Below are positions 1 through 64,000 of a DNA stretch of 64,000 bases, piece by piece. The notes below the pieces were generated by a model. It did not search any database and had not been told where the DNA came from. It saw only the letters and a program-made list of their open reading frames with translations. Positions within the stretch are counted from its first letter, which is position 1; every line of letters starts with the position of its first letter. The position numbers and the translations under genes were made by a program. This stretch comes from Hexactinellida sp. DTS-2022 (Eukaryota > Porifera > Hexactinellida). Location: NCBI GenBank assembly GCA_028753945.1, contig JAPNXP010000007.1, positions 1,550,001 to 1,614,000 on the forward strand, in the 5' to 3' direction.

Positions 1-218
1 GTTGGTTCAAATCTAAATCCTGATGATCCAATCAAAACAGTATTTGCTATCATGGTATCTAGTCTTCAAAAAATGGTCCATGTATTGTCCGTTTATTGCT
101 ATTCGCATCTATTTCTGCTGAAAAGATATTTTCTGTTATGCAATCTTGCATTGAAGATTTTGAAATTTGTGGACTACTAGTTCAGGTAATTTAAATTGAT
201 AACTATCCTCTAAATGTG
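1..218. other. AT-rich segment, nothing recognised
   Basis: Both strands were read and no coding signature, terminal repeat or RNA-like fold was found. It borders the left arm of the inverted repeat that follows. Confidence 0.4.
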
Positions 219-1503
219 ATAGTCCAGCAATATGGTGAAAGATTGTGCATTTTTGAGATAGAAAGTACCAAATTTTGCATAATTGTAGTATTATAGGTTC
301 TGATCAACTTCAGCTATGGCACATAGCAGAATTCTTGGAAGAACAAATTTTTCAGGGGGTCACAAATTGGTGCCCAATCGAATCGCCGGAAGTATAAATA
401 CTGGATAGCCCATTCAAATGCATTCTTAACGACTTTAAATTGTCAGATTCGTGCTCAACACTTAATTTCCAGCACTTTGATAGGTATATTGACTATATTC
501 GGTGAGAATATTTTTTGGTTTTCCATAGCAACGGTAAGAATGTGTTGAACATTCCGATCTCCAAATTTGGAGTAACCATATCGAGTGACCCCTTGTTTTT
601 CTCGGGTATGCGTACTGAGTGCGAATATACTTTAGAAACACTCTAAATATTAATTGTCAAGCCAAAAGTTTGCATTTATCATATTCCAGCTCAAAGCCAA
701 GATTTATCCAAGATCAAAAGTAGTACATAGTAGCTTGGAGCACTTCTGTACTTTGATCACAGAAAAAGCCGCAAGAACATGTCTTTGTACTTGTACTACT
801 TCTAGGCAGGCTTGGACCGGCCATAGTTCCATAGTGCAATGCACATGCTCCCCCTTGTATTCGTACTTGTGTCAGGCCAGTAGCTAGGGGGAGGCTCGCC
901 GGCTAGGTTAACTTTTGTGATATATCTGACATTTTGATTTGTTGTTGAATTGTATATTATTGGAGTTTCAATTTCCTCATGCTCACATTTTGTATTAATA
1001 CCCTCGAATAATCTAGTATCGCACTTGTACGTAGGTATTGAAATTTGGGTGAAATAGTATCTAATAGTATATTATAATAGTATATTCGCACTCAGTACGC
1101 ATACCCGAGAAAAACAAGGGGTCACTTGATATGATTACTCCAAATTGGGAGATCGGAATGTTCAACACATTCTTACCGGTGCTATGGAAAACAAAAAAAT
1201 ATTCTCACAGAATATAGTCAATATACCTATCAAAATGCTGGAAATTAAGTGTTGAGCACGAATCTGACAATATAAAGTCGTTAATTAAGAATGCATTTGA
1301 ATGAGCTATCCTGTATTTATACTTCCGGCAATTCGATTGGGTACCAATTTTGACCCCCTGAAAAATTTGTTCTTCCAAAAATTCTGATATGTGCCATAGC
1401 TGAAGTTGATCAGAATCTATAATACTATAATTGTGCAAAATTTGGTACTTTTATCTCGAAAATGCACAATTCGACCATTTCCTGCACCATATTGCTGGAC
1501 TAT
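219..1503. repeat. 1.3 kb inverted repeat (foldback)
   Basis: The left arm, about 219-630, reappears reverse-complemented at about 1080-1503 with only scattered substitutions and small indels. For example, ATAGTCCAGCAATATGG at 219 pairs with CCATATTGCTGGACTAT at 1487, and TACTGAGTGCGAATATAC at 613 pairs with its complement at 1080. The spacer of about 450 bases shows no conserved coding. A diverged piece of the same arm (AACATTCC...ATCGAGTGACCC) occurs near 32550. It could be a foldback MITE or two head-to-head insertions. Open reading frames lying in the arms are taken as chance. Confidence 0.8.
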
Positions 1504-1539
1504 GAACTCTTCAAATTGTTATCCCCTGTTGGTAAGCTA

Positions 1540-2260
1540 GAGACTCGAGTACCTCATTCTTATGATATCAACAGGCCACTTTTTCTTACGTTTTATTTTG
1601 TCCACATTCTAAAAACGATTCGAAATAATTGGCTCAATCAAATATCAGACAGCAAAACTTTCGCTTATCCTGATTTAGGCAATTTTCACACAGATTACTG
1701 TTCCTTTCCTTTTAGAATATGTTCAACTTCTTTTCGGGATGTCAGAGTCCTTTTCAATTCAGAGAAACCAAACTTGCCCAAAGCCTAACTTTGAAATCTT
1801 GTTACCCTTCTATTCTAGAGCGCCAAAATGTCAAACTTGTCTTAAAAGTTATTCATGAATCAACAGTAGCTGTTCAAAATTACCTACATTGTCTAGAATT
1901 ACAAACTGATACGTCGGATTTTATCCCAAAATTTTCTCTCGCTCTGGAAAATGTTTAATGTAAACATTCCATATAACCATGTCCGTTTAAACGATGCATT
2001 CTCTAGCCCATTCGTGGGTAATGACGAGCGCTTTTCTTTCTTGAGGCGAGTTGTCTATTGGTTAGAAGCCTGGAGATCACTCCCAGGAAAGGAAGGAAAA
2101 TTAAGTGCCCAAACTTTTACAAGCTTTAGACATGCTTGTGTTGCGTTACCCCAAATAACTAGCCATCTGTTCGAAAATTGTGGATTTCTTATCTCCTAAC
2201 ATCTTTCTTACAGACAGACCCACTAGTGCACCATTTCGGTCTGTATCGTTTAATCTTATG
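1540..2260 (+). pseudogene. P-element/THAP9-like transposase remnant
   Basis: Three reading frames in succession give a continuous protein resembling P-element/THAP9 transposases. The first frame holds FVHILKTIRNNWLN, matching the family's 'D-VHL-KNIRNN-L' block, and the segment DVRVLFNSEKPNLPKA. A frameshift near 1785 leads to LKSCYPSILERQNVKLVLKV, like the 'YPS-ERMNV-LA-QV-S-S' block. A stop near 1956 and another shift lead to DERFSFLRRVVYWLEAWRS, then, after one more break, LQTDPLVHHFGLYR at about 2195-2255, the family's 'TDPLE-FG-R' motif. The THAP zinc finger and N-terminus are not seen; they may have been lost to the inverted repeat on the left. Clearly inactive. Family assignment is from remembered motif similarity only. 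Confidence 0.72.
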
Positions 2261-2340
2261 TTACTTGTATAATGTGTATTATTGTATATTGTTTAAGAAA
2301 ATGTATAATACATTAATTTATGTTTTCTACTTAACTATTA

Positions 2341-2711
2341 CAGTGTACTCCGCTTAATTGGGACACCTGTTAATCGGAACAACCGCTTAATTGGGACAAC
2401 TCACCAAAACCGAATCCTTTCCATAGCACCTAGTACTAAATATTTTCGGTTAATCGGGACTAACTCAACATATTGTGTTCAAAATTGGTGCTCGCTCAAT
2501 AGAAAATTCATATTGATCAGAACAAATTCTAATAATTTTGGTAATTCTGATTATCAGTTTTGTTCCAGGGTAGTTTGACACAATTAAGCGGAGAAATCGA
2601 ATAACCGAAATATTTGAGCCAAATTGTAACTCCATCCAATAAATCTTGTAAATTTGGTCCCATTAAGCTGATAAATCTATAAACGGTGGCACTATTAAGC
2701 GGAGTATACAC
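2341..2711. mobile_element. pogo/Tigger-type MITE with TA target duplication
   Basis: It begins CAGTGTACTCCGCTTAAT after a TA and ends ATTAAGCGGAGTATACACTA. Internally it repeats the TIR-like phrase (CGCTTAATTGGGACAAC, TTAATCGGGAC). The terminal CAGT-CTCCGCTTAAT sequence and TA insertion are typical of non-autonomous pogo/Tigger-like Tc1-mariner elements. A truncated relative lies at 51752-51970. It encodes no transposase. Confidence 0.75.
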
Positions 2712-4461
2712 TACATGATATTTTGAATTAAAAGACGCAAATATAACCGAAGTCCTTCCTCCAATGATAACATCGATAAAATATCAGACATAATTTCACC
2801 ACCACTTGACAATCTCGAAGAAGTAATTACTTGAATTGATAAATCGGGGGAGAGTAGATAAATCAAACAGAACTTCAGAAATTGATCCCAACAAATCAAA
2901 CAGAAGATCCAATATAATTAGGTTAACGAAGGGCGGCGAGTTGAGCTGACGGTGACGTTAATTTAGACATCCAACACTAATTCTTGGACATATTTTATCA
3001 TCATTATAATTTCTGTTAGTGTATCCATGAAGATCGATGATAGGCAAGGGCTTCCATCCTGGGGAGGGAAGGGAGAATGTGCCCCCCCCTCCCGCCCACT
3101 CCCAATATTTCGTCCACCTCATATTTTATCTCCCTAAATCATTAAAATATTGTCGTCTTGAAATAATTAAGTAATGTTCAATTATATTTTAAAATCCTTT
3201 TCACCCCAAAATCTTTCTCGCTCGTCTGTTAATTTAATGTGTACCCAGATTAGTTATTATTACATACTGCCGCTTTTCAGCCTAATGAAAATCATAGATA
3301 TCGTCTCCCAATCTGCTTTTAAAATCGACGCCCCTGATGATAATATCATCTATGATTACATGCCAAAGCTAAAACCCAAGAAACAATCACACGATGTCGA
3401 AAGTAACAGATAGACATGTTACTATTTTAAGACTGAATTAGGAGACAAAAGAGAAAATAAATTAAATCCTTATCACACGGCCATATTTTGCAAGAAGCAC
3501 AATACCTATAAATTCTAAGAAACTAATCCTCTGAGAATGGGTTGCTACAGATCACAAGTAAGTTTGATATAATCTCTACTCTCAATTTTGATTCAGCAGC
3601 CAAACGGATGGCCATCGTATTCTAGGATAGGAAGGGAATACTGATAATTTATTGACTTCCCGATTAGAGCCTAGCGATAAGATACAAACGCGAACATGGG
3701 ACAAACACGATTCGTCTTCGTGTCCTGTTAGGCCAAAGTTTAATTTTCTTCTTCAAAGTTCATGTCTAGTGTCGTGTTGGATAGAATTTCAAGGGGGGGT
3801 TTATTAAAATATTTGTATTATACATTTCTTTAAATTGTTCTTCATCCACAATTGTTTATGAAAAATTGGTATGGAAATCTTGGCACATCCCTTGTATATT
3901 TGCACATCTGAATAATTTCAAACCAAGGCCATTATTAATAATTTCCTCTTATCCTTTTTTAAAAGTTACTGATATTTTAGTTCTACGTCATTTGAAACTA
4001 ATCGAGGCTATTTATAACATCCAGCTATTACTTAGCATCTTTAATTGATACTTTTGATTTTCTTGCAAATTGTAATACAGCATATTATACTATACCAAGG
4101 AAGCTTTATAACTATTTGCATTAGAATTTATCCAACAATCATAGCAATGAAGAACTTTCCACCAAATATCGTTATATTTCATCGTTTGGTGGAAGAGAAA
4201 TGAAATTGTAAATTATAAAATTCGAAATTTAACCGAAAATAGCTTAGTAAATTTTGTCATTGTACACCCAACTTGCATCATCGAATCTACTAATATATAG
4301 TGCTAGAAGAGATATATATGAAAAATAGATGGATACAAGATCTATACTAGTCATTGTATTAACAAACTGCAGTATATCCGACCTAATATTTATCTCTATG
4401 CTAATGGGTTCTTAATTTGCAACCATTTGTTTAGCTAATCTTTAAATTTGAATATTCAAAA
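2712..4461. other. Intergenic; one weak dispersed repeat, otherwise nothing
   Basis: There are short C and G runs near 3060-3110. The stretch 3240-3530 (ACACGATGTCGAAAGTAACAG...) resembles 33985-34160 next to the integrase remnant, so it may be the tail of the same retroelement family. The 79-residue frame at 3174 overlaps this repeat and is not conserved in the sister copy. Nothing else is recognised. Confidence 0.35.
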
Positions 4462-4644
4462 TTAGTGCTTCCAATTTTCGTAAATATAGGAGCGACTAGC
4501 TGGTGTCCATTGTAAAATTTCCTCCGGTTTGAACCATAAATCAATCTCCTTCTTTGCACTGTCCAAGGAATCACTTCCGTGACAAATATTTCTTCCTATG
4601 TCGATACAATAATCCCCACGTATTGTACCAGGTTTTGATTCAAG
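4462..4644 (-). CDS. Nucleoside diphosphate kinase, terminal exon
   Basis: Sixty residues plus a TAA stop read cleanly on the minus strand as the C-terminal part of a group I nucleoside diphosphate kinase (NME1/2, Drosophila awd). This enzyme transfers the gamma phosphate from ATP to NDPs through a phosphohistidine, in the cytosol as a hexamer. Visible motifs: [17 protein letters not shown], then ICHGSDS containing the catalytic His, then [20 protein letters not shown] and [11 protein letters not shown] at the end. Length and order match the last third of the roughly 150-residue family protein. The exon begins after TTTCTTTTAG on the minus strand (acceptor at 4645-4646), phase 0. There are no internal stops or frameshifts, so it is probably a living host exon rather than a processed copy. 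Upstream exons with the KPDGVQRG block were not found in this window. A possible short upstream exon (4713-4765) is splice-compatible but does not read like the family. Confidence 0.9.
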
Positions 4645-5424
4645 CTAAAAGAAATACAAATAATAAATAAAGTAACTAAATATTCATTAAGCATAAGATT
4701 AGTCATTTACAATCATGCGAGTAGTAGACAAAGTTTTGATTTCAACATCTAGATAAGAACATCCTGAAAAAGTAAACTATAGTACAGAATTGTCATCATA
4801 ATAATAATAAACCCAAAGATTTTTGAATATATATCCTTCCTTTTTTATATAAAAAAGCTTAAATAATAATGAACCATAACTTAAATTTTTTGAAATATAG
4901 CTGAAGATGATAATCAAGCTAAGCTTTAATTAGTGTTCATTAGTAATTATGCAATTGTCCCAAAGGCCATACGAATAATTTATGATATCCAAATATATCA
5001 AAATCAACCACTCAAAAAGTTCCCCAGTTCAAAGATATCCCTCTGAATTTTACATTGATCTTTGGATTTGAAATATCAAATACTATATTCAAAATAAATT
5101 TTTATAAAATAATTATTAGGTAGGAATGGAAATAGTTATTAATAACCTATTTTACCTATTCTTTCCAAAAATCCATATTGCCATATTATTATCAAGGATT
5201 TTGGATAAATTTTAGAATATTTTCCAAATCCATTAAAAAATCCATAATATACGGATTCTGGAATAGATTTGAGTATTTTTCCAAATTCGTTCCAAATCCA
5301 TAAATGAGTTTGGATGGATTTTCAAATCCGTAAAACCGTACTACATCCGGACCCTCTGTTTAGCGGACTTGGAAGTTGTTTCTAAGATCTAAGCCTCTCA
5401 TATTCCAAAGTAAAAGATTGGGCC
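4645..5424. other. Intron/intergenic with AAATCCAT-rich repeat
   Basis: A possible 68-base intron (about 4645-4712, minus-strand start GTAAATG, end TTTTAG) adjoins the kinase exon. From 5100 to 5340 there are many imperfect copies of CCAAATCCAT and TCCAAATCC, ending in CGTACTACATCCGGACCC. This is probably a decayed repeat; its ends were not resolved. Confidence 0.35.
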
Positions 5425-6241
5425 AAGCGTTCTGAGTGGGAGATCTAAATCCGCTGCCACCAGCAGGAATATCCTCGAAATCGAATAGATGGTGGAAAAA
5501 GATTGTCATGCGAGTTGGGATCTCAAATGTGAGTTGTTCGCACTATACTAATGGATGAACTAGGTGTTAGCAACATTTGTTCTAGATGGATTCACATTGT
5601 TCGTCAACAGCTCAAAAGTCTCCTTGCTGAGTATAAATATGCACATCCAAGAAAATTATCCTAGATAATTACCGGTCATGAGTCATGGATTATATACGAT
5701 GAGTTACATATACAAAGAAAAAATAAGGTTTGGGTAATGAAAAGAAACGGCCTTCATTAAATCCAAGGCCCGATTTCAGAGATCAGAAGTTTCTAAACTC
5801 AACCTTCTTTGATGTCCAAGATCGAATTGACAAAATAATAGTTCCCAAAGGAAGAACTATAAATGGAGAATTTTCCGCCAAAAACTGCATCTCACAAGTT
5901 GAAAATACTACTAGGAACGAAGGCGAAAGCCAGGACCAAGAGGGCTCAGTATTCAGCATGTAAATGCAAGGCCTCATAAACTAAGCAGGTGAAGTCGGTA
6001 TTTGAAAAAATGAGAGTTGTAGAGCTAGAATTCCTGCTTACTCTCCTTGCGACTTATGGCTGTTCGGTAGGCTTAAAAAGACCTCGAGGGTAAGCATTTT
6101 AAGAATAGGGTAGATCTTGCTTGAAAATGCAGTTTGGAGATCCCTAAAGCCATATCTCCAGAGGATTACCAACAAGTATTTTTTGATTGGCTATCGCGTT
6201 TGAAACGGGTTATTGATAATAAGGATCGAGAAATGGTCGAT
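5425..6241 (+). pseudogene. mariner-family (DD34D) transposase pseudogene
   Basis: Pieces in several frames follow the order of a mariner transposase. About 5440-5500 gives GRSKSAATSRNILEI and MVEKD. 5550-5660 gives MDELGVSNICSRWIH and LLAEYKYAHPRKLS. 5668-5690 gives ITGHESWI, where the family has TGDE(S/T)W, so the first catalytic Asp reads His. 5790-5890 gives FFDVQDRIDKIIVPKGRTIN, matching the 'FFD-GIVH-EFVP-GQTVN' block. 6040-6065 gives SPCDLWLFGRLK, matching the family's 'SPDLAPCDFFLF-LK' with its Asp. 6150-6240 gives ISPEDYQQVFFDWLSRLKRV, the C-terminal block. Multiple stops and frameshifts make it inactive. The TIRs were not located. Confidence 0.75.
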
Positions 6242-6714
6242 TTTAGAATGATATTTAATGTATTCCTAAATAAACAGTTAGGCCGAGAACATATTGAACG
6301 ATCGTTGTATAATATAACTAGTGTTTCGCTTGCTTCGCAGCTATGTGTGGTTAAATTATTATAAATATAATTAATTGTCACGAAAATCTCCAGAAAATAA
6401 TCTAGTTTAGTTAACCATGAAAAACCATGATGATTAAATGATCAATCTGTAAGGAGCAAGCATAATGATAATTCGATGGCCAACATATTAACTAATATAA
6501 TCAATGTAATGTTTTAAGGAATTATCGAATATGTATCTTGCGAGCGATTAAGTAAAATTTCAAGCTTTTCCAGCTTCTAGGGGCATAATAACATTTCTAG
6601 ATGCTTCAACATGGCTGTTTGCTTGAAAATATAGGTTAAGTACAAAAATAGGCAGATTTTTTGGATAAAAATTTCTACTAAGGTGTTAAATTCATTAAAT
6701 ATATAATGAGCTAA

Positions 6715-6831
6715 TTAATAAATCCCTTGGCTTGGCTCCTTGGCTTGTGAATTTGAAAATTAATTGATTTTCAATTGAAAGTGAAAGTAATTTCTAAATA
6801 TACCTTTACCTCAACGCCAGCGGCGGGTTAG
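6715..6831. mobile_element. Decayed piggyBac-type MITE
   Basis: The internal segment TTGATTTTCAATTGAAAGTG, the following TATACCTTTACC and a GGGTTA end closely resemble the TTAA-flanked element at 43347-43462. A TTAA precedes it and TTAG follows. The ends are diverged, so the boundaries are approximate. Confidence 0.4.
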
Positions 6832-6908
6832 CTAATAAATAAATTAAAATTAATAATTAGAATTAATTAATTAATAACTTATATTAAATTACATAACTTA
6901 TATAATTA

Positions 6909-7092
6909 CAGTGGAATCCGCTTAATAGAGCCACCGGTTAATAGATTTCACTACGTAATCGAGTCAAAGTATCACAGGAATTATAGGACGAATTACATTT
7001 GGGCTTTAAATATTTTCGGTTAATAGATTTCTCCGCTTAATCTGGTCAAAGCGACTAGGGCCGAGGTGACTCTATTAAGCGGAGTCGCCTCA
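6909..7092. mobile_element. pogo/Tigger-type MITE, TA-flanked
   Basis: It starts CAGTGGAATCCGCTTAATAG after TA and ends CTATTAAGCGGAGTCG-CCTCA before TA. Internal TTAATAGATTTC and CTCCGCTTAATCTGGTCAAAG repeat the terminal theme. It is the same family as 51253-51338. Confidence 0.7.
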
Positions 7093-9699
7093 TATAACTT
7101 ACATAAACTAAAATAATAATAATTAATTAATTAAATAAATAATTTCTGATCATTATGAGGCAATTAGTATACAAATTTTGATTTAACATTTGAATTCTAC
7201 GTAGTCGAATTACTATGAGTGTATAGATTCAAATTATTATAATTATTTTCTATTGAGATACAGCTGCATTATAATTTGTGCCACAAGTGGCAAGGGGCAA
7301 GGCACATGCCATTTCATGGATGTTGGCTAAAATGACATGAAATCACAATATTTTTAATTTATCACTTCAGTGTAGTTTAGCAAGCCATCAATAAGTTACC
7401 AGGCGAAATTATGTCAGCGATATAATTTATGTTGTGCAAATATTTTTGACTGGTCAGTGTAGTCAATTAAATTATGTGCTACAATAGAATACCATCCTGG
7501 CTCATAGAAGGCCTGGTGTAACCGGCCTACTATGAGGTTTTATTATAAATTCAAATTATGTTGTCCCTGTATTATAAAATTACATTTTCATATTTGGAAT
7601 TAAAATTCGAAAAATGAAGCGATATACGTTATTAATGGAAATCAATTGTACTCAAAGTATTCTTCTTACTGAAGCTTGTACCATCAAGTTGGAAAAAACA
7701 CTTACAGAAATAAGTTTTAATTTATGTCCCCTTAAGAATTTACATACCCCAGATTGCCGCCGCTTTTGCATGCAAATTCTGTATGAAACACTGATTACCA
7801 ACAATTAAACATTGTACTGCTCCAACTTAAATTTTGAAAGTTGTTAATCGTTAGAACAAACGAAGAGGAATACATTTTTTGGAAGTATCGAACGTCATTC
7901 ATGCTTTAGCTTGACTATAGTATTTGACAAGCAGTTGCCTTTTATCCACAAGTTTCAATGGACTAGGATTTGTATATTTCATAGACAAATACTAAATTTA
8001 GTATATTGAATGCAGATGAGTTGGACATGCCATTAATGTACGCGATCCTTGTCTAGCCAGATGTGAGAACATGTAGGAACAGCTCGCGAATACAACTCTG
8101 TTTCACAGGTTGTAAATCTAATCCCGAGTCAAATATTCTTCAATACAAGCCCAAAATTGACTACGTATAAGTGGTTAAATTACATTTGGTCTTTTCTAAG
8201 GGACACAAGTATGTAGTGTGATTGTACAAGGTGAGCTACTCTGTACCTCAGACTAAGATATATTGTTAATGCATTCTAAATTTAACCTTTGTAACTAATT
8301 TTGGATAGATTTTTGTAAACTCTGGTCATTCTGAAAGTTAAAACGCCACATTTTCAAAAACTCATTACTTTAGATATAGTTCGTGGAGGCACATAATATA
8401 CTTATATATTCCTACTTCCGAATGCTTCTAAAATATATAGATGGTGCCAGACCTCACATAAAATTATTAATAACGATAATTTCGTTTGAATAACTTGCGC
8501 AAACACAATACATTTATTTTTAGCACCGAATTATATTTCTAACGGATGTAACCTGCCTCATTTGCTTAGAGATTGGAACTAAATAGCCCTAAAGTTTAGA
8601 GCTAAACTCTAGATGCCCAGTTAATAAGTGGAATTTTCATCTGGTTAATTATTTAGACAACATTGCACTTGGCAAAGTGATTTATCTTACTAACTTTGAG
8701 TAACAGATACACTAAGCCAGCTACAATATTCTTCTTGTAGCGTATCAAAAGGCTGTTTAATCACTGAATGACCTTAAATATATTGGTATAGTTATAAATG
8801 TAATATCCTTTCGATTTTGTGTCCCTTGCCTATGAAGTGGCATAAGAGTCCCGGAAAACTTACACTTGCAAAATAAGTGGCACAAATGGGAAAGTCACTA
8901 TACCTGAGTAGAAAATATTATAAATTATATAGAATAATTCGATCATGTCGTTCAAATCCAGATTTTGGATTTTATAATTGCCTTATAATTATCAGAAATT
9001 ATTAGGAATGATTCATTAAATATGTATAAATAATCAAATTATATAAATAGTTAATTATTTTGGCAATGTTATCAACGGTGAGTTGAGTTAATTCAAACAA
9101 ATTCCTTAGTTAATTAAATATATTTAAATCCATTCTATAGTAATACTGCAATTAAATAGAAGCACGCAGAATTCATAAGTTTCGGGAAATCGTATAGGAA
9201 GGCAACTATTAGCGATTATAATTTGGTTCTAATCGATAGTTGGCATGCTATAAAAAGTTTTAGATTTCTTAGTGATTCAAATGTCACTAAGACATAAAAG
9301 TCCTCACTGAGTTCTAGTTCGTTCAAATACCACAGATTAAAAATTGGTACCTACATTGCACGACGCATCTATTCCTACAACACAATTTACTAATTAAATT
9401 AAAATTTATTAAATTAAATAAATAATCCTGTATAGAAAAATGGGGCTGAATTTACTCAAACCTTTGCCTATGAAAGCAGCACACTAGGGTATGATTAACA
9501 AGGGAGCACTTGCACAGTAAATAATTGGATTGTAGGCTTTGATTAACTCGTTATCCTATATCAATAACATTAAGGAATATGGATTAATATAACTTAATAT
9601 AATAACATAAGGATGTTTGTAAATCGACTACATAGATAGTGTGCAGATATATAACGATTTTATTAGTATTATGCCTACCAAATTAGATAGTAGCATAAA
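7093..9699. other. 2.6 kb AT-rich region without recognised genes
   Basis: Open frames up to 64 residues (7614-7808) show no family motif, no splice context and AT-driven composition. Short phrases such as GTGCCACAAGTGGCA near 7280 and GTGGCACAAATGG near 8878 hint at a decayed repeat pair. Nothing else was recognised on either strand. Confidence 0.4.
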
Positions 9700-9763
9700 A
9701 GTATACTATTATTATTACGAATCCGAAGAAATTCTTAATTTAGTCTAATACAAAATTACTTAA

Positions 9764-10483
9764 GGTTAAATTACGGCAGATTCACCCAAAAAAACACATG
9801 AATTTAGTTTTGAAGGTGGGAGTTTGAATTTCACATATATGATGGAAGTCATTACAGATATATCGAAACTGAAAACGAAATCTAATTATCTTCTATAAAT
9901 TCGAAATTATTGGGCTTGCAGTATTATGCTAATACAAAAGTCCCATAGGGGGATTTTTTCAGACTCCACTTGATAAGTGTGTGGTTTGCAAGATCATTAT
10001 TTGCTAAAGACCTGTACTGTGTGATCTATCAGATAGATCATCGTTATGGGCGGTTGGTGGGCGGTTTAGAATTTTGATAAGATCTAAATAAAAAATATTG
10101 CGACCTTTTGAAACCAAAAAATGAATAAAAAGGTCATCTTTTTATGCGAAATTTGATTAAATGCTTGATAAAAAAAATTCCAAGTCATAATTCAAAAATG
10201 TAAACCGTCTACCAACTCCTTACGCTTATAATCTTTAAATATTGATTCTGATAACAAACAGTGATGGCCGCATTGCCAAATTACCGCATAATATCTACTA
10301 CCACTTTTGGAAATCGCCCTATGGGAGATTTGTATTGGACAAATTTTGAAACCGACAAAAAATAAAAAGTATAATAGATAGGGACATTTTCTTTTTGGTT
10401 TATTGATTTGTATCGTATAGGTATATATTTCTCACAATTACAGATTAATACAAGAACTTTCATTCACGTGGGGTAATTTAACC
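9764..10483. mobile_element. 720-bp element with TTAA target duplication
   Basis: TTAA is duplicated at 9760-9763 and 10484-10487. The ends are GGTTAAATTACGGC at the left and its complement form GGGGTAATTTAACC at the right. A second inverted pair lies inside (AGTCCCATAGGGGGATTT near 9941 against the CGCCCTATGGGAGATTTG region near 10314). Sister sequence near 43600-43640 reads through the same flanks with a single TTAA, giving the empty site. TTAA targeting suggests a piggyBac-type non-autonomous element, although the terminal bases are GG rather than the usual CC. Confidence 0.7.
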
Positions 10484-10624
10484 TTAAGCAACCTAGCTTG
10501 CTTAAAGTTCGTACTTAAGTTCGAACTAAAATCTTAGTGAATACCAATCTTAGTGAATACGACTTAAGTTCGAACTTAGTACTTAAGTCCTAAGTTCGAA
10601 CTTAACTTCTTTGTGATACGGCCC
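10484..10624 (+). repeat. PIF-Harbinger-type terminal repeat
   Basis: Alternating TTCGAACTTAAG-like phrases end in TTTGTGATACGGCCCC. The same block ends at 13082, 43765 and 51218, and an inverted counterpart (GGGGCCTTATTCAC) begins at about 60151. In the 43 kb copy it lies just downstream of an MSANT-like gene fragment, which links it to Harbinger elements. The left half of this copy (9700-9759) was split off by the TTAA element. Confidence 0.6.
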
Positions 10625-10823
10625 CAGATCACCAATATGCTTACTCATTATCGCGTGATGACGTAATCACTAAATTTCACATTGTTAAATTTTACTCTTT
10701 AGGCCTATTTACGCTTTATAATCAATGTTGGAAGTATATAAACCACACACACTCTTCCGCTTTGCGGTTGGTGTGTGTGGTTGTGATTTGCGGAGAAGCG
10801 ACCTAGCAAGCGAAGAGCGCTAG
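10625..10823 (+). mobile_element. Helitron 3' end fragment
   Basis: It matches the right part of the 491-base Helitron at 22672-23162 (reverse-complemented there): AGATCACCAATATG, TGACGTAATCAC, a hairpin around CGCTTTGCGG, then CCTAGCAAGCGAAG and a terminal GCTAG. The 5' half is absent. Confidence 0.6.
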
Positions 10824-11201
10824 GTATAAATGATTCGGTTACAGAGTTAGGTATAATATTTAGCCAGGTTTCTATTGTATATCTCAACAATTTTATTCCG
10901 AAAGCTCTAATTTTTATGCCCGTTCTGGTAGTCCATAAAAAGTCGTCAGAATTTTTATTTTGTAGGGTAAAGAAGGCTACACTTGTTTGATTAAATTTCG
11001 AATTGAAAACTGAACCACCTATAATAACAATTGAAAGATAACCACTTGGTAAATTTGAATTTTAATAACTAGTATGCCTATTTTTGTAATCCAAAACGAT
11101 AAATATTCATATTCGAATTTTCCCCTTTTGCAGTTTTATTCCCCTATCACTTTAATACAATCCGGACAAACGGACGAACTAAGTCTAGCTAACAACAAAA
11201 T
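10824..11201. other. Spacer between Helitron fragment and MSANT-like gene
   Basis: AT-rich, with no coding signature. It probably belongs to the internal/3' non-coding part of the Harbinger relic. Confidence 0.35.
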
Positions 11202-11965
11202 TTATGATTTTTTAAACAGCTTCTGAAGTTTCAGCCTGTAGTACTCCCTCTGCACTTCAATTAGCTGAAGTTGTGCTGCGAATACAACCATCTGTTGTAA
11301 CAGCACTTCTTGCTGTAAAGGGAGTAAGCCCGCAACCTTCATTTCCGGCTGCTGCTGGGACTCAGTTGGACGTTGATAATCTGCTGGATCACGTCTTCGC
11401 TTCCTACTTTTCTTCCCGTTACGATTAACGTTAATGTTGGGTTCTTCGGGAGCATACAAAATTGACGTATCGTCTACAGTACCTAGCTGAGGAATCTGTT
11501 CGCTGCTGGCTGCTGTTGATGGTGATACGAAATTATCGACAGCACCTGAGATTCCGATAAAAGCTGGGGTGGTCTCAAACATATCTCTAATTCTATCGGA
11601 GTTATTTATACTCCTATCTGAAGCTAAAATTAATACGTCTTCGTCTTCGACAATTCCAGCGAAGTTTGAGTCCCCTCTATTCTAGATTCCCTAAAGCTAT
11701 CATCAACTTTTGACTTGGCAGCTAACTTCAGGTATTCCATTTTTTTCTTAAGTCTTATACCCCTCTATTATTTTCATATACAGTGTTTACTCTTCCTGTA
11801 ATGGTTTTCCACAGTTCCTTCTTCTTCTTCTTCTTATTGAGGTCAGCGCTGTTTCCTGAACCTCTCAATAAGTCGCCAGCAGATTCAATTTCACCAATGA
11901 GCGCGCACTCTTCTCCTTACTCCAATTATCTTCCTGGATTTTTCCATTTCGTTTAGAATTGGTTT
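11202..11965 (-). pseudogene. MSANT/Myb-like DNA-binding protein of a PIF-Harbinger element
   Basis: On the minus strand, about 11965-11730 encodes a Myb/SANT-like helix domain in two frames: IQEDNWSKEKSA, then LIGEIESAGDLLRG, NKKKKKELWKTITGRVNTVY and LRKKMEYLKLAAKSK. This is the layout of the Myb-like partner protein that PIF-Harbinger transposons carry and that helps the transposase bind DNA and enter the nucleus. Then 11582-11202 is an intact 126-residue C-terminal frame with a basic KKSRKRRRDP patch (likely nuclear localisation) and the C-terminal helix LLPLQQEVLLQQM...LQKLFKKS. A frameshift in the SANT domain and stops near 11700 break the gene. Fragments of sister copies lie at 43224-43342 (plus) and 44180-44624 (minus), which share the C-terminal helix and the central part. 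Confidence 0.7.
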
Positions 11966-12257
11966 TGTTCAACAGCAATTTATACAGATGGGAGAAACAA
12001 CATTTATCATGAAAATTAATCTTCAATGGAATTATATGCATTTGTTATTTTGGCATCAAAGCAACTTTTGTATATGTATAGAGAACTAAACTGTTTCATG
12101 TATAGAGAACTTAACTGTTTCATGTTTAGACAGACTGACGTACGGAGACACTCCTCTAAATGTTCATAGGAAGCACTTGTCTACATACCAGTAGTATATT
12201 TCTTTTTTGAATTAATTAAATATACTTCAACTAATTATCTTCATTTACATATATAAT

Positions 12258-12509
12258 TCAATCAAAATTATGAATGGCAAATTGGTCTCTGTAATCCTTA
12301 GCAGCCAAATGTGCCAATTCTTCAATTACAATAGGTTAATCCATATGTTGGTCTATAGGCGAATCGTCCAGCATTGGTTGCTTCCAAACTATAGCCATAT
12401 TATGTAGCACAGCATATGAAGTAATAATGGTGCAAACCTTGTCTGGAGCCATTCGGATCTCCCCATGTAAACAGTGACCTGAAAACTCGCTTCCGAGCTC
12501 AAGATTCTT
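12258..12509 (-). pseudogene. HARBI1-like transposase, C-terminal remnant
   Basis: The minus strand reads LELGSEFSGHCLHGEIRM, then APDKVCTIITSYAVLHNMAI and, after one in-frame stop, IEELAHLAAKDYRDQFAIHNF and a final stop. The 'P-K-C-II-(A/S)-AVLHN-A' block is the C-terminal signature of PIF/HARBI1 transposases. Orientation is the same as the MSANT-like gene 300 bases downstream, as expected for a two-gene Harbinger element. The catalytic DDE part is not preserved. Confidence 0.7.
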
Positions 12510-12944
12510 GTTGTGGTTGTTCAGAAATGATTAGTGGAATCAAACCCGCCATTTGAATATAAATTATGAAAAGTAATATAGTTAGTCTTTGATGTATTTA
12601 CGGTATTTTGTATTGATTATTTGATCTTATACTCATGTCTATACACTAGTAATTAATCATACTCTAATAACGTTTATGTAAATTGTTATGTGCGTAGTGA
12701 TTAATAAATGTGTTTACATTCCTTTCACCGCCCGTACAAGCACTTTGACTTTGATTATTTAGAGTTTAATCTAAGTTATTTTATATGTATTCTTTAATAA
12801 ATAAGAGAACCACAACACATTGTAGGCAACAAATATTTATGTAAATATCTTGGTATATTTAACTATATTATTATTTAAGGCTGATTCCAAACTCCAAGAG
12901 AATAGAAATTGAGTGAAATAAAATTTAAAGTAAAAGTTCATACT
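12510..12944. other. Harbinger internal sequence, non-coding
   Basis: The phrase GGCTGATTCCAAACTCCAAGAGAATAGAAATT near 12880 recurs at 50461, tying this stretch to the 50.45-51.22 kb relative. No coding is recognised. Confidence 0.4.
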
Positions 12945-13082
12945 AAGTTCAAACTTAATTCAGTTTGAACTTAACTTTGAACTTAACTCTTAGTGAATAC
13001 GACTTAAGTTCGAACTTAACTAAGTTTAAACTTAAGACTTAAGTTCAAACTTGGTGCTTAACTTCTTAGTGAATACGGCCCC
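12945..13082 (+). repeat. PIF-Harbinger-type terminal repeat
   Basis: Repeated TTCGAACTTAA-type phrases end in CTTAGTGAATACGGCCCC. It is likely the outer end of the element that carries the two minus-strand genes at 11.2-12.5 kb. The opposite end appears to have been lost around the Helitron fragment at 10.6-10.8 kb. Confidence 0.6.
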
Positions 13083-13372
13083 TGGTGTCCTCATCATTAA
13101 TGTCCATGTTCTATTAAATTATCCGATTTTTATCTCTTAGAGGGCGCGAATTATGTGCGATTAAGTGAATTTTCAAGGTCTCGAAATTTGACAATGACGT
13201 CATAACTTGTCGAGGTGTGAGAAATTTTGAGTGGTAACTCAACTTGTTGGCGGGTGCCAAAGGTTATCCCTATATGCCAAAAATCACATTTGGAAACCGT
13301 CCAGTTTCTTCAATCAACTCGGAAAATACAAACAAATATATACACCAAAGCCTTGTGTTTTAATAGCATAGA
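13083..13372 (-). mobile_element. Helitron 5' end fragment
   Basis: Read on the minus strand it starts TCTATGCTATTAAAACACAA and continues through CGAGTTGATTGAAGAAACTG, CACCTCGACAAGTTATGACG and GCGCGAATTATGTGCG-type phrases. It matches the first half of the complete-ended copy at 22672-23162. The 3' hairpin half is missing; it abuts the Harbinger end. Confidence 0.6.
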
Positions 13373-14347
13373 ATAGATGGATCAGATAAGAGGAAAATCG
13401 GTTATTAGAGAACAGGACGTAGTTTCCGAGAGTACTTCTTAGCAGTTAATTATATTTGGTCGCTTGTTGTACACTTTGCTGGATAGTGCACATGCATCGC
13501 ATCTATACCAAATGAATTTAATGGCATTCTTTCAACCAGTATCCCCTTCCCACGATTTTCCATAAAGCTCGGAAGGGACATACCCAAGTGAAAACCGTAT
13601 TTCCCCAATAAGCGCCGGGGGCTTGAATAAGCGCAGGATCAATAAATGTGACATTGGTATGACAAAATAATAAACACATTAGTTGATCACTCAAGTGTTG
13701 TTCTATTCATTTTGGCAAATCGGTGTGTATACTGCCGGAGAGAACCATATAACCCACCAAATATTATATTCTTGATTAAAAGAAAATTCAGGATAAATTT
13801 GGCTCACGAAAAAAATAACATCCAGGCGCTTATCCGAATCAATGAGTTACAATTTTTTCTTCGTAGATATCGGTTCATCACATCTTATTCACCTGTCACC
13901 GCCAGTAATAATTTTCAATTGCCTTCTTGGATTTGAATCCTGAAATATTTAAAGGAATTTTTCCGCACGTTTACGATTCAATTAGAATAAATTCCGTCAA
14001 AAAATTTGAATTCATCAAGTAATTTAGTGTGAACAGCCCCCGTTGAAATCACTGGACTTATAGCTAACAAATCAACTGTAATATGGCACTCTGCTTTCCC
14101 CTCCAACAAATATCAAATATATTTAAATGGGGCAGGGAAGATTCAGGGCTCCCAGTCCTATCCTCATTATCAAATACTCCTGTATCTCACGAAAGTGCTT
14201 AACTGTTGATAAGAAAGACTAATACCTCTGTAAAACTAGAATCTTATGCCACCTGTTCCCACCTCTCCCATAGTGGCAATTTGGGAAAAGTGGTGAATAG
14301 TGGCAAAGGATTATAATTTTTAACCAAATCAAGAAGAGTAGAATTGC
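13373..14347. other. No gene recognised; possible decayed MITE near 13.6 kb
   Basis: The phrase CCCCAATAAGCGCCGGGGGC near 13613 looks like a transposon terminus, and GGCGCTTATCC occurs near 13826, but I could not pair clean ends or a target duplication. The 74-residue frame at 13712 shows no family signature. Confidence 0.3.
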
Positions 14348-14820
14348 AAGCTTCTACTATTGTTAATTCGAATGCGCAGAATACGAATTTGTAATCGAAA
14401 CACCAATATCTCATGTAATTTGAATACACTAGCTTCACATTGGTAAACCTACTATAGTATTATTTTAATTAGGAAAAAAATTGTCCGGGTAGTATATATG
14501 TTGCAGTCCAAGTGCGTTTCAAAGCCAAACGCGTTTGGCGTGTTTATATACGCCATTCGCGTTTCTAACATTATTTCTTTTTATTGCCCCAAAGTGGTAT
14601 GTTGCCATTTGATGATACATTTCAACAGAATAAATAGTAACCAATTTGAAAGCATCTACAATGGGTAATTCGAATGCGTAGAATACGAATCTGAAATCAA
14701 AATAGCAATATGTCATAAAGTTTCAATACATTGAACAATATTATTAGGCCTACTATAGTACTATTTTCAAAGGGAAATTGTTGGGTGGTCGAATACTTTT
14801 GTCCGGGTACAGTATATATG
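14348..14820 (+). repeat. Diverged direct duplication, two ~155-170 base units
   Basis: 14348-14500 and 14649-14820 share TTCGAATGCG(C/T)AGAATACGAA, a CCTACTATAGTA-TATTTT block and the ending TTGTCCGGGTA..GTATATATG. The intervening 150 bases are unrelated. The second unit runs directly into a Helitron copy. Two short minus-strand frames (64 and 65 residues) lie in the units and share YWCFDYKFVFCAFEL versus YCYFDFRFVFYAFEL. That reflects the DNA duplication; coding is doubtful. Confidence 0.6.
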
Positions 14821-15289
14821 TATATTTGTTTGTATGTTCCGAGTTGATTGAAGGAAGTGGACAGTTTCCAAATGTGATTGTAGGCATATAGGAGTTGCTT
14901 TTGGCACTCGCCAACAAGATGAGGTTTTCACTCAAAATTTATCACACATCGACAAGTTATGACGTCATTTTACATTTCGAGAACCCTGAAAATTCACTTA
15001 ATCGCACATAATTCGCGCCCTCTAAGTCCAAGTCTAAGAGATAATAATCTGAAAATTTAATAGAACATGTACATGATGCGGACACGTTCGTCACACCAGA
15101 TTTCCACTATGCTCATTCATTGTCGCATGATGACGTAACCAATAAATTTCACATTGTTAAATTTGACTATTTAGGCCTATATACGCTTTATAATCAATGT
15201 TAAAAGTATATAAACCACACGCCAACCGCGAAGCGGTTGATGTGTGGTTGTATTTTGCTGCGAAGCTACCTAGCAAGCGAAGCCCGTAG
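14812..15289 (+). mobile_element. Helitron, near full length, diverged 5' end
   Basis: It is collinear with the 22672-23162 copy (opposite strand): TATATTTGTTTGTATGTTCC, CGAGTTGATTGAAGGAAGTG, ACACATCGACAAGTTATGAC, CGCACATAATTCGCGCCC, then CACCAGATTTCC, GCATGATGACGTAACC, the hairpin CCAACCGCGAAGCGGTTG at about 15222, CCTAGCAAGCGAAGCCCG and a CGTAG|T end. It encodes no Rep-helicase, so it is non-autonomous. The 5' terminus is changed to GTCCGGGTACAGTATATATG. Confidence 0.65.
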
Positions 15290-16524
15290 TAATGTATAAT
15301 TTGGGTAAAAGTTATTGGCCCTTAGAAGGGGATTATTATGATTATATAGTGTATTACTTCTATTTTTTGTAATTTAGACGTCATCAAATTGAACAAAATA
15401 CTTCTGCTCTAAATAATTAACTATAAATTACAATAAATAAATAAAAATTAAAAATGAACTGTTTGGATAAGGGTATCAAACCTAAGAAACGATTAGTATA
15501 TCAGAATTATTGAATTGCTTCAAATTTTTTATTACTACGTCAACACTTTATACTAATTAGTTGCATAAAAGTAAATTCCAATTTTCTTGGTTCCATGGTA
15601 TTGAGTATTTTATAAGGATTGGTCATTATCCTGAAGAACATCTATTATATTGTTTCGCGGTAGCAAAGCCACCGGAAAAGTTATGTGGTTTATGATTTAG
15701 AGGTTTCTTAGTAAGAATAGTCTCTAAATATATAGCTAAGTGATAGGTTTGTATGATGTTATTAGGGTTAAATTGTTAATAAATAATAATTGTGTCGTGT
15801 TCATGTATCAAGCAAGCAGGTTCAATAATGGAATTATATATTTGAATTAACGAGTTCAACCAAAGTTGATAAATACGCGTATTATGTTTAATAGGTTTTA
15901 TACGCAATCCATCAGTACGTATCATACGCTAAATCTATGATCAACGAGGGATGACATGTTTTGGACTAAATTCAGTAGTATTTAACTCTTATTGTAAATA
16001 TAAAATGCTAGCAAAAAATCGAATTAACTATACTATGACTCAATTAACAATAAAAGAATAATGATTAAACCGAAAGTGGTTCAAATCAAACTAGATGAGC
16101 GAAATATTATAAATTTGTGACACAAGGTTTAAAATGCGTGTCATTGTGTTATAAAATGGGTACATACACTTTACACCAGGGTTGTTAGATTTAAATCAAA
16201 TTGAATTAATTTCCTAAAGTTTCAATAATTTAATTCCTTCTAAACAACCACTTCCTTAGGATATTAAAGTGACGTGTCTCGTTGAGCGGTTTCGCAATTA
16301 TCCTAAAACCAAATACTGGGAAGAAATTTAACTAGTATTATGAATTATTGCCTCTTACCGTCAAATAACTCGCTATGGCAGGTAGAATACAAAATTATAT
16401 CCATCTCTGCTTTAATCGATATGAGGTAGAATTAAATGCTGGCTGGAAAGCAAGATCTAAACTTTGCAAAAATAAGAGGCGAGGGATAGTCAGCCGAGCC
16501 GAGGAAATATAATAATACCTGCAG
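15290..16524. other. No gene; part repeated at 50.5-51.1 kb
   Basis: 15870-16100 matches 50515-51035 in two blocks (CCATCAGTACGTAT(C/T)ATACGCTAAATCT and AACAATAAAAGAATAA...ACCGAAAG), with a Helitron inserted between them in the 50 kb copy. The remainder is AT-rich with no recognisable coding or element ends. Confidence 0.45.
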
Positions 16525-17043
16525 TAGGGCCGGACTAGGGTATGTTGAGGCCCCTAAGCTAAATGAGTGTCGGAGGCCCTACCCAATGACTTTTATAGGG
16601 TGGAAACAAAAAGTTCCAATGAGAGGAACCAAGGAAAGTAATTTCGCATAAAATCGAGGCGAATATAATAGAAAATGGAGGCTAAGCACTGAAAAGAGTG
16701 TATGAACACCTCTTCCTAAATACTAGTTAGTAACGCCCAGTCGCCCCTATTATAAGAAAGCAATAATATGCACAGTATCAATTAAGTGGGACATCAATAC
16801 AGTTACTTAATACCTTGAATTATTTTTCTATTATGTCATAATAGGTGCCAGTCCTAAATGAATATTCTAAAAATACATAGAGATATTAAAGCCAATACCA
16901 CCGGAAGCTCCTAAAAGTGGGCCTGCGAAGGCCTCCCCTACTCTGATGACCTTGACAGCAATTGAGGCCTTAACTTGTGAGTCCTAAACTTGCGAAGGCC
17001 CAAAAGCTATAGCTTAGTTAGCTTTTCGGGTAATGTGGCCCTG
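16525..17043. mobile_element. 519-bp hAT-type MITE
   Basis: Candidate 8-bp target duplication ACCTGCAG (16517-16524) and ACCTGTAG (17044-17051), 7 of 8 identical. The ends are TAGGGCCGGACTAG and, reversed, CAGGGCCACATTAC. The interior is rich in AGGCCCC and GAGGCC phrases and has no open frame of interest. The (C/T)AGGGCC ends plus an 8-bp duplication fit hAT. Confidence 0.55.
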
Positions 17044-17530
17044 ACCTGTAGCATGAAGATCAAACCATAAAAATAGCTCAGGGAAATGAATCAGTTAATA
17101 TATGTATGAATATGAGGAAGAGAGATACAGTTTAAACTCTGAAGATTCATATAACAAGCATGATAAATCAAATGAGGTAAATCGTATGATTTATGATGTT
17201 GTACATTCGTCTGTTCATGGGAATAAATGTATATTCTAACTGACCGAGTATGAATAACAAACGCGTAATTCTGAGGTATAATTATTATGTTCAATATTAA
17301 GTAGTAAATCATTAATGATCTCCTTAATATGCTCTTTGGAATGGTGGCTCGAGGTAAATTAATCGACTCTATAGTATTTTAAATCAAGTTCCTGCAAAAC
17401 AAATTCAATTTGTCGGATGTCATTAATTGCAGCAATGGGAATGAAAATGCTCAGTCCATTAAAATAGGCTGAGGTAGATAAATAAGCATTGATTTCAAGG
17501 TACAAATCTACTCAGATATTTTTCAGCCAT
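17044..17530. other. No gene recognised
   Basis: AT-rich. The 73-residue minus frame at 17091-17312 lacks any motif. Confidence 0.35.
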
Positions 17531-17845
17531 TTATGCGAGAATAGACGTGATGTTACTCTCATTACTGAACCACACCAACCAACCATTATGTAAATAAATC
17601 AAAGTTAACATATATTTCAAGTCCTGTAGAGAGTCGACCACAAGCTTGTCTTTCTCTTGACTCTCGGATCTCAAACTGAGATGCAGTGTTTGGTTCAACA
17701 ATGCTTCCTCTTTTGCATCGTGTAACAGCGATTCCGTTGGATGAGTAATATGCTGGGAAGCCGGGTAGTAAAATTGGTACAGCGATACCTTCAGCTTTGG
17801 CATCGCCCGCGATACTTCAGTAAAGAACCATCCCCTTCGGGACAT
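17531..17845 (-). CDS. Unassigned 104-residue reading frame
   Basis: I do not recognise the product. The local sequence is more GC-balanced than its surroundings. The frame starts MSRRGWFFTEVSRAMPKL and ends SNESNITSILA. No domain, signal peptide or repeat is evident. An alternative frame of the same strand is also nearly open (VPILLPGFPAYYSSNGIAV), so the openness may only reflect composition. Farther upstream on the same strand, near 17900-17960, another short coding-like piece reads LNHAWTCALRLEDIGDLKV. A degraded exon cluster of an unknown gene is possible but unproven. Confidence 0.2.
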   Translation of the reverse strand: MSRRGWFFTEVSRAMPKLKVSLYQFYYPASQHITHPTESLLHDAKEEALLNQTLHLSLRSESQEKDKLVVDSLQDLKYMLTLIYLHNGWLVWFSNESNITSILA

Positions 17846-17989
17846 TGAAAGTGTAGTATATGTCTTATTTCTGTAAATGATAGATACATTTATAGACCAC
17901 CTTCAGATCACCAATATCCTCAAGACGAAGAGCGCATGTCCAGGCATGATTCAGAGTTGGTGGACTTATAGTCCGGTCGTTGAAATCCA

Positions 17990-18620
17990 AAATGGGGTTA
18001 TTATCATTAATGGCATTTGTTTGGAATAAAATATCCAAATCCGTTAAAATCTGTTGTGGGAAATTTTTACACGGGTGGCAGTGTCGGATTTTTCATAGTA
18101 AATCGCCGATATTCCCAGAACTAATTTTATCAAATCAAGTTCTATCAAATTTTATTGATCATATATTCATATTTGTACTCAGCGTTAAATTTCCAGCTGG
18201 GATTTGACGAAATTTATCTGAAAATCTACTATTTTAGGAATACTCTAGTCAAATCCCATTTTAGAGGGTCAATATGCGTAAAATTATACTAGTGGAGTTG
18301 AACGAGGGGTAACTGGGTGGAAAGACAAACAATTTGAGAATGAAATGTTCGCACATTCCTGACATTATTTTGATACATTCCAGCGTAGCTATGGAAAAAA
18401 TCCTCCAAATATTGTCATGTGATATATCATATTGAGGAAATTTAACGCTGAGTATAAATATGATGATTATAAGTTGATTAGATTTGATTTGAGAAAATTA
18501 GTTCCGAGATTGTCGGCGATTTACTATGAAAAGCCGACACTGCCACCCGTCATCGGCGTAGAAATTTCCCAAAAAATCGTTCCGTGGAGGGTGCACATCA
18601 TTATAACCTCATTTTACCTA
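17990..18620. repeat. 630-bp inverted repeat (foldback)
   Basis: The left arm, about 18055-18195 (GGTGGCAGTGTCGG, CATAGTAAATCGCCGA, ACTCAGCGTTAAATTTCC), recurs inverted at about 18434-18578 with substitutions. Weaker pairing extends to 17995 and 18615 (GGGGTTATTATCAT versus GAGGTTATAATGAT). Spacer about 240 bases. Frames at 17980 and 18432 lie in the arms and are considered shadows. Probably a foldback MITE. Confidence 0.7.
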
Positions 18621-18870
18621 GTTAAAACATTTCTTAAAATCTCATTTACCTAGTATAAAACATTTTCCAAAAAAACACATAATTGTTTGAGAGTATGTTT
18701 ACCCAATTTTGGAATGCAATTTCATCTTCTTCGCTCCTTTTTATATCTCCTATTTACTTCCATCTTTCTGATAGCCTGTCTCTTTTTATCTCATTGTTAT
18801 ATTCATTTGATTAGATGTTTGATTTCATGATACTATTTGTTAAGAACTTCTCTAGTAGTGTATGAATCAT

Positions 18871-18919
18871 CTTGAACCCAGCGGGTGCCGTGTGCACCCG
18901 TGCACCCGCTGGGTTCAAG
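18871..18919. repeat. GC-rich perfect hairpin
   Basis: CTTGAACCCAGCGGGTG and CACCCGCTGGGTTCAAG are exact inverted repeats of 17 bases around a 15-base loop. Further (G)CACCCG and CGGGTGC phrases follow to 18988, and TACGCCTATG at 18967 resembles the CATAGGCGTA end of the MITEs at 41895 and 58753. Likely the relic of a GC-rich MITE. A structured RNA is possible but nothing else supports it. Confidence 0.55.
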
Positions 18920-19094
18920 ATTTCATTCTGTGGCGGGTGCAGTGCACCCGCTGCACCCGTGCGATCTACGCCTATGCCGGGCACCCGTGTAAAATATTTT
19001 CCCGAAAACGGATTTTAGCGGATTATGAATATGTTTTCGAAAAAAATCCGATTCTACTGATACTAAATACACTTTGTATGTATTTTTTCTAGGT

Positions 19095-20350
19095 TCAATC
19101 TTCCAACGACCAGACTATTAGGGCATCTTGAAACAGGAACATGGTCTTCCGAGTAGTATTTGCTCTTGCATCCATGCACAGAACAAGATTTAGCATGAGA
19201 GTAGAAGCTAATAGAAATAAAATACCAGAGCAAATAATAATTAAGAAAAATTGCAGCACTGCAGACGCATGTTCCCTTGGAGGCACTATATTTTGGTGGT
19301 TGGTTAATTGATAGTTCCTCCAAAGGAATAAGCTGTCTGCACCGCTGCAATTTTGGATTTTTTGTCGAGATGTCATCATCGCTATGAAGTTGTTAAACCA
19401 TTTCAGAAATGTGTTTTGGAATGTAACGATCATTAGTGATTTGGAAGTTTCGTTTTAGCTCTCTTCATTTCAGAGATACACGTATTTAAGTTTCAGTAGA
19501 ATATAATAAGTGATGAATTAGCATTTTTTATGTGCGTGTTGGGTGTTCATCCAACACCAACCCATCCATTCGAAATATATAATTCACAAAATTGTAAAAA
19601 TACATTTTTTTAACGATGTCATCATCACCTAAAGGTGTCAGGACCCATTTATCTTGGTGCTACGTGGATCAGTTGATGAATTGGAAGTGTGTTTCTATCT
19701 TATATCATCTCTGAGATTAATGCTATTTAGCAAACTAGTATAAATAATTATTAAAATTATTAATACTTTAGCACCAATTTCAATGTCCACTTAAATTTAT
19801 TAAGTTTAATTATTTGTCATAAATAGTAATAAAATTAATTTGGCTATTAAATTTCAATTCCGCCCACTCGATAACCCCTTATAAACAAATTGGAAGCTTC
19901 TATATAAGTCAAATAAAGACTGAATTAAAAATAATTAATCACGTCAGTATATTAACAGTGCAAGAGTATTCTTGCAGAAGGAAATATAATCACATAATCT
20001 GTCGTTGTTATGGAATGTAGAATCTTAGTTTTCAATTAGAAAATAGAAGCCTACTCGATCTCACAAGTGGAATCAATATAATTATCACAAGTTGAAACAA
20101 TAAAATAAGATTTAACTCTTTTAAATGAACTGAAGTGTTAGTAAACAAAGGAAATTTGCAACTCAATTGTGGCACAAACTAAGCCCAATTTGAAAATTAT
20201 TGTACAGTGAAAAGGAAATTAAATTCTCTATCGAATGCATATAAATTGAACATTACTATTTAGTATTTATTGTTCCTGTTGTGACATTAAACAGGTGTAA
20301 AATGTGTCCACAAAAATATAATAAAAAATCGTGACTCCAGGTGCAAATCT
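19095..20350 (+). repeat. Dispersed repeat 'R1', copy A, with foldback head
   Basis: About 1 kb from 19360 matches copy B (34490-35430, same strand) and copy C (53480-54440, opposite strand). Shared phrases include GATGTCATCATC, AATTCACAAAATTGTAAAAA, CCTACTCGATCTCACAAGT, ACGTCAGTATATTAACAG and GGAATGTAGAATCTTAGTTT. The head, 19247-19352, is a small foldback (GGAGGCACTAT and ATAGTTCCTCC; ATTGCAGC and GCTGCAAT). No protein is supported: the minus frames of 95 and 112 residues at 19063-19433 are not conserved as frames in the other copies. Family unknown to me; possibly a large non-autonomous DNA element. Confidence 0.65.
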
Positions 20351-20603
20351 TGTAACCCATGTCCAGAAAATTACGAGTGTTATCTTAGCAGCGGATTCAA
20401 AAACCATGCTATCAGGTTTTTAACTCAAAAAGTATAAGTCCAGTGTAAGAAATAGTTATATCATTCGAAAGAACAAACTTGGTACATTTCATATAACATT
20501 TTAATGAAACTAAAATCGTCATGATGAGTTAGCAAAACTCAATATAATTTTACATGGGTTTTTGGTTAATAACTCAACAAATATTTATTATAGATATTAT
20601 ATT

Positions 20604-20994
20604 TAGGGCTGAAACGAATATTCGAAATGTTACGAACCACCCTTTTTCTAAACGAACGAATATTCGATATTCGTTCGTTTGGATGACCAAGCATTAAATC
20701 AATTTCTAGAGACAAAATACATTGGAAAATAGGTTTTTGATAATGTTACAATGGTATAATAATAGTTACAAAGTGTATTATTCACAAGTACACTAATTAT
20801 CAGCTAGTTTAAGTGGGAATTTATATTTATGATATCTCTAAGCTATCCAAAAAGTCTTGTTGTTGTCCAAAATTAGGCAACGAATATCTGTTTCAATCGA
20901 ATATTCGTCCAAACTAATATTCGTTTCGTAACGAATATTCGTTCAATCATTTCCAACGAATATTCGAATATTCGGTATATTCGTTTCAGCCCTA
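20604..20994. mobile_element. 391-bp hAT-type MITE with perfect 8-bp target duplication
   Basis: ATTATATT flanks both sides (20596-20603 and 20995-21002). The ends are TAGGGCTGAAACGAATATTC and its complement form ATATTCGTTTCAGCCCTA. Palindromic AACGAATATTCGTT units are repeated near each end, as subterminal transposase-binding arrays often are. Relatives lie at 28466-28848 and 42773-43111. Confidence 0.88.
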
Positions 20995-21479
20995 ATTATA
21001 TTTCGATTCTTAAATAAAAATATTCATTTTTGACCAAATATGCATTTTAGCATTTTTTAACTAGAATCGTATATTCCACTCAATAGCCTGATTTTAAATT
21101 ATTTGAATATTGATTTATCCACAGTAAAACTCATTCTTGATATGTATTGCATGTATTGTACAAACAAGCCAAATTTAGTTGATATTTAACTTAAAGACTC
21201 TTTAACTATCTATAATTATTCTTAAAAATTTCTAAATCGTTTTACTAAAAAAAAAATTCCGACTTTTGCGATCGATTTTTTTATCTTGCCTACTCTTTCG
21301 AATTCACCTTCGACCTTACTTTTGACTTAATCTTCTTCACCTTCGACTTCACCTTTCGTCAACAGTATAACTGGTGATTAAATTATATTTTCTACTTGCA
21401 AGGCACAATAAAATAAAATAAAATTAGTTCAACCTAGTAATTGACAGTATTTTATTTAATTAATTTAGCCATGGTATCT
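20995..21479. other. AT-rich stretch before OTU remnant
   Basis: No coding recognised. A CTTCACCTTCGACTTCACC-type short repeat occurs at 21300-21355. Confidence 0.35.
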
Positions 21480-21985
21480 ATCAAGCTATTGAAGAACTCT
21501 ATAAAGAATCTGCTAGATTTAGCAAATTTATAATGGAATTATGATCCACATTTGATAGAATATATAGTAGGAGATGGAAATTGCTATTTTTCTACTATTT
21601 CATACCTTATAACCGGAAGTAAAGGATTTCATTAAGATATACGAACCCTAATATTTGAAAATATTCTTGGAAAATTAAGCATGAGCTGTAATAATAGTTT
21701 CGTATAAAGTATGTGTACACTCAGAGTAACTATTGAAATGTGCAGGACTAGGTTAACAAAATGGGAATTGGGTTACGGACCTGGAGGTTTTCGCAACTGC
21801 ACTGCTGTTTAACATTGATATTTGGATATATTTGGGTCCTCTTGGAACAAGTTGGGCAAGCTTTTCAGGAAATGGATCAAAAGTTTTGATCAGCTAATAA
21901 AGACACCAACATCAAATGGTTTGTATAGACAGAATTTGGCTAATCATTATGAGCCAATTATTTCTGTTAAGTTAGGAAATATTAC
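21480..21985 (+). pseudogene. OTU-like cysteine protease domain remnant
   Basis: The plus strand around 21545-21640 reads HLIEYIVGDGNCYFSTISYL, ITGSKGFH, stop, DIRTLIFENILGKL. The GDGNC(Y/L)F...IS motif with its catalytic Asp and Cys is the hallmark of OTU deubiquitinase-like folds. About 21765-21830 gives WVTDLEVFATALLFNIDIWI, the 'WGTD-EI-AAA-L--DI-VY' block, and 21930-21965 gives QNLANHYEPIIS, carrying the catalytic His in an 'HYEP' context. Frameshifts and stops separate the blocks, so it is dead or mis-spliced. OTU domains of this kind occur in host deubiquitinases and in many transposon-encoded proteins. No transposase core is seen next to it. Confidence 0.72.
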
Positions 21986-22671
21986 TTAGTATAGTAATTT
22001 TCAATATTGTATTATTTCAAATAATTAAAGTCATGTCAAATAAATCACTTGTTTATCATCCCACCTTTCTCAATATTATTCGCCAAATAGCAACTACTAT
22101 ACATCTCATGTAAAGTTCTCCTCAGTATCAATAGCTTGTATTTAACAGTAACAATCTTATGAAGAGAATGACACAATGTTATCGACTACAAAGTAACTAT
22201 CTACTTTAATCTATTTTATAAAAGTAGATAAATGTAATTTATTGCTGTGTTGATACTAGTGATGAAGGATGATGATAAAGTCCAAAATTAAACAACTTAC
22301 GTACATACTACTTTATCATTGCGTAATTAGTTCTAACTCTTCCCTGTCAACAAATAGTTTTCTCTTTTCGAGGTTAAATTAGTTTTCTCCAATTCTAGTT
22401 CTCTCTTCTAATTAATAATGATACTGTCACTATTTTAATGACTTATTTCCTACTAAACACTATCAAACAATAATCTAGTTCTCTATTAGTGGTGACTAAT
22501 ATGTATATTGCATGTTTGGAGAGATCAATTGACAATTAATTGCAAACCATCAAAAAGATGATCAATTTAAAATCATGCAATTAATGAATTGCAAATAAAA
22601 TATTATATTAATGTCAAACCATTATATCAAGTCAATGAATTATTACGCTCTCGTTGAAAGTTATATTCTCA
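21986..22671. other. No gene recognised
   Basis: AT-rich. No terminal repeats or coding motifs found before the Helitron. Confidence 0.4.
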
Positions 22672-23162
22672 CTAGCGCGCTTTGCAATAGAACACAAACA
22701 CACAATCCAACCGCTTTGCGGTTGGTGTGTGGTTTATATACTTCTAACATTGATTATAAAGCGAAATAGGCCCAAAATAGTAAATTTAACAATGTGAAAT
22801 TTGTGATTACGTCATGATGCGATAATGAGAAGGCATATTGGTGATCTGGTGTGTGTGACCACCAGGTCCGCATCATTAATGTATATGTTGTATTAAATTT
22901 TCAGATTTTTATCTCTTAGAGGGCACGAATTATGTGCGATTATGTGAATTTTCATACTTCAAGAAATTGACAATGACATCATAACATGTCGAGGTGTGAG
23001 AAATTTTGAGTGGAAACCTCAACTTGTTGGCGGGCGCCAAAAGTTATACCTATATGCCAAAATCACATTAGGAAATCGTCCACTTTCTTCAATCAACTCG
23101 GAACATACAAACAAATATATACATACACACATACACATAGGTTTGTGTTTTATTAGTATAGA
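22672..23162 (-). mobile_element. Non-autonomous Helitron, both ends intact
   Basis: On the minus strand it begins TCTATACTAATAAAACACAA, preceded by A, and ends GCGCGCTAG, followed by T. This is the Helitron pattern A|TC...CTRR|T with no target duplication. A perfect hairpin CCAACCGC-TTT-GCGGTTGG lies at about 22709-22727, some 40 bases before the 3' end. It is 491 bases long and has no Rep-helicase. Relatives: 10625-10823, 13083-13372, 14812-15289 and 50626-50921, plus a weak trace at 25085-25200. They allow a family consensus, and this copy has the best-kept ends. Confidence 0.8.
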
Positions 23163-23412
23163 TATGTTAATGATTTATAAATATTTTATTTAACAGAGCA
23201 GATACGAATATTTGATGTGATATGAAAATTGGTTGAATTAAGAACGTACCAAAAAGCAGTCGGAGTCTTTAGAAGTTACTCAAATTATTATATGGAAATG
23301 AAATTTGGATAACCTAGTTGGAGTGCTAAAAAAAGCAACTTCAATCGATAGTAACAAGAATAGTTATTTGTCTATTGATGAAATTAGGATAGATTGTATT
23401 CTAATACAGTAC

Positions 23413-23795
23413 ATATTGGATATAGTGATAATGGTGGGGACATCTGATTTGTGGCCAAATTATCACTATACCCATTATATCACTATTCCACTGTATCACA
23501 GCATCTAATATATGACTGTATACATTGTCAATACTTATAATCTGAAAAGAATTATCAAATTCCTTATCAAATTCAAGTGGTAACGATATTTATACTGTAA
23601 AATATGAATTTATGGGGTCCAAGGAAGGTCAAAAATCCAATATTCTATGTAATCTGTACACAAATTATCACTATATCCAATAATGATATCACTATAACCA
23701 ATAAAATTTGTATGGGATTTGCTCGGGGACGCACCTAAAGCTGCAAAATTATGACTATATCCAATATATCACTATAACCATTATCACTATACAAT
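23413..23795. repeat. Probable MITE with TATAGTGATAATGG ends
   Basis: ATTGGATATAGTGATAATGG at 23413 is mirrored by CCATTATCACTATACAAT at about 23777. Between them the phrase ATCACTATA(T/A)CCA recurs at least six times on the plus strand. A clean target duplication was not found. The 67-residue frame at 23305 runs into this repeat and is not supported. Confidence 0.45.
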
Positions 23796-25435
23796 TAATG
23801 AAGTATCAAAAACAATATATTACGTATTAATGAATAAGAGTTTAGATAAACTCAATAGAATGGGAACTAAAAGGAGAAGGATGAATCTTTGTACTTACCG
23901 AAAGTACAATCAATAATCTTTGATGTTATGAAATGTAAGTGGTGTAGGCTTTAATTAAATTGTGGAGACATCCATATTGCAAAGATAATAATTACGAAGA
24001 GTGATATCCTTGTTACTAATAATTTAAATTTGACTTTTTCGGGAAAAAACGAGAATAAAATGTAATACAATTTACTGAGTATAAATTGATAAGAAATGCT
24101 TATGTGTACAGTATTACAAATGCGTTAACTGACTTAATTAATTATTAAGAACTATAACAGACAAGCTGCTCGCCCCCCTATGTAGCAAATATTAGACATA
24201 CTCAGGGTTCTCGCTCTTACTGAAATCTATTGTACCCTTTATTCACATGTTGCATGTGGGTATGTACCCTTTGAGTCAATATTATTATTTGAAGGTTTCA
24301 CTAGCTCAATTTTGGATGTTGTGTGTTATGCAATCAGCTTTTCGATCTCGAGGCGTCTTAACAGAGTATAATGCGGGAGCCGTTCGAAATAAATCCATGT
24401 CTAATTGTGGTTAAGGCCTGTGCATCCTGCAGTTATCCAAATTTGTACGAATCAATAATTACAGTTTAATTCTATGCTTATACGTTCTTTTATCCGTCGA
24501 TTTCTTCATTCCTGACTCACATTCAATCTATCAATGTAGTATCCATAGCAGAGGAAATATCATCAGAAATTATGATATACTAATAAAACTGATAGATTTG
24601 GCATTATACTATAATTTCATTAGGTTTGGGACTGTTGAATCAATATTTTCTGTACTTTTATTAAATTATCGTCCGGAAAATTATTTTTCCTTATAAATGC
24701 TAGAATAATATTTTTGATACGCGGTGGAGTAACTCAACCAATATAGGTGCTAGATACTGAAACTAAACGGTTTCTTGATGGAGGGTCTAAGTAAGTTTTG
24801 ATCTAATAGAAAATACTAAATTATAAAAATTTTCGAGTGAACCTTCCAGAAAACTGAAACTTTATTGGTTTAGTATTATGCATAAAATTTGCCAATCCCG
24901 AAACTTAGATAATACCTTCGGGCTAAGCATGGTTGGTCACTTCGCTGCAGAACACAATCAAACAACAAAAGATTTGCGTTTGTTGAGTGTTTGAATTCAT
25001 CTAAAATAAATAAATGCGAAAATAAGCATGAAGTCAAAATAAATGGCGTGACGAAATTTTTCGCATCATGAATATGCATTTTACATTAGAATTCAGGTTT
25101 TTTGTCTTATTATGTACGATTGAGTAAATTTTACCACTTCTCAAAATATGAGCATGATGTCAAACCTCAACTTGTTGTCGGGGACAAAATAAGTCACCAC
25201 TGTCACTGTTATTAGACTAAAGTAATTAATATTTAACTGTATACTTAAGTTAATTAATAAGAAATTACTGTATACTATACGAGTCATACATAATTTTTCT
25301 CTGAGGAATTTTATAGTAACAGATTTAAAAAATTATAAATATCATCGATTTCTATCCAACCAAGTATTACCCGTTCTAACAATTGCTAAGTTCATAGAAA
25401 CTTGATGGTTATAACGATATAAGGTTGGTTCCGAT
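23796..25435. other. 1.6 kb without recognised gene
   Basis: AT-rich. 25085-25200 carries a weak Helitron-family trace (ATTATGTACGATTGAGTAAATTTT, CCTCAACTTGTTGTCGGG). The 67-residue minus frame at 24876 shows nothing recognisable. Confidence 0.35.
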
Positions 25436-25647
25436 CTGTGGTGGCTCTAGAAAGGGGGTGCGGGGGGATGCGCACCCCCCCCCCCACCAAAATGTATCCT
25501 ATTTGAAAATTTTATACTATTTTGAATTGTTTTCCTAATTTTTGAACACTTGGCCGATAATATTTAATGAAAACCCTTCCAAAATTTGCACCCCCCCCAA
25601 ACTACACCCATCCAAAATTTGCACCCCCGAAATTTTAGTGGCTAGAT

Positions 25648-28163
25648 CAGGGCTTTGAATATATCATGATATATGATATATTTATCATATCTTTTTTTTA
25701 CAAATCGAGATATATCAATCAGTATCATATGACTTGGATTGAGGTGATATTTATATCATATATCTTGTAGTGATATATATATCATTTTATGATATATATA
25801 TATATCACATTGAATGTTCATTGATGCTTTTCAGTTTCATATCTATAAAGTTTTTATTTATTTTTATCATTTGTTATTTGCGACAATTTTCATGTGTAGC
25901 TATTACTAAGTATGTCGAGTGGTCGGAGTGGACCCAAATGGTTTCAAGAGTTTTTCGAGGAGACTGGGGATGGACAGATAGTGAAGTGCAAGGTGTGCCA
26001 GAAGCAGCTGTCGGTGCCGTCAATATGAGGGGGAATCTCCTCCGTCATCTGCAGCCCAAGAAACTGACGGACTGCAGCAGGGCCTACGTGGAATTTACGG
26101 CCAAGGCGTTGCTGAATCAGCCCACCGTCAAGCAAGTCATCAAGGCGCAACGCGAAAGCAAGGCCCCGCTACCTCTCACGATAGTGGCCGCCATCGACGA
26201 ACGGCTCGTCGATTGGGTGGTCGATGGTGAGATGCCGCTGTGTGTGGTCGAGCGTAGCTCCTTCATGCTCCTCGTCCACAGCCTCAATGACCGTTACACC
26301 GTGCCGTCGAGCTACAAGCTGAGGAAGAGCATTTTTGAGAGGGTGAACGAGTCCACTCAAGCACTGGAGAAACCCATCAGCATCTCCAGGTTCGTGACAC
26401 TCACCATCGACGGGATGAGTTCACGACGGAGGTTGAGTTTCATAGGCATCATATGCCAAATGATGTTGGAGGGAGGCGGCGCTGCACTGCCACTATTTCC
26501 GCGGTAGTCATAACTCCAAGAAGTACGCCCAAGTCTTGTTATCTACAATAATGAAGTGGAAGTTAGGAAGCAAACTGGTGCGTATAGGGACGGACAACCA
26601 CTTTAGCATACTTAAGGCCTGCGTGTTGAAATGGAGTTGAATTGCGTGGAGGACGAGGACGAGGAACGTGGCGAGCACACCGAGCTAGACAACAGGGAGG
26701 ACGTGGCAGAGGTGGAGTTGATCACGGACGGCAATGACGAAAATTCGGTGGCTCTCCTACCAATCGAGTGCGACTTTTCGGAGGTGTCCAAGAAATTGCT
26801 GGAGGCGGGTGACGGCGCGTTTCCTGCGGCTTTGAGACAAAAGGGTCTGCTGTTGTTTCACTACCGCTGTGCCAATCATTTAATGAATCTGGCCGTCGGC
26901 GATTTTCTCAACTCGCCACTTCAAGGAAGAAGTGGCTCTCAAATATTGTCATTGATTGGCAAGGCAAGGAAGTGGTGTATCTGTGTGAAAAACTCCTCCC
27001 TGTGCGCAGAAGTGTTCCACACGCACCACTTCAACATCGTGGCGATGAACGAGACGCGGTGGAATTCGATGTATTCGATGATCTCATCCATTGTTGACAA
27101 TAAATGGAAGCTGGATCTCCTCCCCGAATACCCCAAGAGTCCAGTTCCCTCTGCCCATGAGATTCGTATCCTGGAGGAGGTGAGGGAAGCATTGGCGCCG
27201 GCGGTGGAGTTTACGAAGTTGCAAGAGAAGGGGTCATCGACTTCAGGGCTGTTGCTCTGCGCTCTCGAAATGCTCGCTAAGAAGCTTGCCGCCGACTACT
27301 CTGATTTATGCAAGACATTCAGTAATATCGTCTTTGCGAGGTTTAGTGATCCTTGTTCGACCCGTTCTATAAGATCGCGGCCCTTCTTGACCCAAGGTGC
27401 TGCTACTTCTACAAGGATAACGCTGAGTACAGGGAGCTCCTCAACTCAGCCATCGGGGTCGTCCAAGCTCACCGGGAGGACACTGGAGTTAGTGCGTCCA
27501 GCTCATCCGGTGCTGCCACTCTACCTCCCCTCAAGAAAAGCCGGGGATCGATATTCGATTGCCTGCAGACCATCCCGGGAGCGTCAACTGCCTCGACGGG
27601 ACCGTACGACAGTTTCTTGGCCGAATCGATGGGGTTTTTCATGAAGATGGACACCGACGTAGGCCAATTTTGGGCGCTGAATGAAGCTAAGCTACCTATT
27701 CTCGCAGAGCTGGCGAAGGTGTACGTCTTGGCGCCAACATCGACGTCGGAGGTGGAGCGGCTGTTCAGTGTGGCGGGGAGAATGGCCAGTGCTCACAGGA
27801 GCAGCCTTCTCCCCCGCACGATGGAAAACCTCATCATTCTCAAACACAGGGAAAAATTAAAGGCTGCAACTCAAAGTAAGTATTGTCTAATGTCTATGTC
27901 TATTGTATATGTCTATATTTTATTACTCCTTTGCAGGCTTGGCGATGATAGTAGAAGAAGAGGAACTGTCGAGTGAAGAAGTGAAGTCTTTTGAGTGATT
28001 TTTTTTGAAAGATTTGAGTGAAAATTATAGCTGATATATACATCATTGTTAATTTTACTAAACGTGTATATGATATCACTCATATAACATTGGGACGATA
28101 TCATAATATATATATCATATATCATATCAGATATATATCTGATATGATATATTCAAAGCCCTG
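25648..28163 (+). mobile_element. 2.5 kb hAT transposon with perfect 8-bp TSD
   Basis: GGCTAGAT occurs directly at 25640-25647 and again at 28164-28171. The terminal inverted repeats are CAGGGCTTTGAATATATCAT at the left and its exact complement at the right. Both subterminal regions are packed with palindromic ATATCATATATAT/TGATATATATC phrases, likely transposase-binding or fold-prone DNA. It encodes one BED-finger hAT transposase with an intron near the 3' end. The perfect TSD and TIR suggest a fairly recent insertion despite frameshifts in the gene. Confidence 0.93.
25912..27998 (+). pseudogene. BED-finger hAT transposase, frameshifted
   Basis: I choose ATG at 25912 because it opens the frame that carries a BED zinc finger: SGPKWFQEFFEETGDGQIVK, CKVCQ, then after a shift near 26025 NLLRHLQ. 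Order after that: a long alpha-helical region; TLTIDGMSSRRRLSFIGI (first RNase H strand with Asp) at about 26400; a shift; YAQVLLSTIMKWKLG and IGTDNHF near 26530-26610; RCANHLMNLAV at about 26870 and ETRWNSMYSM at about 27050; another shift near 27350; IAALLDPRCCYFY; and the hAT C-terminal dimerisation block FWALNEAKLPILAELAKVYV, TSEVERLFSVAGR, RTMENLIILKH at 27670-27845. A 61-base intron, GTAAGTATTG...CTTTGCAG (27876-27936), splices in frame to an acidic tail ending EVKSFE and TGA at 27996. The coding part is visibly GC-richer than the flanks. At least three frameshifts make it inactive. Confidence 0.88.
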
Positions 28164-28180
28164 GGCTAGATCCACCCCTG

Positions 28181-28465
28181 GTTCCAATTATCACTATATG
28201 TATGACTATGGTCAGGTTTGAATTTAAAACTGGATACAACAGAGTAAATCATTATATGTGATGGTAAATAACGATATGTCTAAGTAGGGATGGTCCTGGT
28301 TACAAACAATGAAAACAGTTATAAACGGGACAGGGATATTGCTTGTATAAAGTTAAATGTGTGAGAAGGTGCGCAAAGTTCGAAGCTTATTTATTATCAA
28401 AGTTTTAAGTAAAAGGAATTTACAAGTAATCACTGCTATAGCTGAGCAAATATAATCGATATACA
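28181..28465. other. Short flank, nothing recognised
   Basis: AT-rich sequence between the nested hAT and the next MITE. Confidence 0.35.
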
Positions 28466-28848
28466 CAAGGATATTCGAAATGTACGAATGAACATTTTTC
28501 TAAACGAAAGAATAATCGAATAAATATAGTTTTGATAACTAAGATTAAATCAACTTAAGAATCAAAATACAGTTGAAAAGTTTTTTGTTAATGTTTCAAT
28601 ATGTAGTTTAATCTTAGTTACAAAGTGTTTAAGCCACAAGTTAGATATTAGTCAGCTAGTTTAGGTATGAATTTATATTTACGATCTCTCCAATCTAAAT
28701 AAAAATAATATTTGTGTCCAAATTAGTAAAGGAATATCCATTTCAATTTAAGTCGATTTAAAACGAATATTCGTTCATCATTTCGAACGAATATTCGTTC
28801 ATCATTTCGAACGAAAATTCGAAAGTTCGGTATATTCGTTTCAGCCCA
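28466..28848. mobile_element. hAT-type MITE, decayed left end
   Basis: It is collinear with 20604-20994. It has ATATTCGAAATGTACGAATG at the left (outer TIR lost) and ends ATATTCGTTTCAGCCCA. AACGAATATTCGTTCATCAT is tandemly repeated near the right end (28757-28810). The target duplication is not recoverable. Confidence 0.7.
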
Positions 28849-29008
28849 ATTAATAAATACTATACATCCAAATTCCGGATTCCCTACTTAGTAAATACCA
28901 TCTTAACTTAAATATGCTAAGATATATATACGGTACTTATATCAGTTACAATATTCAAATTTAAAGAAAACAGAATAAAGTTTCAAAAATCTGAATATGA
29001 GGCAATTT

Positions 29009-29264
29009 TTATTTAAGTTTAAATATTCTGTTTGAGGCAGCAAGCAACTCTGTAGTCTTTACCCTACCATTCATTTTTATAAAAGAGCAGAGGTTCTCTA
29101 ACTCCTCCCTTGTAACTTGAATAAACCTTCCTCTCTCATCAAACACACCTTCAATCCTTCCAATTTCCACCAGTCTCTTCAACCGTAAAGCGATTGTTTT
29201 AGATTTTAGATGAATAAATGCAGCCAAGTCATCTAGCACAACTAGCTTGTTTGTAGCTGTATAA
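29009..29264 (-). CDS. DDRGK1: DDRGK domain-containing protein 1, terminal exon
   Basis: DDRGK1 (UFBP1) is an ER-membrane-anchored adaptor of the UFM1 ligase, needed for UFMylation, ER-phagy and ribosome quality control. The minus strand from 29264 reads YTATNKLVVLDDLAAFIHLK, TIALRLKRLVEIGRIEG, VFDERGRFIQVTREELENLC, SFIKMNGRVKTTELLAASNR and a stop at 29009. This is the C-terminal winged-helix/PCI-like domain, whose naming motif DDRGK appears here as DERGR. The TPEEL-like, RGRV-like and ELA-ASN blocks are in the usual order. The exon is entered by a minus-strand acceptor, TTCTTCTTAG, at 29265, one base into a codon. There are no stops or shifts. Upstream exons (N-terminal TM helix, charged coiled coil) were not found; the sequence beyond is repeat R1, so a large intron is likely. 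Confidence 0.9.
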
Positions 29265-29289
29265 CTAAGAAGAAATATTATATTAATAC

Positions 29290-29776
29290 CATAACTAAAC
29301 AGAAGCCAGTTCGAATAGAATCAAATTAATTATCGCAATTTGAAACAATAAATTAAGGTTTAACAAGTTGAATCAATTAATTATTACAAGTTGAAACAAT
29401 AGAATTAGGTTCAACAGTTTGACCTATTCTGAAGTGTGACGAAATAGAGGAGATTGGCAAGCCAATAATGGCATAAACCTAGGCAAAATTGAACATTTAT
29501 CATTTGCCAAAAGTTTTAGAATTTAATTCTCTATCCAGATACATAAATAAATTTTATCTAGGTCACTATTGATTATTTAATGTCATGTACCATAAAGGTT
29601 TAAATGGGTGTTAAAATTATTTGATCAAATTTCGTACCTCAGGTGAAATTAGACGGTCAATTAGCACCTACATGCCAAGTTTCAGCCCTCAATGTATAAA
29701 GATGTGTCCAGGGAACCGTCTACGGAGAAAATGAGAATAATAATAATAAAGGCAGTGATTTCAATACTGGCCCACT
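29290..29776 (+). repeat. R1-family fragment, target of the next insertion
   Basis: It shares AAGTTGAAACAATA, ATTCTCTATC, TAGACGGTCAATTAGCACCT-type phrases and a final AAAGGCAGTGATTTCAATAC with copies at 20050-20350, 34318-34460 and 53220-53560. Its continuation (CTATAGTATAGTCGGCACAGTAA-like) resumes at 31536 on the far side of the hAT element. Confidence 0.55.
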
Positions 29777-30018
29777 CAGTGATGTGCTCCGTTACTAAAT
29801 CTTCCGTTACTCCGTTACTTTATATCTCCCCTTACCGTTACTCCGTTGCCGTTACTTTTTTTATCCCGTTAATTTTACACCGTTAACGTTATTTTATTTC
29901 TTCAGTTACCGTTACTCCGTTACTTTCTTAATCTTATCCGTTTACCTTTATTCAGTACATTTTAGCTTAATGTAAAGGAAACTGATTTAAAATAACATTG
30001 TAGTTGCAATGGAATAAA

Positions 30019-31260
30019 TTTAACCGTGACCTTCGTTATACAGAAACCGGATATTTTTAACACCGGATATTTTTAACAATCGGATATATTTAACACATTT
30101 TCTTGTAAATAATTAATTATTCTTGTTGTTGTAAAATCGGATATTTTTAACAAATTTTCGTTAAAAGAATGTGTTAAAAATATCCGGTTTCAACTGTATA
30201 AGGCCTTACTACTACTCCGAGCCATGGATTACTTAAGGCCATTGATTATTAGCTGACTTTTCTTTATCTCAATAGCTAGTAATGACAGACCTGAGAAGCA
30301 TTATATTTATATAGGAAGTTAGGAACATGATATCAAGACATACATAACACCCATTAGAATTGTGATATATCACCATTTGATTACGTAATCGCTATTTTTC
30401 GTGGGAATTATGTGTTTTATAGCCTGCTTTTAACATAGTTAAACGCGTTATAAATGTTAAAATTGGAACATCAGGATGTCCATAACTAGTTTAATAAAAT
30501 ATACCGAAATTATAAATGGAATGTTTACAAATTCCTCGGTTGCCAGGGAAATGCATATTTCTTAAAATGAGCCATAACTCAAAAACTATATATTTTATGT
30601 AAAGTATGCTAGTACTAATCTATCCGCAATTGGTAACTTCCTATTCATTGATAATATATTTTCTAGACCCAACTTCTATATTTTTGAGATAATGAGTGTA
30701 TTACCAATATAGATAATTAAGTGCAAATAATCTCATTATCTCAAAAAAAATAGAGGTTAGGCCTAGAAAATGTATTATCAATGAATAGGAAGTTACTAAT
30801 TTCGGATAGATTAGTACTAGCATAGTTTACATAATATCGATAGTTTTGAGTTATGGCTCATTTTAAGAAATATGCATTTCCCTGGCAACCGAGGAAAGTG
30901 TCAACATTCCATTTATAATTTCGATATATTTCATTCAACTAGTTATGGACATCCTGATGTTCCAATTTTAACATTTATAACGCGTTTAACTATGTTAAAA
31001 GCAGGCTATAAAACACATAATTCCCACGAAAAATAGCGATTACGTAATCAAATGGTGATATATCACAATTCTAATGGGTGTTATGTATGTCTTGATATCA
31101 TGTTCCTAACTTCCTATATAAATATAATGCTTCTCAGGTCTCTCATTACTAGCTATTGAGATAAAGATATGTCAGCTAATAATCAATGGCCTTTAAGTAA
31201 TCCATGGTCCAGCAAAATCTACTAAGTAGTAAGGCCTTATATAACGAAGGTCACGATTTA
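30019..31260. repeat. Giant near-perfect palindrome (arms ~520 bases)
   Basis: The left arm is 30019-30696 (less a 156-base insertion) and the right arm 30732-31260, with a spacer of about 35 bases. Sequence such as TTTGATTACGTAATCGC, CCTGGCAACCGAGGAA and AACATCAGGATGTCCATAAC appears in both arms inverted with few differences. An arm-related single copy exists at 39990-40170. If transcribed, it would fold into a dsRNA hairpin several hundred base pairs long. Confidence 0.9.
30041..30196. mobile_element. 156-bp Tc1/mariner-type MITE in palindrome arm
   Basis: TA occurs at 30039-30040 and 30197-30198. The ends are CAGAAACCGGATATTTTTAA and the complement of CAGTTGAAACCGGATATTTT. The right palindrome arm reads CGTTATATAAGGCC at the equivalent place with no insert, so it preserves the empty site. 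The insertion came after the palindrome formed. Confidence 0.88.
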
Positions 31261-31535
31261 ACGTACGGTAATGTAATGGTAAGAGTGACTGATTAAAGAT
31301 AGCGGTAACTAGTTAAAAGTAACGGATGTCCGTTACCGTTACTCGGCGATGCCCGTTACCGTTAATTTTTTCCGTTACCGTTACTTTTTTCCGTTACCGT
31401 TACTTGTCGACACCCGTTACCGTTACTTTTTCCGTTTCCGTTTCCGTTACTCCGTTACCGTTACTCCGTTACCGTTACTCCGTTACCGTTACTCCGTTAC
31501 CGTTACTCCGTTACTAGTAACGGAGCACATCACTG

Positions 31536-32540
31536 GGCCCACTACGTAATAGTCGGCACAGTAAAAAAAAAATATATAGGCAGTTAGATTAGAACTGGGC
31601 CACTATAGTATAGTATAGTCTGCAATATAAAAATTGTCGTTACACAATCCATAGTCTCAATTCATATATGTCGTACAGTACAATAGTGATTCTTCATGAC
31701 TGTATTTAAGGCGGCTAAATTGTGGGCTGCATACAGTTTGGGCTAAGTGATCTCACCGATAAATAGGGATTAATTGATTATTATGGCTGATCTATAAGTA
31801 GGATTATGAATGGGGAGCGAACTAAATACCAAAAACTTTTAAAGTGAGTATATAGAGCATTAGAGGAGACGTTGGAACATTGGAAATTAATAATATGGAG
31901 CCATTAGAGGAATGCACTATGCTATATGCGCATATTTAGCTAGATGAATTTGAAGGCGGCCGACATATAACTAATTCCCTGTAATGAATTTTAAAGTATC
32001 TATACATAGTACTTAATTCTATAAAGATCTATTGGTATCCACATAAAAAATTAACAATTAAAAAGGCCGGTTAGTAGCTACACCAAATGCCTAACAATGA
32101 ACTAAATATACAAACCAGGATGGAGTAGATTACAAGGAATTATCAGCCTTTTGTATTATTTTTCATAAGTTTTAAAAGAAGCTCAAATATTAGGAATATT
32201 CCCCAATATCGAAACATTAATTTGTCATTTAGGCGTATGAAAATTGTATCTGAACAGATTAGGAGCCCATTTAGAAATGTCTACATAATGTACTAGGTGG
32301 ATTTGTGATAACTTATCAAACCAAATTAATTTTGAATATACAATATTTAATAATAATCTAAGAAAATAACCATTCAAAAATAATATTGGTTAAATAGTCA
32401 AGGACAAGAAGATTCAATAACGCCAGTTAACATCTAACAGTTTTCGCATATTTCGGAGTAATCTCCTTCCTTACATAAAATAAATTTTAGCAAATCTCGA
32501 ATAAAAAGTACCGTATTTATTCGAAAAGTAGCCTAGGCGA
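31536..32540. other. R1 terminal copies, then no recognised gene
   Basis: 31540-31680 holds two decayed copies of the ACTATAGTATAGTC-GGCACAGTAA terminus used by R1-family repeats. From about 31680 to 32540 no coding or terminal repeat is recognised. Confidence 0.4.
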
Positions 32541-32875
32541 TTGGATGGAATGTTGAACATTCCATTCTCAAAAATGATAGCAACCCTATCGAGTGACCCA
32601 TCTTTCGACAGCTCACACTGTTCTGATAACGACTATGCATATAATAACCTTATACGAAGTCATTTGACATGAGTTCGTGAATGCGGATTATTGTCCGAAT
32701 AATATTAAAGTGACCATTTTGAAAATGCATGATGGAGGTCAAAATGTATCCGGCGGAAGTGGATCCTACCAAAAATCGAGTGCCCAAGCAATGGTCTGTA
32801 CGTGGAAAAAATTTGGTGCTTTGGTCCGGGATGTCCACATCCATCCAAAATATGGGCTTAAGCAGCCCTACTAAT

Positions 32876-33590
32876 AAGAATTGACCTTATATTCGACCTT
32901 CCTGAGAGTGAAGATGGCTATAAACACATTATAGTCACTGTATGCTACCTGAGCAAATATGTTGCAGTACACCCTCTCAATACTAAGACTCACAAGAAGT
33001 TATTCAGAATATGAAGGATATTTAGCTAGATATGAGATTACTTGATATTATCCAACACGACCAGGGGAAAGAGTTCACAAGCAGTGAGGGTACTCACAGT
33101 AGTATAATGTAATACTGTTTGTTAGATTCTTCTGACATAGAATTGTTATCAAATTTTATGCACTAACATTAGAGTATTGTTAATTGTATTTATTTATTGT
33201 ATTTAACAGATATTTCAGGAATTCAACCAGATATTGGGATATACAATCGTAGCACTAGTGCTTACTACCCGATGGCTGACGGCTTAGTCGAAGCGCACAA
33301 CAAGATTCTGAAACAGTTAGTATTTTGAATATTAAATTTAAGACCCATTTACGAAATTATCCATATAGAGAACTCGTAAATGGAGAGTCAGATACGGGAT
33401 CATTGGTCCAAACAGGTCAAACAGGCTGTGCTTGCAATGAACTCCTGCAAGAAAAGATCCCTCGAACAAACTACATTCAAGGTTAAGTGGGAAAGAGAGT
33501 TCCGGCATCAAGATCTCTTATCCACCATTAACAACCTGCAGACCTACGATGAAGAATACTTTGATTTGGAAGAAACGATTCTGTGACTTC
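32876..33590 (+). pseudogene. Retrotransposon-type integrase remnant
   Basis: Fragments follow the order of a DDE integrase core: DLIFDLPESEDGYKHIIVTV then CYLSKYVAVHPLNTK at 32885-32990; IQHDQGKEFTS (second Asp) at about 33050-33085; an interruption of some 110 bases; GIQPDIGIYNRSTSAYYP then DGLVEAHNKILK (catalytic Glu) at about 33215-33325; and a C-terminal frame to 33586 containing MNSCKKRSLEQT. Several stops and an insertion separate the blocks. No reverse transcriptase, protease or LTR was recognised nearby, so a Gypsy-like LTR relic and a cut-and-paste relative of integrases (Ginger-type) both remain possible. Confidence 0.65.
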
Positions 33591-34198
33591 ACTGAAGTCA
33601 CAGATGTACTAGATGATATTGAAGGAATAAACGACATTTTTTCCCAATTCCTGATTAATCCCTCGAAACAGTGAGCAACATCGAAGAATCTCGAACTTCT
33701 AGACAGCAATCTGCAATGGACAGTATCACTTTTCAACAACTAAAGCAGAAGATACAATATTATAAGAAAGTTAACCCAATCGGTTAGTTGAATTGATGAC
33801 GATAATTAATTCATACATACTACTACACAGTCGATCTTGTTACTAATGTTCGATTCCATCTTTCTAATATAATTATTCTCTCTGCAGTTAGTGCTCCATA
33901 TAAAAGAAGGATTACAAGATAATCTATACCAACATGCCCAAACTAAAAACATGGCCAAAATAAGGAGTAAACGAAACATCTTGGGACTTACACGATGTCG
34001 AAAATAATAGAAAAGCCATGTTACAATTTCTAAACAGACTTAGGATACAATAAGGACAAAACCATTCCAATCTACAGTATATCACAAGACCTTACTTTGA
34101 AAGATCCTCAAGTCTGAAAAATACTAAATGGAAACAAGCCTCGATACTGGCATAGGAATCAACACCTCCAGGTAAATTCATTGCGATTGAGTTTTTAT
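33591..34198. other. Tail of integrase relic; repeat shared with 3.2-3.5 kb
   Basis: CACGATGTCGAAAATAATAG and the following ~100 bases resemble 3390-3480. No frame is conserved between the two, so I call it non-coding element sequence. Confidence 0.4.
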
Positions 34199-35430
34199 TT
34201 AGAAAATAAAATAGTGTAAAACAAAAATATTCCATTTTACAGTGCCGACTATACTATAGTATAGTGGCCCAGTTCTAATCTCATTGCCTATATTATTATT
34301 ATTATTATTATTATTTTCTCCGTAGACGGTGCTCTGGCCGGAGCAGGATAGTTGATGGGCTGAAACTTGGCATGTAGGTGCTGAGTGACGGTCTAATTTG
34401 CACCTGGGATTGCGATTTTTGATTAACAAATTTTGGACACATTTTGGACACCTTTCCATTACTCAAAAAATAAAAAAATGGAGCCTGTGCCGACAGCACC
34501 ATGTCATCATCACTATCAAGGTGTTAAATTATTTCAGAAAGGTGTTTAAAATGGCAACGATCCTTAGTGATTTGTAAGTTTCGTTTTAGCTCACTTCATT
34601 TAAAAGATATTCAAGTTTCAAGTTTCAGTGGAATATATTAAGTGCTGAGTCAGCATTTTTTATGTGTTTGTCGGGTGATCACCCAAAACCAACCAACCCT
34701 TTCGAATTATAGAATTCACAAAATTGTAAAAACAAATTTTTTTGACGATGTCATCATCATCTCAAGGTGTCAAGACCGGTGCTCGACAAATCAGGTGGCT
34801 TGGTGGCGTTAGCCACCAAAAAATTTTCATAAGCTACCAAATTTAAACTTTGGTGGCTTAACTAATCCACCATTAGTTGTGGAATTGTTTGATGTTGTGT
34901 AGATTATATTGTTTGTTGAATTATTGGTTATGGTTATTAGTTTTGTCGAGCACTGGTCAAGACCCATTTGTAGAGGTGTTCCGTGGCATAAGGATCAATT
35001 GATAAATTTGAAATTTGTTTCTATCTTCTATAATCTCTGAGATTAATGATATTTAATTAATTAGTATAAATAATTATTAATAGTATTTATAATTTAACAC
35101 CAATTTCAATGTCAAACTACATTTATTAAGTTAAATTAATTTGTCATAAATAATTAATTAATCAATTTGGCTATCAAATTTCAATTCCACACACTCGATA
35201 ACCCCTAATAAACAAATTGGAAGCATCTTATATAAGTAATATACTGACTGAATTAATTATAATTAATTACGTCAGTATATTAACAGTGCAAGAGTTTTCT
35301 TGCAGAAGGAAATATACTCACATAATCTGTCGTTGTTATGGAATGTAGAATCTTAGTTTTCAATTAGAAAATAGAAGCCTACTCGATCTCACAAGTTGAA
35401 TCAATAGAATTAGATTTAACAGTTTTGTTG
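34199..35430 (+). repeat. Dispersed repeat R1, copy B
   Basis: It opens with ACAGTGCCGACTATACTATA, GGCCCAGTTCTAATCTCA and a short TTA-rich run, followed by the GGACACATTTTGGACACC block and then the long body from 34490 collinear with copy A. A MITE interrupts it at 34777-34955. It has no conserved reading frame. Confidence 0.65.
34777..34955. mobile_element. 179-bp hAT-type MITE, perfect 8-bp TSD
   Basis: GTCAAGAC at 34769-34776 is repeated at 34956-34963. The ends are CGGTGCTCGACAAA and its complement form TTTGTCGAGCACTG. The interior has several GGTGGCTTA/TAGCCACC phrases. Copy A of R1 (near 19637) runs through the same point without the insert, giving an empty-site comparison. Confidence 0.88.
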
Positions 35431-35985
35431 AAATTTAAGTGTGAGTAAACAAAAGATTTCAACCCCAATTTATGCATGAATTAAACGCTTTTTATAAATA
35501 TTTTCTTCTTCCATTAGACGCAGATTTTTATGGTGAATCCAATGGTAAAATGCGGGTTTAGTAGAATATTTTTTGAATTATGGACCAGACAAATTTTCAA
35601 AGGTGTCAAAGTGGTATTAAAAAATGGTTTTTCAAAGATTTGGCTCGAGATGCACATCTGTAACATATTGGACACCGATGCTACAAATTTGAGCTCCTGG
35701 GCAATCTAACTCTGGCCTGTAGAGCGGATATGGACTAAAAAACAAACCAAGGCAGTAAGATTAGAACTGGGCCACTATACAATAGAATAGTCGGCACAGT
35801 AAAAAATGTTATACTAAACCCGAAATTTTTATTTTAGATTGGAATCACGACAAAATTCTGCGTCTGATGGAAAAGACAAATTATATAATAGGTTTAATTC
35901 ATGCCATAAATGGGGGTTGAAATTACTTTGTTTACTCACACTTCAGTTTCAATAAAACTGTTAAATCTAATTCTATTGTTTAACT
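35398..35985. repeat. 590-bp inverted repeat extending R1 copy B
   Basis: The left arm, about 35398-35580 (AATTAGATTTAACAGTTTTG, GTGTGAGTAAACAAA, CATTAGACGCAGA), is mirrored at about 35800-35985. The spacer contains GGCAGTAAGATTAGAACTGG and GAATAGTCGGCACAGTAA, the R1 terminus. Confidence 0.7.
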
Positions 35986-36412
35986 TGTAATAATTATATT
36001 GATTTAACTTATGAATTCGAGTTGGAATCTATGTAATTGTAGCATTACTTTTACAATGGATTAAAGCTAATCTAATTAAAAAAGGAATTTGTTGACTTTA
36101 ACTCTACTCACCGTGGATAACATTGCTAAAATAATTAAATATTTATATAATCAATTATCAATACGTACTTAATTAATGGCATTAAATTCAAGAAGGTTTA
36201 AGATAGAAAGAAGCTTGAAATTTATCAATCGTTCCTTTGTCCCGTAACAATTTGATAAATGGGTTTAAAAACCTTGAGGCGTTCATGATATGTCGAAAAA
36301 ATCCTAAATTGCAACCTGTGCCGAAGTATTTCCCTTTGGAGGCACTACTAGTTACCCAACCACCAAATGTAGTGCACAGACTGCAATTTTGGATTATTTA
36401 GATGCACTAGAC
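35986..36412. other. R1-related flank
   Basis: 36300-36400 has the AATTGCAACCTGTGCCGA and CCTTTGGAGGCACTA foldback phrases also seen at 19250-19345 and 54440-54550. There is no gene. Confidence 0.4.
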
Positions 36413-36616
36413 CAGGGGTCGGCAACCCTAGGCACGCGTGCCACTTATGGCACGCGAAGTGTTTTCCATGGCACGCCAAGTGATTCACCAAACATTTTCC
36501 GTGGTGACCATATTATGTTTTCTCTAAAAATAAATTATGTTTGGCACTCAAGGTCATAAATATGTTGACATTATAGGTAAACTGGCACACATCATTCAAA
36601 AGGTTGCCGGTCCCTG
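36413..36616. mobile_element. 204-bp hAT-type MITE, perfect 8-bp TSD
   Basis: CACTAGAC occurs at 36405-36412 and 36617-36624. The ends are CAGGGGTCGGCAACCCT and the complement of CAGGGACCGGCAACCTT. The interior repeats GGCACGC(G/C)AAGTG. CAGGGGTCGGCAACC termini are familiar from hAT MITEs of many animals. Confidence 0.9.
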
Positions 36617-37285
36617 CACTAGACTCTCTGCGGATTTTCTACGGAATCTATATTTCAACACCTTAATAATTAAAAGTAATGCTCCTTTCTCAACTCTACT
36701 GTCTAATTCATTCAGTGTCATCTTTATTGACTCTCATTGTTATTTTAGCTTTACACCTTCGATTGAAATCAATCCAGAATATTTGAAACATCCAATAATT
36801 TCTTTAAATGTTGTCATTGGTAGAGATCCTAAAGCAGAATATACGTGGACAGACCTTCATGACTCCTCTACATGCATAGTTGCACAAAATATTACACAAA
36901 GCACATGACTACACTCCCAACAACAGGTTATTCGTGTTTTGGATAATGGAAGAGAAGAGGAAGTCGTAAGTTATGAATTATTGATACTATAACTACAAAG
37001 TAACATTTTATCCATTTATTGTAGAAGAGAGATATTGTGGAGAATATACTCGGCTGGACAATGTGCTAGATACACACACAAAGTACTGTTGTATATTGTG
37101 GTAGGTTAAATTAATCTAACAATACACTCATACAACATAATGTAAAAAATAGTATGTTTGTTCAGGATATACGTACCTTCGAAAGCAGCCTATAACATTA
37201 TAAATATTATTATATTAATTAAATTGTAAACGAATTAATATTCTTAAGGAATGCAGTGACTAAATACAATGATATGGGAATCATT
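36617..37285 (+). other. Coding-like but unassigned stretch
   Basis: A 123-residue frame (36537-36908) starts inside the MITE and continues past it with sense-like residues (INPEYLKHPIISLNVVIGRD, TWTDLHDSSTCIV). I do not recognise it. It could be a decayed exon of the same unknown gene as the next blocks. The start codon lies in the MITE, so the frame as it stands is a chimera. Confidence 0.25.
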
Positions 37286-37935
37286 TCACGACGAAGTTCT
37301 TGTCCGTAATCCATACGACACACAGATGGACCCAAGGATCAATGTGACAGATGAAAATTGGCAGCGTAGTAAAAGCGATATGTTTGGGATATCATTCGAA
37401 TTAGTTTGCAGGCAACCATATAAAATCGCTGGGTAGTCACTTAGCGCCTTTGAACCTTGGAAAAACGGAACATATCGAAGGAGTTGGTATTATCTATTTC
37501 GATGGCTATTCATATTAGTTACTGGGAGTGAAAACAGCCACCTACAGCTTCGTTGTATCATCTCTCGCTTTTATCGCCAGTGAAGGAACAAATAAACTAG
37601 GATGGTATTTTGAAACCAAACATATGAAACCGTATGACAACCAAAACATATGAATTCGTATGATACCACACATGTACTTATGAATCTGAATCCGTTTGGG
37701 GAACAGATGTGGAAATTTATGATGCCTCTGCTATTCTTGATGCCGATGTCTACGTTGCCAATAAAGTCTACAGAAATAAAGAGTCACTAAGCCGCGAGAA
37801 CGTTGGTGTTTACACAGAGCCACAGATAACCCTACAGGCTACAGCCATCCTATATATCCAAAACTACTTCGATCACTATCAACCTATAGTATCAATGCTG
37901 AACACGAAATACAAGACTTATATACGCTAGTGCAC
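37286..37935 (+). pseudogene. OTU-domain-like remnant, second copy, with unassigned upstream blocks
   Basis: 37690-37930 reads SESVWGTDVEIYDASAILDA, DVYVANKVYRN ... AILYIQNYFDHYQPIVSML. It has the 'WGTD-EI-A-A-L--DVYV' block and the 'HY(D/E/Q)P-(V/I)-S' His block of OTU-like cysteine proteases, as in the 21.5-22.0 kb remnant. The GDGNC(Y/F) catalytic motif is not found upstream. Instead, 37288-37440 gives ESFHDEVLVRNPYDTQMDPR, INVTDENWQRSKSDMFG, and 37440-37610 gives coding-like but broken residues that I cannot assign. Stops and shifts show that it is not functional as read. Confidence 0.5.
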
Positions 37936-39989
37936 TCGAATTGGATGGGAAGCGTGTATTACAGAACCAAGATTAATATCAGAAGTTATGTTATATTAAC
38001 TTACTACACACAGTGAATACATGCCAAGCATATGAGGCATCTAAAATCGCTTTCAACGATACTTTGATGTAGGGATTTTTTTGAAAATCTAAAATTATCC
38101 TTTAATTCAATCTTGTACACGAAAACAATTTTTCTAGGTGTCATAACGATTTTAGATTATAGAGAATTCCATCATAAATCATCATAACTGATCTAATTGA
38201 GTGTTCAACTTTAGCTCTCACATTTTGAATAACAGTTTTTAGGCAATATATTACGAGAAACGACGAGAATTCAGTGTTTTTGTTTTGTTTTAATAGGTGA
38301 CAAAAGCGTCCCAAATTCACAAAAAACACTGAATCAAAAATCTATCCACAATAAAGTTCATTTTACTTGTTCTCAACACTTTATTTAATTTTCAGACAAA
38401 TTAATTTGCTACTTTTTGAAGGAAATTTTTACCCCTGAGCCACTTTTCACAAACTATACTATTTATTTGTGTCGAAGTGGCTGAGTCCTGAATTGAAAGT
38501 GCGAAGAAAAGGAGTTCCAAAGCTGAATAAAATAGATAATGTCATTTGAAATTGAATTATATTATTTTTAGTAATTTAGAGCTAAGCTCTATCTCATTTG
38601 GATCAGAAGTTGGATTTTTGTTCACGTACTAAAATATTGCCACTCTGCCACCACCATATATGGGCATTTGAAATCAGAACACCACATTCGAATTAAAATA
38701 TAATCCCAAAAAGGTTATCCTATGAGTAAGAAATAGTATCAAGATGTGAATAGAATTTTAGAGCTAGTCTCTGCTGTCCATAGATCAATAGTTATAAAAT
38801 TTGCTTCGTCATCAAAATTGGTAACATCAAAATTACCATATATGGTCATGTTGAAAATTGTGACACCTAGGGTCCTAAATGTATTATAAACGTATATAAA
38901 GTCGGGTATTTACAGTATTTCCTAATGGCTATAATCATTTAATCTCAAAGCGTTTCTGAAATATCAGCAGGTGTGAAATGTGTGATTTTTTGCCCCCTTC
39001 TGAGGGCTAAATGGCCATAACATATCGAATAATGATTGGATCGTGTCGTATAACGTCTCATTTTGTGCGCAAATGCTATTTCCATCTCTGTATTAACAAA
39101 TTGGGGTGTTATGTAATACATTAATCTATATTTGTGGGCCTTGAGGTGTGTAAATATGACAAAATAGACAAAACCATAATCATAAATTGGTAATAACTCA
39201 TGATATATTTGTGGAAAGTGTTGAAACCAAATCCTACATATAGATAAGAAGCTTACGCATTGATATGAAGAATAACATAATTATTCTGCAGTCCAATTTC
39301 CCACAGTAATATAAGATCACCGGGTACTGGCATAGTCTTCATCTTCTTTTATGCCCCTAATTTGCTAATTTTTGACATATTCCTGAACCTTTTGACGTGA
39401 ACCTATATATTTTGACCTGTAGAGTCCGAACTTTTCGAATTTGGGACACAATATATGCCAGTGCAGAATTTTATAACCTCTTTTAATGCTGAAATTCGGA
39501 GAAATTCGTAGCCCGCAGTCCTAGAATGCTTATAACACCAAGAATAAGTATAAGAAAGTGACAAAAGTGTCTCAGGGGTAACATATGATCCATCCTCAGA
39601 CCCTTGAATCTTGATTAAGAATTGAAAAAATTTGTTTCTAAAAATAGATATTCCGACTTTGAAAAAAATTCGAGTGCATTAGCGTTATGCAACTAGTTCA
39701 GATGATGTCCCCAAAAGAATGAATAACATCTCACACACTCTTTCGAAAGCGCTCAAAGGAAATGAACATCGAACTTTGTGGGGAACTCTGCTCGATGCTA
39801 TTCAGTCAACGCAATCCAAATCATGGTGAGCCCAGATAATGGAAACGTTACCTGCAACGGCACATCCACAATGGCGAAAGACGAGCTGTATCTACGATGC
39901 AAAAGAATGGTAACTAGTATGTAAGTTATTAATCTGTGGAGTTAATAAGACTTTGAATTATCTTGCTAATATAATTTAAGTGATTAATT
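37936..39989. other. 2 kb, no confident gene
   Basis: 39690-39900 is less AT-rich and has a coding-like run (RMNNISHTLSKALKGNEHRT, LWGTLLDAIQSTQSK) ended by a stop; the family is unknown. The rest is AT-rich. The 62-residue minus frame at 38141 is unsupported. Confidence 0.3.
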
Positions 39990-40170
39990 AGTTTCAATCG
40001 TGACCTTCGATATAAAAGGCCTGAGTGCTGGTTTGAACCATGGATCACTTAAAGTGCATTGAAAAATGGAGAATTGATCTTTATTCCAATAATTAGCAAT
40101 TATAGAGCTGAAAAGTGTATTATAACTATATAGGAATAATTAAGTCACCATACAGGATGCGACTTTGTTA
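39990..40170 (+). repeat. Single-copy relative of the palindrome arm
   Basis: CGTGACCTTCGATATAAAAG, AACCATGGATCACTTAA and ATTATAACTATATAGGAA match 30025-30320 with substitutions. It has no partner arm here, so the palindrome at 30-31 kb was probably built from such a unit. Confidence 0.6.
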
Positions 40171-40189
40171 CATCGTATATTATTAAGCA

Positions 40190-40422
40190 CAGTGAACTCC
40201 TGTTATAACGAAGTAATCAGGACATCGATTTCATTTATTTATAAACAAATTTGTTATAAGCTGATTAAAATTAATTACTCACAATTTTATGGGGTAATAA
40301 ATATCTTCGTTGAACAAAGAATTTCAATATAACGATTTATTTAATTATAGTATAGTAAATACAAGGATCTCCGGGCCATTGAACTTCGTATAAGCCGATT
40401 TATACCGACTTGGAGTTCACTG
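40190..40422. mobile_element. 233-bp Tc1/mariner-type MITE
   Basis: It starts CAGTGAACTCCTGTTATAAC and ends GACTTGGAGTTCACTG before TA. The interior has TTCGTTATAAGC-type phrases. A reverse-complement copy lies at 58690-59285, where a hAT-type MITE interrupts it. Confidence 0.75.
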
Positions 40423-40850
40423 TAATACTGTTTAATTTCATAGTTTGGGACATGAAGTGTAACTTAACCTATTTCCTTTGAAGTTTTTTAAAATTCACTT
40501 GGAACCGCATTATCAGGGCGCATCAATGTGAAGCTCATTCTGTTATATAGTTATACATATACGAACGAAGGATAATTAAATAAAAAATGTGGGCCAACCG
40601 GCCAATTGAATAAGATATGTGCGGTTTACACTGCATTAATTGAGAGGATGGGGCGGCTGTGTGTGGGAAAAGGAGGAGGCCCCTAAAGTAATTGGTTAAT
40701 ACAATCAAAACTGATTCAAATGATAGTTTACCTTTTATTTAGCTTACTAGACATTCTAGACTCTTTCTAGACATTGTCCTAGTTTAAGTATGATATATTT
40801 AGAAAGAAGTTTATCTTTGTGAATATTTCTATAACCAATAAAATTTGTAA
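40423..40850. repeat. Segment duplicated in inverse at 58.26-58.69 kb
   Basis: TAACTTAACCTATTTCCTTTGAAG, CCGCATTATCAGGGCGCATC, TTGGTTAATACAATCAAAAC and ATTTCTATAACCAATAAAA all recur reverse-complemented at 58255-58680. Together with the adjoining MITE, the shared block is about 660 bases. The CTCCTTTTCCCACACACAGC segment is reworked between the copies. Confidence 0.75.
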
Positions 40851-41894
40851 GATGAGAACCATAAGTCCTAAGATATCAAGGATTATATTATAGAAATTCA
40901 GGAGAAATAAAAAGGTTCAGACAATTGTTAAATCCTTTTATTTCATAACAACAACTTTTCTTTATAATATTCTGCTTATATCATTTTGTTCATCGCAATC
41001 AAAAAAGGTAGTGCTGGCAATTGACGTAAATGACACTGTGTATAAGAATTTCTTATGTTGGCAATACAAATTTACTATAAGTAATAGGCAACAAACTTAC
41101 CTAACTTAATTCATGAGAATGTTAAGACTTGTTTATTTATTTTGGTGGGTGTTGAAATTATTGCTATGGAAGCAGGCGAAGGAACGGGAAAAGTGGGAAG
41201 TGGAGATGTGGTGTATTGAAGGGGAATTATGACAGTACGGCAAACTTTACGGGGGAGAAGTAGGGAGGCCATGGGGAGCAGACTGTGGAGGAGGAGGGGA
41301 AGCATTTAGGTATTTAACAAAGTAATTTATTTGTTGAGTTTTTAATTAGTATATCATATGTATTTATTATTTTATTTAGCATAGATATATATTTATTTAT
41401 TTATTTAGTATCTTTTTTATTTTTGTTTGTAGTTGTTTTTTGAATTAAACTTGTGTCCCTGCAATTATTAGTATTATAACCATATACTTGTATACTTAAT
41501 TGGGAAATTATTAGATTAGGAATAACTAGTCAAATCAGATATACTACATTGGAAATTGGGTTACTGGTATAACTTGCTATAATTATCAGTAATTAAGTTA
41601 AATGGATAAATATTGCAGATAGAATATAAAATATAGTGAAATACATTCAAAAAAGGTAATCAAGTCAGAAATTGTTATATACCAGCGTCTCAAAACAATA
41701 TATAACAGCACAACTATGTCTCTATGATTTATATATACCATCGTCTCAAAATTGTAAGATTCTTAAATTCATAATAAAAAGTGAGAAATTAAGTAGATAA
41801 TCACTTTTATTGTAGTGTATCAAAATCTCATGCGACTCAAAATATCACTGTTTAATTTATAATAGTACATCCATGGTTTTCTAATAGTAGTGTC
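40851..41894. other. No confident gene; purine-rich patch at 41.15-41.31 kb
   Basis: 41150-41310 is strongly purine-biased on the plus strand (GGAAGCAGGCGAAGGAACGG and GGAGGAGGAGGGGAAGC). Both strands are partly open but no family is recognised. The rest is AT-rich. Confidence 0.35.
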
Positions 41895-42061
41895 CATAGG
41901 CGTCGTAAACCGCCCGGGTGCCCGGAAATGTCCGGGCGGGCCGAAGGGATTGTCCCTATGCTACTAACACTAAACTCCGAGTTTACCCGGAGTTTACCCG
42001 GACATTACCCGGAATTTCCGGGCGGGCCGAAGGATTGACCTTTGCATTTACGACGCCTATG
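41895..42061. mobile_element. 167-bp GC-rich hAT-type MITE, perfect 8-bp TSD
   Basis: GTAGTGTC at 41887-41894 and 42062-42069. The ends are CATAGGCGTCGTAAA and its complement. The interior is strikingly GC-rich (CGGGCGGGCCGAAGG twice, CCCGGAGTTTACCCGG). It shares the CATAGGCGT terminus with 58753-59178. The 84-residue frame at 41918 runs through it and is not a gene. Confidence 0.88.
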
Positions 42062-42593
42062 GTAGTGTCCCAAAATATCATGCAACAGAACTATTACAGT
42101 GGCACGAGTGGCTCACAAAAAGACATGTTTTCCATTGATATATTGTTAGGAAAAACTGTAATATGGAAATAAACATGAAACGAGAGGTTTCCAAAAGAGT
42201 TTGTCAACAGATGATTCCAGTGGTTCGTTTTATTGGCTACCATGAATATTGGTGACATATTTTGAAATGGAAAATTGATGAAAACACTTACTAGTTAGTA
42301 AATTATTAGACAAATTTGATGTCAATAGCTAAATGCTCATTGAGTGTAATGATCCGAGGATAAGGACTCTGAAGATTCTAAGAACTGTTTTGTAGCATCT
42401 GCCTGAATCAAAAAAGCTATTTATCAGTTTGCCATATATCTGATTGGAATGTCTACTCAATGTTGAAAATTCAAGTAGATGTATACAAACAATTCTGTAT
42501 GGTTGAAACTTTTGGATATGTATATCGTCTTAGTAAAAGCTTCAATTTTCTACGAAATAAACTATTTTTCATATTTAATTGAATCATTCTGAT
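42062..42593. other. No gene recognised
   Basis: AT-rich flank between two MITEs. Confidence 0.35.
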
Positions 42594-42727
42594 CAGGCTT
42601 TCATCCAGGCAAAATTTCCCGCGCGTAGATTAAGATTGAAATCGCTCAAAAGCGCCTAAAATGCTCAATTTTTATTACGTCTATGGGAGCAACTCTCAAT
42701 TTTCGCATACGCTTGGATGAAACCCTG
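42594..42727. mobile_element. 134-bp hAT-type MITE, perfect 8-bp TSD
   Basis: ATTCTGAT at 42586-42593 and 42728-42735. The ends are CAGGCTTTCATCCAGGC and the complement of CAGGGTTTCATCCAAGC. The core contains CGCGCGTAG and GCGCCTAAAATGC. Confidence 0.87.
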
Positions 42728-42772
42728 ATTCTGATAGGAAAATATTATTTTTGATCATAATATACATTTTTC

Positions 42773-43111
42773 TAGGGCTGAAACGAATATACCGAATATT
42801 AAAATATTCGTTCGAAATGATTGAACTAATATTATAAACGGATATTCGTTAACTACATTTGGACAACCACATGACTTTTGTTTAGCTTGGAGTGATCGTA
42901 AATAAAAATCCATAACTAACTAGCTAACTAGTGTCTAATACACTTTGTAATTATTATTAAACCATTGTAACATTAATATAAACCTATGTTCAATATATAT
43001 GTAACTTGAAAATGATTTAATGCTTAGTCATCCGAACGAACGAATATTCGAATATTCGTTCGTTTAGAAAAATGTTCGTTCGTTTCATTCCGAATATTCG
43101 TTTCAGCCCCA
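42773..43111. mobile_element. 339-bp hAT-type MITE (TAGGGCTGAAACG family), perfect TSD
   Basis: CATTTTTC at 42765-42772 and 43112-43119. The ends are TAGGGCTGAAACGAATAT and the complement of TGGGGCTGAAACGAATAT. Palindromic CGAATATTCG units lie near both ends. It is the third member with 20604 and 28466. Confidence 0.87.
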
Positions 43112-43223
43112 CATTTTTCTTCGTTATATTAAATTTAATAATATGTAATAATCTTTTTGGGGGTAGTAGGGGTGCCGGAACCCCCGGCTGAATGTAGATT
43201 AGCACGATATAAAATAGCGAATA

Positions 43224-43342
43224 GTAGCTGACATGCTCCCTTTACAGCAGGAAGTACTGTTACAACAGATGGCTATATTATCGGCACTACTTCAGCTAAT
43301 TGAAGACAGAAGGTGTACTACAGGCTGAAAGACAGAAAGCTT
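43224..43342 (+). pseudogene. MSANT-like (Harbinger) protein, C-terminal fragment
   Basis: The plus strand reads VADMLPLQQEVLLQQM, AILSALLQLIEDRR and, after small changes, ends in a KAF-K helix. It is clearly homologous to VAGLLPLQQEVLLQQM of the 11202-11582 frame. The stop-proximal part is split at a TTAA by the next element and resumes at 43463 (AAGGAAATCATAAATATTG). Confidence 0.8.
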
Positions 43343-43346
43343 TTAA

Positions 43347-43462
43347 CCCTCGTCTGGCTAGGAATGTAAAATTTAAACTGAAAGTTAATTGAATTTCAAT
43401 TGAAAGTGAAAGTGAAAGTGGGGTTTTTCTATTTATACCTTTTACCCCAAGCCAGCCGAGGG
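43347..43462. mobile_element. 116-bp piggyBac-type MITE in TTAA
   Basis: TTAA at 43343-43346 and 43463-43466. The ends are CCCTCGTCTGGCTAGG and the complement of CCCTCGGCTGGCTTGG. The interior has TTAATTGAATTTCAATTGAA and (GTGAAA)n. The equivalent place in the 11.2 kb gene (minus, near 11214) reads GTTTAAAAAATC, a single TTAA and the empty site. Confidence 0.88.
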
Positions 43463-43466
43463 TTAA

Positions 43467-43770
43467 GGAAATCATAAATATTGTTAATACGTGTAACGTG
43501 ACAACTATCGCGTGAAGAAAACTAATAATACACCAAAGTTTCATTAATTATGCCAATCAAAATAGAGTCTACAATTGTTATAACGAATCCGAACCAATTC
43601 TAAATGTATTATAATACAAAATGACTTAAGCAACCTCCTTAGCTTGCTTAAAGTTCGTACGTAAATTCGAACTTAAGTAGGAACTGAAATCTTAGTGGAT
43701 ACGACTTAAGTTCAACTTAGTACTTAAGTCGTAGTTCGAACTTAAATTCTTTGTAAATACGGCCACACAT
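43467..43770 (+). repeat. PIF-Harbinger-type terminal region
   Basis: ATAACGAATCCGAA, TAATACAAAATGAC, TTAAGCAACCTC and the TTCGAACTTAAG-type repeats end in TAAATACGGCC. It is collinear with 9700-9763 plus 10484-10624 and lacks the 720-bp TTAA element found there. Confidence 0.65.
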
Positions 43771-44179
43771 GAGCTTGACAATCATAATAGTGAATTTACA
43801 CGATAGTAATTGGCAACATTTTTGAGAAAAAGTGAAACATGCATATAGGTGGCTGATTCAATATTATAAAGTATTGTGAACTTCTAGGTTATCGTTCGCT
43901 GCAAAGCGAATTGAATGTTTAAAATGATGTATTTAGTCTTGTTAAATGAAGATTTGACAATTGATTTTCAATAAATTTACAACAAGTTTGTTATGTTTTA
44001 CGACATTGAAGTAAAGTTGAAAGTAAAATAGGTACCTAAAATTACACGCCACAAAGCTCTAGTAAGTATGACTCATTTTATTCGACATAGTTGTTAAAGA
44101 TGTATAGATTCATCTTCAACAAAGCCACATTGATAAGTATGGAATTCCAAACAAATACTAATAAAAATATTTGAGTACC
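43771..44179. other. No gene recognised
   Basis: AT-rich. TCGTTCGCTGCAAAGCGAAT near 43892 is a short Helitron-like hairpin phrase. Confidence 0.3.
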
Positions 44180-44624
44180 TTAATTCCGACGACTGAACTG
44201 GAACTCGGTTGGACGTTGATCATTTGCTGGGTGACGTCTTCACTTCCTACTTTTCTTCTCATTCCGATATACGTTGGGCACATCGGGAGCATCCATAATT
44301 GACGTATAGTAAACATAACCTATCTGATGAATATGTCCGCTGCTCGGTGGTGTACGATATTGTCGGAAGCACCTGGGATTCGTCTAAAAGCTGTGTGGTC
44401 CCAAACATGTTTAATTCTATTAGTGTTAGTTCAATCAGTATGATGTCATCGTCTTCGACAGTTCCAGAGGAGTTTAAACGTTTTCCGGTTCTTCTAGATT
44501 CAGTAAAGCTAGCATCAACTTTTGACTTGGCAGCTAACTTCAGGTTATTCTAATTCTTCCTTATGTCTTCTACACCTCTGGTATTTTCCATGCATCGCAT
44601 TTACTTTGCATGCAACGGTATTCC
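44180..44624 (-). pseudogene. MSANT-like (Harbinger) protein, central fragment
   Basis: It is collinear with 11340-11800: CTCGGTTGGACGTTGATC, TGCTGGGTGACGTCTTC, GGAGCATCCATAATTGACGT and CATCAACTTTTGACTTGGCAGCTAACTTC-type blocks (the last in two parts). Many indels remove the frame; plus-strand frames here are shadows. It ends abruptly at the microsatellite, exactly where the Lys-rich region of the 11.8 kb copy begins. Confidence 0.7.
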
Positions 44625-44867
44625 ACATACATACATACATACATACATACATACATACATACATACATACATACATACATACATACATACATACATACAT
44701 ACATACATACATACATACATACATACATACATACATACATACATACATACATACATACATACATACATACATACATACATACATACATACATACATACAT
44801 ACATACATACATACATACATACATACATACATACATACATACATACATACATACATACATACATACA
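44625..44867. repeat. (ATAC)n microsatellite, about 60 uninterrupted units
   Basis: Perfect ACAT/ATAC repeats over 243 bases. All six frames are open across it (IHTY or MYVC repeats), which explains the overlapping frames of 87-123 residues on both strands. None is a gene. Confidence 0.98.
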
Positions 44868-44947
44868 AACAGGTTTGTTTTTAACAGTACAGTCAATATA
44901 TTATAGAATAAATCTTAAAGTCCTATCCCAATAATGGCAAATTACGA

Positions 44948-46172
44948 AATTATTGAAGGTTGTCGCTGAAGGTATCCGATATTTAAGATGCACTGAATTC
45001 AAGGTGAGTTGTCCTGGACGAGCGAAAATATCTTCAGACATGATTTCAATTACAAATGAACACAAAAATCATTAAGAATCCGAAACAAATGTCGAAATTA
45101 GATAGTTATTAACTAAAGTTAAACGAAAAAGCTGAAAATTCGAAGGGACCGCTTCGTGAACTTTTCGATGAAGATGTCAATGAGTCTAAAGTAGGCGAAT
45201 ATATTAGCTTTGCACGATTGGAGAATACTATGTATAAAAGAAGAAGATTAAACAGACCACAGATTCCCTTGAAAGCAGAAGACGCGATTTCTTTAATGCA
45301 AACTTGCAATGACGAATTCAAAATATATCATTATTTTTCAATTAATGGAACATTGCCAGGTGAGATGACGATTGGATTTACGAGTCCTAAATGGATATGT
45401 GCTCTACAGTCAGGCGGAGATGCAACACTATTGCAGGCTGATGCTACATTTTTGTAGCCCCTAATCAATTCAAACAACTGTTGAATATTTTCCTGGAGTA
45501 CAAGCCCCGTTCCTCACCAGCAATTCACATTGTGATGACAAAAAAGACAGCCACGCTATATGATTGAGTTGTAGATAAAATAAAGAGATGGTACCATTTA
45601 CTGCAACTAGGATAATGACAGACTATGAAAGAGAGCTATTCAATTCTTTATCTTCAGGCTTTCACAATGCAGCAGTTAGTAGTTGTAATTTCATCACGAC
45701 CAAGCACTTTACAAAACTGGAATACTAAAAAATGGATTGGCGACTCTATATACTTCACATCAGGTATTCAGAAAGTGGGCTGAACAGTTAATGTGTTTGC
45801 CTCTTCTTCCATGTAATCAAATCATGGAGATGTTTAACTACCTCAAACCCAAGATACCTGATTTACCAACATCAGAGAATGAAAAAGAAAGAAACTAATC
45901 AGATACTAGAACGATTCTGGTTTGAACAAATAGGCCCTTCAAGACTCTCTGTATTCCAGAATGACAAACGCACAAGTAATGACCTCGAGAGTTTTCACGG
46001 TGAATTGAAAATAAAAATTTGCTTACATAATCCTAATTATTGGAGCTTTATAACAAAAATGAATCAAGTGGTTAAAACTACAGAGATAGATATAGAGAGA
46101 ATTGATAACAACATCCCTATTCGCAGTAATGCCACACCTGAAGCACTCCATAAAAATAGAGTTATCCAAGCC
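44948..46172 (+). pseudogene. FLYWCH-MULE transposase, N-terminal and central part
   Basis: 44948-45075 reads VAEGIRYLRCTEFKVSCPGR, AKISSDMISITNEHKNH, a C-C-H-H layout like FLYWCH fingers of animal MULEs. 45113-45455 (no in-frame stop) ends DATLLQADATF, the catalytic-Asp 'DGTF'-type motif. A shift then gives APNQFKQLLNIFLEYK and HIVMTKKTATLYD. MTDYERELFNSL follows near 45618 (second Asp region), then SGFHNAAVSSCNF. From 45880 an open frame gives ILERFWFEQIG, NDKRTSNDLESFHGELKIKI, PNYWSFI, the MULE 'NN-(L/V)ES-H' block. It stops at 46172, where a hAT element inserts; the protein resumes in frame at 48774. Four or more shifts or stops make it inactive. Confidence 0.8.
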
Positions 46173-46341
46173 CAGGCGCGGCGCCAGGTTTATCGAAGAG
46201 GGGGGGGGGGCAGCCAATTTTTCGGGGGTGGGGGGGGCAAGATTTTATCAAACCAAATCCTTGTACCATAATCTATAAATTCTTAAAACAAATCGGACAG
46301 GCATAATTAACAATTCAGAATATGTAATGTCATAAATGTGC

Positions 46342-48318
46342 CTATTTAAGTACTATCCTTCGATTTTTCTCCATGAATCTGTCGATGATCGCTTCCGTCT
46401 TAATCTTGTGAAGCTCCTCCCTGTTGATAGTCAACACAGCTAGGTCACTAGATCGCTGATCGGAAATAGTCTGTCTGAGGTACATATTGATTCGGCGTAA
46501 AGCACTGAATGAGCGCTCACTTGAGGCACTTGTTATTGGAAGTGTGATGCCTATCTTTACAGCTTGGTGGATCCGGAAGAAGACGCGGTTGTGTGGGAGA
46601 AGGAAGTTGTAGAGCTCCAGTAGGTCTTTGGGGAGATCTTCACCACCGCGGCGAAACATGTCCTTAAGGAGGATGATTTCCGACATAAGGGGTCTCGAAT
46701 CTTCATCAATTAATCCATAGTGCCTACAGAACTTTGTAATGGAGGTATGTTCGCCGAAACTCTCACTACTGGGTTCATAGATACAACTCCACTATACACA
46801 ACCTGATTTTCAATATTTAGGAACCGCTTATCCAGCTCATCCGTCACCCTCTGACATACGGGTAAGAAAACGCGTTTGAGGTGATCATCCTTCCCTATAA
46901 AGTTACCACCGTGGTCTGAACCATCGGAACGGGCCCGACGAATCCTTCGCTGAGATAGAGCCGGAATGTCGCAGTCGGCGATGATCTTCTGTGCCTCCTC
47001 CCAAATCTCGTCCCAGATAAGGTCTACATTCGGAGGACACATTCGGAGCATTCGGAGGGGTTAGACAGACTGGGAATTTCCCAAATCCGCGAGCCATGAT
47101 AGATCTTCTTCTGAGCAGCAACAAACTTAACATGAACTACACTTGTACAATTGTAGAGAGGAAGTTGTGAATCCGCTGTAATAAAGCGAAAATGTCTGCC
47201 ACCCGTCCTATCGCGCCAGCCACGTCCACCACCACCAAGTTCAAGCGATGGGCAAAGCAATGAATGTAAATCGCACGAGCGAAATGCTCTTTGATGCGCT
47301 GTTGGACACCAGATAGGTGGCCACTCATTACAGAGGCACCGTCGTAACACTGTGCAACACATTGATCAATTGACACGCCGTTGTCGCGGAGGGTGTTGAG
47401 AATGGTGTCGCACAACGCCAGTGCGGAGAGATCACTGCAAGCTGTGAATTTGATAAATCGTTCCTTGATCTCGCCCCCCATTACGTATCGCAGGCACAGC
47501 GACAGCTGTTCAACTTTAGATAAATCTCTTGTCTCATCAGCTTGTAGAGTAAATACACCGGCTTCGTTTATTTCGCGGGCGATGTTCTCTGCTAGCAACG
47601 CTGCAGCGGACCGAAAAATATCGTCCTGAATGGTGTGATGGGTGTACTTGGAATTGTCTGGGCCATCAGTGAGACGGGTGAGAACAATGGGGTCATACTC
47701 AGCGAACAGTTCCAGGAAAGCTAGGAAGTTGCAACGGTTGTGACTAGGGATTTCAGTGTCTGCAGTTTCCCTATGGCCCCTGAGGGATATACCCTGCTTC
47801 TCGCAAATGAGAACCGTCTTCACCACACACCCAAGGTAGTGTTTGTTTTCTCTCACTAACTCTTCATGTGCATGATCCAGCTCTGTAGAAATTGTCTGTC
47901 CAGTCTCCTTGGAGCGTTTGTAGTTTATCCACCGCTGCAAAGCTAGTATGTGGGCATCACTGCAGAAATGATCCTTGATTTTGTCAGCCCCTTTTTTGAA
48001 GTTCGACATACCCCCATAACGAAACCGGGAAGTGCTTGTGTGAGCGAAATGACGACAGGCGAAGCAGTAGATAGCATTGTCCTTTTGGGAGTACTCCAGC
48101 CAGGGGTTGGACCGATACCAAGAAGACTGAAACTTTCGTCCGTCCTGCTCGGGGAAACTCCTCAGAAAAGGCTGCATTGGGTTGCAATCCGTGTCTTGAA
48201 TAAAGTCAGACGGTCCAAGAACGAGCGTACGCGCCTTCTTGGAGGCTGAAGGCTCTAATGCATCGTGACTGGCCACCGCACCTGCACCATCCACATGGGT
48301 TTTGAAAAACTCTTCCAT
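46342..48318 (-). pseudogene. ZMYM1/TTF-finger hAT transposase (DUF4371 type), frameshifted
   Basis: The start at 48318 (MEEFFKTHVDGAGAV) opens a 393-residue frame. It contains a TTF-type zinc finger: FQSSWYRSNPWLEYSQKDNA, YCFACRHFAHTS, NFKKGADKIKDHFCSDAH. Then follows a DUF4371-like RNase H region: LQADETRDLSKVEQLSLCLR (first Asp), CVAQCYDGASVMSG (second Asp), AIYIHCFAHRLNLVVV. After a shift near 47150: VHVKFVAAQKKIYH, IPSLS. A second frame from 47051 runs NVDLIWDEIWEEAQKII. From 46686 the C-terminal dimerisation domain reads LPITSASSERSFSALRRINM, YLRQTISDQRSSDLAVLTIN and stops at 46342. About two or three shifts separate long open stretches, so the decay is recent. Plus-strand frames at 47381 and 47950 are shadows. 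Confidence 0.9.
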
Positions 48319-48439
48319 TAGTAAGAAATTAACTAAAAAGTGAGGGTACGATTAATTAACTAATTAATAGAGAATTATGAATTGATTAAGACCTACAAAA
48401 AGTGATAGACGATGCATGCAATCAAAGTGACGAAAGATA

Positions 48440-48594
48440 TACAGGTAAACCTCCCAAAGCGGCACCCATCGGGATAATGATTTTGTGCCGCTTCTCGGAG
48501 GTTGCTCGTACAGGTAAACCTCCCAAAGCGGCACCCATCGGGAGAATGATTTTGTGCCGCTACTCGGAGCTGCCGCTTTGGGAGGTTACCTGTA
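48440..48594. mobile_element. 155-bp MITE with internal 69-base duplication
   Basis: The ends are TACAGGTAAACCTCCCAAAG and the complement of TACAGGTAACCTCCCAAAG. Units starting at 48440 and 48509 are direct copies (period 69) with two or three differences (GGGATAATG versus GGGAGAATG; GCTTCTCGG versus GCTACTCGG). It lies inside the hAT element upstream of its gene and may include promoter-proximal DNA. Confidence 0.7.
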
Positions 48595-48773
48595 TATTGC
48601 ATTTACTTCTAAGATAGTAAATGGGAGAGTATAAAACCCTCCCACTTTACTCGTGAATTACCATAGAATCATCCCTACATTTCAAAATCCTGCCCCTTGC
48701 GGGGGGGCAGGATTCCAAGCTAGGGGGGCAGCTGCCCCCCTGCCCCCCCTCTAGCGCCGCGCCTGTCCAAGAC

Positions 48774-49132
48774 CTCCAAAGAAAATTAATACAGGATGAG
48801 ATCAATTTAATCGATTACTTAGAAACCATATGTTATCAATAGAAAACAGATTTTATGAAATTAGGAAACATAGTCCCATCTACCATTGAGCAAGATGAAA
48901 TAGATGTAATTTCAGAAAGATAAGATTTTGAGATAGCTTTCAACGTAGGAGAACAGTCTAATGAAAGATTATGTCGAATATGTTTTCTCAATGAAGCAGA
49001 CACTCTGATCATGCCATGTCGGCATGCACAAACTTGTAAAGTTGTACTGAAATCATTACTATCTCAGAAGAGCTGAACAAGTGTCCCGTCTGTAGAGGAC
49101 CAATTCAACAATCTTTTCAAATATTCCTTTGA
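48774..49132 (+). pseudogene. MULE C-terminal part with RING finger
   Basis: Read in the frame that continues 46170 across the excised hAT: DLQRKLIQDEINLIDYLETI, two in-frame stops, VPSTIEQDEIDVISER, then ERLCRICFLNEADTLIMPCR, HAQTC. After a one-base shift CTEIITISEELNKCPVCRGP, IQQSF and a stop at 49130-49132. The pattern C-x2-C...C-x-H-x3-C-x2-C...C-P-x-C is a C3HC4 RING, of the compact C-terminal kind found in IAP and MIB E3 ubiquitin ligases. It would give the MULE protein a potential E3 module. The shift and stops show that it is dead here. Confidence 0.75.
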
Positions 49133-49747
49133 ATTGATGATATTTGATTGCCCTAATTTACTTTTAGGCTTCTGTTCTATAATTTTCTTTTCCTTTTCCT
49201 TCTCTAACCATTATCATTTTCCTTCCCTTAATACTTTTTTATCAAATACTCATTATTAAACTGAATAATTAGTAATGGGATAAATGAAATTAATGAATTT
49301 GCGAACCCATGGAACTATTTTTAATTGAAGTGGTATATATACTACACGTTCAATCTCTATTCCACACTTGAATACAATTCGGCCTTATTCCGATTTAAAT
49401 TCGGCCTTATTCCATTCTTGAATACAATTCGGCATTATTCCGGATTGACAATTCGGCTTTATTCCAGTTTCATATTCGGCCTTAACCAGTTTAAAATTCG
49501 GCTTTATTCAGTCAACTCGGATATAGTAGTACTTGATCATTCCAATATTCAAATTTATGTTTAGCTATTATACAACCATTGGCACAGTGTTTTACAGCAC
49601 GTTACTTTTCCCGATATTCTTCATTAAATTGTCACATGCATTAAAATGCCCAATTGCCTTTCTTGCTTAAACTTGTAGTATTGTATCCATATTATGTATA
49701 TCACATAATGTGTTTTATTCTTACCTATTTGTTATTAGAGTATAAGT
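49133..49747. other. Non-coding; AATTCGGCCTTATTCC short repeats
   Basis: Six to seven degenerate copies of ATTCGGC(C/T)TTATTCC lie between 49375 and 49515 (the 79-residue frame at 49325 is their translation). The rest is AT-rich. Confidence 0.55.
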
Positions 49748-49923
49748 CAGTGTTTCTTACGCCTTCAGCTTTCAAATTCAACTTCCGCACCCTTTAGCTT
49801 TCAAAATAAACTCTCGCACCAATGGTAAACGTAATATCGTTAATTTTCTACTATAAACAGAACTTGCACTCTTTTCCCACACCCCCCAGAATCGTACCTC
49901 GCACCCCTGGTTGAGAACCACTG
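49748..49923. mobile_element. 176-bp hAT-type MITE, perfect 8-bp TSD
   Basis: GTATAAGT at 49740-49747 and 49924-49931. The right end, complemented, is CAGTGGTTCTCAACCAGGGG, a terminus widespread in animal hAT MITEs; the left end is CAGTGTTTCTTACGCC. The interior has three CTCGCACC/TCCGCACC phrases. Confidence 0.87.
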
Positions 49924-50449
49924 GTATAAGTAATCAATTATGGCTACTCCAGTTACGAAGTGGCCCGGGGTGGCCCGGGTAAGTGCCTGATTTTTCAAAA
50001 GTGGCCCGGGAATAAAACTAATTGAAGAGCCCTGCTCTAAATCAACAACAATGAGACTATATGTATTATGAATGAGTTTATGTATGGAATATACGAAACT
50101 TGTATCAGTTCCTACAAAAAGCTATAATCTATCAACAAATTAATCATATTTCGTGAAGAATTCAGTGATTTTTGACTGAACCTGGGGAAGCTGCCAGATT
50201 CTGTCCTCAAGGTTAGCAATTTCAACTGGCGGTACATAGAGGATCTCGACATTATAGAGAATCTAATAATGGGGGCAAAATAACCCGATGAAAAACACAT
50301 TAAGAATACACATATTTGGATGGTCCAGGTGGCGAAAAAAACTAAATAATTCATATATATAAATTGTGTTATGAAGCAACAAGGAGAAGCAAGGAGGCAA
50401 AATAATCCGGGGAGGCAAAAAAAAACCCGATTTCGACTGTATAGATAGA
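49924..50449. other. Non-coding; GGCCCGGG repeats and an unpaired MITE end
   Basis: GTGGCCCGGG recurs three times at 49961-50010, followed by GAAGAGCCCTG at 50026, which looks like a hAT terminus without a found partner. Near 50430, AAACCCGATTTCGACTG|TA looks like a Tc1/mariner-type terminus. The 122-residue minus frame (50112-50480) crosses this and is not supported. Confidence 0.4.
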
Positions 50450-51218
50450 TATTATTATTTGAGGCCGATTCCAACTCCAAAAGAATAGAAATTTTTGATT
50501 AATGCGCGTATTGCGTATAAACGTATTATAAGTGATAACTTATACTTAATACGCTGTCCATCAGTACGTATTATATGCTAAATCTGAAAGTGGACGATTC
50601 ACAAATCTTATTTTTGGTTAATAGGGGTAACTTTTGGCGCCCGACAACATGTTGAGGTTTCCACCCGAAATATCTCACACATCATCAAGTTATGACGTCA
50701 TTAACACATTTTATAAGCATGACCATTCACTTAATTGCACATAATTCGCGCCCTCTAAGAGATGAAATCTGAGATTTTTAATAGAACATGATGAGGAGAC
50801 GTTGGTCACACCACATTCCACTATTTTAATCCACTATTAAGCCTATTACGTTTTATAAACAATGTTAGAACTTAGAAGTATAAATCTGCAGCGAAGCGAC
50901 CTAGCAAGCGAAGCACGCTAGCTATTGTAAATACAAGATGCTAATAAGTAATCACATTTGTACTATACTGTCTAAACTATGAATCGAATAACAATAAAAG
51001 AATAACAATTTAACCGAAAGTTGTTCAAAGCAAATCCTATGAGGGCCATATTATAATTATTGCAAACGTAAATAAGTAATATATTATACGTATTACACGT
51101 AATAAGTATCCAATAAAACACCTGTTAAACAAATAAGGAAATTAGCGACGTTAAATCAAAAGTAAAGTTAATACTTCAGTTCGAATTTAGTGCATAAATT
51201 CATAGTGAATACGGCTGC
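50450..51218 (+). repeat. PIF-Harbinger-type end region split by a Helitron
   Basis: GGCCGATTCCAACTCCAAAAG at the left matches 12881 and CATAGTGAATACGGC at the right matches 13064. Blocks on either side of the Helitron match 15870-16100. The right part has the TTCGAATTTAG-type repeats. Confidence 0.55.
50626..50921 (+). mobile_element. Helitron, 5' and part of the middle missing
   Basis: CTTTTGGCGCCCGACAAC, CTCACACATCATCAAGTTAT, CGCACATAATTCGCGCCC, then TCTGCAGCGAAGCGACC and CGAAGCACGCTAG at the end. The hairpin segment is deleted. The sister sequence near 15990-16010 (TTATTGTAAATATAAAATGC) continues across the insertion point. Confidence 0.6.
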
Positions 51219-51252
51219 TGATATCACAACAAATGAGCAAGTTCTCTTAATA

Positions 51253-51338
51253 CAGTCAATTCCACTTAATAGATTTCTCCGATTAATCGGGTCCAAGCAA
51301 CCTTGTCCCGAGGTGACTCTATTAAGCGGAGTCGACTG
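51253..51338. mobile_element. 86-bp pogo/Tigger-type MITE, TA-flanked
   Basis: The ends are CAGTCAATTCCACTTAATAG and the complement of CAGTCGACTCCGCTTAATAG, with TA on both sides. It is a minimal relative of 6909-7092. Confidence 0.82.
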
Positions 51339-51751
51339 TATTTCGTTTAGTCGATAAAAATCTTGAAGTTAAGGAAATTGTGGTTGTATTTTTTGACGAA
51401 TTCAATTTCTTCTGCACCTCTTTTGATGTTATTAAAGATCCAGCATTGTTCATGCTGGGTGACACGAATTTTGAAATTCGTGTCTCCCAGCATCCAGCAT
51501 TGACAAATTTATGATGATATCAAGAAAAGTGGATCTAGAAATATAATAGCAAATATATTTTTATGCTGAGACCGCCTTACATGACGGAATAAATCAAAGA
51601 TAGTCTTGATTAGCCTGCAAAAAGGTATATGAGCACGAATTAAATAATAACACCCTTGTTTCGAGATAGGTTTTTGATATATAATTTTAACACTAAACTT
51701 CTTCTAATTAAACGAAATCTTAGCCTAGTTTGTTTAAAAATTGTATTATAT
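51339..51751. other. No gene; short ATGCTGGGTGAC / GTCTCCCAGCAT inverted pair
   Basis: Around 51442-51497, CCAGCATTGTTCATGCTGGG and ACGAATTTTGAAATTCGTGTC give a small double hairpin. Nothing else was seen. Confidence 0.4.
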
Positions 51752-51970
51752 GCAGTGTACTCCCCTTAATCGGGACAGCCGCTTAACTTTAACAACTCCC
51801 TAAGGACCGAATCCTTTTCATAGAAGCCAATACAAAAAATTTCGGTTAATCGGGGCAAACTCTGCTTAATCGGGACAAACTCAACAAATTGGGTTCAGAA
51901 TTGTGCTCGCTCGATATAATATTCATATTGATCAGAACAAATTGTAATAATTTTGGCAATTCTGATGAAG
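51752..51970. mobile_element. Truncated pogo/Tigger-type MITE
   Basis: It is collinear with the left 60% of 2341-2711: CAGTGTACTCCCCTTAATCG, CCGAATCCTTTTCATAG, GCTCGCTCGATA, TTGATCAGAACAAATT, then it stops. It has no right TIR. Confidence 0.7.
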
Positions 51971-52162
51971 GCGTAAATAAGGCTTATTTTATTATTGATT
52001 TCCGTAAAATCGAAATTCACCAGGGATTATGACCTTGTGTTTCAGGGATTTTTTTTGGGTGCGGCCAGTGCCTCAAGTACCGCACCCTGGCTACGCTGAA
52101 TGTTAGCTACTTTGAAATTTGAATATTATACTTTTGCTTTGCTAGACCAAATATAGTACATA

Positions 52163-52625
52163 CAGTCGAACCTCCCCTATCCGGGCAGCCTCGTCCGGAG
52201 GGTGCCAGGATCTTAGAATTTTCCCGAATCTCGGAAAAAACCAAAAAGTTTACTGCATAATCAACTAGTGTTTATGGTCTGATGTCTCCAAAACTATTGT
52301 CGAGGGGGACTCTAGCCTGATGCGCATCCTCCGATCATCGAAACTTGGTATCACTTTACCCAAGGAGTTCAGAAATTTAAGAAATGAATTGTGTATAAAG
52401 CAGCGAAATTTCCATATGGCCAAATCCAAACCAAAATTTACTGCGCAGATAAGGGTCGTTAAATTTTAGTAACATGTTTGACATTCAAATCTGCAAAGAT
52501 AAACAAATTTGGGGCTAATAACCAAAAATAGGTGACTTAATTTTGAAATTTGAACTTATACTAAAATGTTGCCCGGATGAAGGAGGTGTACGGTTTTGGA
52601 GGGGCGGATCTTGGAGGTTTGACTG
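52163..52625. mobile_element. 463-bp pogo/Tigger-type element, TA-flanked
   Basis: The ends are CAGTCGAACCTCCCCTATCC and the complement of CAGTCAAACCTCCAAGATCC, with TA duplicated at 52161-52162 and 52626-52627. It has no transposase. Inside, about 52230-52340 has GC-balanced sequence of unknown origin. Confidence 0.82.
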
Positions 52626-52970
52626 TATATTGAATCAGCCAATGCAGTCCCAATCATGTCGATAGTAAATTGTAATATGACTAATAACTCAGCTTTGTAG
52701 GATGATTGTGAATTTGGCGAAGTATTTAACTGAGCACAGATCAAATCTAAATTTGAGGCCCTTCCCACAATTGGATTTGGCCAAAAATAAACACCTTAAA
52801 GGGAGATACGGACGTTTTTATTCTGGATAAAAATCTTTAAAAAATTCATTTTTTACATTATGTCTGAGCACTAAAAAATCTTTTGACAACAATTTTTCGA
52901 AAATGAATGTAAAACTTCGCATACATGTTTGTGACTAAGGGACGTTTCTTATGTCAAAATATTTCAAAAA

Positions 52971-53213
52971 GATATCAATATTCCTTATGAAACATAGCTT
53001 GGCAAAGTTGGACATGTATTTACTTCAGATTATATATTTCTATAAGCGCAGTATTCAACTGACTCTTGCACAGATCAAATCGAATTTAGAGTCCTTGCCA
53101 AATTGGATTTGTCCAAAAATTACACAGTTGAATACTGCGCTTATAGAAATATAAAATCTGAAGTAAATACATGTTCAACTTTGCCAAGCTATATTTCATA
53201 GGAATATTGATAT
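52971..53213. repeat. 243-bp hairpin with ~90-base arms
   Basis: The left arm 52971-53061 (GATATCAATATTCC ... AGCGCAGTATTCAACTG) is the near-exact complement of 53125-53213. The spacer of about 63 bases resembles the outer arm (GCACAGATCAAATCG, TTGCCAAATTGGATTTG). The 67- and 105-residue frames here are translations of the arms. Confidence 0.82.
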
Positions 53214-54450
53214 TTTTACTGTGCCGACTAACTATAGTATAGTGGCCCAGTATTGAAATGACTGCCTTTATTACTGTGCCGACTATACTATAGTGGCCCA
53301 GTATTGAAATGACTGCCTTTATTACTGTGACGACTATACTATAGTATAGTGGCCCAGTTCTAATCTCACTGCCTTGGTTATTATTCTTCCGTAGCTCATT
53401 CACTGAACAGAGTTTAATTAACTAAGAACCCAAAATTTCAGGATATGTGCCTCATGGGTTACAGATGTACACCTGGGGTCACGATTTTTGATAAAAAAAA
53501 TTTGGACACATTTTTGCACCTGTTTAATATTTAAACAGGAATAATAAATAGTGCGCGAATATTTAATTTATATGCATTCGATAGAGAATTAAATTCTACA
53601 CCATTTCACAGTACAAGAAATTTAAATTGGACTTCGTTTGAGCCCAAATGAGTTGCAAGTTTCCTTTGTTTACTAACACTTCAGTTCAATGGAAAGTGTT
53701 AAATCTAATTCTATTGTTTCAACTCGTTATTATAATATTGATTCAACTTGTGAGATCGAGTAGGCTTTTATTTTCCAATTGAAAACTAAGATTTTACATT
53801 CCATAACAACGACAGACTATGTGATTATATTCCTTCTGCAAGAATACTCTTGCACTATTAATATACTGACGTAATTAATTATAATTAATTCAGTCAGTAT
53901 ATGACTTATATTGATGCTTCCAATTTGTTTATTAGGGGTTATCGAGTGTGTGGAATTGAAATTTGATAGCCAAATTAATTAATTAATTATTAATGACAAA
54001 ATAATTTAACTTAATAATTGTAAGTTGACATTGAAATTGGTGTTATATTATAAATAATATATATAATTATGTATACTAATTAAATAAAAATAATAACCTC
54101 AGAGATTATAGAAGATAGAAACAAAATTCCAATTGATCAATTGGTCCTTATGGCACTACCACCTATACAAGTGGGTCTTGACACCTTGAGGTGATGATGA
54201 CAACGTTAAAAAATGTGTTTTAACAATTTTGTGAATTCTATATTTAAAATGGGTTGGTTGGTGCTGGGTAATGCCCCAACAGTGACAAAAAATGCTGAGT
54301 CATCAGCTATTACATTCTACTCAAACATCTCTAAAATGAAGTGAACTAAATGCAAACTTCAACCACTATAAGGGTCGATGCCTTCTGAAAGACGTTTATG
54401 AAATAATTTAACACCTTCATAGTAATGATGACATGGCGAAAAAAAATCCC
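53214..54450 (-). repeat. Dispersed repeat R1, copy C, with triplicated terminus
   Basis: TACTGTG(C/A)CGACTATACTATAG followed by TGGCCCAGTATTGAAATGAC occurs three times in tandem (53217, 53274, 53326) before TCTCACTGCC. 53480-54440 is then the reverse complement of the R1 body. 54440-54560 has the CTTTGGAGGCACTA foldback head. Confidence 0.7.
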
Positions 54451-54835
54451 AAATTGCAGCTGTGTCGACAGCATGTTCCTTTGGAGGCACTATGAATAAA
54501 CACCACCAAAATATAGTGCCACCAATGGAACATGAACATGCGTCGGCAAAGCTGCAATATTTTTGAAATATTTTGAAATAAGAAACATCCCTTAGTCACA
54601 AACATGTATGCGAAGTTTTGAATTCAATTTCGAAAAATTGTTGTATAAAATAATTTTTTTAGTGCTCAGACATAATGGAAAAAAATAATACAAAAAATAG
54701 ATTTTAAAAAGATTTTTACCCAGAATAAAAACGTCCGTAAGACCCCTTTAAGGTGTTTAATTTTTGGCAAAATCCAATTGTGGGAAGGGCCTCAAATTTA
54801 GAATTGATCTGTGCTCAGTTGAATACTGCGCCAAC

Positions 54836-55699
54836 TTAACACTCGTCTTTCTAGGTAGGAAGTGGGTAAATTCAATTTTTGCATTTTGATGCGAACTTAA
54901 GAAAACGTGCCATAAACAAAGTTAAGACTTGGTTTAAAAAGATTTTGAGTTGTGTAAGTTTACGAAATAATGTGATAAGGAAACAGGAACCATTTTTGGT
55001 TACCATTAATCTCGTCCCATAGAGATTTCTTCCCAAACAGAGTGCTATGACCAAATAAATCCGCACCTAACCGACTAGAACCCGCGCCCAACTCACACGA
55101 ACCAGCACTAGCCCGCATGAACCCGCACTAACCAGTATTCTCACCAGGATTATTTTATAGGGAGTACACCTTCGGCGGACAATGCTGGCACAAAAATATT
55201 TCCAGCCTTAAGGAATAAGGAAGAAGGAAATCAGAACAGCGACATCCGAGTTTATTCTACTGAATTATGGAATAAATTACTATACAATTATTTCGATCGC
55301 AACAATTCTGCAATCTTCAGATAATATTGACCATTAAGTATGTCTAGGCCGTATAGAGAGGATATTGTTACAAGAGGGGGATTGCTCCCCCAAATGAGGC
55401 TTAGCCAGACAACTGGCGCTATCCCGCACCAACTCGCAAGAAGAATTTCTGACCCGCACCCGCCTCGAAAAAGAATCCGTGACCCGCACCACCCCGCCCG
55501 AAAAATATTATGATCGTTTGATCCGCACTGCGCAGAGGTCTAATACATGTACCATGTATGAGTTGGGTAAGGTGGCATCCTTCGGGTTTCATTAGCCATT
55601 TTACCATTATAATTCAAAATATGGCTGCGTCACGAAATAATTCAGGAAAGTTTTGCATTAACAAATGAAAATAATTGACACTTAGTGTTCTAGAACGAA
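54836..55699. other. Non-coding; CCCGCAC-rich decayed element(s)
   Basis: At 55060-55135 and 55405-55530 there are repeated (ga)CCCGCACC and GAACC(C/A)GCAC phrases typical of some hAT MITEs, but ends and target duplications could not be paired. TTAACACTCGTCTTTCTAGG at 54836 resembles the piggyBac-type MITE end at 43343. The 62- and 64-residue frames are unsupported. Confidence 0.4.
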
Positions 55700-56090
55700 C
55701 GCCAGACTAGGAAGCATCTTTAATTTCAAAGAAAACTGCTCGTAAATCTGGTATTGGGTTGTTATGCCGATAAATTGAATCCTCCTTTAGATATTTTGGC
55801 AGAAATGAAAGAAGGAGCCTGAAATGACTGATATAAAATATTATTAAAGAGCATTCATATCATTTCCAACATTACTGCATAGGGTTGAGCGGATGTTCTA
55901 GTTCTACTAATTACCTCAAAACAGTTATACAGTTAGACTTACTCGTATCTGTCATCAAAGCATAAATGAAAGGAATAACAAAGCAACACGCGTTGTATAT
56001 AACTGAAGAGGTTAATGGCGCGATTTTAAACGTTCCGTCAGCACACCTACTGATACAATCTCGAAGTAATGATAACATCTTTGTATGTTG
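55700..56090 (-). pseudogene. MULE-like transposase remnant
   Basis: The minus strand from 56085 gives RDCISRCADGTFKIAP, VIYNACCFVIPFIYALMTD, matching the MULE catalytic block 'DGTF-AP--F-Q-Y-IH---P--YALM'. After breaks come SGSFFHFCQNI (the 'GC-FH-CQ' block), RRIQFIGI, and FSLKLKMLP near 55735. It is a different family from the 45-49 kb MULE, judged by the DGTFK form. Multiple stops; no ends found. Confidence 0.65.
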
Positions 56091-56379
56091 ATAACATTAG
56101 TTTTCGATTATTGTCACCCAAACCTGAATCGTACAATAGAAAATGACTAATTTGAAATGGTTATCTTGAATCTGGAAGGAATTTCAACACCAGCAGCACA
56201 AGGAGCGTTCTTCGTCAATGGCATTATCATGGTTGCGAATTGTTCGCTTCACTGATGCCAATTGGGGAAACTTTACTTAAGAAAACTATGTAACGTTTGC
56301 ATGCCTGTTGAAAGAATCGATCTCAAACTCATTTCTGATTATTTAGCTTGCTCTTGTATTTTGCTATAGGCTCTTAGCA
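56091..56379. other. No assigned gene
   Basis: 56190-56290 is fairly open on both strands (minus: LASVKRTIRNHDNAIDEERS) but has no recognised family. Confidence 0.25.
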
Positions 56380-56521
56380 TTATATTCGGGACTGATTTGG
56401 TCCATGAGTATGACTGGTGTAAATATCGTCTCGGTCAACTGGCATTTCAACTGTGTCATTTATTGTGTGTAGTCGTGCTTTTGTAGGTACCACGTTTCCA
56501 GAAACCCATTGTAGAAATCTA
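56380..56521 (-). CDS. Candidate terminal exon of unknown gene
   Basis: On the minus strand a strong acceptor (a pyrimidine-rich tract ending CACCATGTTTCAG) precedes a 46-residue open frame, RFLQWVSGNVVPTKARLHTI, NDTVEMPVDRDDIYTSHTHG and PNQSRI, then stop. Base composition and residue mix look coding. No domain is recognised. A 90-residue plus-strand frame overlaps (56453-56725) with hydrophobic helices, but it begins at an arbitrary ATG. Host exon is the preferred reading, with low certainty. Confidence 0.3.
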
Positions 56522-58049
56522 CTGAAACATGGTGAAGAGAATAAAAATCCATTAAATGTAGCTGTATTTGCCTTTCTGATGCTTTGTATCATCTATTTTC
56601 ACATCTTAAGAAGACATTCTGAAAATATATGTGATGGAGTAATAGCAATGTTATTTATTTGTTTATTATACCACATTATTTGTATGATTCGTACTAATCT
56701 ACAAATTTGCATTAAAATGGTATGAATGGTTTTATAACATTGACATTTAAAATGGCATCAATGGTTTCATAACATAAACATTCAAATGGAATCATTTTTT
56801 CTATGAGACGAAAAATCCATTAACAAATTCCGAGTCCCATAAATCATAGTAAGGTAAACATCTACATGTTCGATAAAGCACTTCACAATCACACGTATGT
56901 TCAATTTGAGTTAGCTCTTAATGTTTCCAGTTCATATTAGAATAAAAATACAACAACAAAACAAATCAACGTACAGTAATGTGGAACTGCCTGAAAATGG
57001 CGACTACATTAATTGGGGAGAATTACATTGAAAAAGTATAATAGTCGAAAGTTGATAAAGGTGTTAAGGGAGCGCAATTAATTTCAATGTATGATAAATT
57101 TCATGGTATATGTATTTGTTAGTCATATATTTATGCAACATGTTTCAGTTAATAGAAGTTTCGAACCGTTGTATAAAAGCAACTCAGTACCTTTAATCAG
57201 TGTTTTGAAAATATTTTGAAAATCATTCCTCTTAAACCAAAAAACATCTAATATAATGAATATAAATCTAGAATAATAGTTTCTTTACACACAGAATTTG
57301 ATCAACCATAACACTTATTCCAGCGGTCCCAATCCCATTTATAATATGGAAACCCCTTCACGTCCTCCTTAAATTTACACACAAAGGTTTTCTAAGAAAA
57401 TAATTTTAATAATCTGGAAAATATTACCAACTATAACAACAAAATAGCAAAAGCTACGTTTATACTACAAATACAAATTTCAGTTGTGCCTACGTGATTT
57501 ATTTGGAGAATTTGGAGTCACAATATGTTAGGATTTTGTGGAAAAGTGCCTTCATTAAATAAACAACATGTCGGTACAGCTGTAATTTTAGAACTATTTC
57601 TCCCCATGGGCGGAATTTAAATTAATGCGACTATAATACGTACATAATTCGTTACAATAAATTTGTCGAAAAGAATTGACTTGTCAAGAATATTCCTGCA
57701 TTGTATACATTTTCACATGATTGAATCTTTGAAATGGAATTTATTATGTTAATAATCCAGGGATTGCTAAAAGTGGGGTTGTGGTTTTAGAAAACATTCA
57801 TATTACGAGCTGGGGATAAGCCCCTCAGTTGGGTCGAGGGTAAAGAATAGGGAAACCGAATACAATAGAGTGAAATTAGCCCAATTTACTAACTTTTCTA
57901 GTCAAAAGAATAATTTTAAAAGATCTTGACCAATTCAAGAATATCCTTTGGTTTATGGTTATTTCGCTAACTAAGTCAAGTGTCAGCAATACATATCGTA
58001 AAAATCTCAGGGATATAGTTCATTCTAGCTTAGAATAATGCATATCTCT
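56522..58049. other. 1.5 kb, no gene recognised
   Basis: AT-rich on both strands. Short near-duplicate phrases (ATAACATTGACATTTAAAATGGCATCAATGG-like, at 56735-56790) are the only structure seen. Confidence 0.35.
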
Positions 58050-58248
58050 ACTGACTAGAGCACAGCTTAACCTTCGTGCGATAATCACAGACAATCATCC
58101 TAACAATGACTCTGCTTATGAACAACTCACAAACGTACATGGAATTCGTGATAGTGATAATCTTATTTACAACTTTTATGACTCTGAAAAAGAAAATTAC
58201 TTTCAATATGATTCTGTGCATTTACTAAAGAATATTCGCAATAAATGA
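58050..58248 (+). pseudogene. P/THAP9-like transposase fragment
   Basis: The plus strand reads AQLNLRAIITDNHPNNDSAY, EQLTNVHGIRDSDNLIYNFY, then FQYDSVHLLKNIRNK and a stop. The 'RA(V/I)I-DNH-N--A(Y/F)--L' and 'D-VHL-KNIRN' blocks belong to the P/THAP9-like transposase core. The fragment is cut off sharply at 58250 by the inverted duplicate of 40.4-40.85 kb. Confidence 0.65.
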
Positions 58249-58254
58249 CTTGAG

Positions 58255-59290
58255 TAATTGTTTAATTTTATTGGTTATAGAAATAATCACAAAATATAAA
58301 CTTCTTTCTAAATGTATCATACTTAAACTAGGAGAATGTCTAGAAAGAGAATATAATGTCTTGTAAGATAAATGAAAGGTAAACTATCATTTGAATCAGT
58401 TTTGATTGTATTAACCAATTACCTTTGGGGGTATCCTCCTTTACCCACACACATCCGCACCATCCTCCTCCATTAATATAGTGGAAACCACACACACGTA
58501 CATATATATTCAATCGGACCAAATTTGTTAATTTGATTGTCCTTCGTTCGTAAGTGTGTAACGACATAATAGAATGAGCTTCGCATTGATGCGCCCTGAT
58601 AATGCGGTTCCCAATATATTTAAAAAACTTCAAAGGAAAATAGGTTAAGTTACACTTTATTACTCAAATTATGAAATTAAACAGTATTACAGTGAACTCC
58701 AAGTCGGTTATAAATCGGCTAATAACAAGGTTCAATGGTCAGCATATCCTTGCATAGGCGTAGAATTCGGGAGGGGCGACCCCCTAAATTTTTAAGCTGG
58801 GGGCGGTACATACCACTGTCCCCCCACTATTTGGTACTTTTTTCCCAATGTGTAGTAAATTAACACGAAACCTCAGTATTTGAAGGAAACTAAAATATTC
58901 AAAAAAGGTAATTAATGCAAACCCATTTAGAATAACCCAATTAAGTTGAAAGCATTTGAAAGAAGATGTTTTTATAAAATCCTAACTGCTTCTTTGTGAA
59001 TTGTATATTATTCGAACATTTTTAATCGGTCCCAACGAGTTCGGATAATCGAGGTTGTACTGCATAAACATTAGGTAACTCAGCTTTTTAGATATGAAAT
59101 TAATGGAAAATCGTTATTAGAAATATTTTATCTCACCCCCCAGATTTTTGTCATTTTAAGATAATTTATACGCCCATGTATCCTTGTATTTTGATTATAC
59201 TACTATAATCAAATAAATCCTATAATGAAAATTCTCTGTTTAACGAAGATATTTATTACCCCATAATTTGTGAGTTATTAATTTACAAAT
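58255..59290 (-). repeat. Inverted duplicate of 40.19-40.85 kb
   Basis: It starts TTTATTGGTTATAGAAAT, continues through GATGCGCCCTGATAATGCGG, GAAATTAAACAGTATTAC and AGTGAACTCCAAGTCGG, and ends TTTGTGAGTTATTAATTTAC. It includes the CAGTGAACTCC MITE of 40190-40422, here split by the hAT-type MITE at 58753. Confidence 0.75.
58753..59178. mobile_element. 426-bp hAT-type MITE, perfect 8-bp TSD
   Basis: TATCCTTG at 58745-58752 and 59179-59186. The ends are CATAGGCGTAGAATTCG and the complement of CATGGGCGTATAAATT. The 40.2-40.4 kb copy has the uninterrupted sequence (complement of GATCCTTGTATTTAC), the empty site. A Tigger-like end (GTTCGGATAATCGAGGTTG near 59039) lies inside. Confidence 0.88.
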
Positions 59291-59429
59291 TTGATTAGAA
59301 AGAAATGAAATCGATAGACAGCAGGATTTCCGAAGAAGAAGAAGAGACACCTCTCTCCCAGTGCTGCAAAGGATTAACGATGCCGATAAGTGGCTCGGCA
59401 GGGCCACTGTGAGGTTAGCAGCATTACAG

Positions 59430-59845
59430 GAACTGACTGCTCTAAGGCCTTCGATATGGTAACACACGAATTCATTCAACGGGCTCTAACTGTGCACGGG
59501 GTATCAGAGGCATCGGTGGAATAGTTCAAATAATATCTATTTGACAAGGAGTGTGTGGATCAAATTGGTGTGGACACAGCCACAGGTTCAATCCCATAAG
59601 AGGGTCCCTCAGGGCAGCATCATCGAACTCTTTCTGCTATCTGACGAGCTACAAAACATCCAGGGTGGAGGAGAATGGTATCGCCAACCAACAGTATGCA
59701 GATGGCATCACTCTCGTGGTCAGGCAAGCAGTGTGGAAGACTTGGTCTCCGGTACTAGGGCGGCTTACGAGAAGGTGTTTGGCTTGCGAAACGGCTTTGG
59801 CGTTTCGATAAATGGGGATAAGTCCCAGTGGAAGTTTGTGGGGGG
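59430..59845 (+). pseudogene. Non-LTR reverse transcriptase remnant
   Basis: Motifs in changing frames: SKAFDMVTHEFIQRAL near 59437; HKRVPQGSII near 59597 (the RT '(G/R)-PQGS' turn); ENGIANQQYADGITLVV at about 59669-59720, where the polymerase YADD box reads YADG; VEDLVSGTRAAYEKV and VSINGDKSQWKFVG at about 59730-59840. Order and spacing fit a LINE-type RT. No endonuclease or 3' tail was recognised. Confidence 0.65.
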
Positions 59846-59881
59846 GGGGGTCGCTGCATTTCTCAGAATTATCATGACCTT

Positions 59882-60118
59882 CACTTGTCCGAATCAATAT
59901 TTCATCGACTGTAACTTGACCGAATCAATATTTGTTCGACTGTAACTTGTCCGAATCAATATTTAGATCGACTGTCACTTGTCCGAATCAATATTTGATC
60001 GACTGTCACTTGTCCGAATCAATATTTGATCGACTGTCACTTATCCGAATGAATATTTGATCGACTGTCACTTGTCCGAATCAATATTTAGATCGACTGT
60101 CACTTGTCCGAATCAATA
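59882..60118. repeat. 31-32 base minisatellite, about 7.5 units
   Basis: The unit ACTTGTCCGAATCAATATTT then (A)GATCGACTGTC is repeated head to tail. Units 4 and 5 are identical; units 3 and 7 have an extra base. The 134-residue frame at 59541 runs into it and is not a gene. Confidence 0.92.
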
Positions 60119-61197
60119 ATTAGTTTGAATATGAAGTTACTTATCACTGGGGCCTTATTCACTAAACTACTTAAACTTAACTTAAACTAAGTAAACTAAG
60201 TATTTTCTTACTACTTAGCAAAAATAAGTAAGTATTCACAAAGCAAAACTAAGTAAACACTTAGATTAACTTACTTTTGAGCTAAATACTTAGTTTTACT
60301 TAGTTTTCTGGGAAATACTTAGTTTTTATTAGTTTTCATACAATTTTCGAAGTATTGTTAAGAGGTAGCTTAAGTTTATAAATCAATATCATTTCTGAAG
60401 TTTATAGTCCTAATACCAAAAGAATTCCTAATACTGATACTGATACTGATTGATGGATTAGACTCGGCACGGGTGTAATTATTGGAAGATCTAATGGGAA
60501 AAATTCCCAACGTGGACGACCATATATGCTCACTATTTTTGACCATGTGGAATACGAATTTGATGTTCTTCAATCTATGTGACGTCCAAAAAAACTTTTA
60601 TCAACAAAATTAGTCCGCCTCTCCTAAAAAGATTTACAGAAATATTTTTCAAAATAAAATTCGGTTTTTTTTTGGATTAGTAAAAATTTCAATTCACATT
60701 TATAGCACACTATTTGTTGCTAATTTTTTCTACGTTCTTCGTGATATTTTACATGCTTTCTGACTCAAAATACATATTTATTGATATTTTTCCGAATATA
60801 TCCCTTGTCACTCAGAGAATAATTTTTGTATCAATTTATCAGAACTCCAATTTTGTTAGTTAAACTTCCCTCAAGATTATACACTGCTATGGGTGAAATA
60901 TCGCCATGGCATGTGATGTATATAAAGTTTATCAGATCGTTCAAAATGTACTCATTTTGATTTTTCTCGCGTTTTAATATGTGTTCTAAATCTCTTGATT
61001 TCTTTGAAATAATGAATTTGAGCAATTCAATACCTCTAAAGTTGGCCTACACCATACTTGTATAGTGTGAATTACATCTAAAATGCCAAAACCATGAAAT
61101 TATATTCTAATAACATAGAAATAACAAATATTTCACCTCACATTTAAATGTTAGTGTGAATATAAGACTTCATCATAACACGCTATGTGATAATCGA
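60119..61197. other. AT-rich; Harbinger-type left end at 60.15 kb
   Basis: GGGGCCTTATTCACTAAAC at 60151 is the inverted form of the GTGAATACGGCCCC termini elsewhere, followed by (ACTTAGTTTA)-type repeats to 60345. No partner end is evident. A GATACTGATACTGATTGATG short repeat occurs at 60436. Nothing else. Confidence 0.4.
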
Positions 61198-61343
61198 CGG
61201 TGCTTGACGTATAGAATTTCTGTTGATATATTAATTAATTACCACCATGTAGCTTATGTATGTTTATTTCGTAATTTTTTGGTGGCTAGGGATGAATTTT
61301 ATGGTGGCGTTAACCATCAAACCACCGCAATTGTCGAGCCCTG
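61198..61343. mobile_element. 146-bp hAT-type MITE, related to 34777
   Basis: Candidate 8-bp flanks ATAATCGA and GTAATCTA (6/8). The ends are CGGTGCTTGACG and the complement of CAGGGCTCGACAATTG. The interior GGTGGCTAGGGATG and GTGGCGTTAACCATC resemble the GGTGGCGTTAGCCACC of 34777-34955. Confidence 0.6.
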
Positions 61344-61361
61344 GTAATCTATTGTTATTAT

Positions 61362-63876
61362 GTGTTAACCATATCCATACTATTTATATATAAGAGGCAC
61401 AAAAAGTTAAATCTTCATTCAGTTTTCAGCTACATGTCTTGTTCACTAGTAATACCAGATAATATTTTAAACATTTGGGATGAGTATCACGTAGATTCAC
61501 TCTACAAAGTATGCCGATTCTGTTATATGCGGCTATCGCCAAAAGATTTGCCAAAGAAGAATTTGCGACTGACTCCTACTAATCTGGTGATTGACAGAGC
61601 TTATAAGTTTTACAACATAGATCTTCGCACTGAAATAGTGGACCTTTATAAGCCAAAGATATTTTGTAGTAGTTGTAGGTCACGGTTATCAGACTTAGAA
61701 AGTGGTAAACTTAACAGACAAAAATGGCATTTTGATAGATCAAATATCGAATCCAACCAAAATGTCGAAATTCCTTATAACGTTACTCGTAAGGGGATTC
61801 TCTGTACCCATACAGATCGATGTTATATATGCAAAATATACTCGTCCTCCATAAATAATTATCATTCAAAACTCAAGACTCAAGGTCCTAATCCTTGTAG
61901 GCCTATAGAACAATCCCCTGTCAGACTAATGTGCAGCAAGTGTGGAGTGAGTGATGATATTCATGATATCGACTTTTGCAAACGAGTTATGAAACGCCCA
62001 CAAGTTTCTCAGCAAGCTGGAAAACTTTTCGCAGAGAGGGTGGAATCTCGTGGATACACTAAATATCTCACTGCTAACTTCCTGGTAAATACCCTCGAAG
62101 GTTCAGTTAGTGACAGTAGCCTTATTACTCCATTAAATACTCTATCATTAGTATTCATTACATCATCCTTTCGATTCGAATAATCAATTAGCTGTAACTA
62201 CAATTCCGTATAAGAGTGCAAAATACAACAACATTAGTAAACATGTTTTGAGCAGAGAGGCAGTTCGAGATATGCAGAGGTTAGGACATCTTGGCTTGGG
62301 TAAAAAGTTTTTGAACTTGGAAGAATTCTTGGCAAAGAAGGGATTTGTTTTCCTATGGGGGGAATAAAAGGAACATGGGACGAAAAATGGTCTATATTTG
62401 GAGATATATTCACTTCAGTATCCATCAAGCTCAAGCGTTCAGCAACAGAAAACTTTGAACTAATTCCAATTGGAATTTGTACTGATGTTGAAAGATCATT
62501 GAATATTATCACGCATCAACAGTCAAATAGAATCTCTAGACTTAAAGTACAGCTTGATGGCGGCAAACAATTCCTCAAACTGTCTGTCAATATCGTTGCA
62601 ATGCTTCCGAATAGTCTGTATCTACTAAGTCCTAATAGCGTTCTTTCAAATTTTATAATTGCGATGGGTCACGCGTCTGAAAATTCAGAAAATCTGCGGT
62701 CAATCCTAAATTTCACATCAATTCGAAACATCTTTAACTTAGGTATCCCTATCCAAATTGCTTGTGATTTTAAAGAGGCTGCAATGCTCGTTGGAATTCA
62801 GCAGGCATCCAGCAAGTACCCCTGCCCATTCTGTACATGGAGGAAGAACACAAAATGTACTGGAACACCTTCTCGTGCAAGAATATATAAAGAATTAATG
62901 AAAGACCTTCATTCAAAAAACTATAGCGTTTCCCATGAACCAATTATCCGGTGGTCAGATTCACCTATGGAAATACTTGCTCCTCTCCATATACTTCTAG
63001 GCAATGGCGGCGCCAAGGGTGGTCAAGGGTGGTCAGCTGACCACCCTATCAAAGTGCTTGACACCCTCCTGACTATACTATATTTGATGTTTGACCCACA
63101 AAATACGCATACTGACCCATGGGTGACCACCTAGTGGTGGAGCACACGCGCCGCCACTGCTTCTAGGTCTCGTAAATCGGTTGTATGGTGTGGCTAGGCC
63201 ATCCTAGAATGCGACTAACCGATATGACCATTTACTATATAAACAACACTGTCAAGCTTTACAAAGATGCAAAGTATATCGATCTGAGTACTGGGATGGC
63301 GCTTTAGAAGGAAATTCTTGTTCTCGACTTTTGGATAATTTAGATATTATACCATTCCCCAGCCATTATACCTCCCTGATAAATGCATTGAAATCGTTAA
63401 AGATGGTAAAAGACAGGTGTATGGGTCTTTTTAGAATGCCTATTTGGGAAGAGAGTATTTGTCTATTCAGGGAGTCATGGAATGCAACCGGCTTACCTGG
63501 GTCATTAAAGTCACACATACTTTCCGACCATCATACGGATTACTTCCTCCTTTACGAACCTCAATCAAAAGCAGGGGCAGCAATAAGTTCAGAGCAGAGC
63601 GGAGAGATGTTGCATTCCAGAATGCAAACTCCTTGGGAACTTAGATATAAGACTAATGTAGAGCACGAGTTATACCCACAGCGATTGGTTGATTGTATGG
63701 TGACGTGTAATTATTATTTACGGTGGGATGATGCAGAAAGGCTATCTAAAGAACAGGGGAATATATTTGCTGATGAATGTAGAGACTGTCATGATGAGGA
63801 GAGTTATGACAATATTGAAAGGATAGAGCTCCATAATTGGGACACAGATGAAGAATCTTGTGATATTGATTACTAA
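61362..63876 (+). pseudogene. Long CxxC-rich protein of an unnamed, transposase-like family
   Basis: The probable start is ATG 61434 (MSCSLVIPDNILNIWDEYHV); the in-frame ATG at 61362 is also possible. The N-terminal third is zinc-finger-like: CRFC (~61513), CSSC (~61668), CTHTDRCYIC, CSKC. A shift near 62160 gives DSNNQLAVTTIPYKSAKYNN; a second shift falls in a G run near 62355. The central part has LKVQLDGGKQFLKLSVNI, IPIQIACDFKEAAMLVGIQQ and YPCPFCTWRK. A MITE splits the gene at 63002. After it, one in-frame TAG and then a single frame to 63876 hold QRCKVYRSEYWDGALEGNSC, SEQSGEMLHSRMQTPWE and an acidic tail DTDEESCDIDY. From memory, similar proteins are repeated in cnidarian and arthropod genomes as 'uncharacterized'. 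I infer a DDE-type core from D(DGGK), D(ACDFK), E(SEQSGE). Function unproven. Confidence 0.6.
63002..63159. mobile_element. 158-bp hAT-type MITE inside the coding region, perfect TSD
   Basis: CTTCTAGG at 62994-63001 and 63160-63167. The ends are CAATGGCGGCGCC and the complement of CAGTGGCGGCGCG. The interior carries GGTGGTCA/TGACCACC palindromes (AGGGTGGTCAGCTGACCACC). Removing it together with one octamer restores the reading frame across the junction (...LHILLG then LVNRLYGVARPS). Confidence 0.92.
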
Positions 63877-64000
63877 TCTTGTTAATTATAATATAGTAGA
63901 TAGTATACTTAATCAAATGGCTTGGAAAATAACTCAAATAAGGAAATTCTAGGTTAGGGTATATCTATATCAATAATTTATTGCTATCAGTCTGTTTGTC
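63877..64000. other. Window edge, nothing recognised
   Basis: AT-rich sequence after the stop codon. No polyadenylation hexamer in a convincing place and no TIR was seen before the window ends. Confidence 0.35.

Follow-up and report, generated by a model that had tools for sequence, protein, structure and literature searches.

A dead RING-tailed MULE transposon and its intact relatives in a hexactinellid sponge genome

The RING finger of Chapaev transposases is N-terminal to the core. According to the available text of Kapitonov and Koonin (2015, PMC4411706), both RAG1 and Chapaev carry a RING, that of RAG1 has ubiquitin-ligase activity, that of Chapaev comes after the Chapa domain, and transposase RINGs were stated at the time to be limited to these two systems. 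Among MULEs, the Ghost elements are an animal clade (Dupeyron et al. 2019, PMC6446971), and the most complete of them, from the aphid Myzus cerasi, is described in the available text as having a 420-bp RING zinc finger ORF beside a truncated transposase ORF, with neither ends nor a target duplication detected; Table 1 of that paper gives SWIM for Ghost. The same source lists FLYWCH for some Phantom elements and a PHD finger for Rehavkus (Table 1), and describes minisatellites at the ends or after the ORF of some Phantom and Rehavkus elements, with target duplications of 8–10 or 9 bp. Within the open-licence PMC literature, it is the sole paper found to join MULE, transposase, RING finger and FLYWCH. 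Outside transposons, the RINGs of the IAP type dimerise, and in cIAP1 the tail is part of the dimer interface, Arg606 acts as linchpin, and Phe616 from the opposite protomer packs against the donor ubiquitin (PMC6349121, available text).

For the window analysed here, a 64,000-nucleotide stretch of contig JAPNXP010000007.1 from Hexactinellida sp. DTS-2022 (positions 1,550,001–1,614,000), a sequence-only reading had proposed a FLYWCH–MULE transposase that ends in a RING E3-like finger and is bisected in frame by a hAT element. Intact relatives bear out the proposal of a FLYWCH–MULE transposase with an E3-like RING at the end of its own frame, and we identify the MULE of the window itself as a dead copy of such a RING-tailed MULE DNA transposon (Table 1).

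Table 1 Features of the RING-tailed MULE remnant and adjoining sequence in the window
Feature	Position	Strand	Evidence
(ACAT)n microsatellite, at the expected site of the left terminal repeat	44625..44871	.	TRF, 61.8 copies, 99% matches
Remnant of RING-tailed MULE, including the inner hAT	44896..49518	+	blastn against other copies
FLYWCH-region remnant, with stops and a deletion of ~57 bp	44937..45132	+	tblastn pieces 44937-44966, 44968-45132
MULE catalytic region, decayed and spread over several frames	45116..46172	+	tblastn pieces 45116-45451, 45451-45585, 45582-46193
Left octamer of the hAT target duplication, TCCAAGCC	46165..46172	+	
hAT element, DUF4371 and hAT dimerisation domain, broken coding frame	46173..48765	-	Termini, octamers, Pfam
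Right octamer of the hAT target duplication, TCCAAGAC	48766..48773	+	
Transposase C-terminal region and linker, with stops	48766..48962	+	tblastn 48765-49040, 92% identity to C1 protein
C3HC4 RING and C-terminal tail, ending Phe-Leu-stop, one frame change in the finger	48963..49132	+	
Right terminal inverted repeat, ~50-bp minisatellite units	49358..49518	+	TRF 49358-49466, 49376-49509

The window copy and its inserted hAT element

The window copy matches the C1 copy, an intact relative in the same 112-Mb genome, at 94% over 44969–46170 and at 94% over 48766–49226, with its left edge at 44896 by blastn; homology to the C11 copy extends to 49523, and the right end, placed by comparison with C1 and C2, lies at AACTC. 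The right terminal repeat aligns with the left ends of C1 and C2 in inverted orientation and with their right ends in direct orientation, and no left-end homology was found upstream in the compared stretch 44000–51000. The C1 protein, aligned by tblastn, passes through frames 3, 1, 2, 1 and 3 before the hAT and 3 and 2 after it, with stops on both sides. Some of the final stretch ahead of the hAT can be read only in another frame (ORF 45689–45898), and the piece that covers this end of the MULE region runs into the hAT. The deletion in the FLYWCH region is seen against C1. At the C-terminal end, the RING is recognised by Pfam from window sequence alone (48957–49070; zf-C3HC4_3, 33.6 bits, cut-off 27, E 3.4e-8), which bears out the C3HC4 finger that had been read in the restored tail; the stretch 49043–49129 has 90% identity to the C1 protein (tblastn), and the frame switch falls between zinc ligands five and six. 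The three pieces of the MULE region alone match no Pfam family at E≤1, so the FLYWCH-like and MULE domains are demonstrated on relatives instead.

The inserted element is 2593 bp long with termini CAGGCGCGGCGC, and the octamers that flank it are alike at 7/8 positions. Three Pfam families score above their cut-offs in two separate frames, PF14291 at 72.1 bits, PF25431 at 32.3 and PF05699 at 33.3 (cut-off for PF05699, 21.4 bits). The 8-bp target duplication, the short inverted ends and the hAT dimerisation domain are those of a hAT, and together with the DUF4371 match they confirm the element at the place where the sequence-only reading had set it; its insertion into the MULE would be a secondary event. 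The proposed join of KNRVIQ to DLQRKL is corroborated by copies C1, C2, C11 and C12, which read KNRVIQDLQRKL unbroken at the site. The description as bisected in frame is correct at this join only, because the window copy is broken at many other points; of that observation as a whole, the RING, the hAT and the join stand, and the single frame interrupted once does not.

Intact relatives and the spread of RING–MULE frames

A search of the genome recovered the intact copies that the window lacks. In C1, a FLYWCH-like finger, MULE and RING share a single 552-aa open frame, with minisatellite ends in inverted orientation on either side and a target duplication of 8 bp. C1 and C2 are 99.7% identical over 2.3 kb, their terminal inverted repeats are ~300 bp long and minisatellite-like with imperfect outer tips, and their target duplications, read in these two copies with both ends, are both 8 bp and differ (GGACAGAA in C1, CTCTCATA in C2). 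A MULE DDE domain, a target duplication within 8–11 bp and long terminal inverted repeats, all features of MULEs, are thus present, and the near-identical copies, inverted ends and different target duplications identify C1 and C2 as mobile elements. When the L012 ORF (557 aa between stop codons, 552 aa if begun at Met) was run against Pfam, MULE (33.9 bits, cut-off 27.6) and zf-C3HC4_3 (47.4 bits, cut-off 27) exceeded their cut-offs, and FLYWCH, at 22.2 bits, fell just below its cut-off of 23.6.

Alignment A1 holds 15 ORFs, picked for long frames with a RING; 13 loci for A1 and the tree were selected because a long frame contained a RING match, and L082 was left out of A1 and kept in the tree. 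Pfam MULE is found at E≤0.01 in 15/15 ORFs, and D183, D245 and E365 (L070 numbering), which we take to be the DDE triad, are invariant. FLYWCH is matched at E≤0.01 in 8 of the ORFs; one of the 15, L023, is without the N-terminal part. C38, C45, H64 and H66 of the FLYWCH region (L070 numbering) are at least 90% conserved. NCBIfam returned no family for the two proteins searched, and neither BIR nor CARD is among the Pfam families of the 15 ORFs and L012.

RING and Pfam MULE matches share one open frame at 14 loci, and at least 91 of the genome's best 150 C3HC4_3 matches have MULE sequence shortly upstream on the same strand, a distance of up to 2.6 kb being accepted, counted from the match's 5' end. 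This count adds 18 chosen rows (16 of 89 from a protein query, 2 from another search) to an initial linkage set of all 150 MULE rows, all 150 RING rows and part of two further searches. In the initial set, to which the strand and position controls apply, MULE sequence on the strand opposite the RING and a RING upstream of MULE both occur 0 times. The protein query, for which the best 81 of 2533 first-look candidates were scored, gave at least 19 full-length, stop-free rows out of 89, including L082 with its damaged finger; the profile and other genome searches were scored for the best 150 candidates each, and since only the best candidates were scored, the counts are lower bounds. Within this survey of one 112-Mb genome, the sequences identify the RING as common to many MULE families. 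No relatives were confirmed among viral contigs, searched with one protein and with one alignment, or among bacterial and archaeal contigs. MULE copies crowd the sponge genome, and many are decayed. A motif search gave a single (TTAGG)5 site and no (TTAGGG)4.

Long MULE frames that end before a RING, which would have spoken against the fusion, do exist, and those placed in the tree form a branch of their own. Among the best 150 candidates, 12 loci with a long MULE frame and no RING match were examined; the RING is absent from seven (L086–L092), complete in two (L083, L084) and broken or lost in three (L085, L093, L094), the motif scan being one that catches a complete finger and missed the partial finger of L085. 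Six of the seven RING-less frames fall on a single branch with a PHD-type row (support 100/100). L087 and L088 are near copies of each other. Two loci served as outgroups, L068 with a broken RING and L069, a decayed copy in which no RING was read; L069 and L088 are absent from the tree. L068, L082, L085, L093 and L094 lie in the RING part of the tree with fingers that are damaged, frame-shifted or interrupted, and their incomplete RINGs look like decay. Two changes are required on the best tree, and a single RING clade, present in 0% of 200 bootstrap replicates, is nevertheless not rejected (p-AU 0.242). L014, from another family of the genome, has PHD-like, FLYWCH and MULE matches.

Constraint on the RING and its candidate roles

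The eight zinc ligands, the Pro of CPxC and the following Arg are invariant in 15/15 aligned ORFs, and zf-C3HC4_3 matches all 15; as these ORFs were picked for a RING, 15/15 expresses conservation within the clade and not the frequency of RINGs among MULEs. The Ile/Val before the second Cys and the linchpin Arg are found in 16/16 tails, as is an aromatic residue exactly ten positions after this Arg (Phe in 15, Tyr in 1). Some decayed or broken copies have lost the signature: L026 has Asn for the tail Phe, L016 and L062 end early, and L082 is without the second Cys. Across 11 pairs, pN/pS is 0.17–0.41 for the RING, 0.25–0.33 for the MULE core and 0.38–1.09 for the linker; with synonymous sites near saturation, the RING value is below that of the linker in 11/11 pairs and above that of the core in 7/11. 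By these measures constraint on the RING appears roughly equal to that on the catalytic core, a level that the acidic linker does not reach; the sequences show that the RING and its tail are kept under constraint.

FLYWCH is a DNA-binding finger. The transposase would comprise, in order, a FLYWCH-like finger, the MULE DDE core, a variable acidic linker and the C-terminal RING. The signature of the RING-tailed MULEs is that of an active dimeric ligase; the activity and the role are inferred. The RING may fold like the dimeric RINGs of IAPs and pair two transposase chains, each binding E2~ubiquitin, so that the C-terminal aromatic of one chain would hold the ubiquitin on the E2 of the other and the RING would act as a ubiquitin ligase. 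Its most likely role, of which we are less sure, would be ubiquitylation of the transposase by itself within the transposase–DNA complex, which could limit the amount of transposase or aid disassembly of the complex after strand transfer. Taken jointly, a large old MULE clade whose transposase fuses a FLYWCH-like finger, a MULE core and a RING, and an active, self-directed IAP-type ligase seems to us a fairly probable reading. The choice of a self target over a host target is a first guess, favoured only by the fusion and by the precedent of RAG1, which ubiquitylates itself as proposed here for the MULE.

An active ligase could mainly have a host target, such as a silencing or chromatin protein whose removal or marking lets the element move, for which the anti-silencing protein VANC of VANDAL elements is an analogue (PMC6446971, available text). 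Retention of the RING among deeply diverged members, in a genome full of MULE copies, is in keeping with a host target, and so is the existence of RING-less MULE frames, which indicates that the RING is dispensable for MULE catalysis as such; the fusion of the RING to the transposase in place of a separate ORF, however, favours action at the transposase–DNA complex, and we consider a chiefly host-directed ligase possible, if on the unlikely side. We are more doubtful of a structural RING that dimerises the transposase or binds DNA with no ubiquitin transfer. For such a RING, the C-terminal cysteine-rich cross-brace domain of piggyBac is a model, transposases act as oligomers, and a C-terminal zinc finger commonly binds ends or dimerises. 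The dimerisation of IAP-type RINGs (PMC6349121) agrees with it as well, but dimerisation by itself would give no reason to keep the Ile/Val, the CPxC Pro, the linchpin Arg and the Phe/Tyr at +10 seen in 16/16 tails; because the cIAP1 tail lies in the dimer interface, this signature argues against a structural RING and is no proof.

Domestication of the ORFs as host genes would account for purifying selection across deeply diverged members, a pattern that an autonomous transposase under selection gives identically, and is made very improbable by near-identical dispersed copies, terminal repeats, different target duplications and many decayed copies. A RING from an adjoining host gene, or a chance frame in the window copy, is compatible with the broken frame of the window by itself and was rejected as scarcely credible, given the single-frame copies, which contradict a separate host gene in other copies, the linkage and its strand and position controls, and the finding that, in copies with target duplications, the terminal repeats enclose the RING.

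Comparison with described ligases and transposases

With the RING profile, our comparison places the finger closest to the IAPs: among solved structures, cIAP2 scores best (5.3e-11) and cIAP1 next (1.6e-10), and the alignment extends to the tail Phe. MEX3C and MGRN1 are also close, and with the full-length profile MGRN1 comes first. The IAP half of the IAP/MIB style suggested earlier is thereby retained, and MIB is the poorer comparison. Like cIAP1, cIAP2, XIAP and BIRC7, the MULE RING is of the C3HC4 type, lies at the extreme C-terminus and has the linchpin Arg, and it shares with MEX3C, MGRN1 and MDM2 a C3HC4 RING with this Arg. As in the IAPs, among them cIAP1 (R606/F616, PMC6349121, available text), an aromatic stands ten residues after the linchpin Arg. 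Unlike the IAPs, the MULE RING is fused to a DNA transposase with no BIR or CARD listed by Pfam. Some of the 15 RINGs of the alignment A2 come from loci that are not represented among the 15 ORFs of A1.

With Phantom and Rehavkus, as the available text of PMC6446971 describes them, the sponge elements share a FLYWCH-like finger, minisatellites and the size of the target duplication, and they differ in the RING, which none of the available Table 1 entries lists for these two. By comparison with the description of Ghost in the same source, the RING here is in the MULE frame and not in a separate ORF, and ends and 8-bp duplications are available for two copies. The architecture, expected to be unusual, is so for a RING inside the MULE frame; a RING near a MULE transposase has a precedent in that paper. 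What is new, beyond RAG1, Chapaev and the separate-ORF hint of 2019 from the aphid, is a RING within the transposase frame of many MULEs. In a genome of this kind, transposons would carry much of what looks like its RING repertoire (the ≥91 of 150 above), a trap for E3 annotation.

The sponge elements belong to another superfamily than RAG1 and Chapaev, with a MULE core by Pfam and an IAP-like RING at the very C-terminus. A RING in a transposase hints that such elements may use protein tagging to regulate the host or the enzyme that they encode, and with RING and MULE in one protein, the use of ubiquitin by transposons to limit or place their enzyme becomes testable and comparable with RAG1. 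We tentatively suggest, with less confidence than the joint reading above, that a large animal-type MULE clade has permanently built in a trans-activating dimeric ligase of the IAP type, such that the contacts of complex assembly would switch on ubiquitylation of the complex or of nearby chromatin, an independent parallel, in another superfamily, to the RING of RAG1.

Window copy and its mobile relatives

The RING-tailed MULE in the window lies within contig C16 (window at 1550001-1614000) of the searched genome (112.4 Mb, 18 contigs), whose transposons suggest a eukaryote, and is the ruin of a former element. About 57 bp are deleted from its FLYWCH region, the left terminal repeat is missing with an (ACAT)n array adjoining the missing end, and the intact protein of another copy, C1, aligns through frames 3, 1, 2, 1 and 3 before the hAT insert and frames 3 and 2 after it, with stop codons on both sides. 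The sequence-only reading had placed a hAT element inside this MULE, and the termini, flanking octamers, DUF4371 and a hAT dimerisation domain were all found. Its rejoined frame (KNRVIQ to DLQRKL) is also correct, and no excision is needed to see this, because copies C1, C2, C11 and C12, all without the insert, read KNRVIQDLQRKL unbroken across the site. The claim that the hAT bisects the MULE in frame holds at this join, but not over the rest of the copy, given its several frames and stops.

Features in the window and at related loci of the genome (G000); positions are those of the window unless a contig or locus is named
Feature	Position	Content or basis
Window copy of RING-MULE	44896-49518	homology to other copies
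hAT insert	46173-48765	ends CAGGCGCGGCGC; octamers TCCAAGCC/TCCAAGAC; DUF4371 and hAT dimerisation domain
Repeat within the hAT, probably a nested small element	48440-48569	69-bp unit, ~2 repeats (TACAGGTAAACCTCCCAAAGCGGCACC...); similar translated units in locus L064
GC-rich stretch, possibly a recently arrived element	25743-27976	52% GC at 26001-28000 vs 29-40% over most of the window
hAT dimerisation domain in the GC-rich stretch	27350-27976	49.3 bits
Mobile repeat	53216-53358	repeats of TTACTGTGCCGACTATACTATAGTATAGTGGCCCAG...; identical sequence opens the 0.9-kb insertion of C1
Three successive long open frames, resembling another transposon protein	61314-63876	289, 276 and 222 aa; no Pfam match at E<=0.01 for the first two
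Inverted RING-MULE pair	G000:C13:4112034-4113632 and 4115452-4117050	equal scores, both 549 aa, 58% to query; ~1.8 kb between, a large natural palindrome
L093, frame losing the RING	G000:C18:1565000-1567200	near-identical to L070
L013/L043, internal deletion	G000:C18:3098553-3099074	225-aa frame: partial FLYWCH fused to linker and RING, no core
L014, other MULE family	L014:2003-3310	FLYWCH above cut-off; PHD and MULE matches both below

Searches of the same genome with pieces of the window copy recovered copies in which a single open frame runs from the N-terminal piece through the middle one to the RING, and the proposed single FLYWCH–MULE–RING frame is supported by such relatives, for example by C1 (locus L012). 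Its ORF spans 557 aa stop to stop (552 aa from Met), with Pfam scores of 22.2 bits for FLYWCH, slightly below the cut-off of 23.6, and of 33.9 for MULE and 47.4 for zf-C3HC4_3, above their cut-offs of 27.6 and 27. C1 and C2 are products of recent, genuine transposition, since they are 99.7% identical across 2.3 kb, have inverted minisatellite-like ends of ~300 bp in common and are flanked by differing 8-bp duplications (GGACAGAA and CTCTCATA). The C2 frame is N-terminally shorter (485 aa), a stop codon separates core from RING in C11, and C1 carries a 0.9-kb insertion 3' of the ORF.

Constraint on the RING and its likeness to IAP ligases

We aligned 15 ORFs from 15 loci (14 full length, 32–70% identity to the first), picked for a long frame and a RING, so that their conservation speaks for this clade rather than for all MULEs. 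Pfam matched MULE and zf-C3HC4_3 in 15/15 and FLYWCH in 8/15. Invariant positions are all eight zinc ligands, the Pro that precedes the third Cys, and both the CPxC Pro and the Arg after it. The pN/pS values, rough because synonymous sites are near saturation, were 0.17–0.41 for the RING (11 pairs), 0.25–0.33 for the MULE core and 0.38–1.09 for the acidic linker. The RING value was below that of the preceding linker in all 11 pairs (narrowest in L071/L072, 0.29 vs 0.38), and slightly above the core in seven and lower in four. By this measure, the finger appears to be under constraint within a frame whose tether is not, and to be constrained to much the same degree as the core rather than beyond it.

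The RING of C1 matched cIAP1 best among solved structures (6.1e-7), with the alignment reaching the tail, and a profile of the 15 RINGs ranked cIAP2 (5.3e-11), cIAP1 (1.6e-10), MEX3C (2.6e-10) and MGRN1 (5.2e-10) ahead of XIAP and others, with MDM2 lower. With a full-length profile, MGRN1 came first (5e-13) and RING proteins filled the best 60 of 98 rows. Of the two names in the "IAP/MIB style" of the sequence-only reading, IAP is the closer likeness: the cIAPs are the top RING-level matches, and MIB1 lay far below with the full-length profile (3e-5). In the cIAP1–UbcH5B–Ub structure, Arg606 serves as linchpin and the partner chain contributes Phe616, which packs against donor ubiquitin; dimeric RINGs with a C-terminal Phe/Tyr are described as working in this way (PMC6349121). 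The MULE clade keeps matching residue types, likewise ten apart: all 16 tails (the 15 ORFs and L084) have the Ile/Val preceding the second Cys and the linchpin Arg, followed ten residues on by Phe (15) or Tyr (1), with only one or two residues beyond. Broken copies do not always keep this tail; L026 has Asn at the Phe/Tyr place, and L016 and L062 end early.

Distribution and history of the pairing

MULE sequence lies upstream on the same strand of at least 78 of the best 150 PF13920 matches in the genome (within 1.5 kb for Pfam and 1.8 kb for homology matches), and 14 of the 150 lie in the same open frame as a Pfam MULE match; by comparison, none lay on the strand opposite to a MULE and none lay upstream of one within 1.5 kb. 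Adding picked rows from the search with the L072 ORF and two from another search raises the linked RINGs to at least 91 of 150, the controls belonging to the count of 78. Conversely, at least 20 of the best 150 Pfam MULE matches have one of these RINGs downstream. Among 89 rows of the L072 search, at least 19, including L072 itself, are stop-free from at or before query residue 23 to at or beyond residue 528; among those whose fingers were inspected, L082 lacks the second Cys. The RING tail thus belongs to many MULE families, not one. The L014 family carries a different, PHD-like zinc module, at the end opposite to that of the RING.

Twelve long MULE frames were picked for having no match among the best 150 PF13920 hits. 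Two end in a complete RING (L083, L084), in three it is broken or gone (L085, L093, L094), and seven (L086–L092) lack it at the frame end, with no complete RING-like motif in the six frames of ~2.1–2.5 kb scanned. Intact relatives ending before the RING, which had been set against a fused RING, therefore exist, but the six of them placed in the tree group with the PHD-like L014 in one branch of their own (support 100/100), the remaining tree holding the RING rows and a FAR1-type outgroup. The AU test does not reject a single RING clade (p-AU 0.242), but the best tree requires two changes and such a clade is present in 0% of 200 bootstrap trees, with long branches in play; a single gain, or a gain plus a loss, would each be compatible with this. 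L093, whose frame departs from the RING after NMGG into repeat-like sequence, is a natural loss. The L013/L043 shape could possibly encode a DNA-binding, RING-bearing repressor.

Proposed activity and known systems

Judged on these sequence features as a whole, the explanation we hold somewhat probable is that the fused IAP-type RING is an active ligase on the MULE transposase. The constraint on the RING, no stronger than on the core, and the bootstrap outcome temper this confidence. We infer that the RING would fold, dimerise and pass ubiquitin, and, less surely, that its target would be the transposase complex itself. Such self-ubiquitylation is favoured since ligase and enzyme form one fused protein and RAG1 offers a precedent: it reportedly ubiquitylates itself, a result attributed to Jones and Gellert in 2003. 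Action of the ligase on host targets is a live rival, as is a structural role for the RING.

As to the fusion itself, Kapitonov and Koonin (2015; PMC4411706) assign RING fingers to RAG1 and to two subgroups of Chapaev, and to no other known elements. Dupeyron et al. (2019; PMC6446971) describe one truncated aphid Ghost MULE with a separate 420-bp RING ORF, whereas the present clade has the RING in the transposase frame; it may be a complete relative of that element. In the open-licence PMC literature searched, titles and abstracts revealed no other MULE transposase with a RING.
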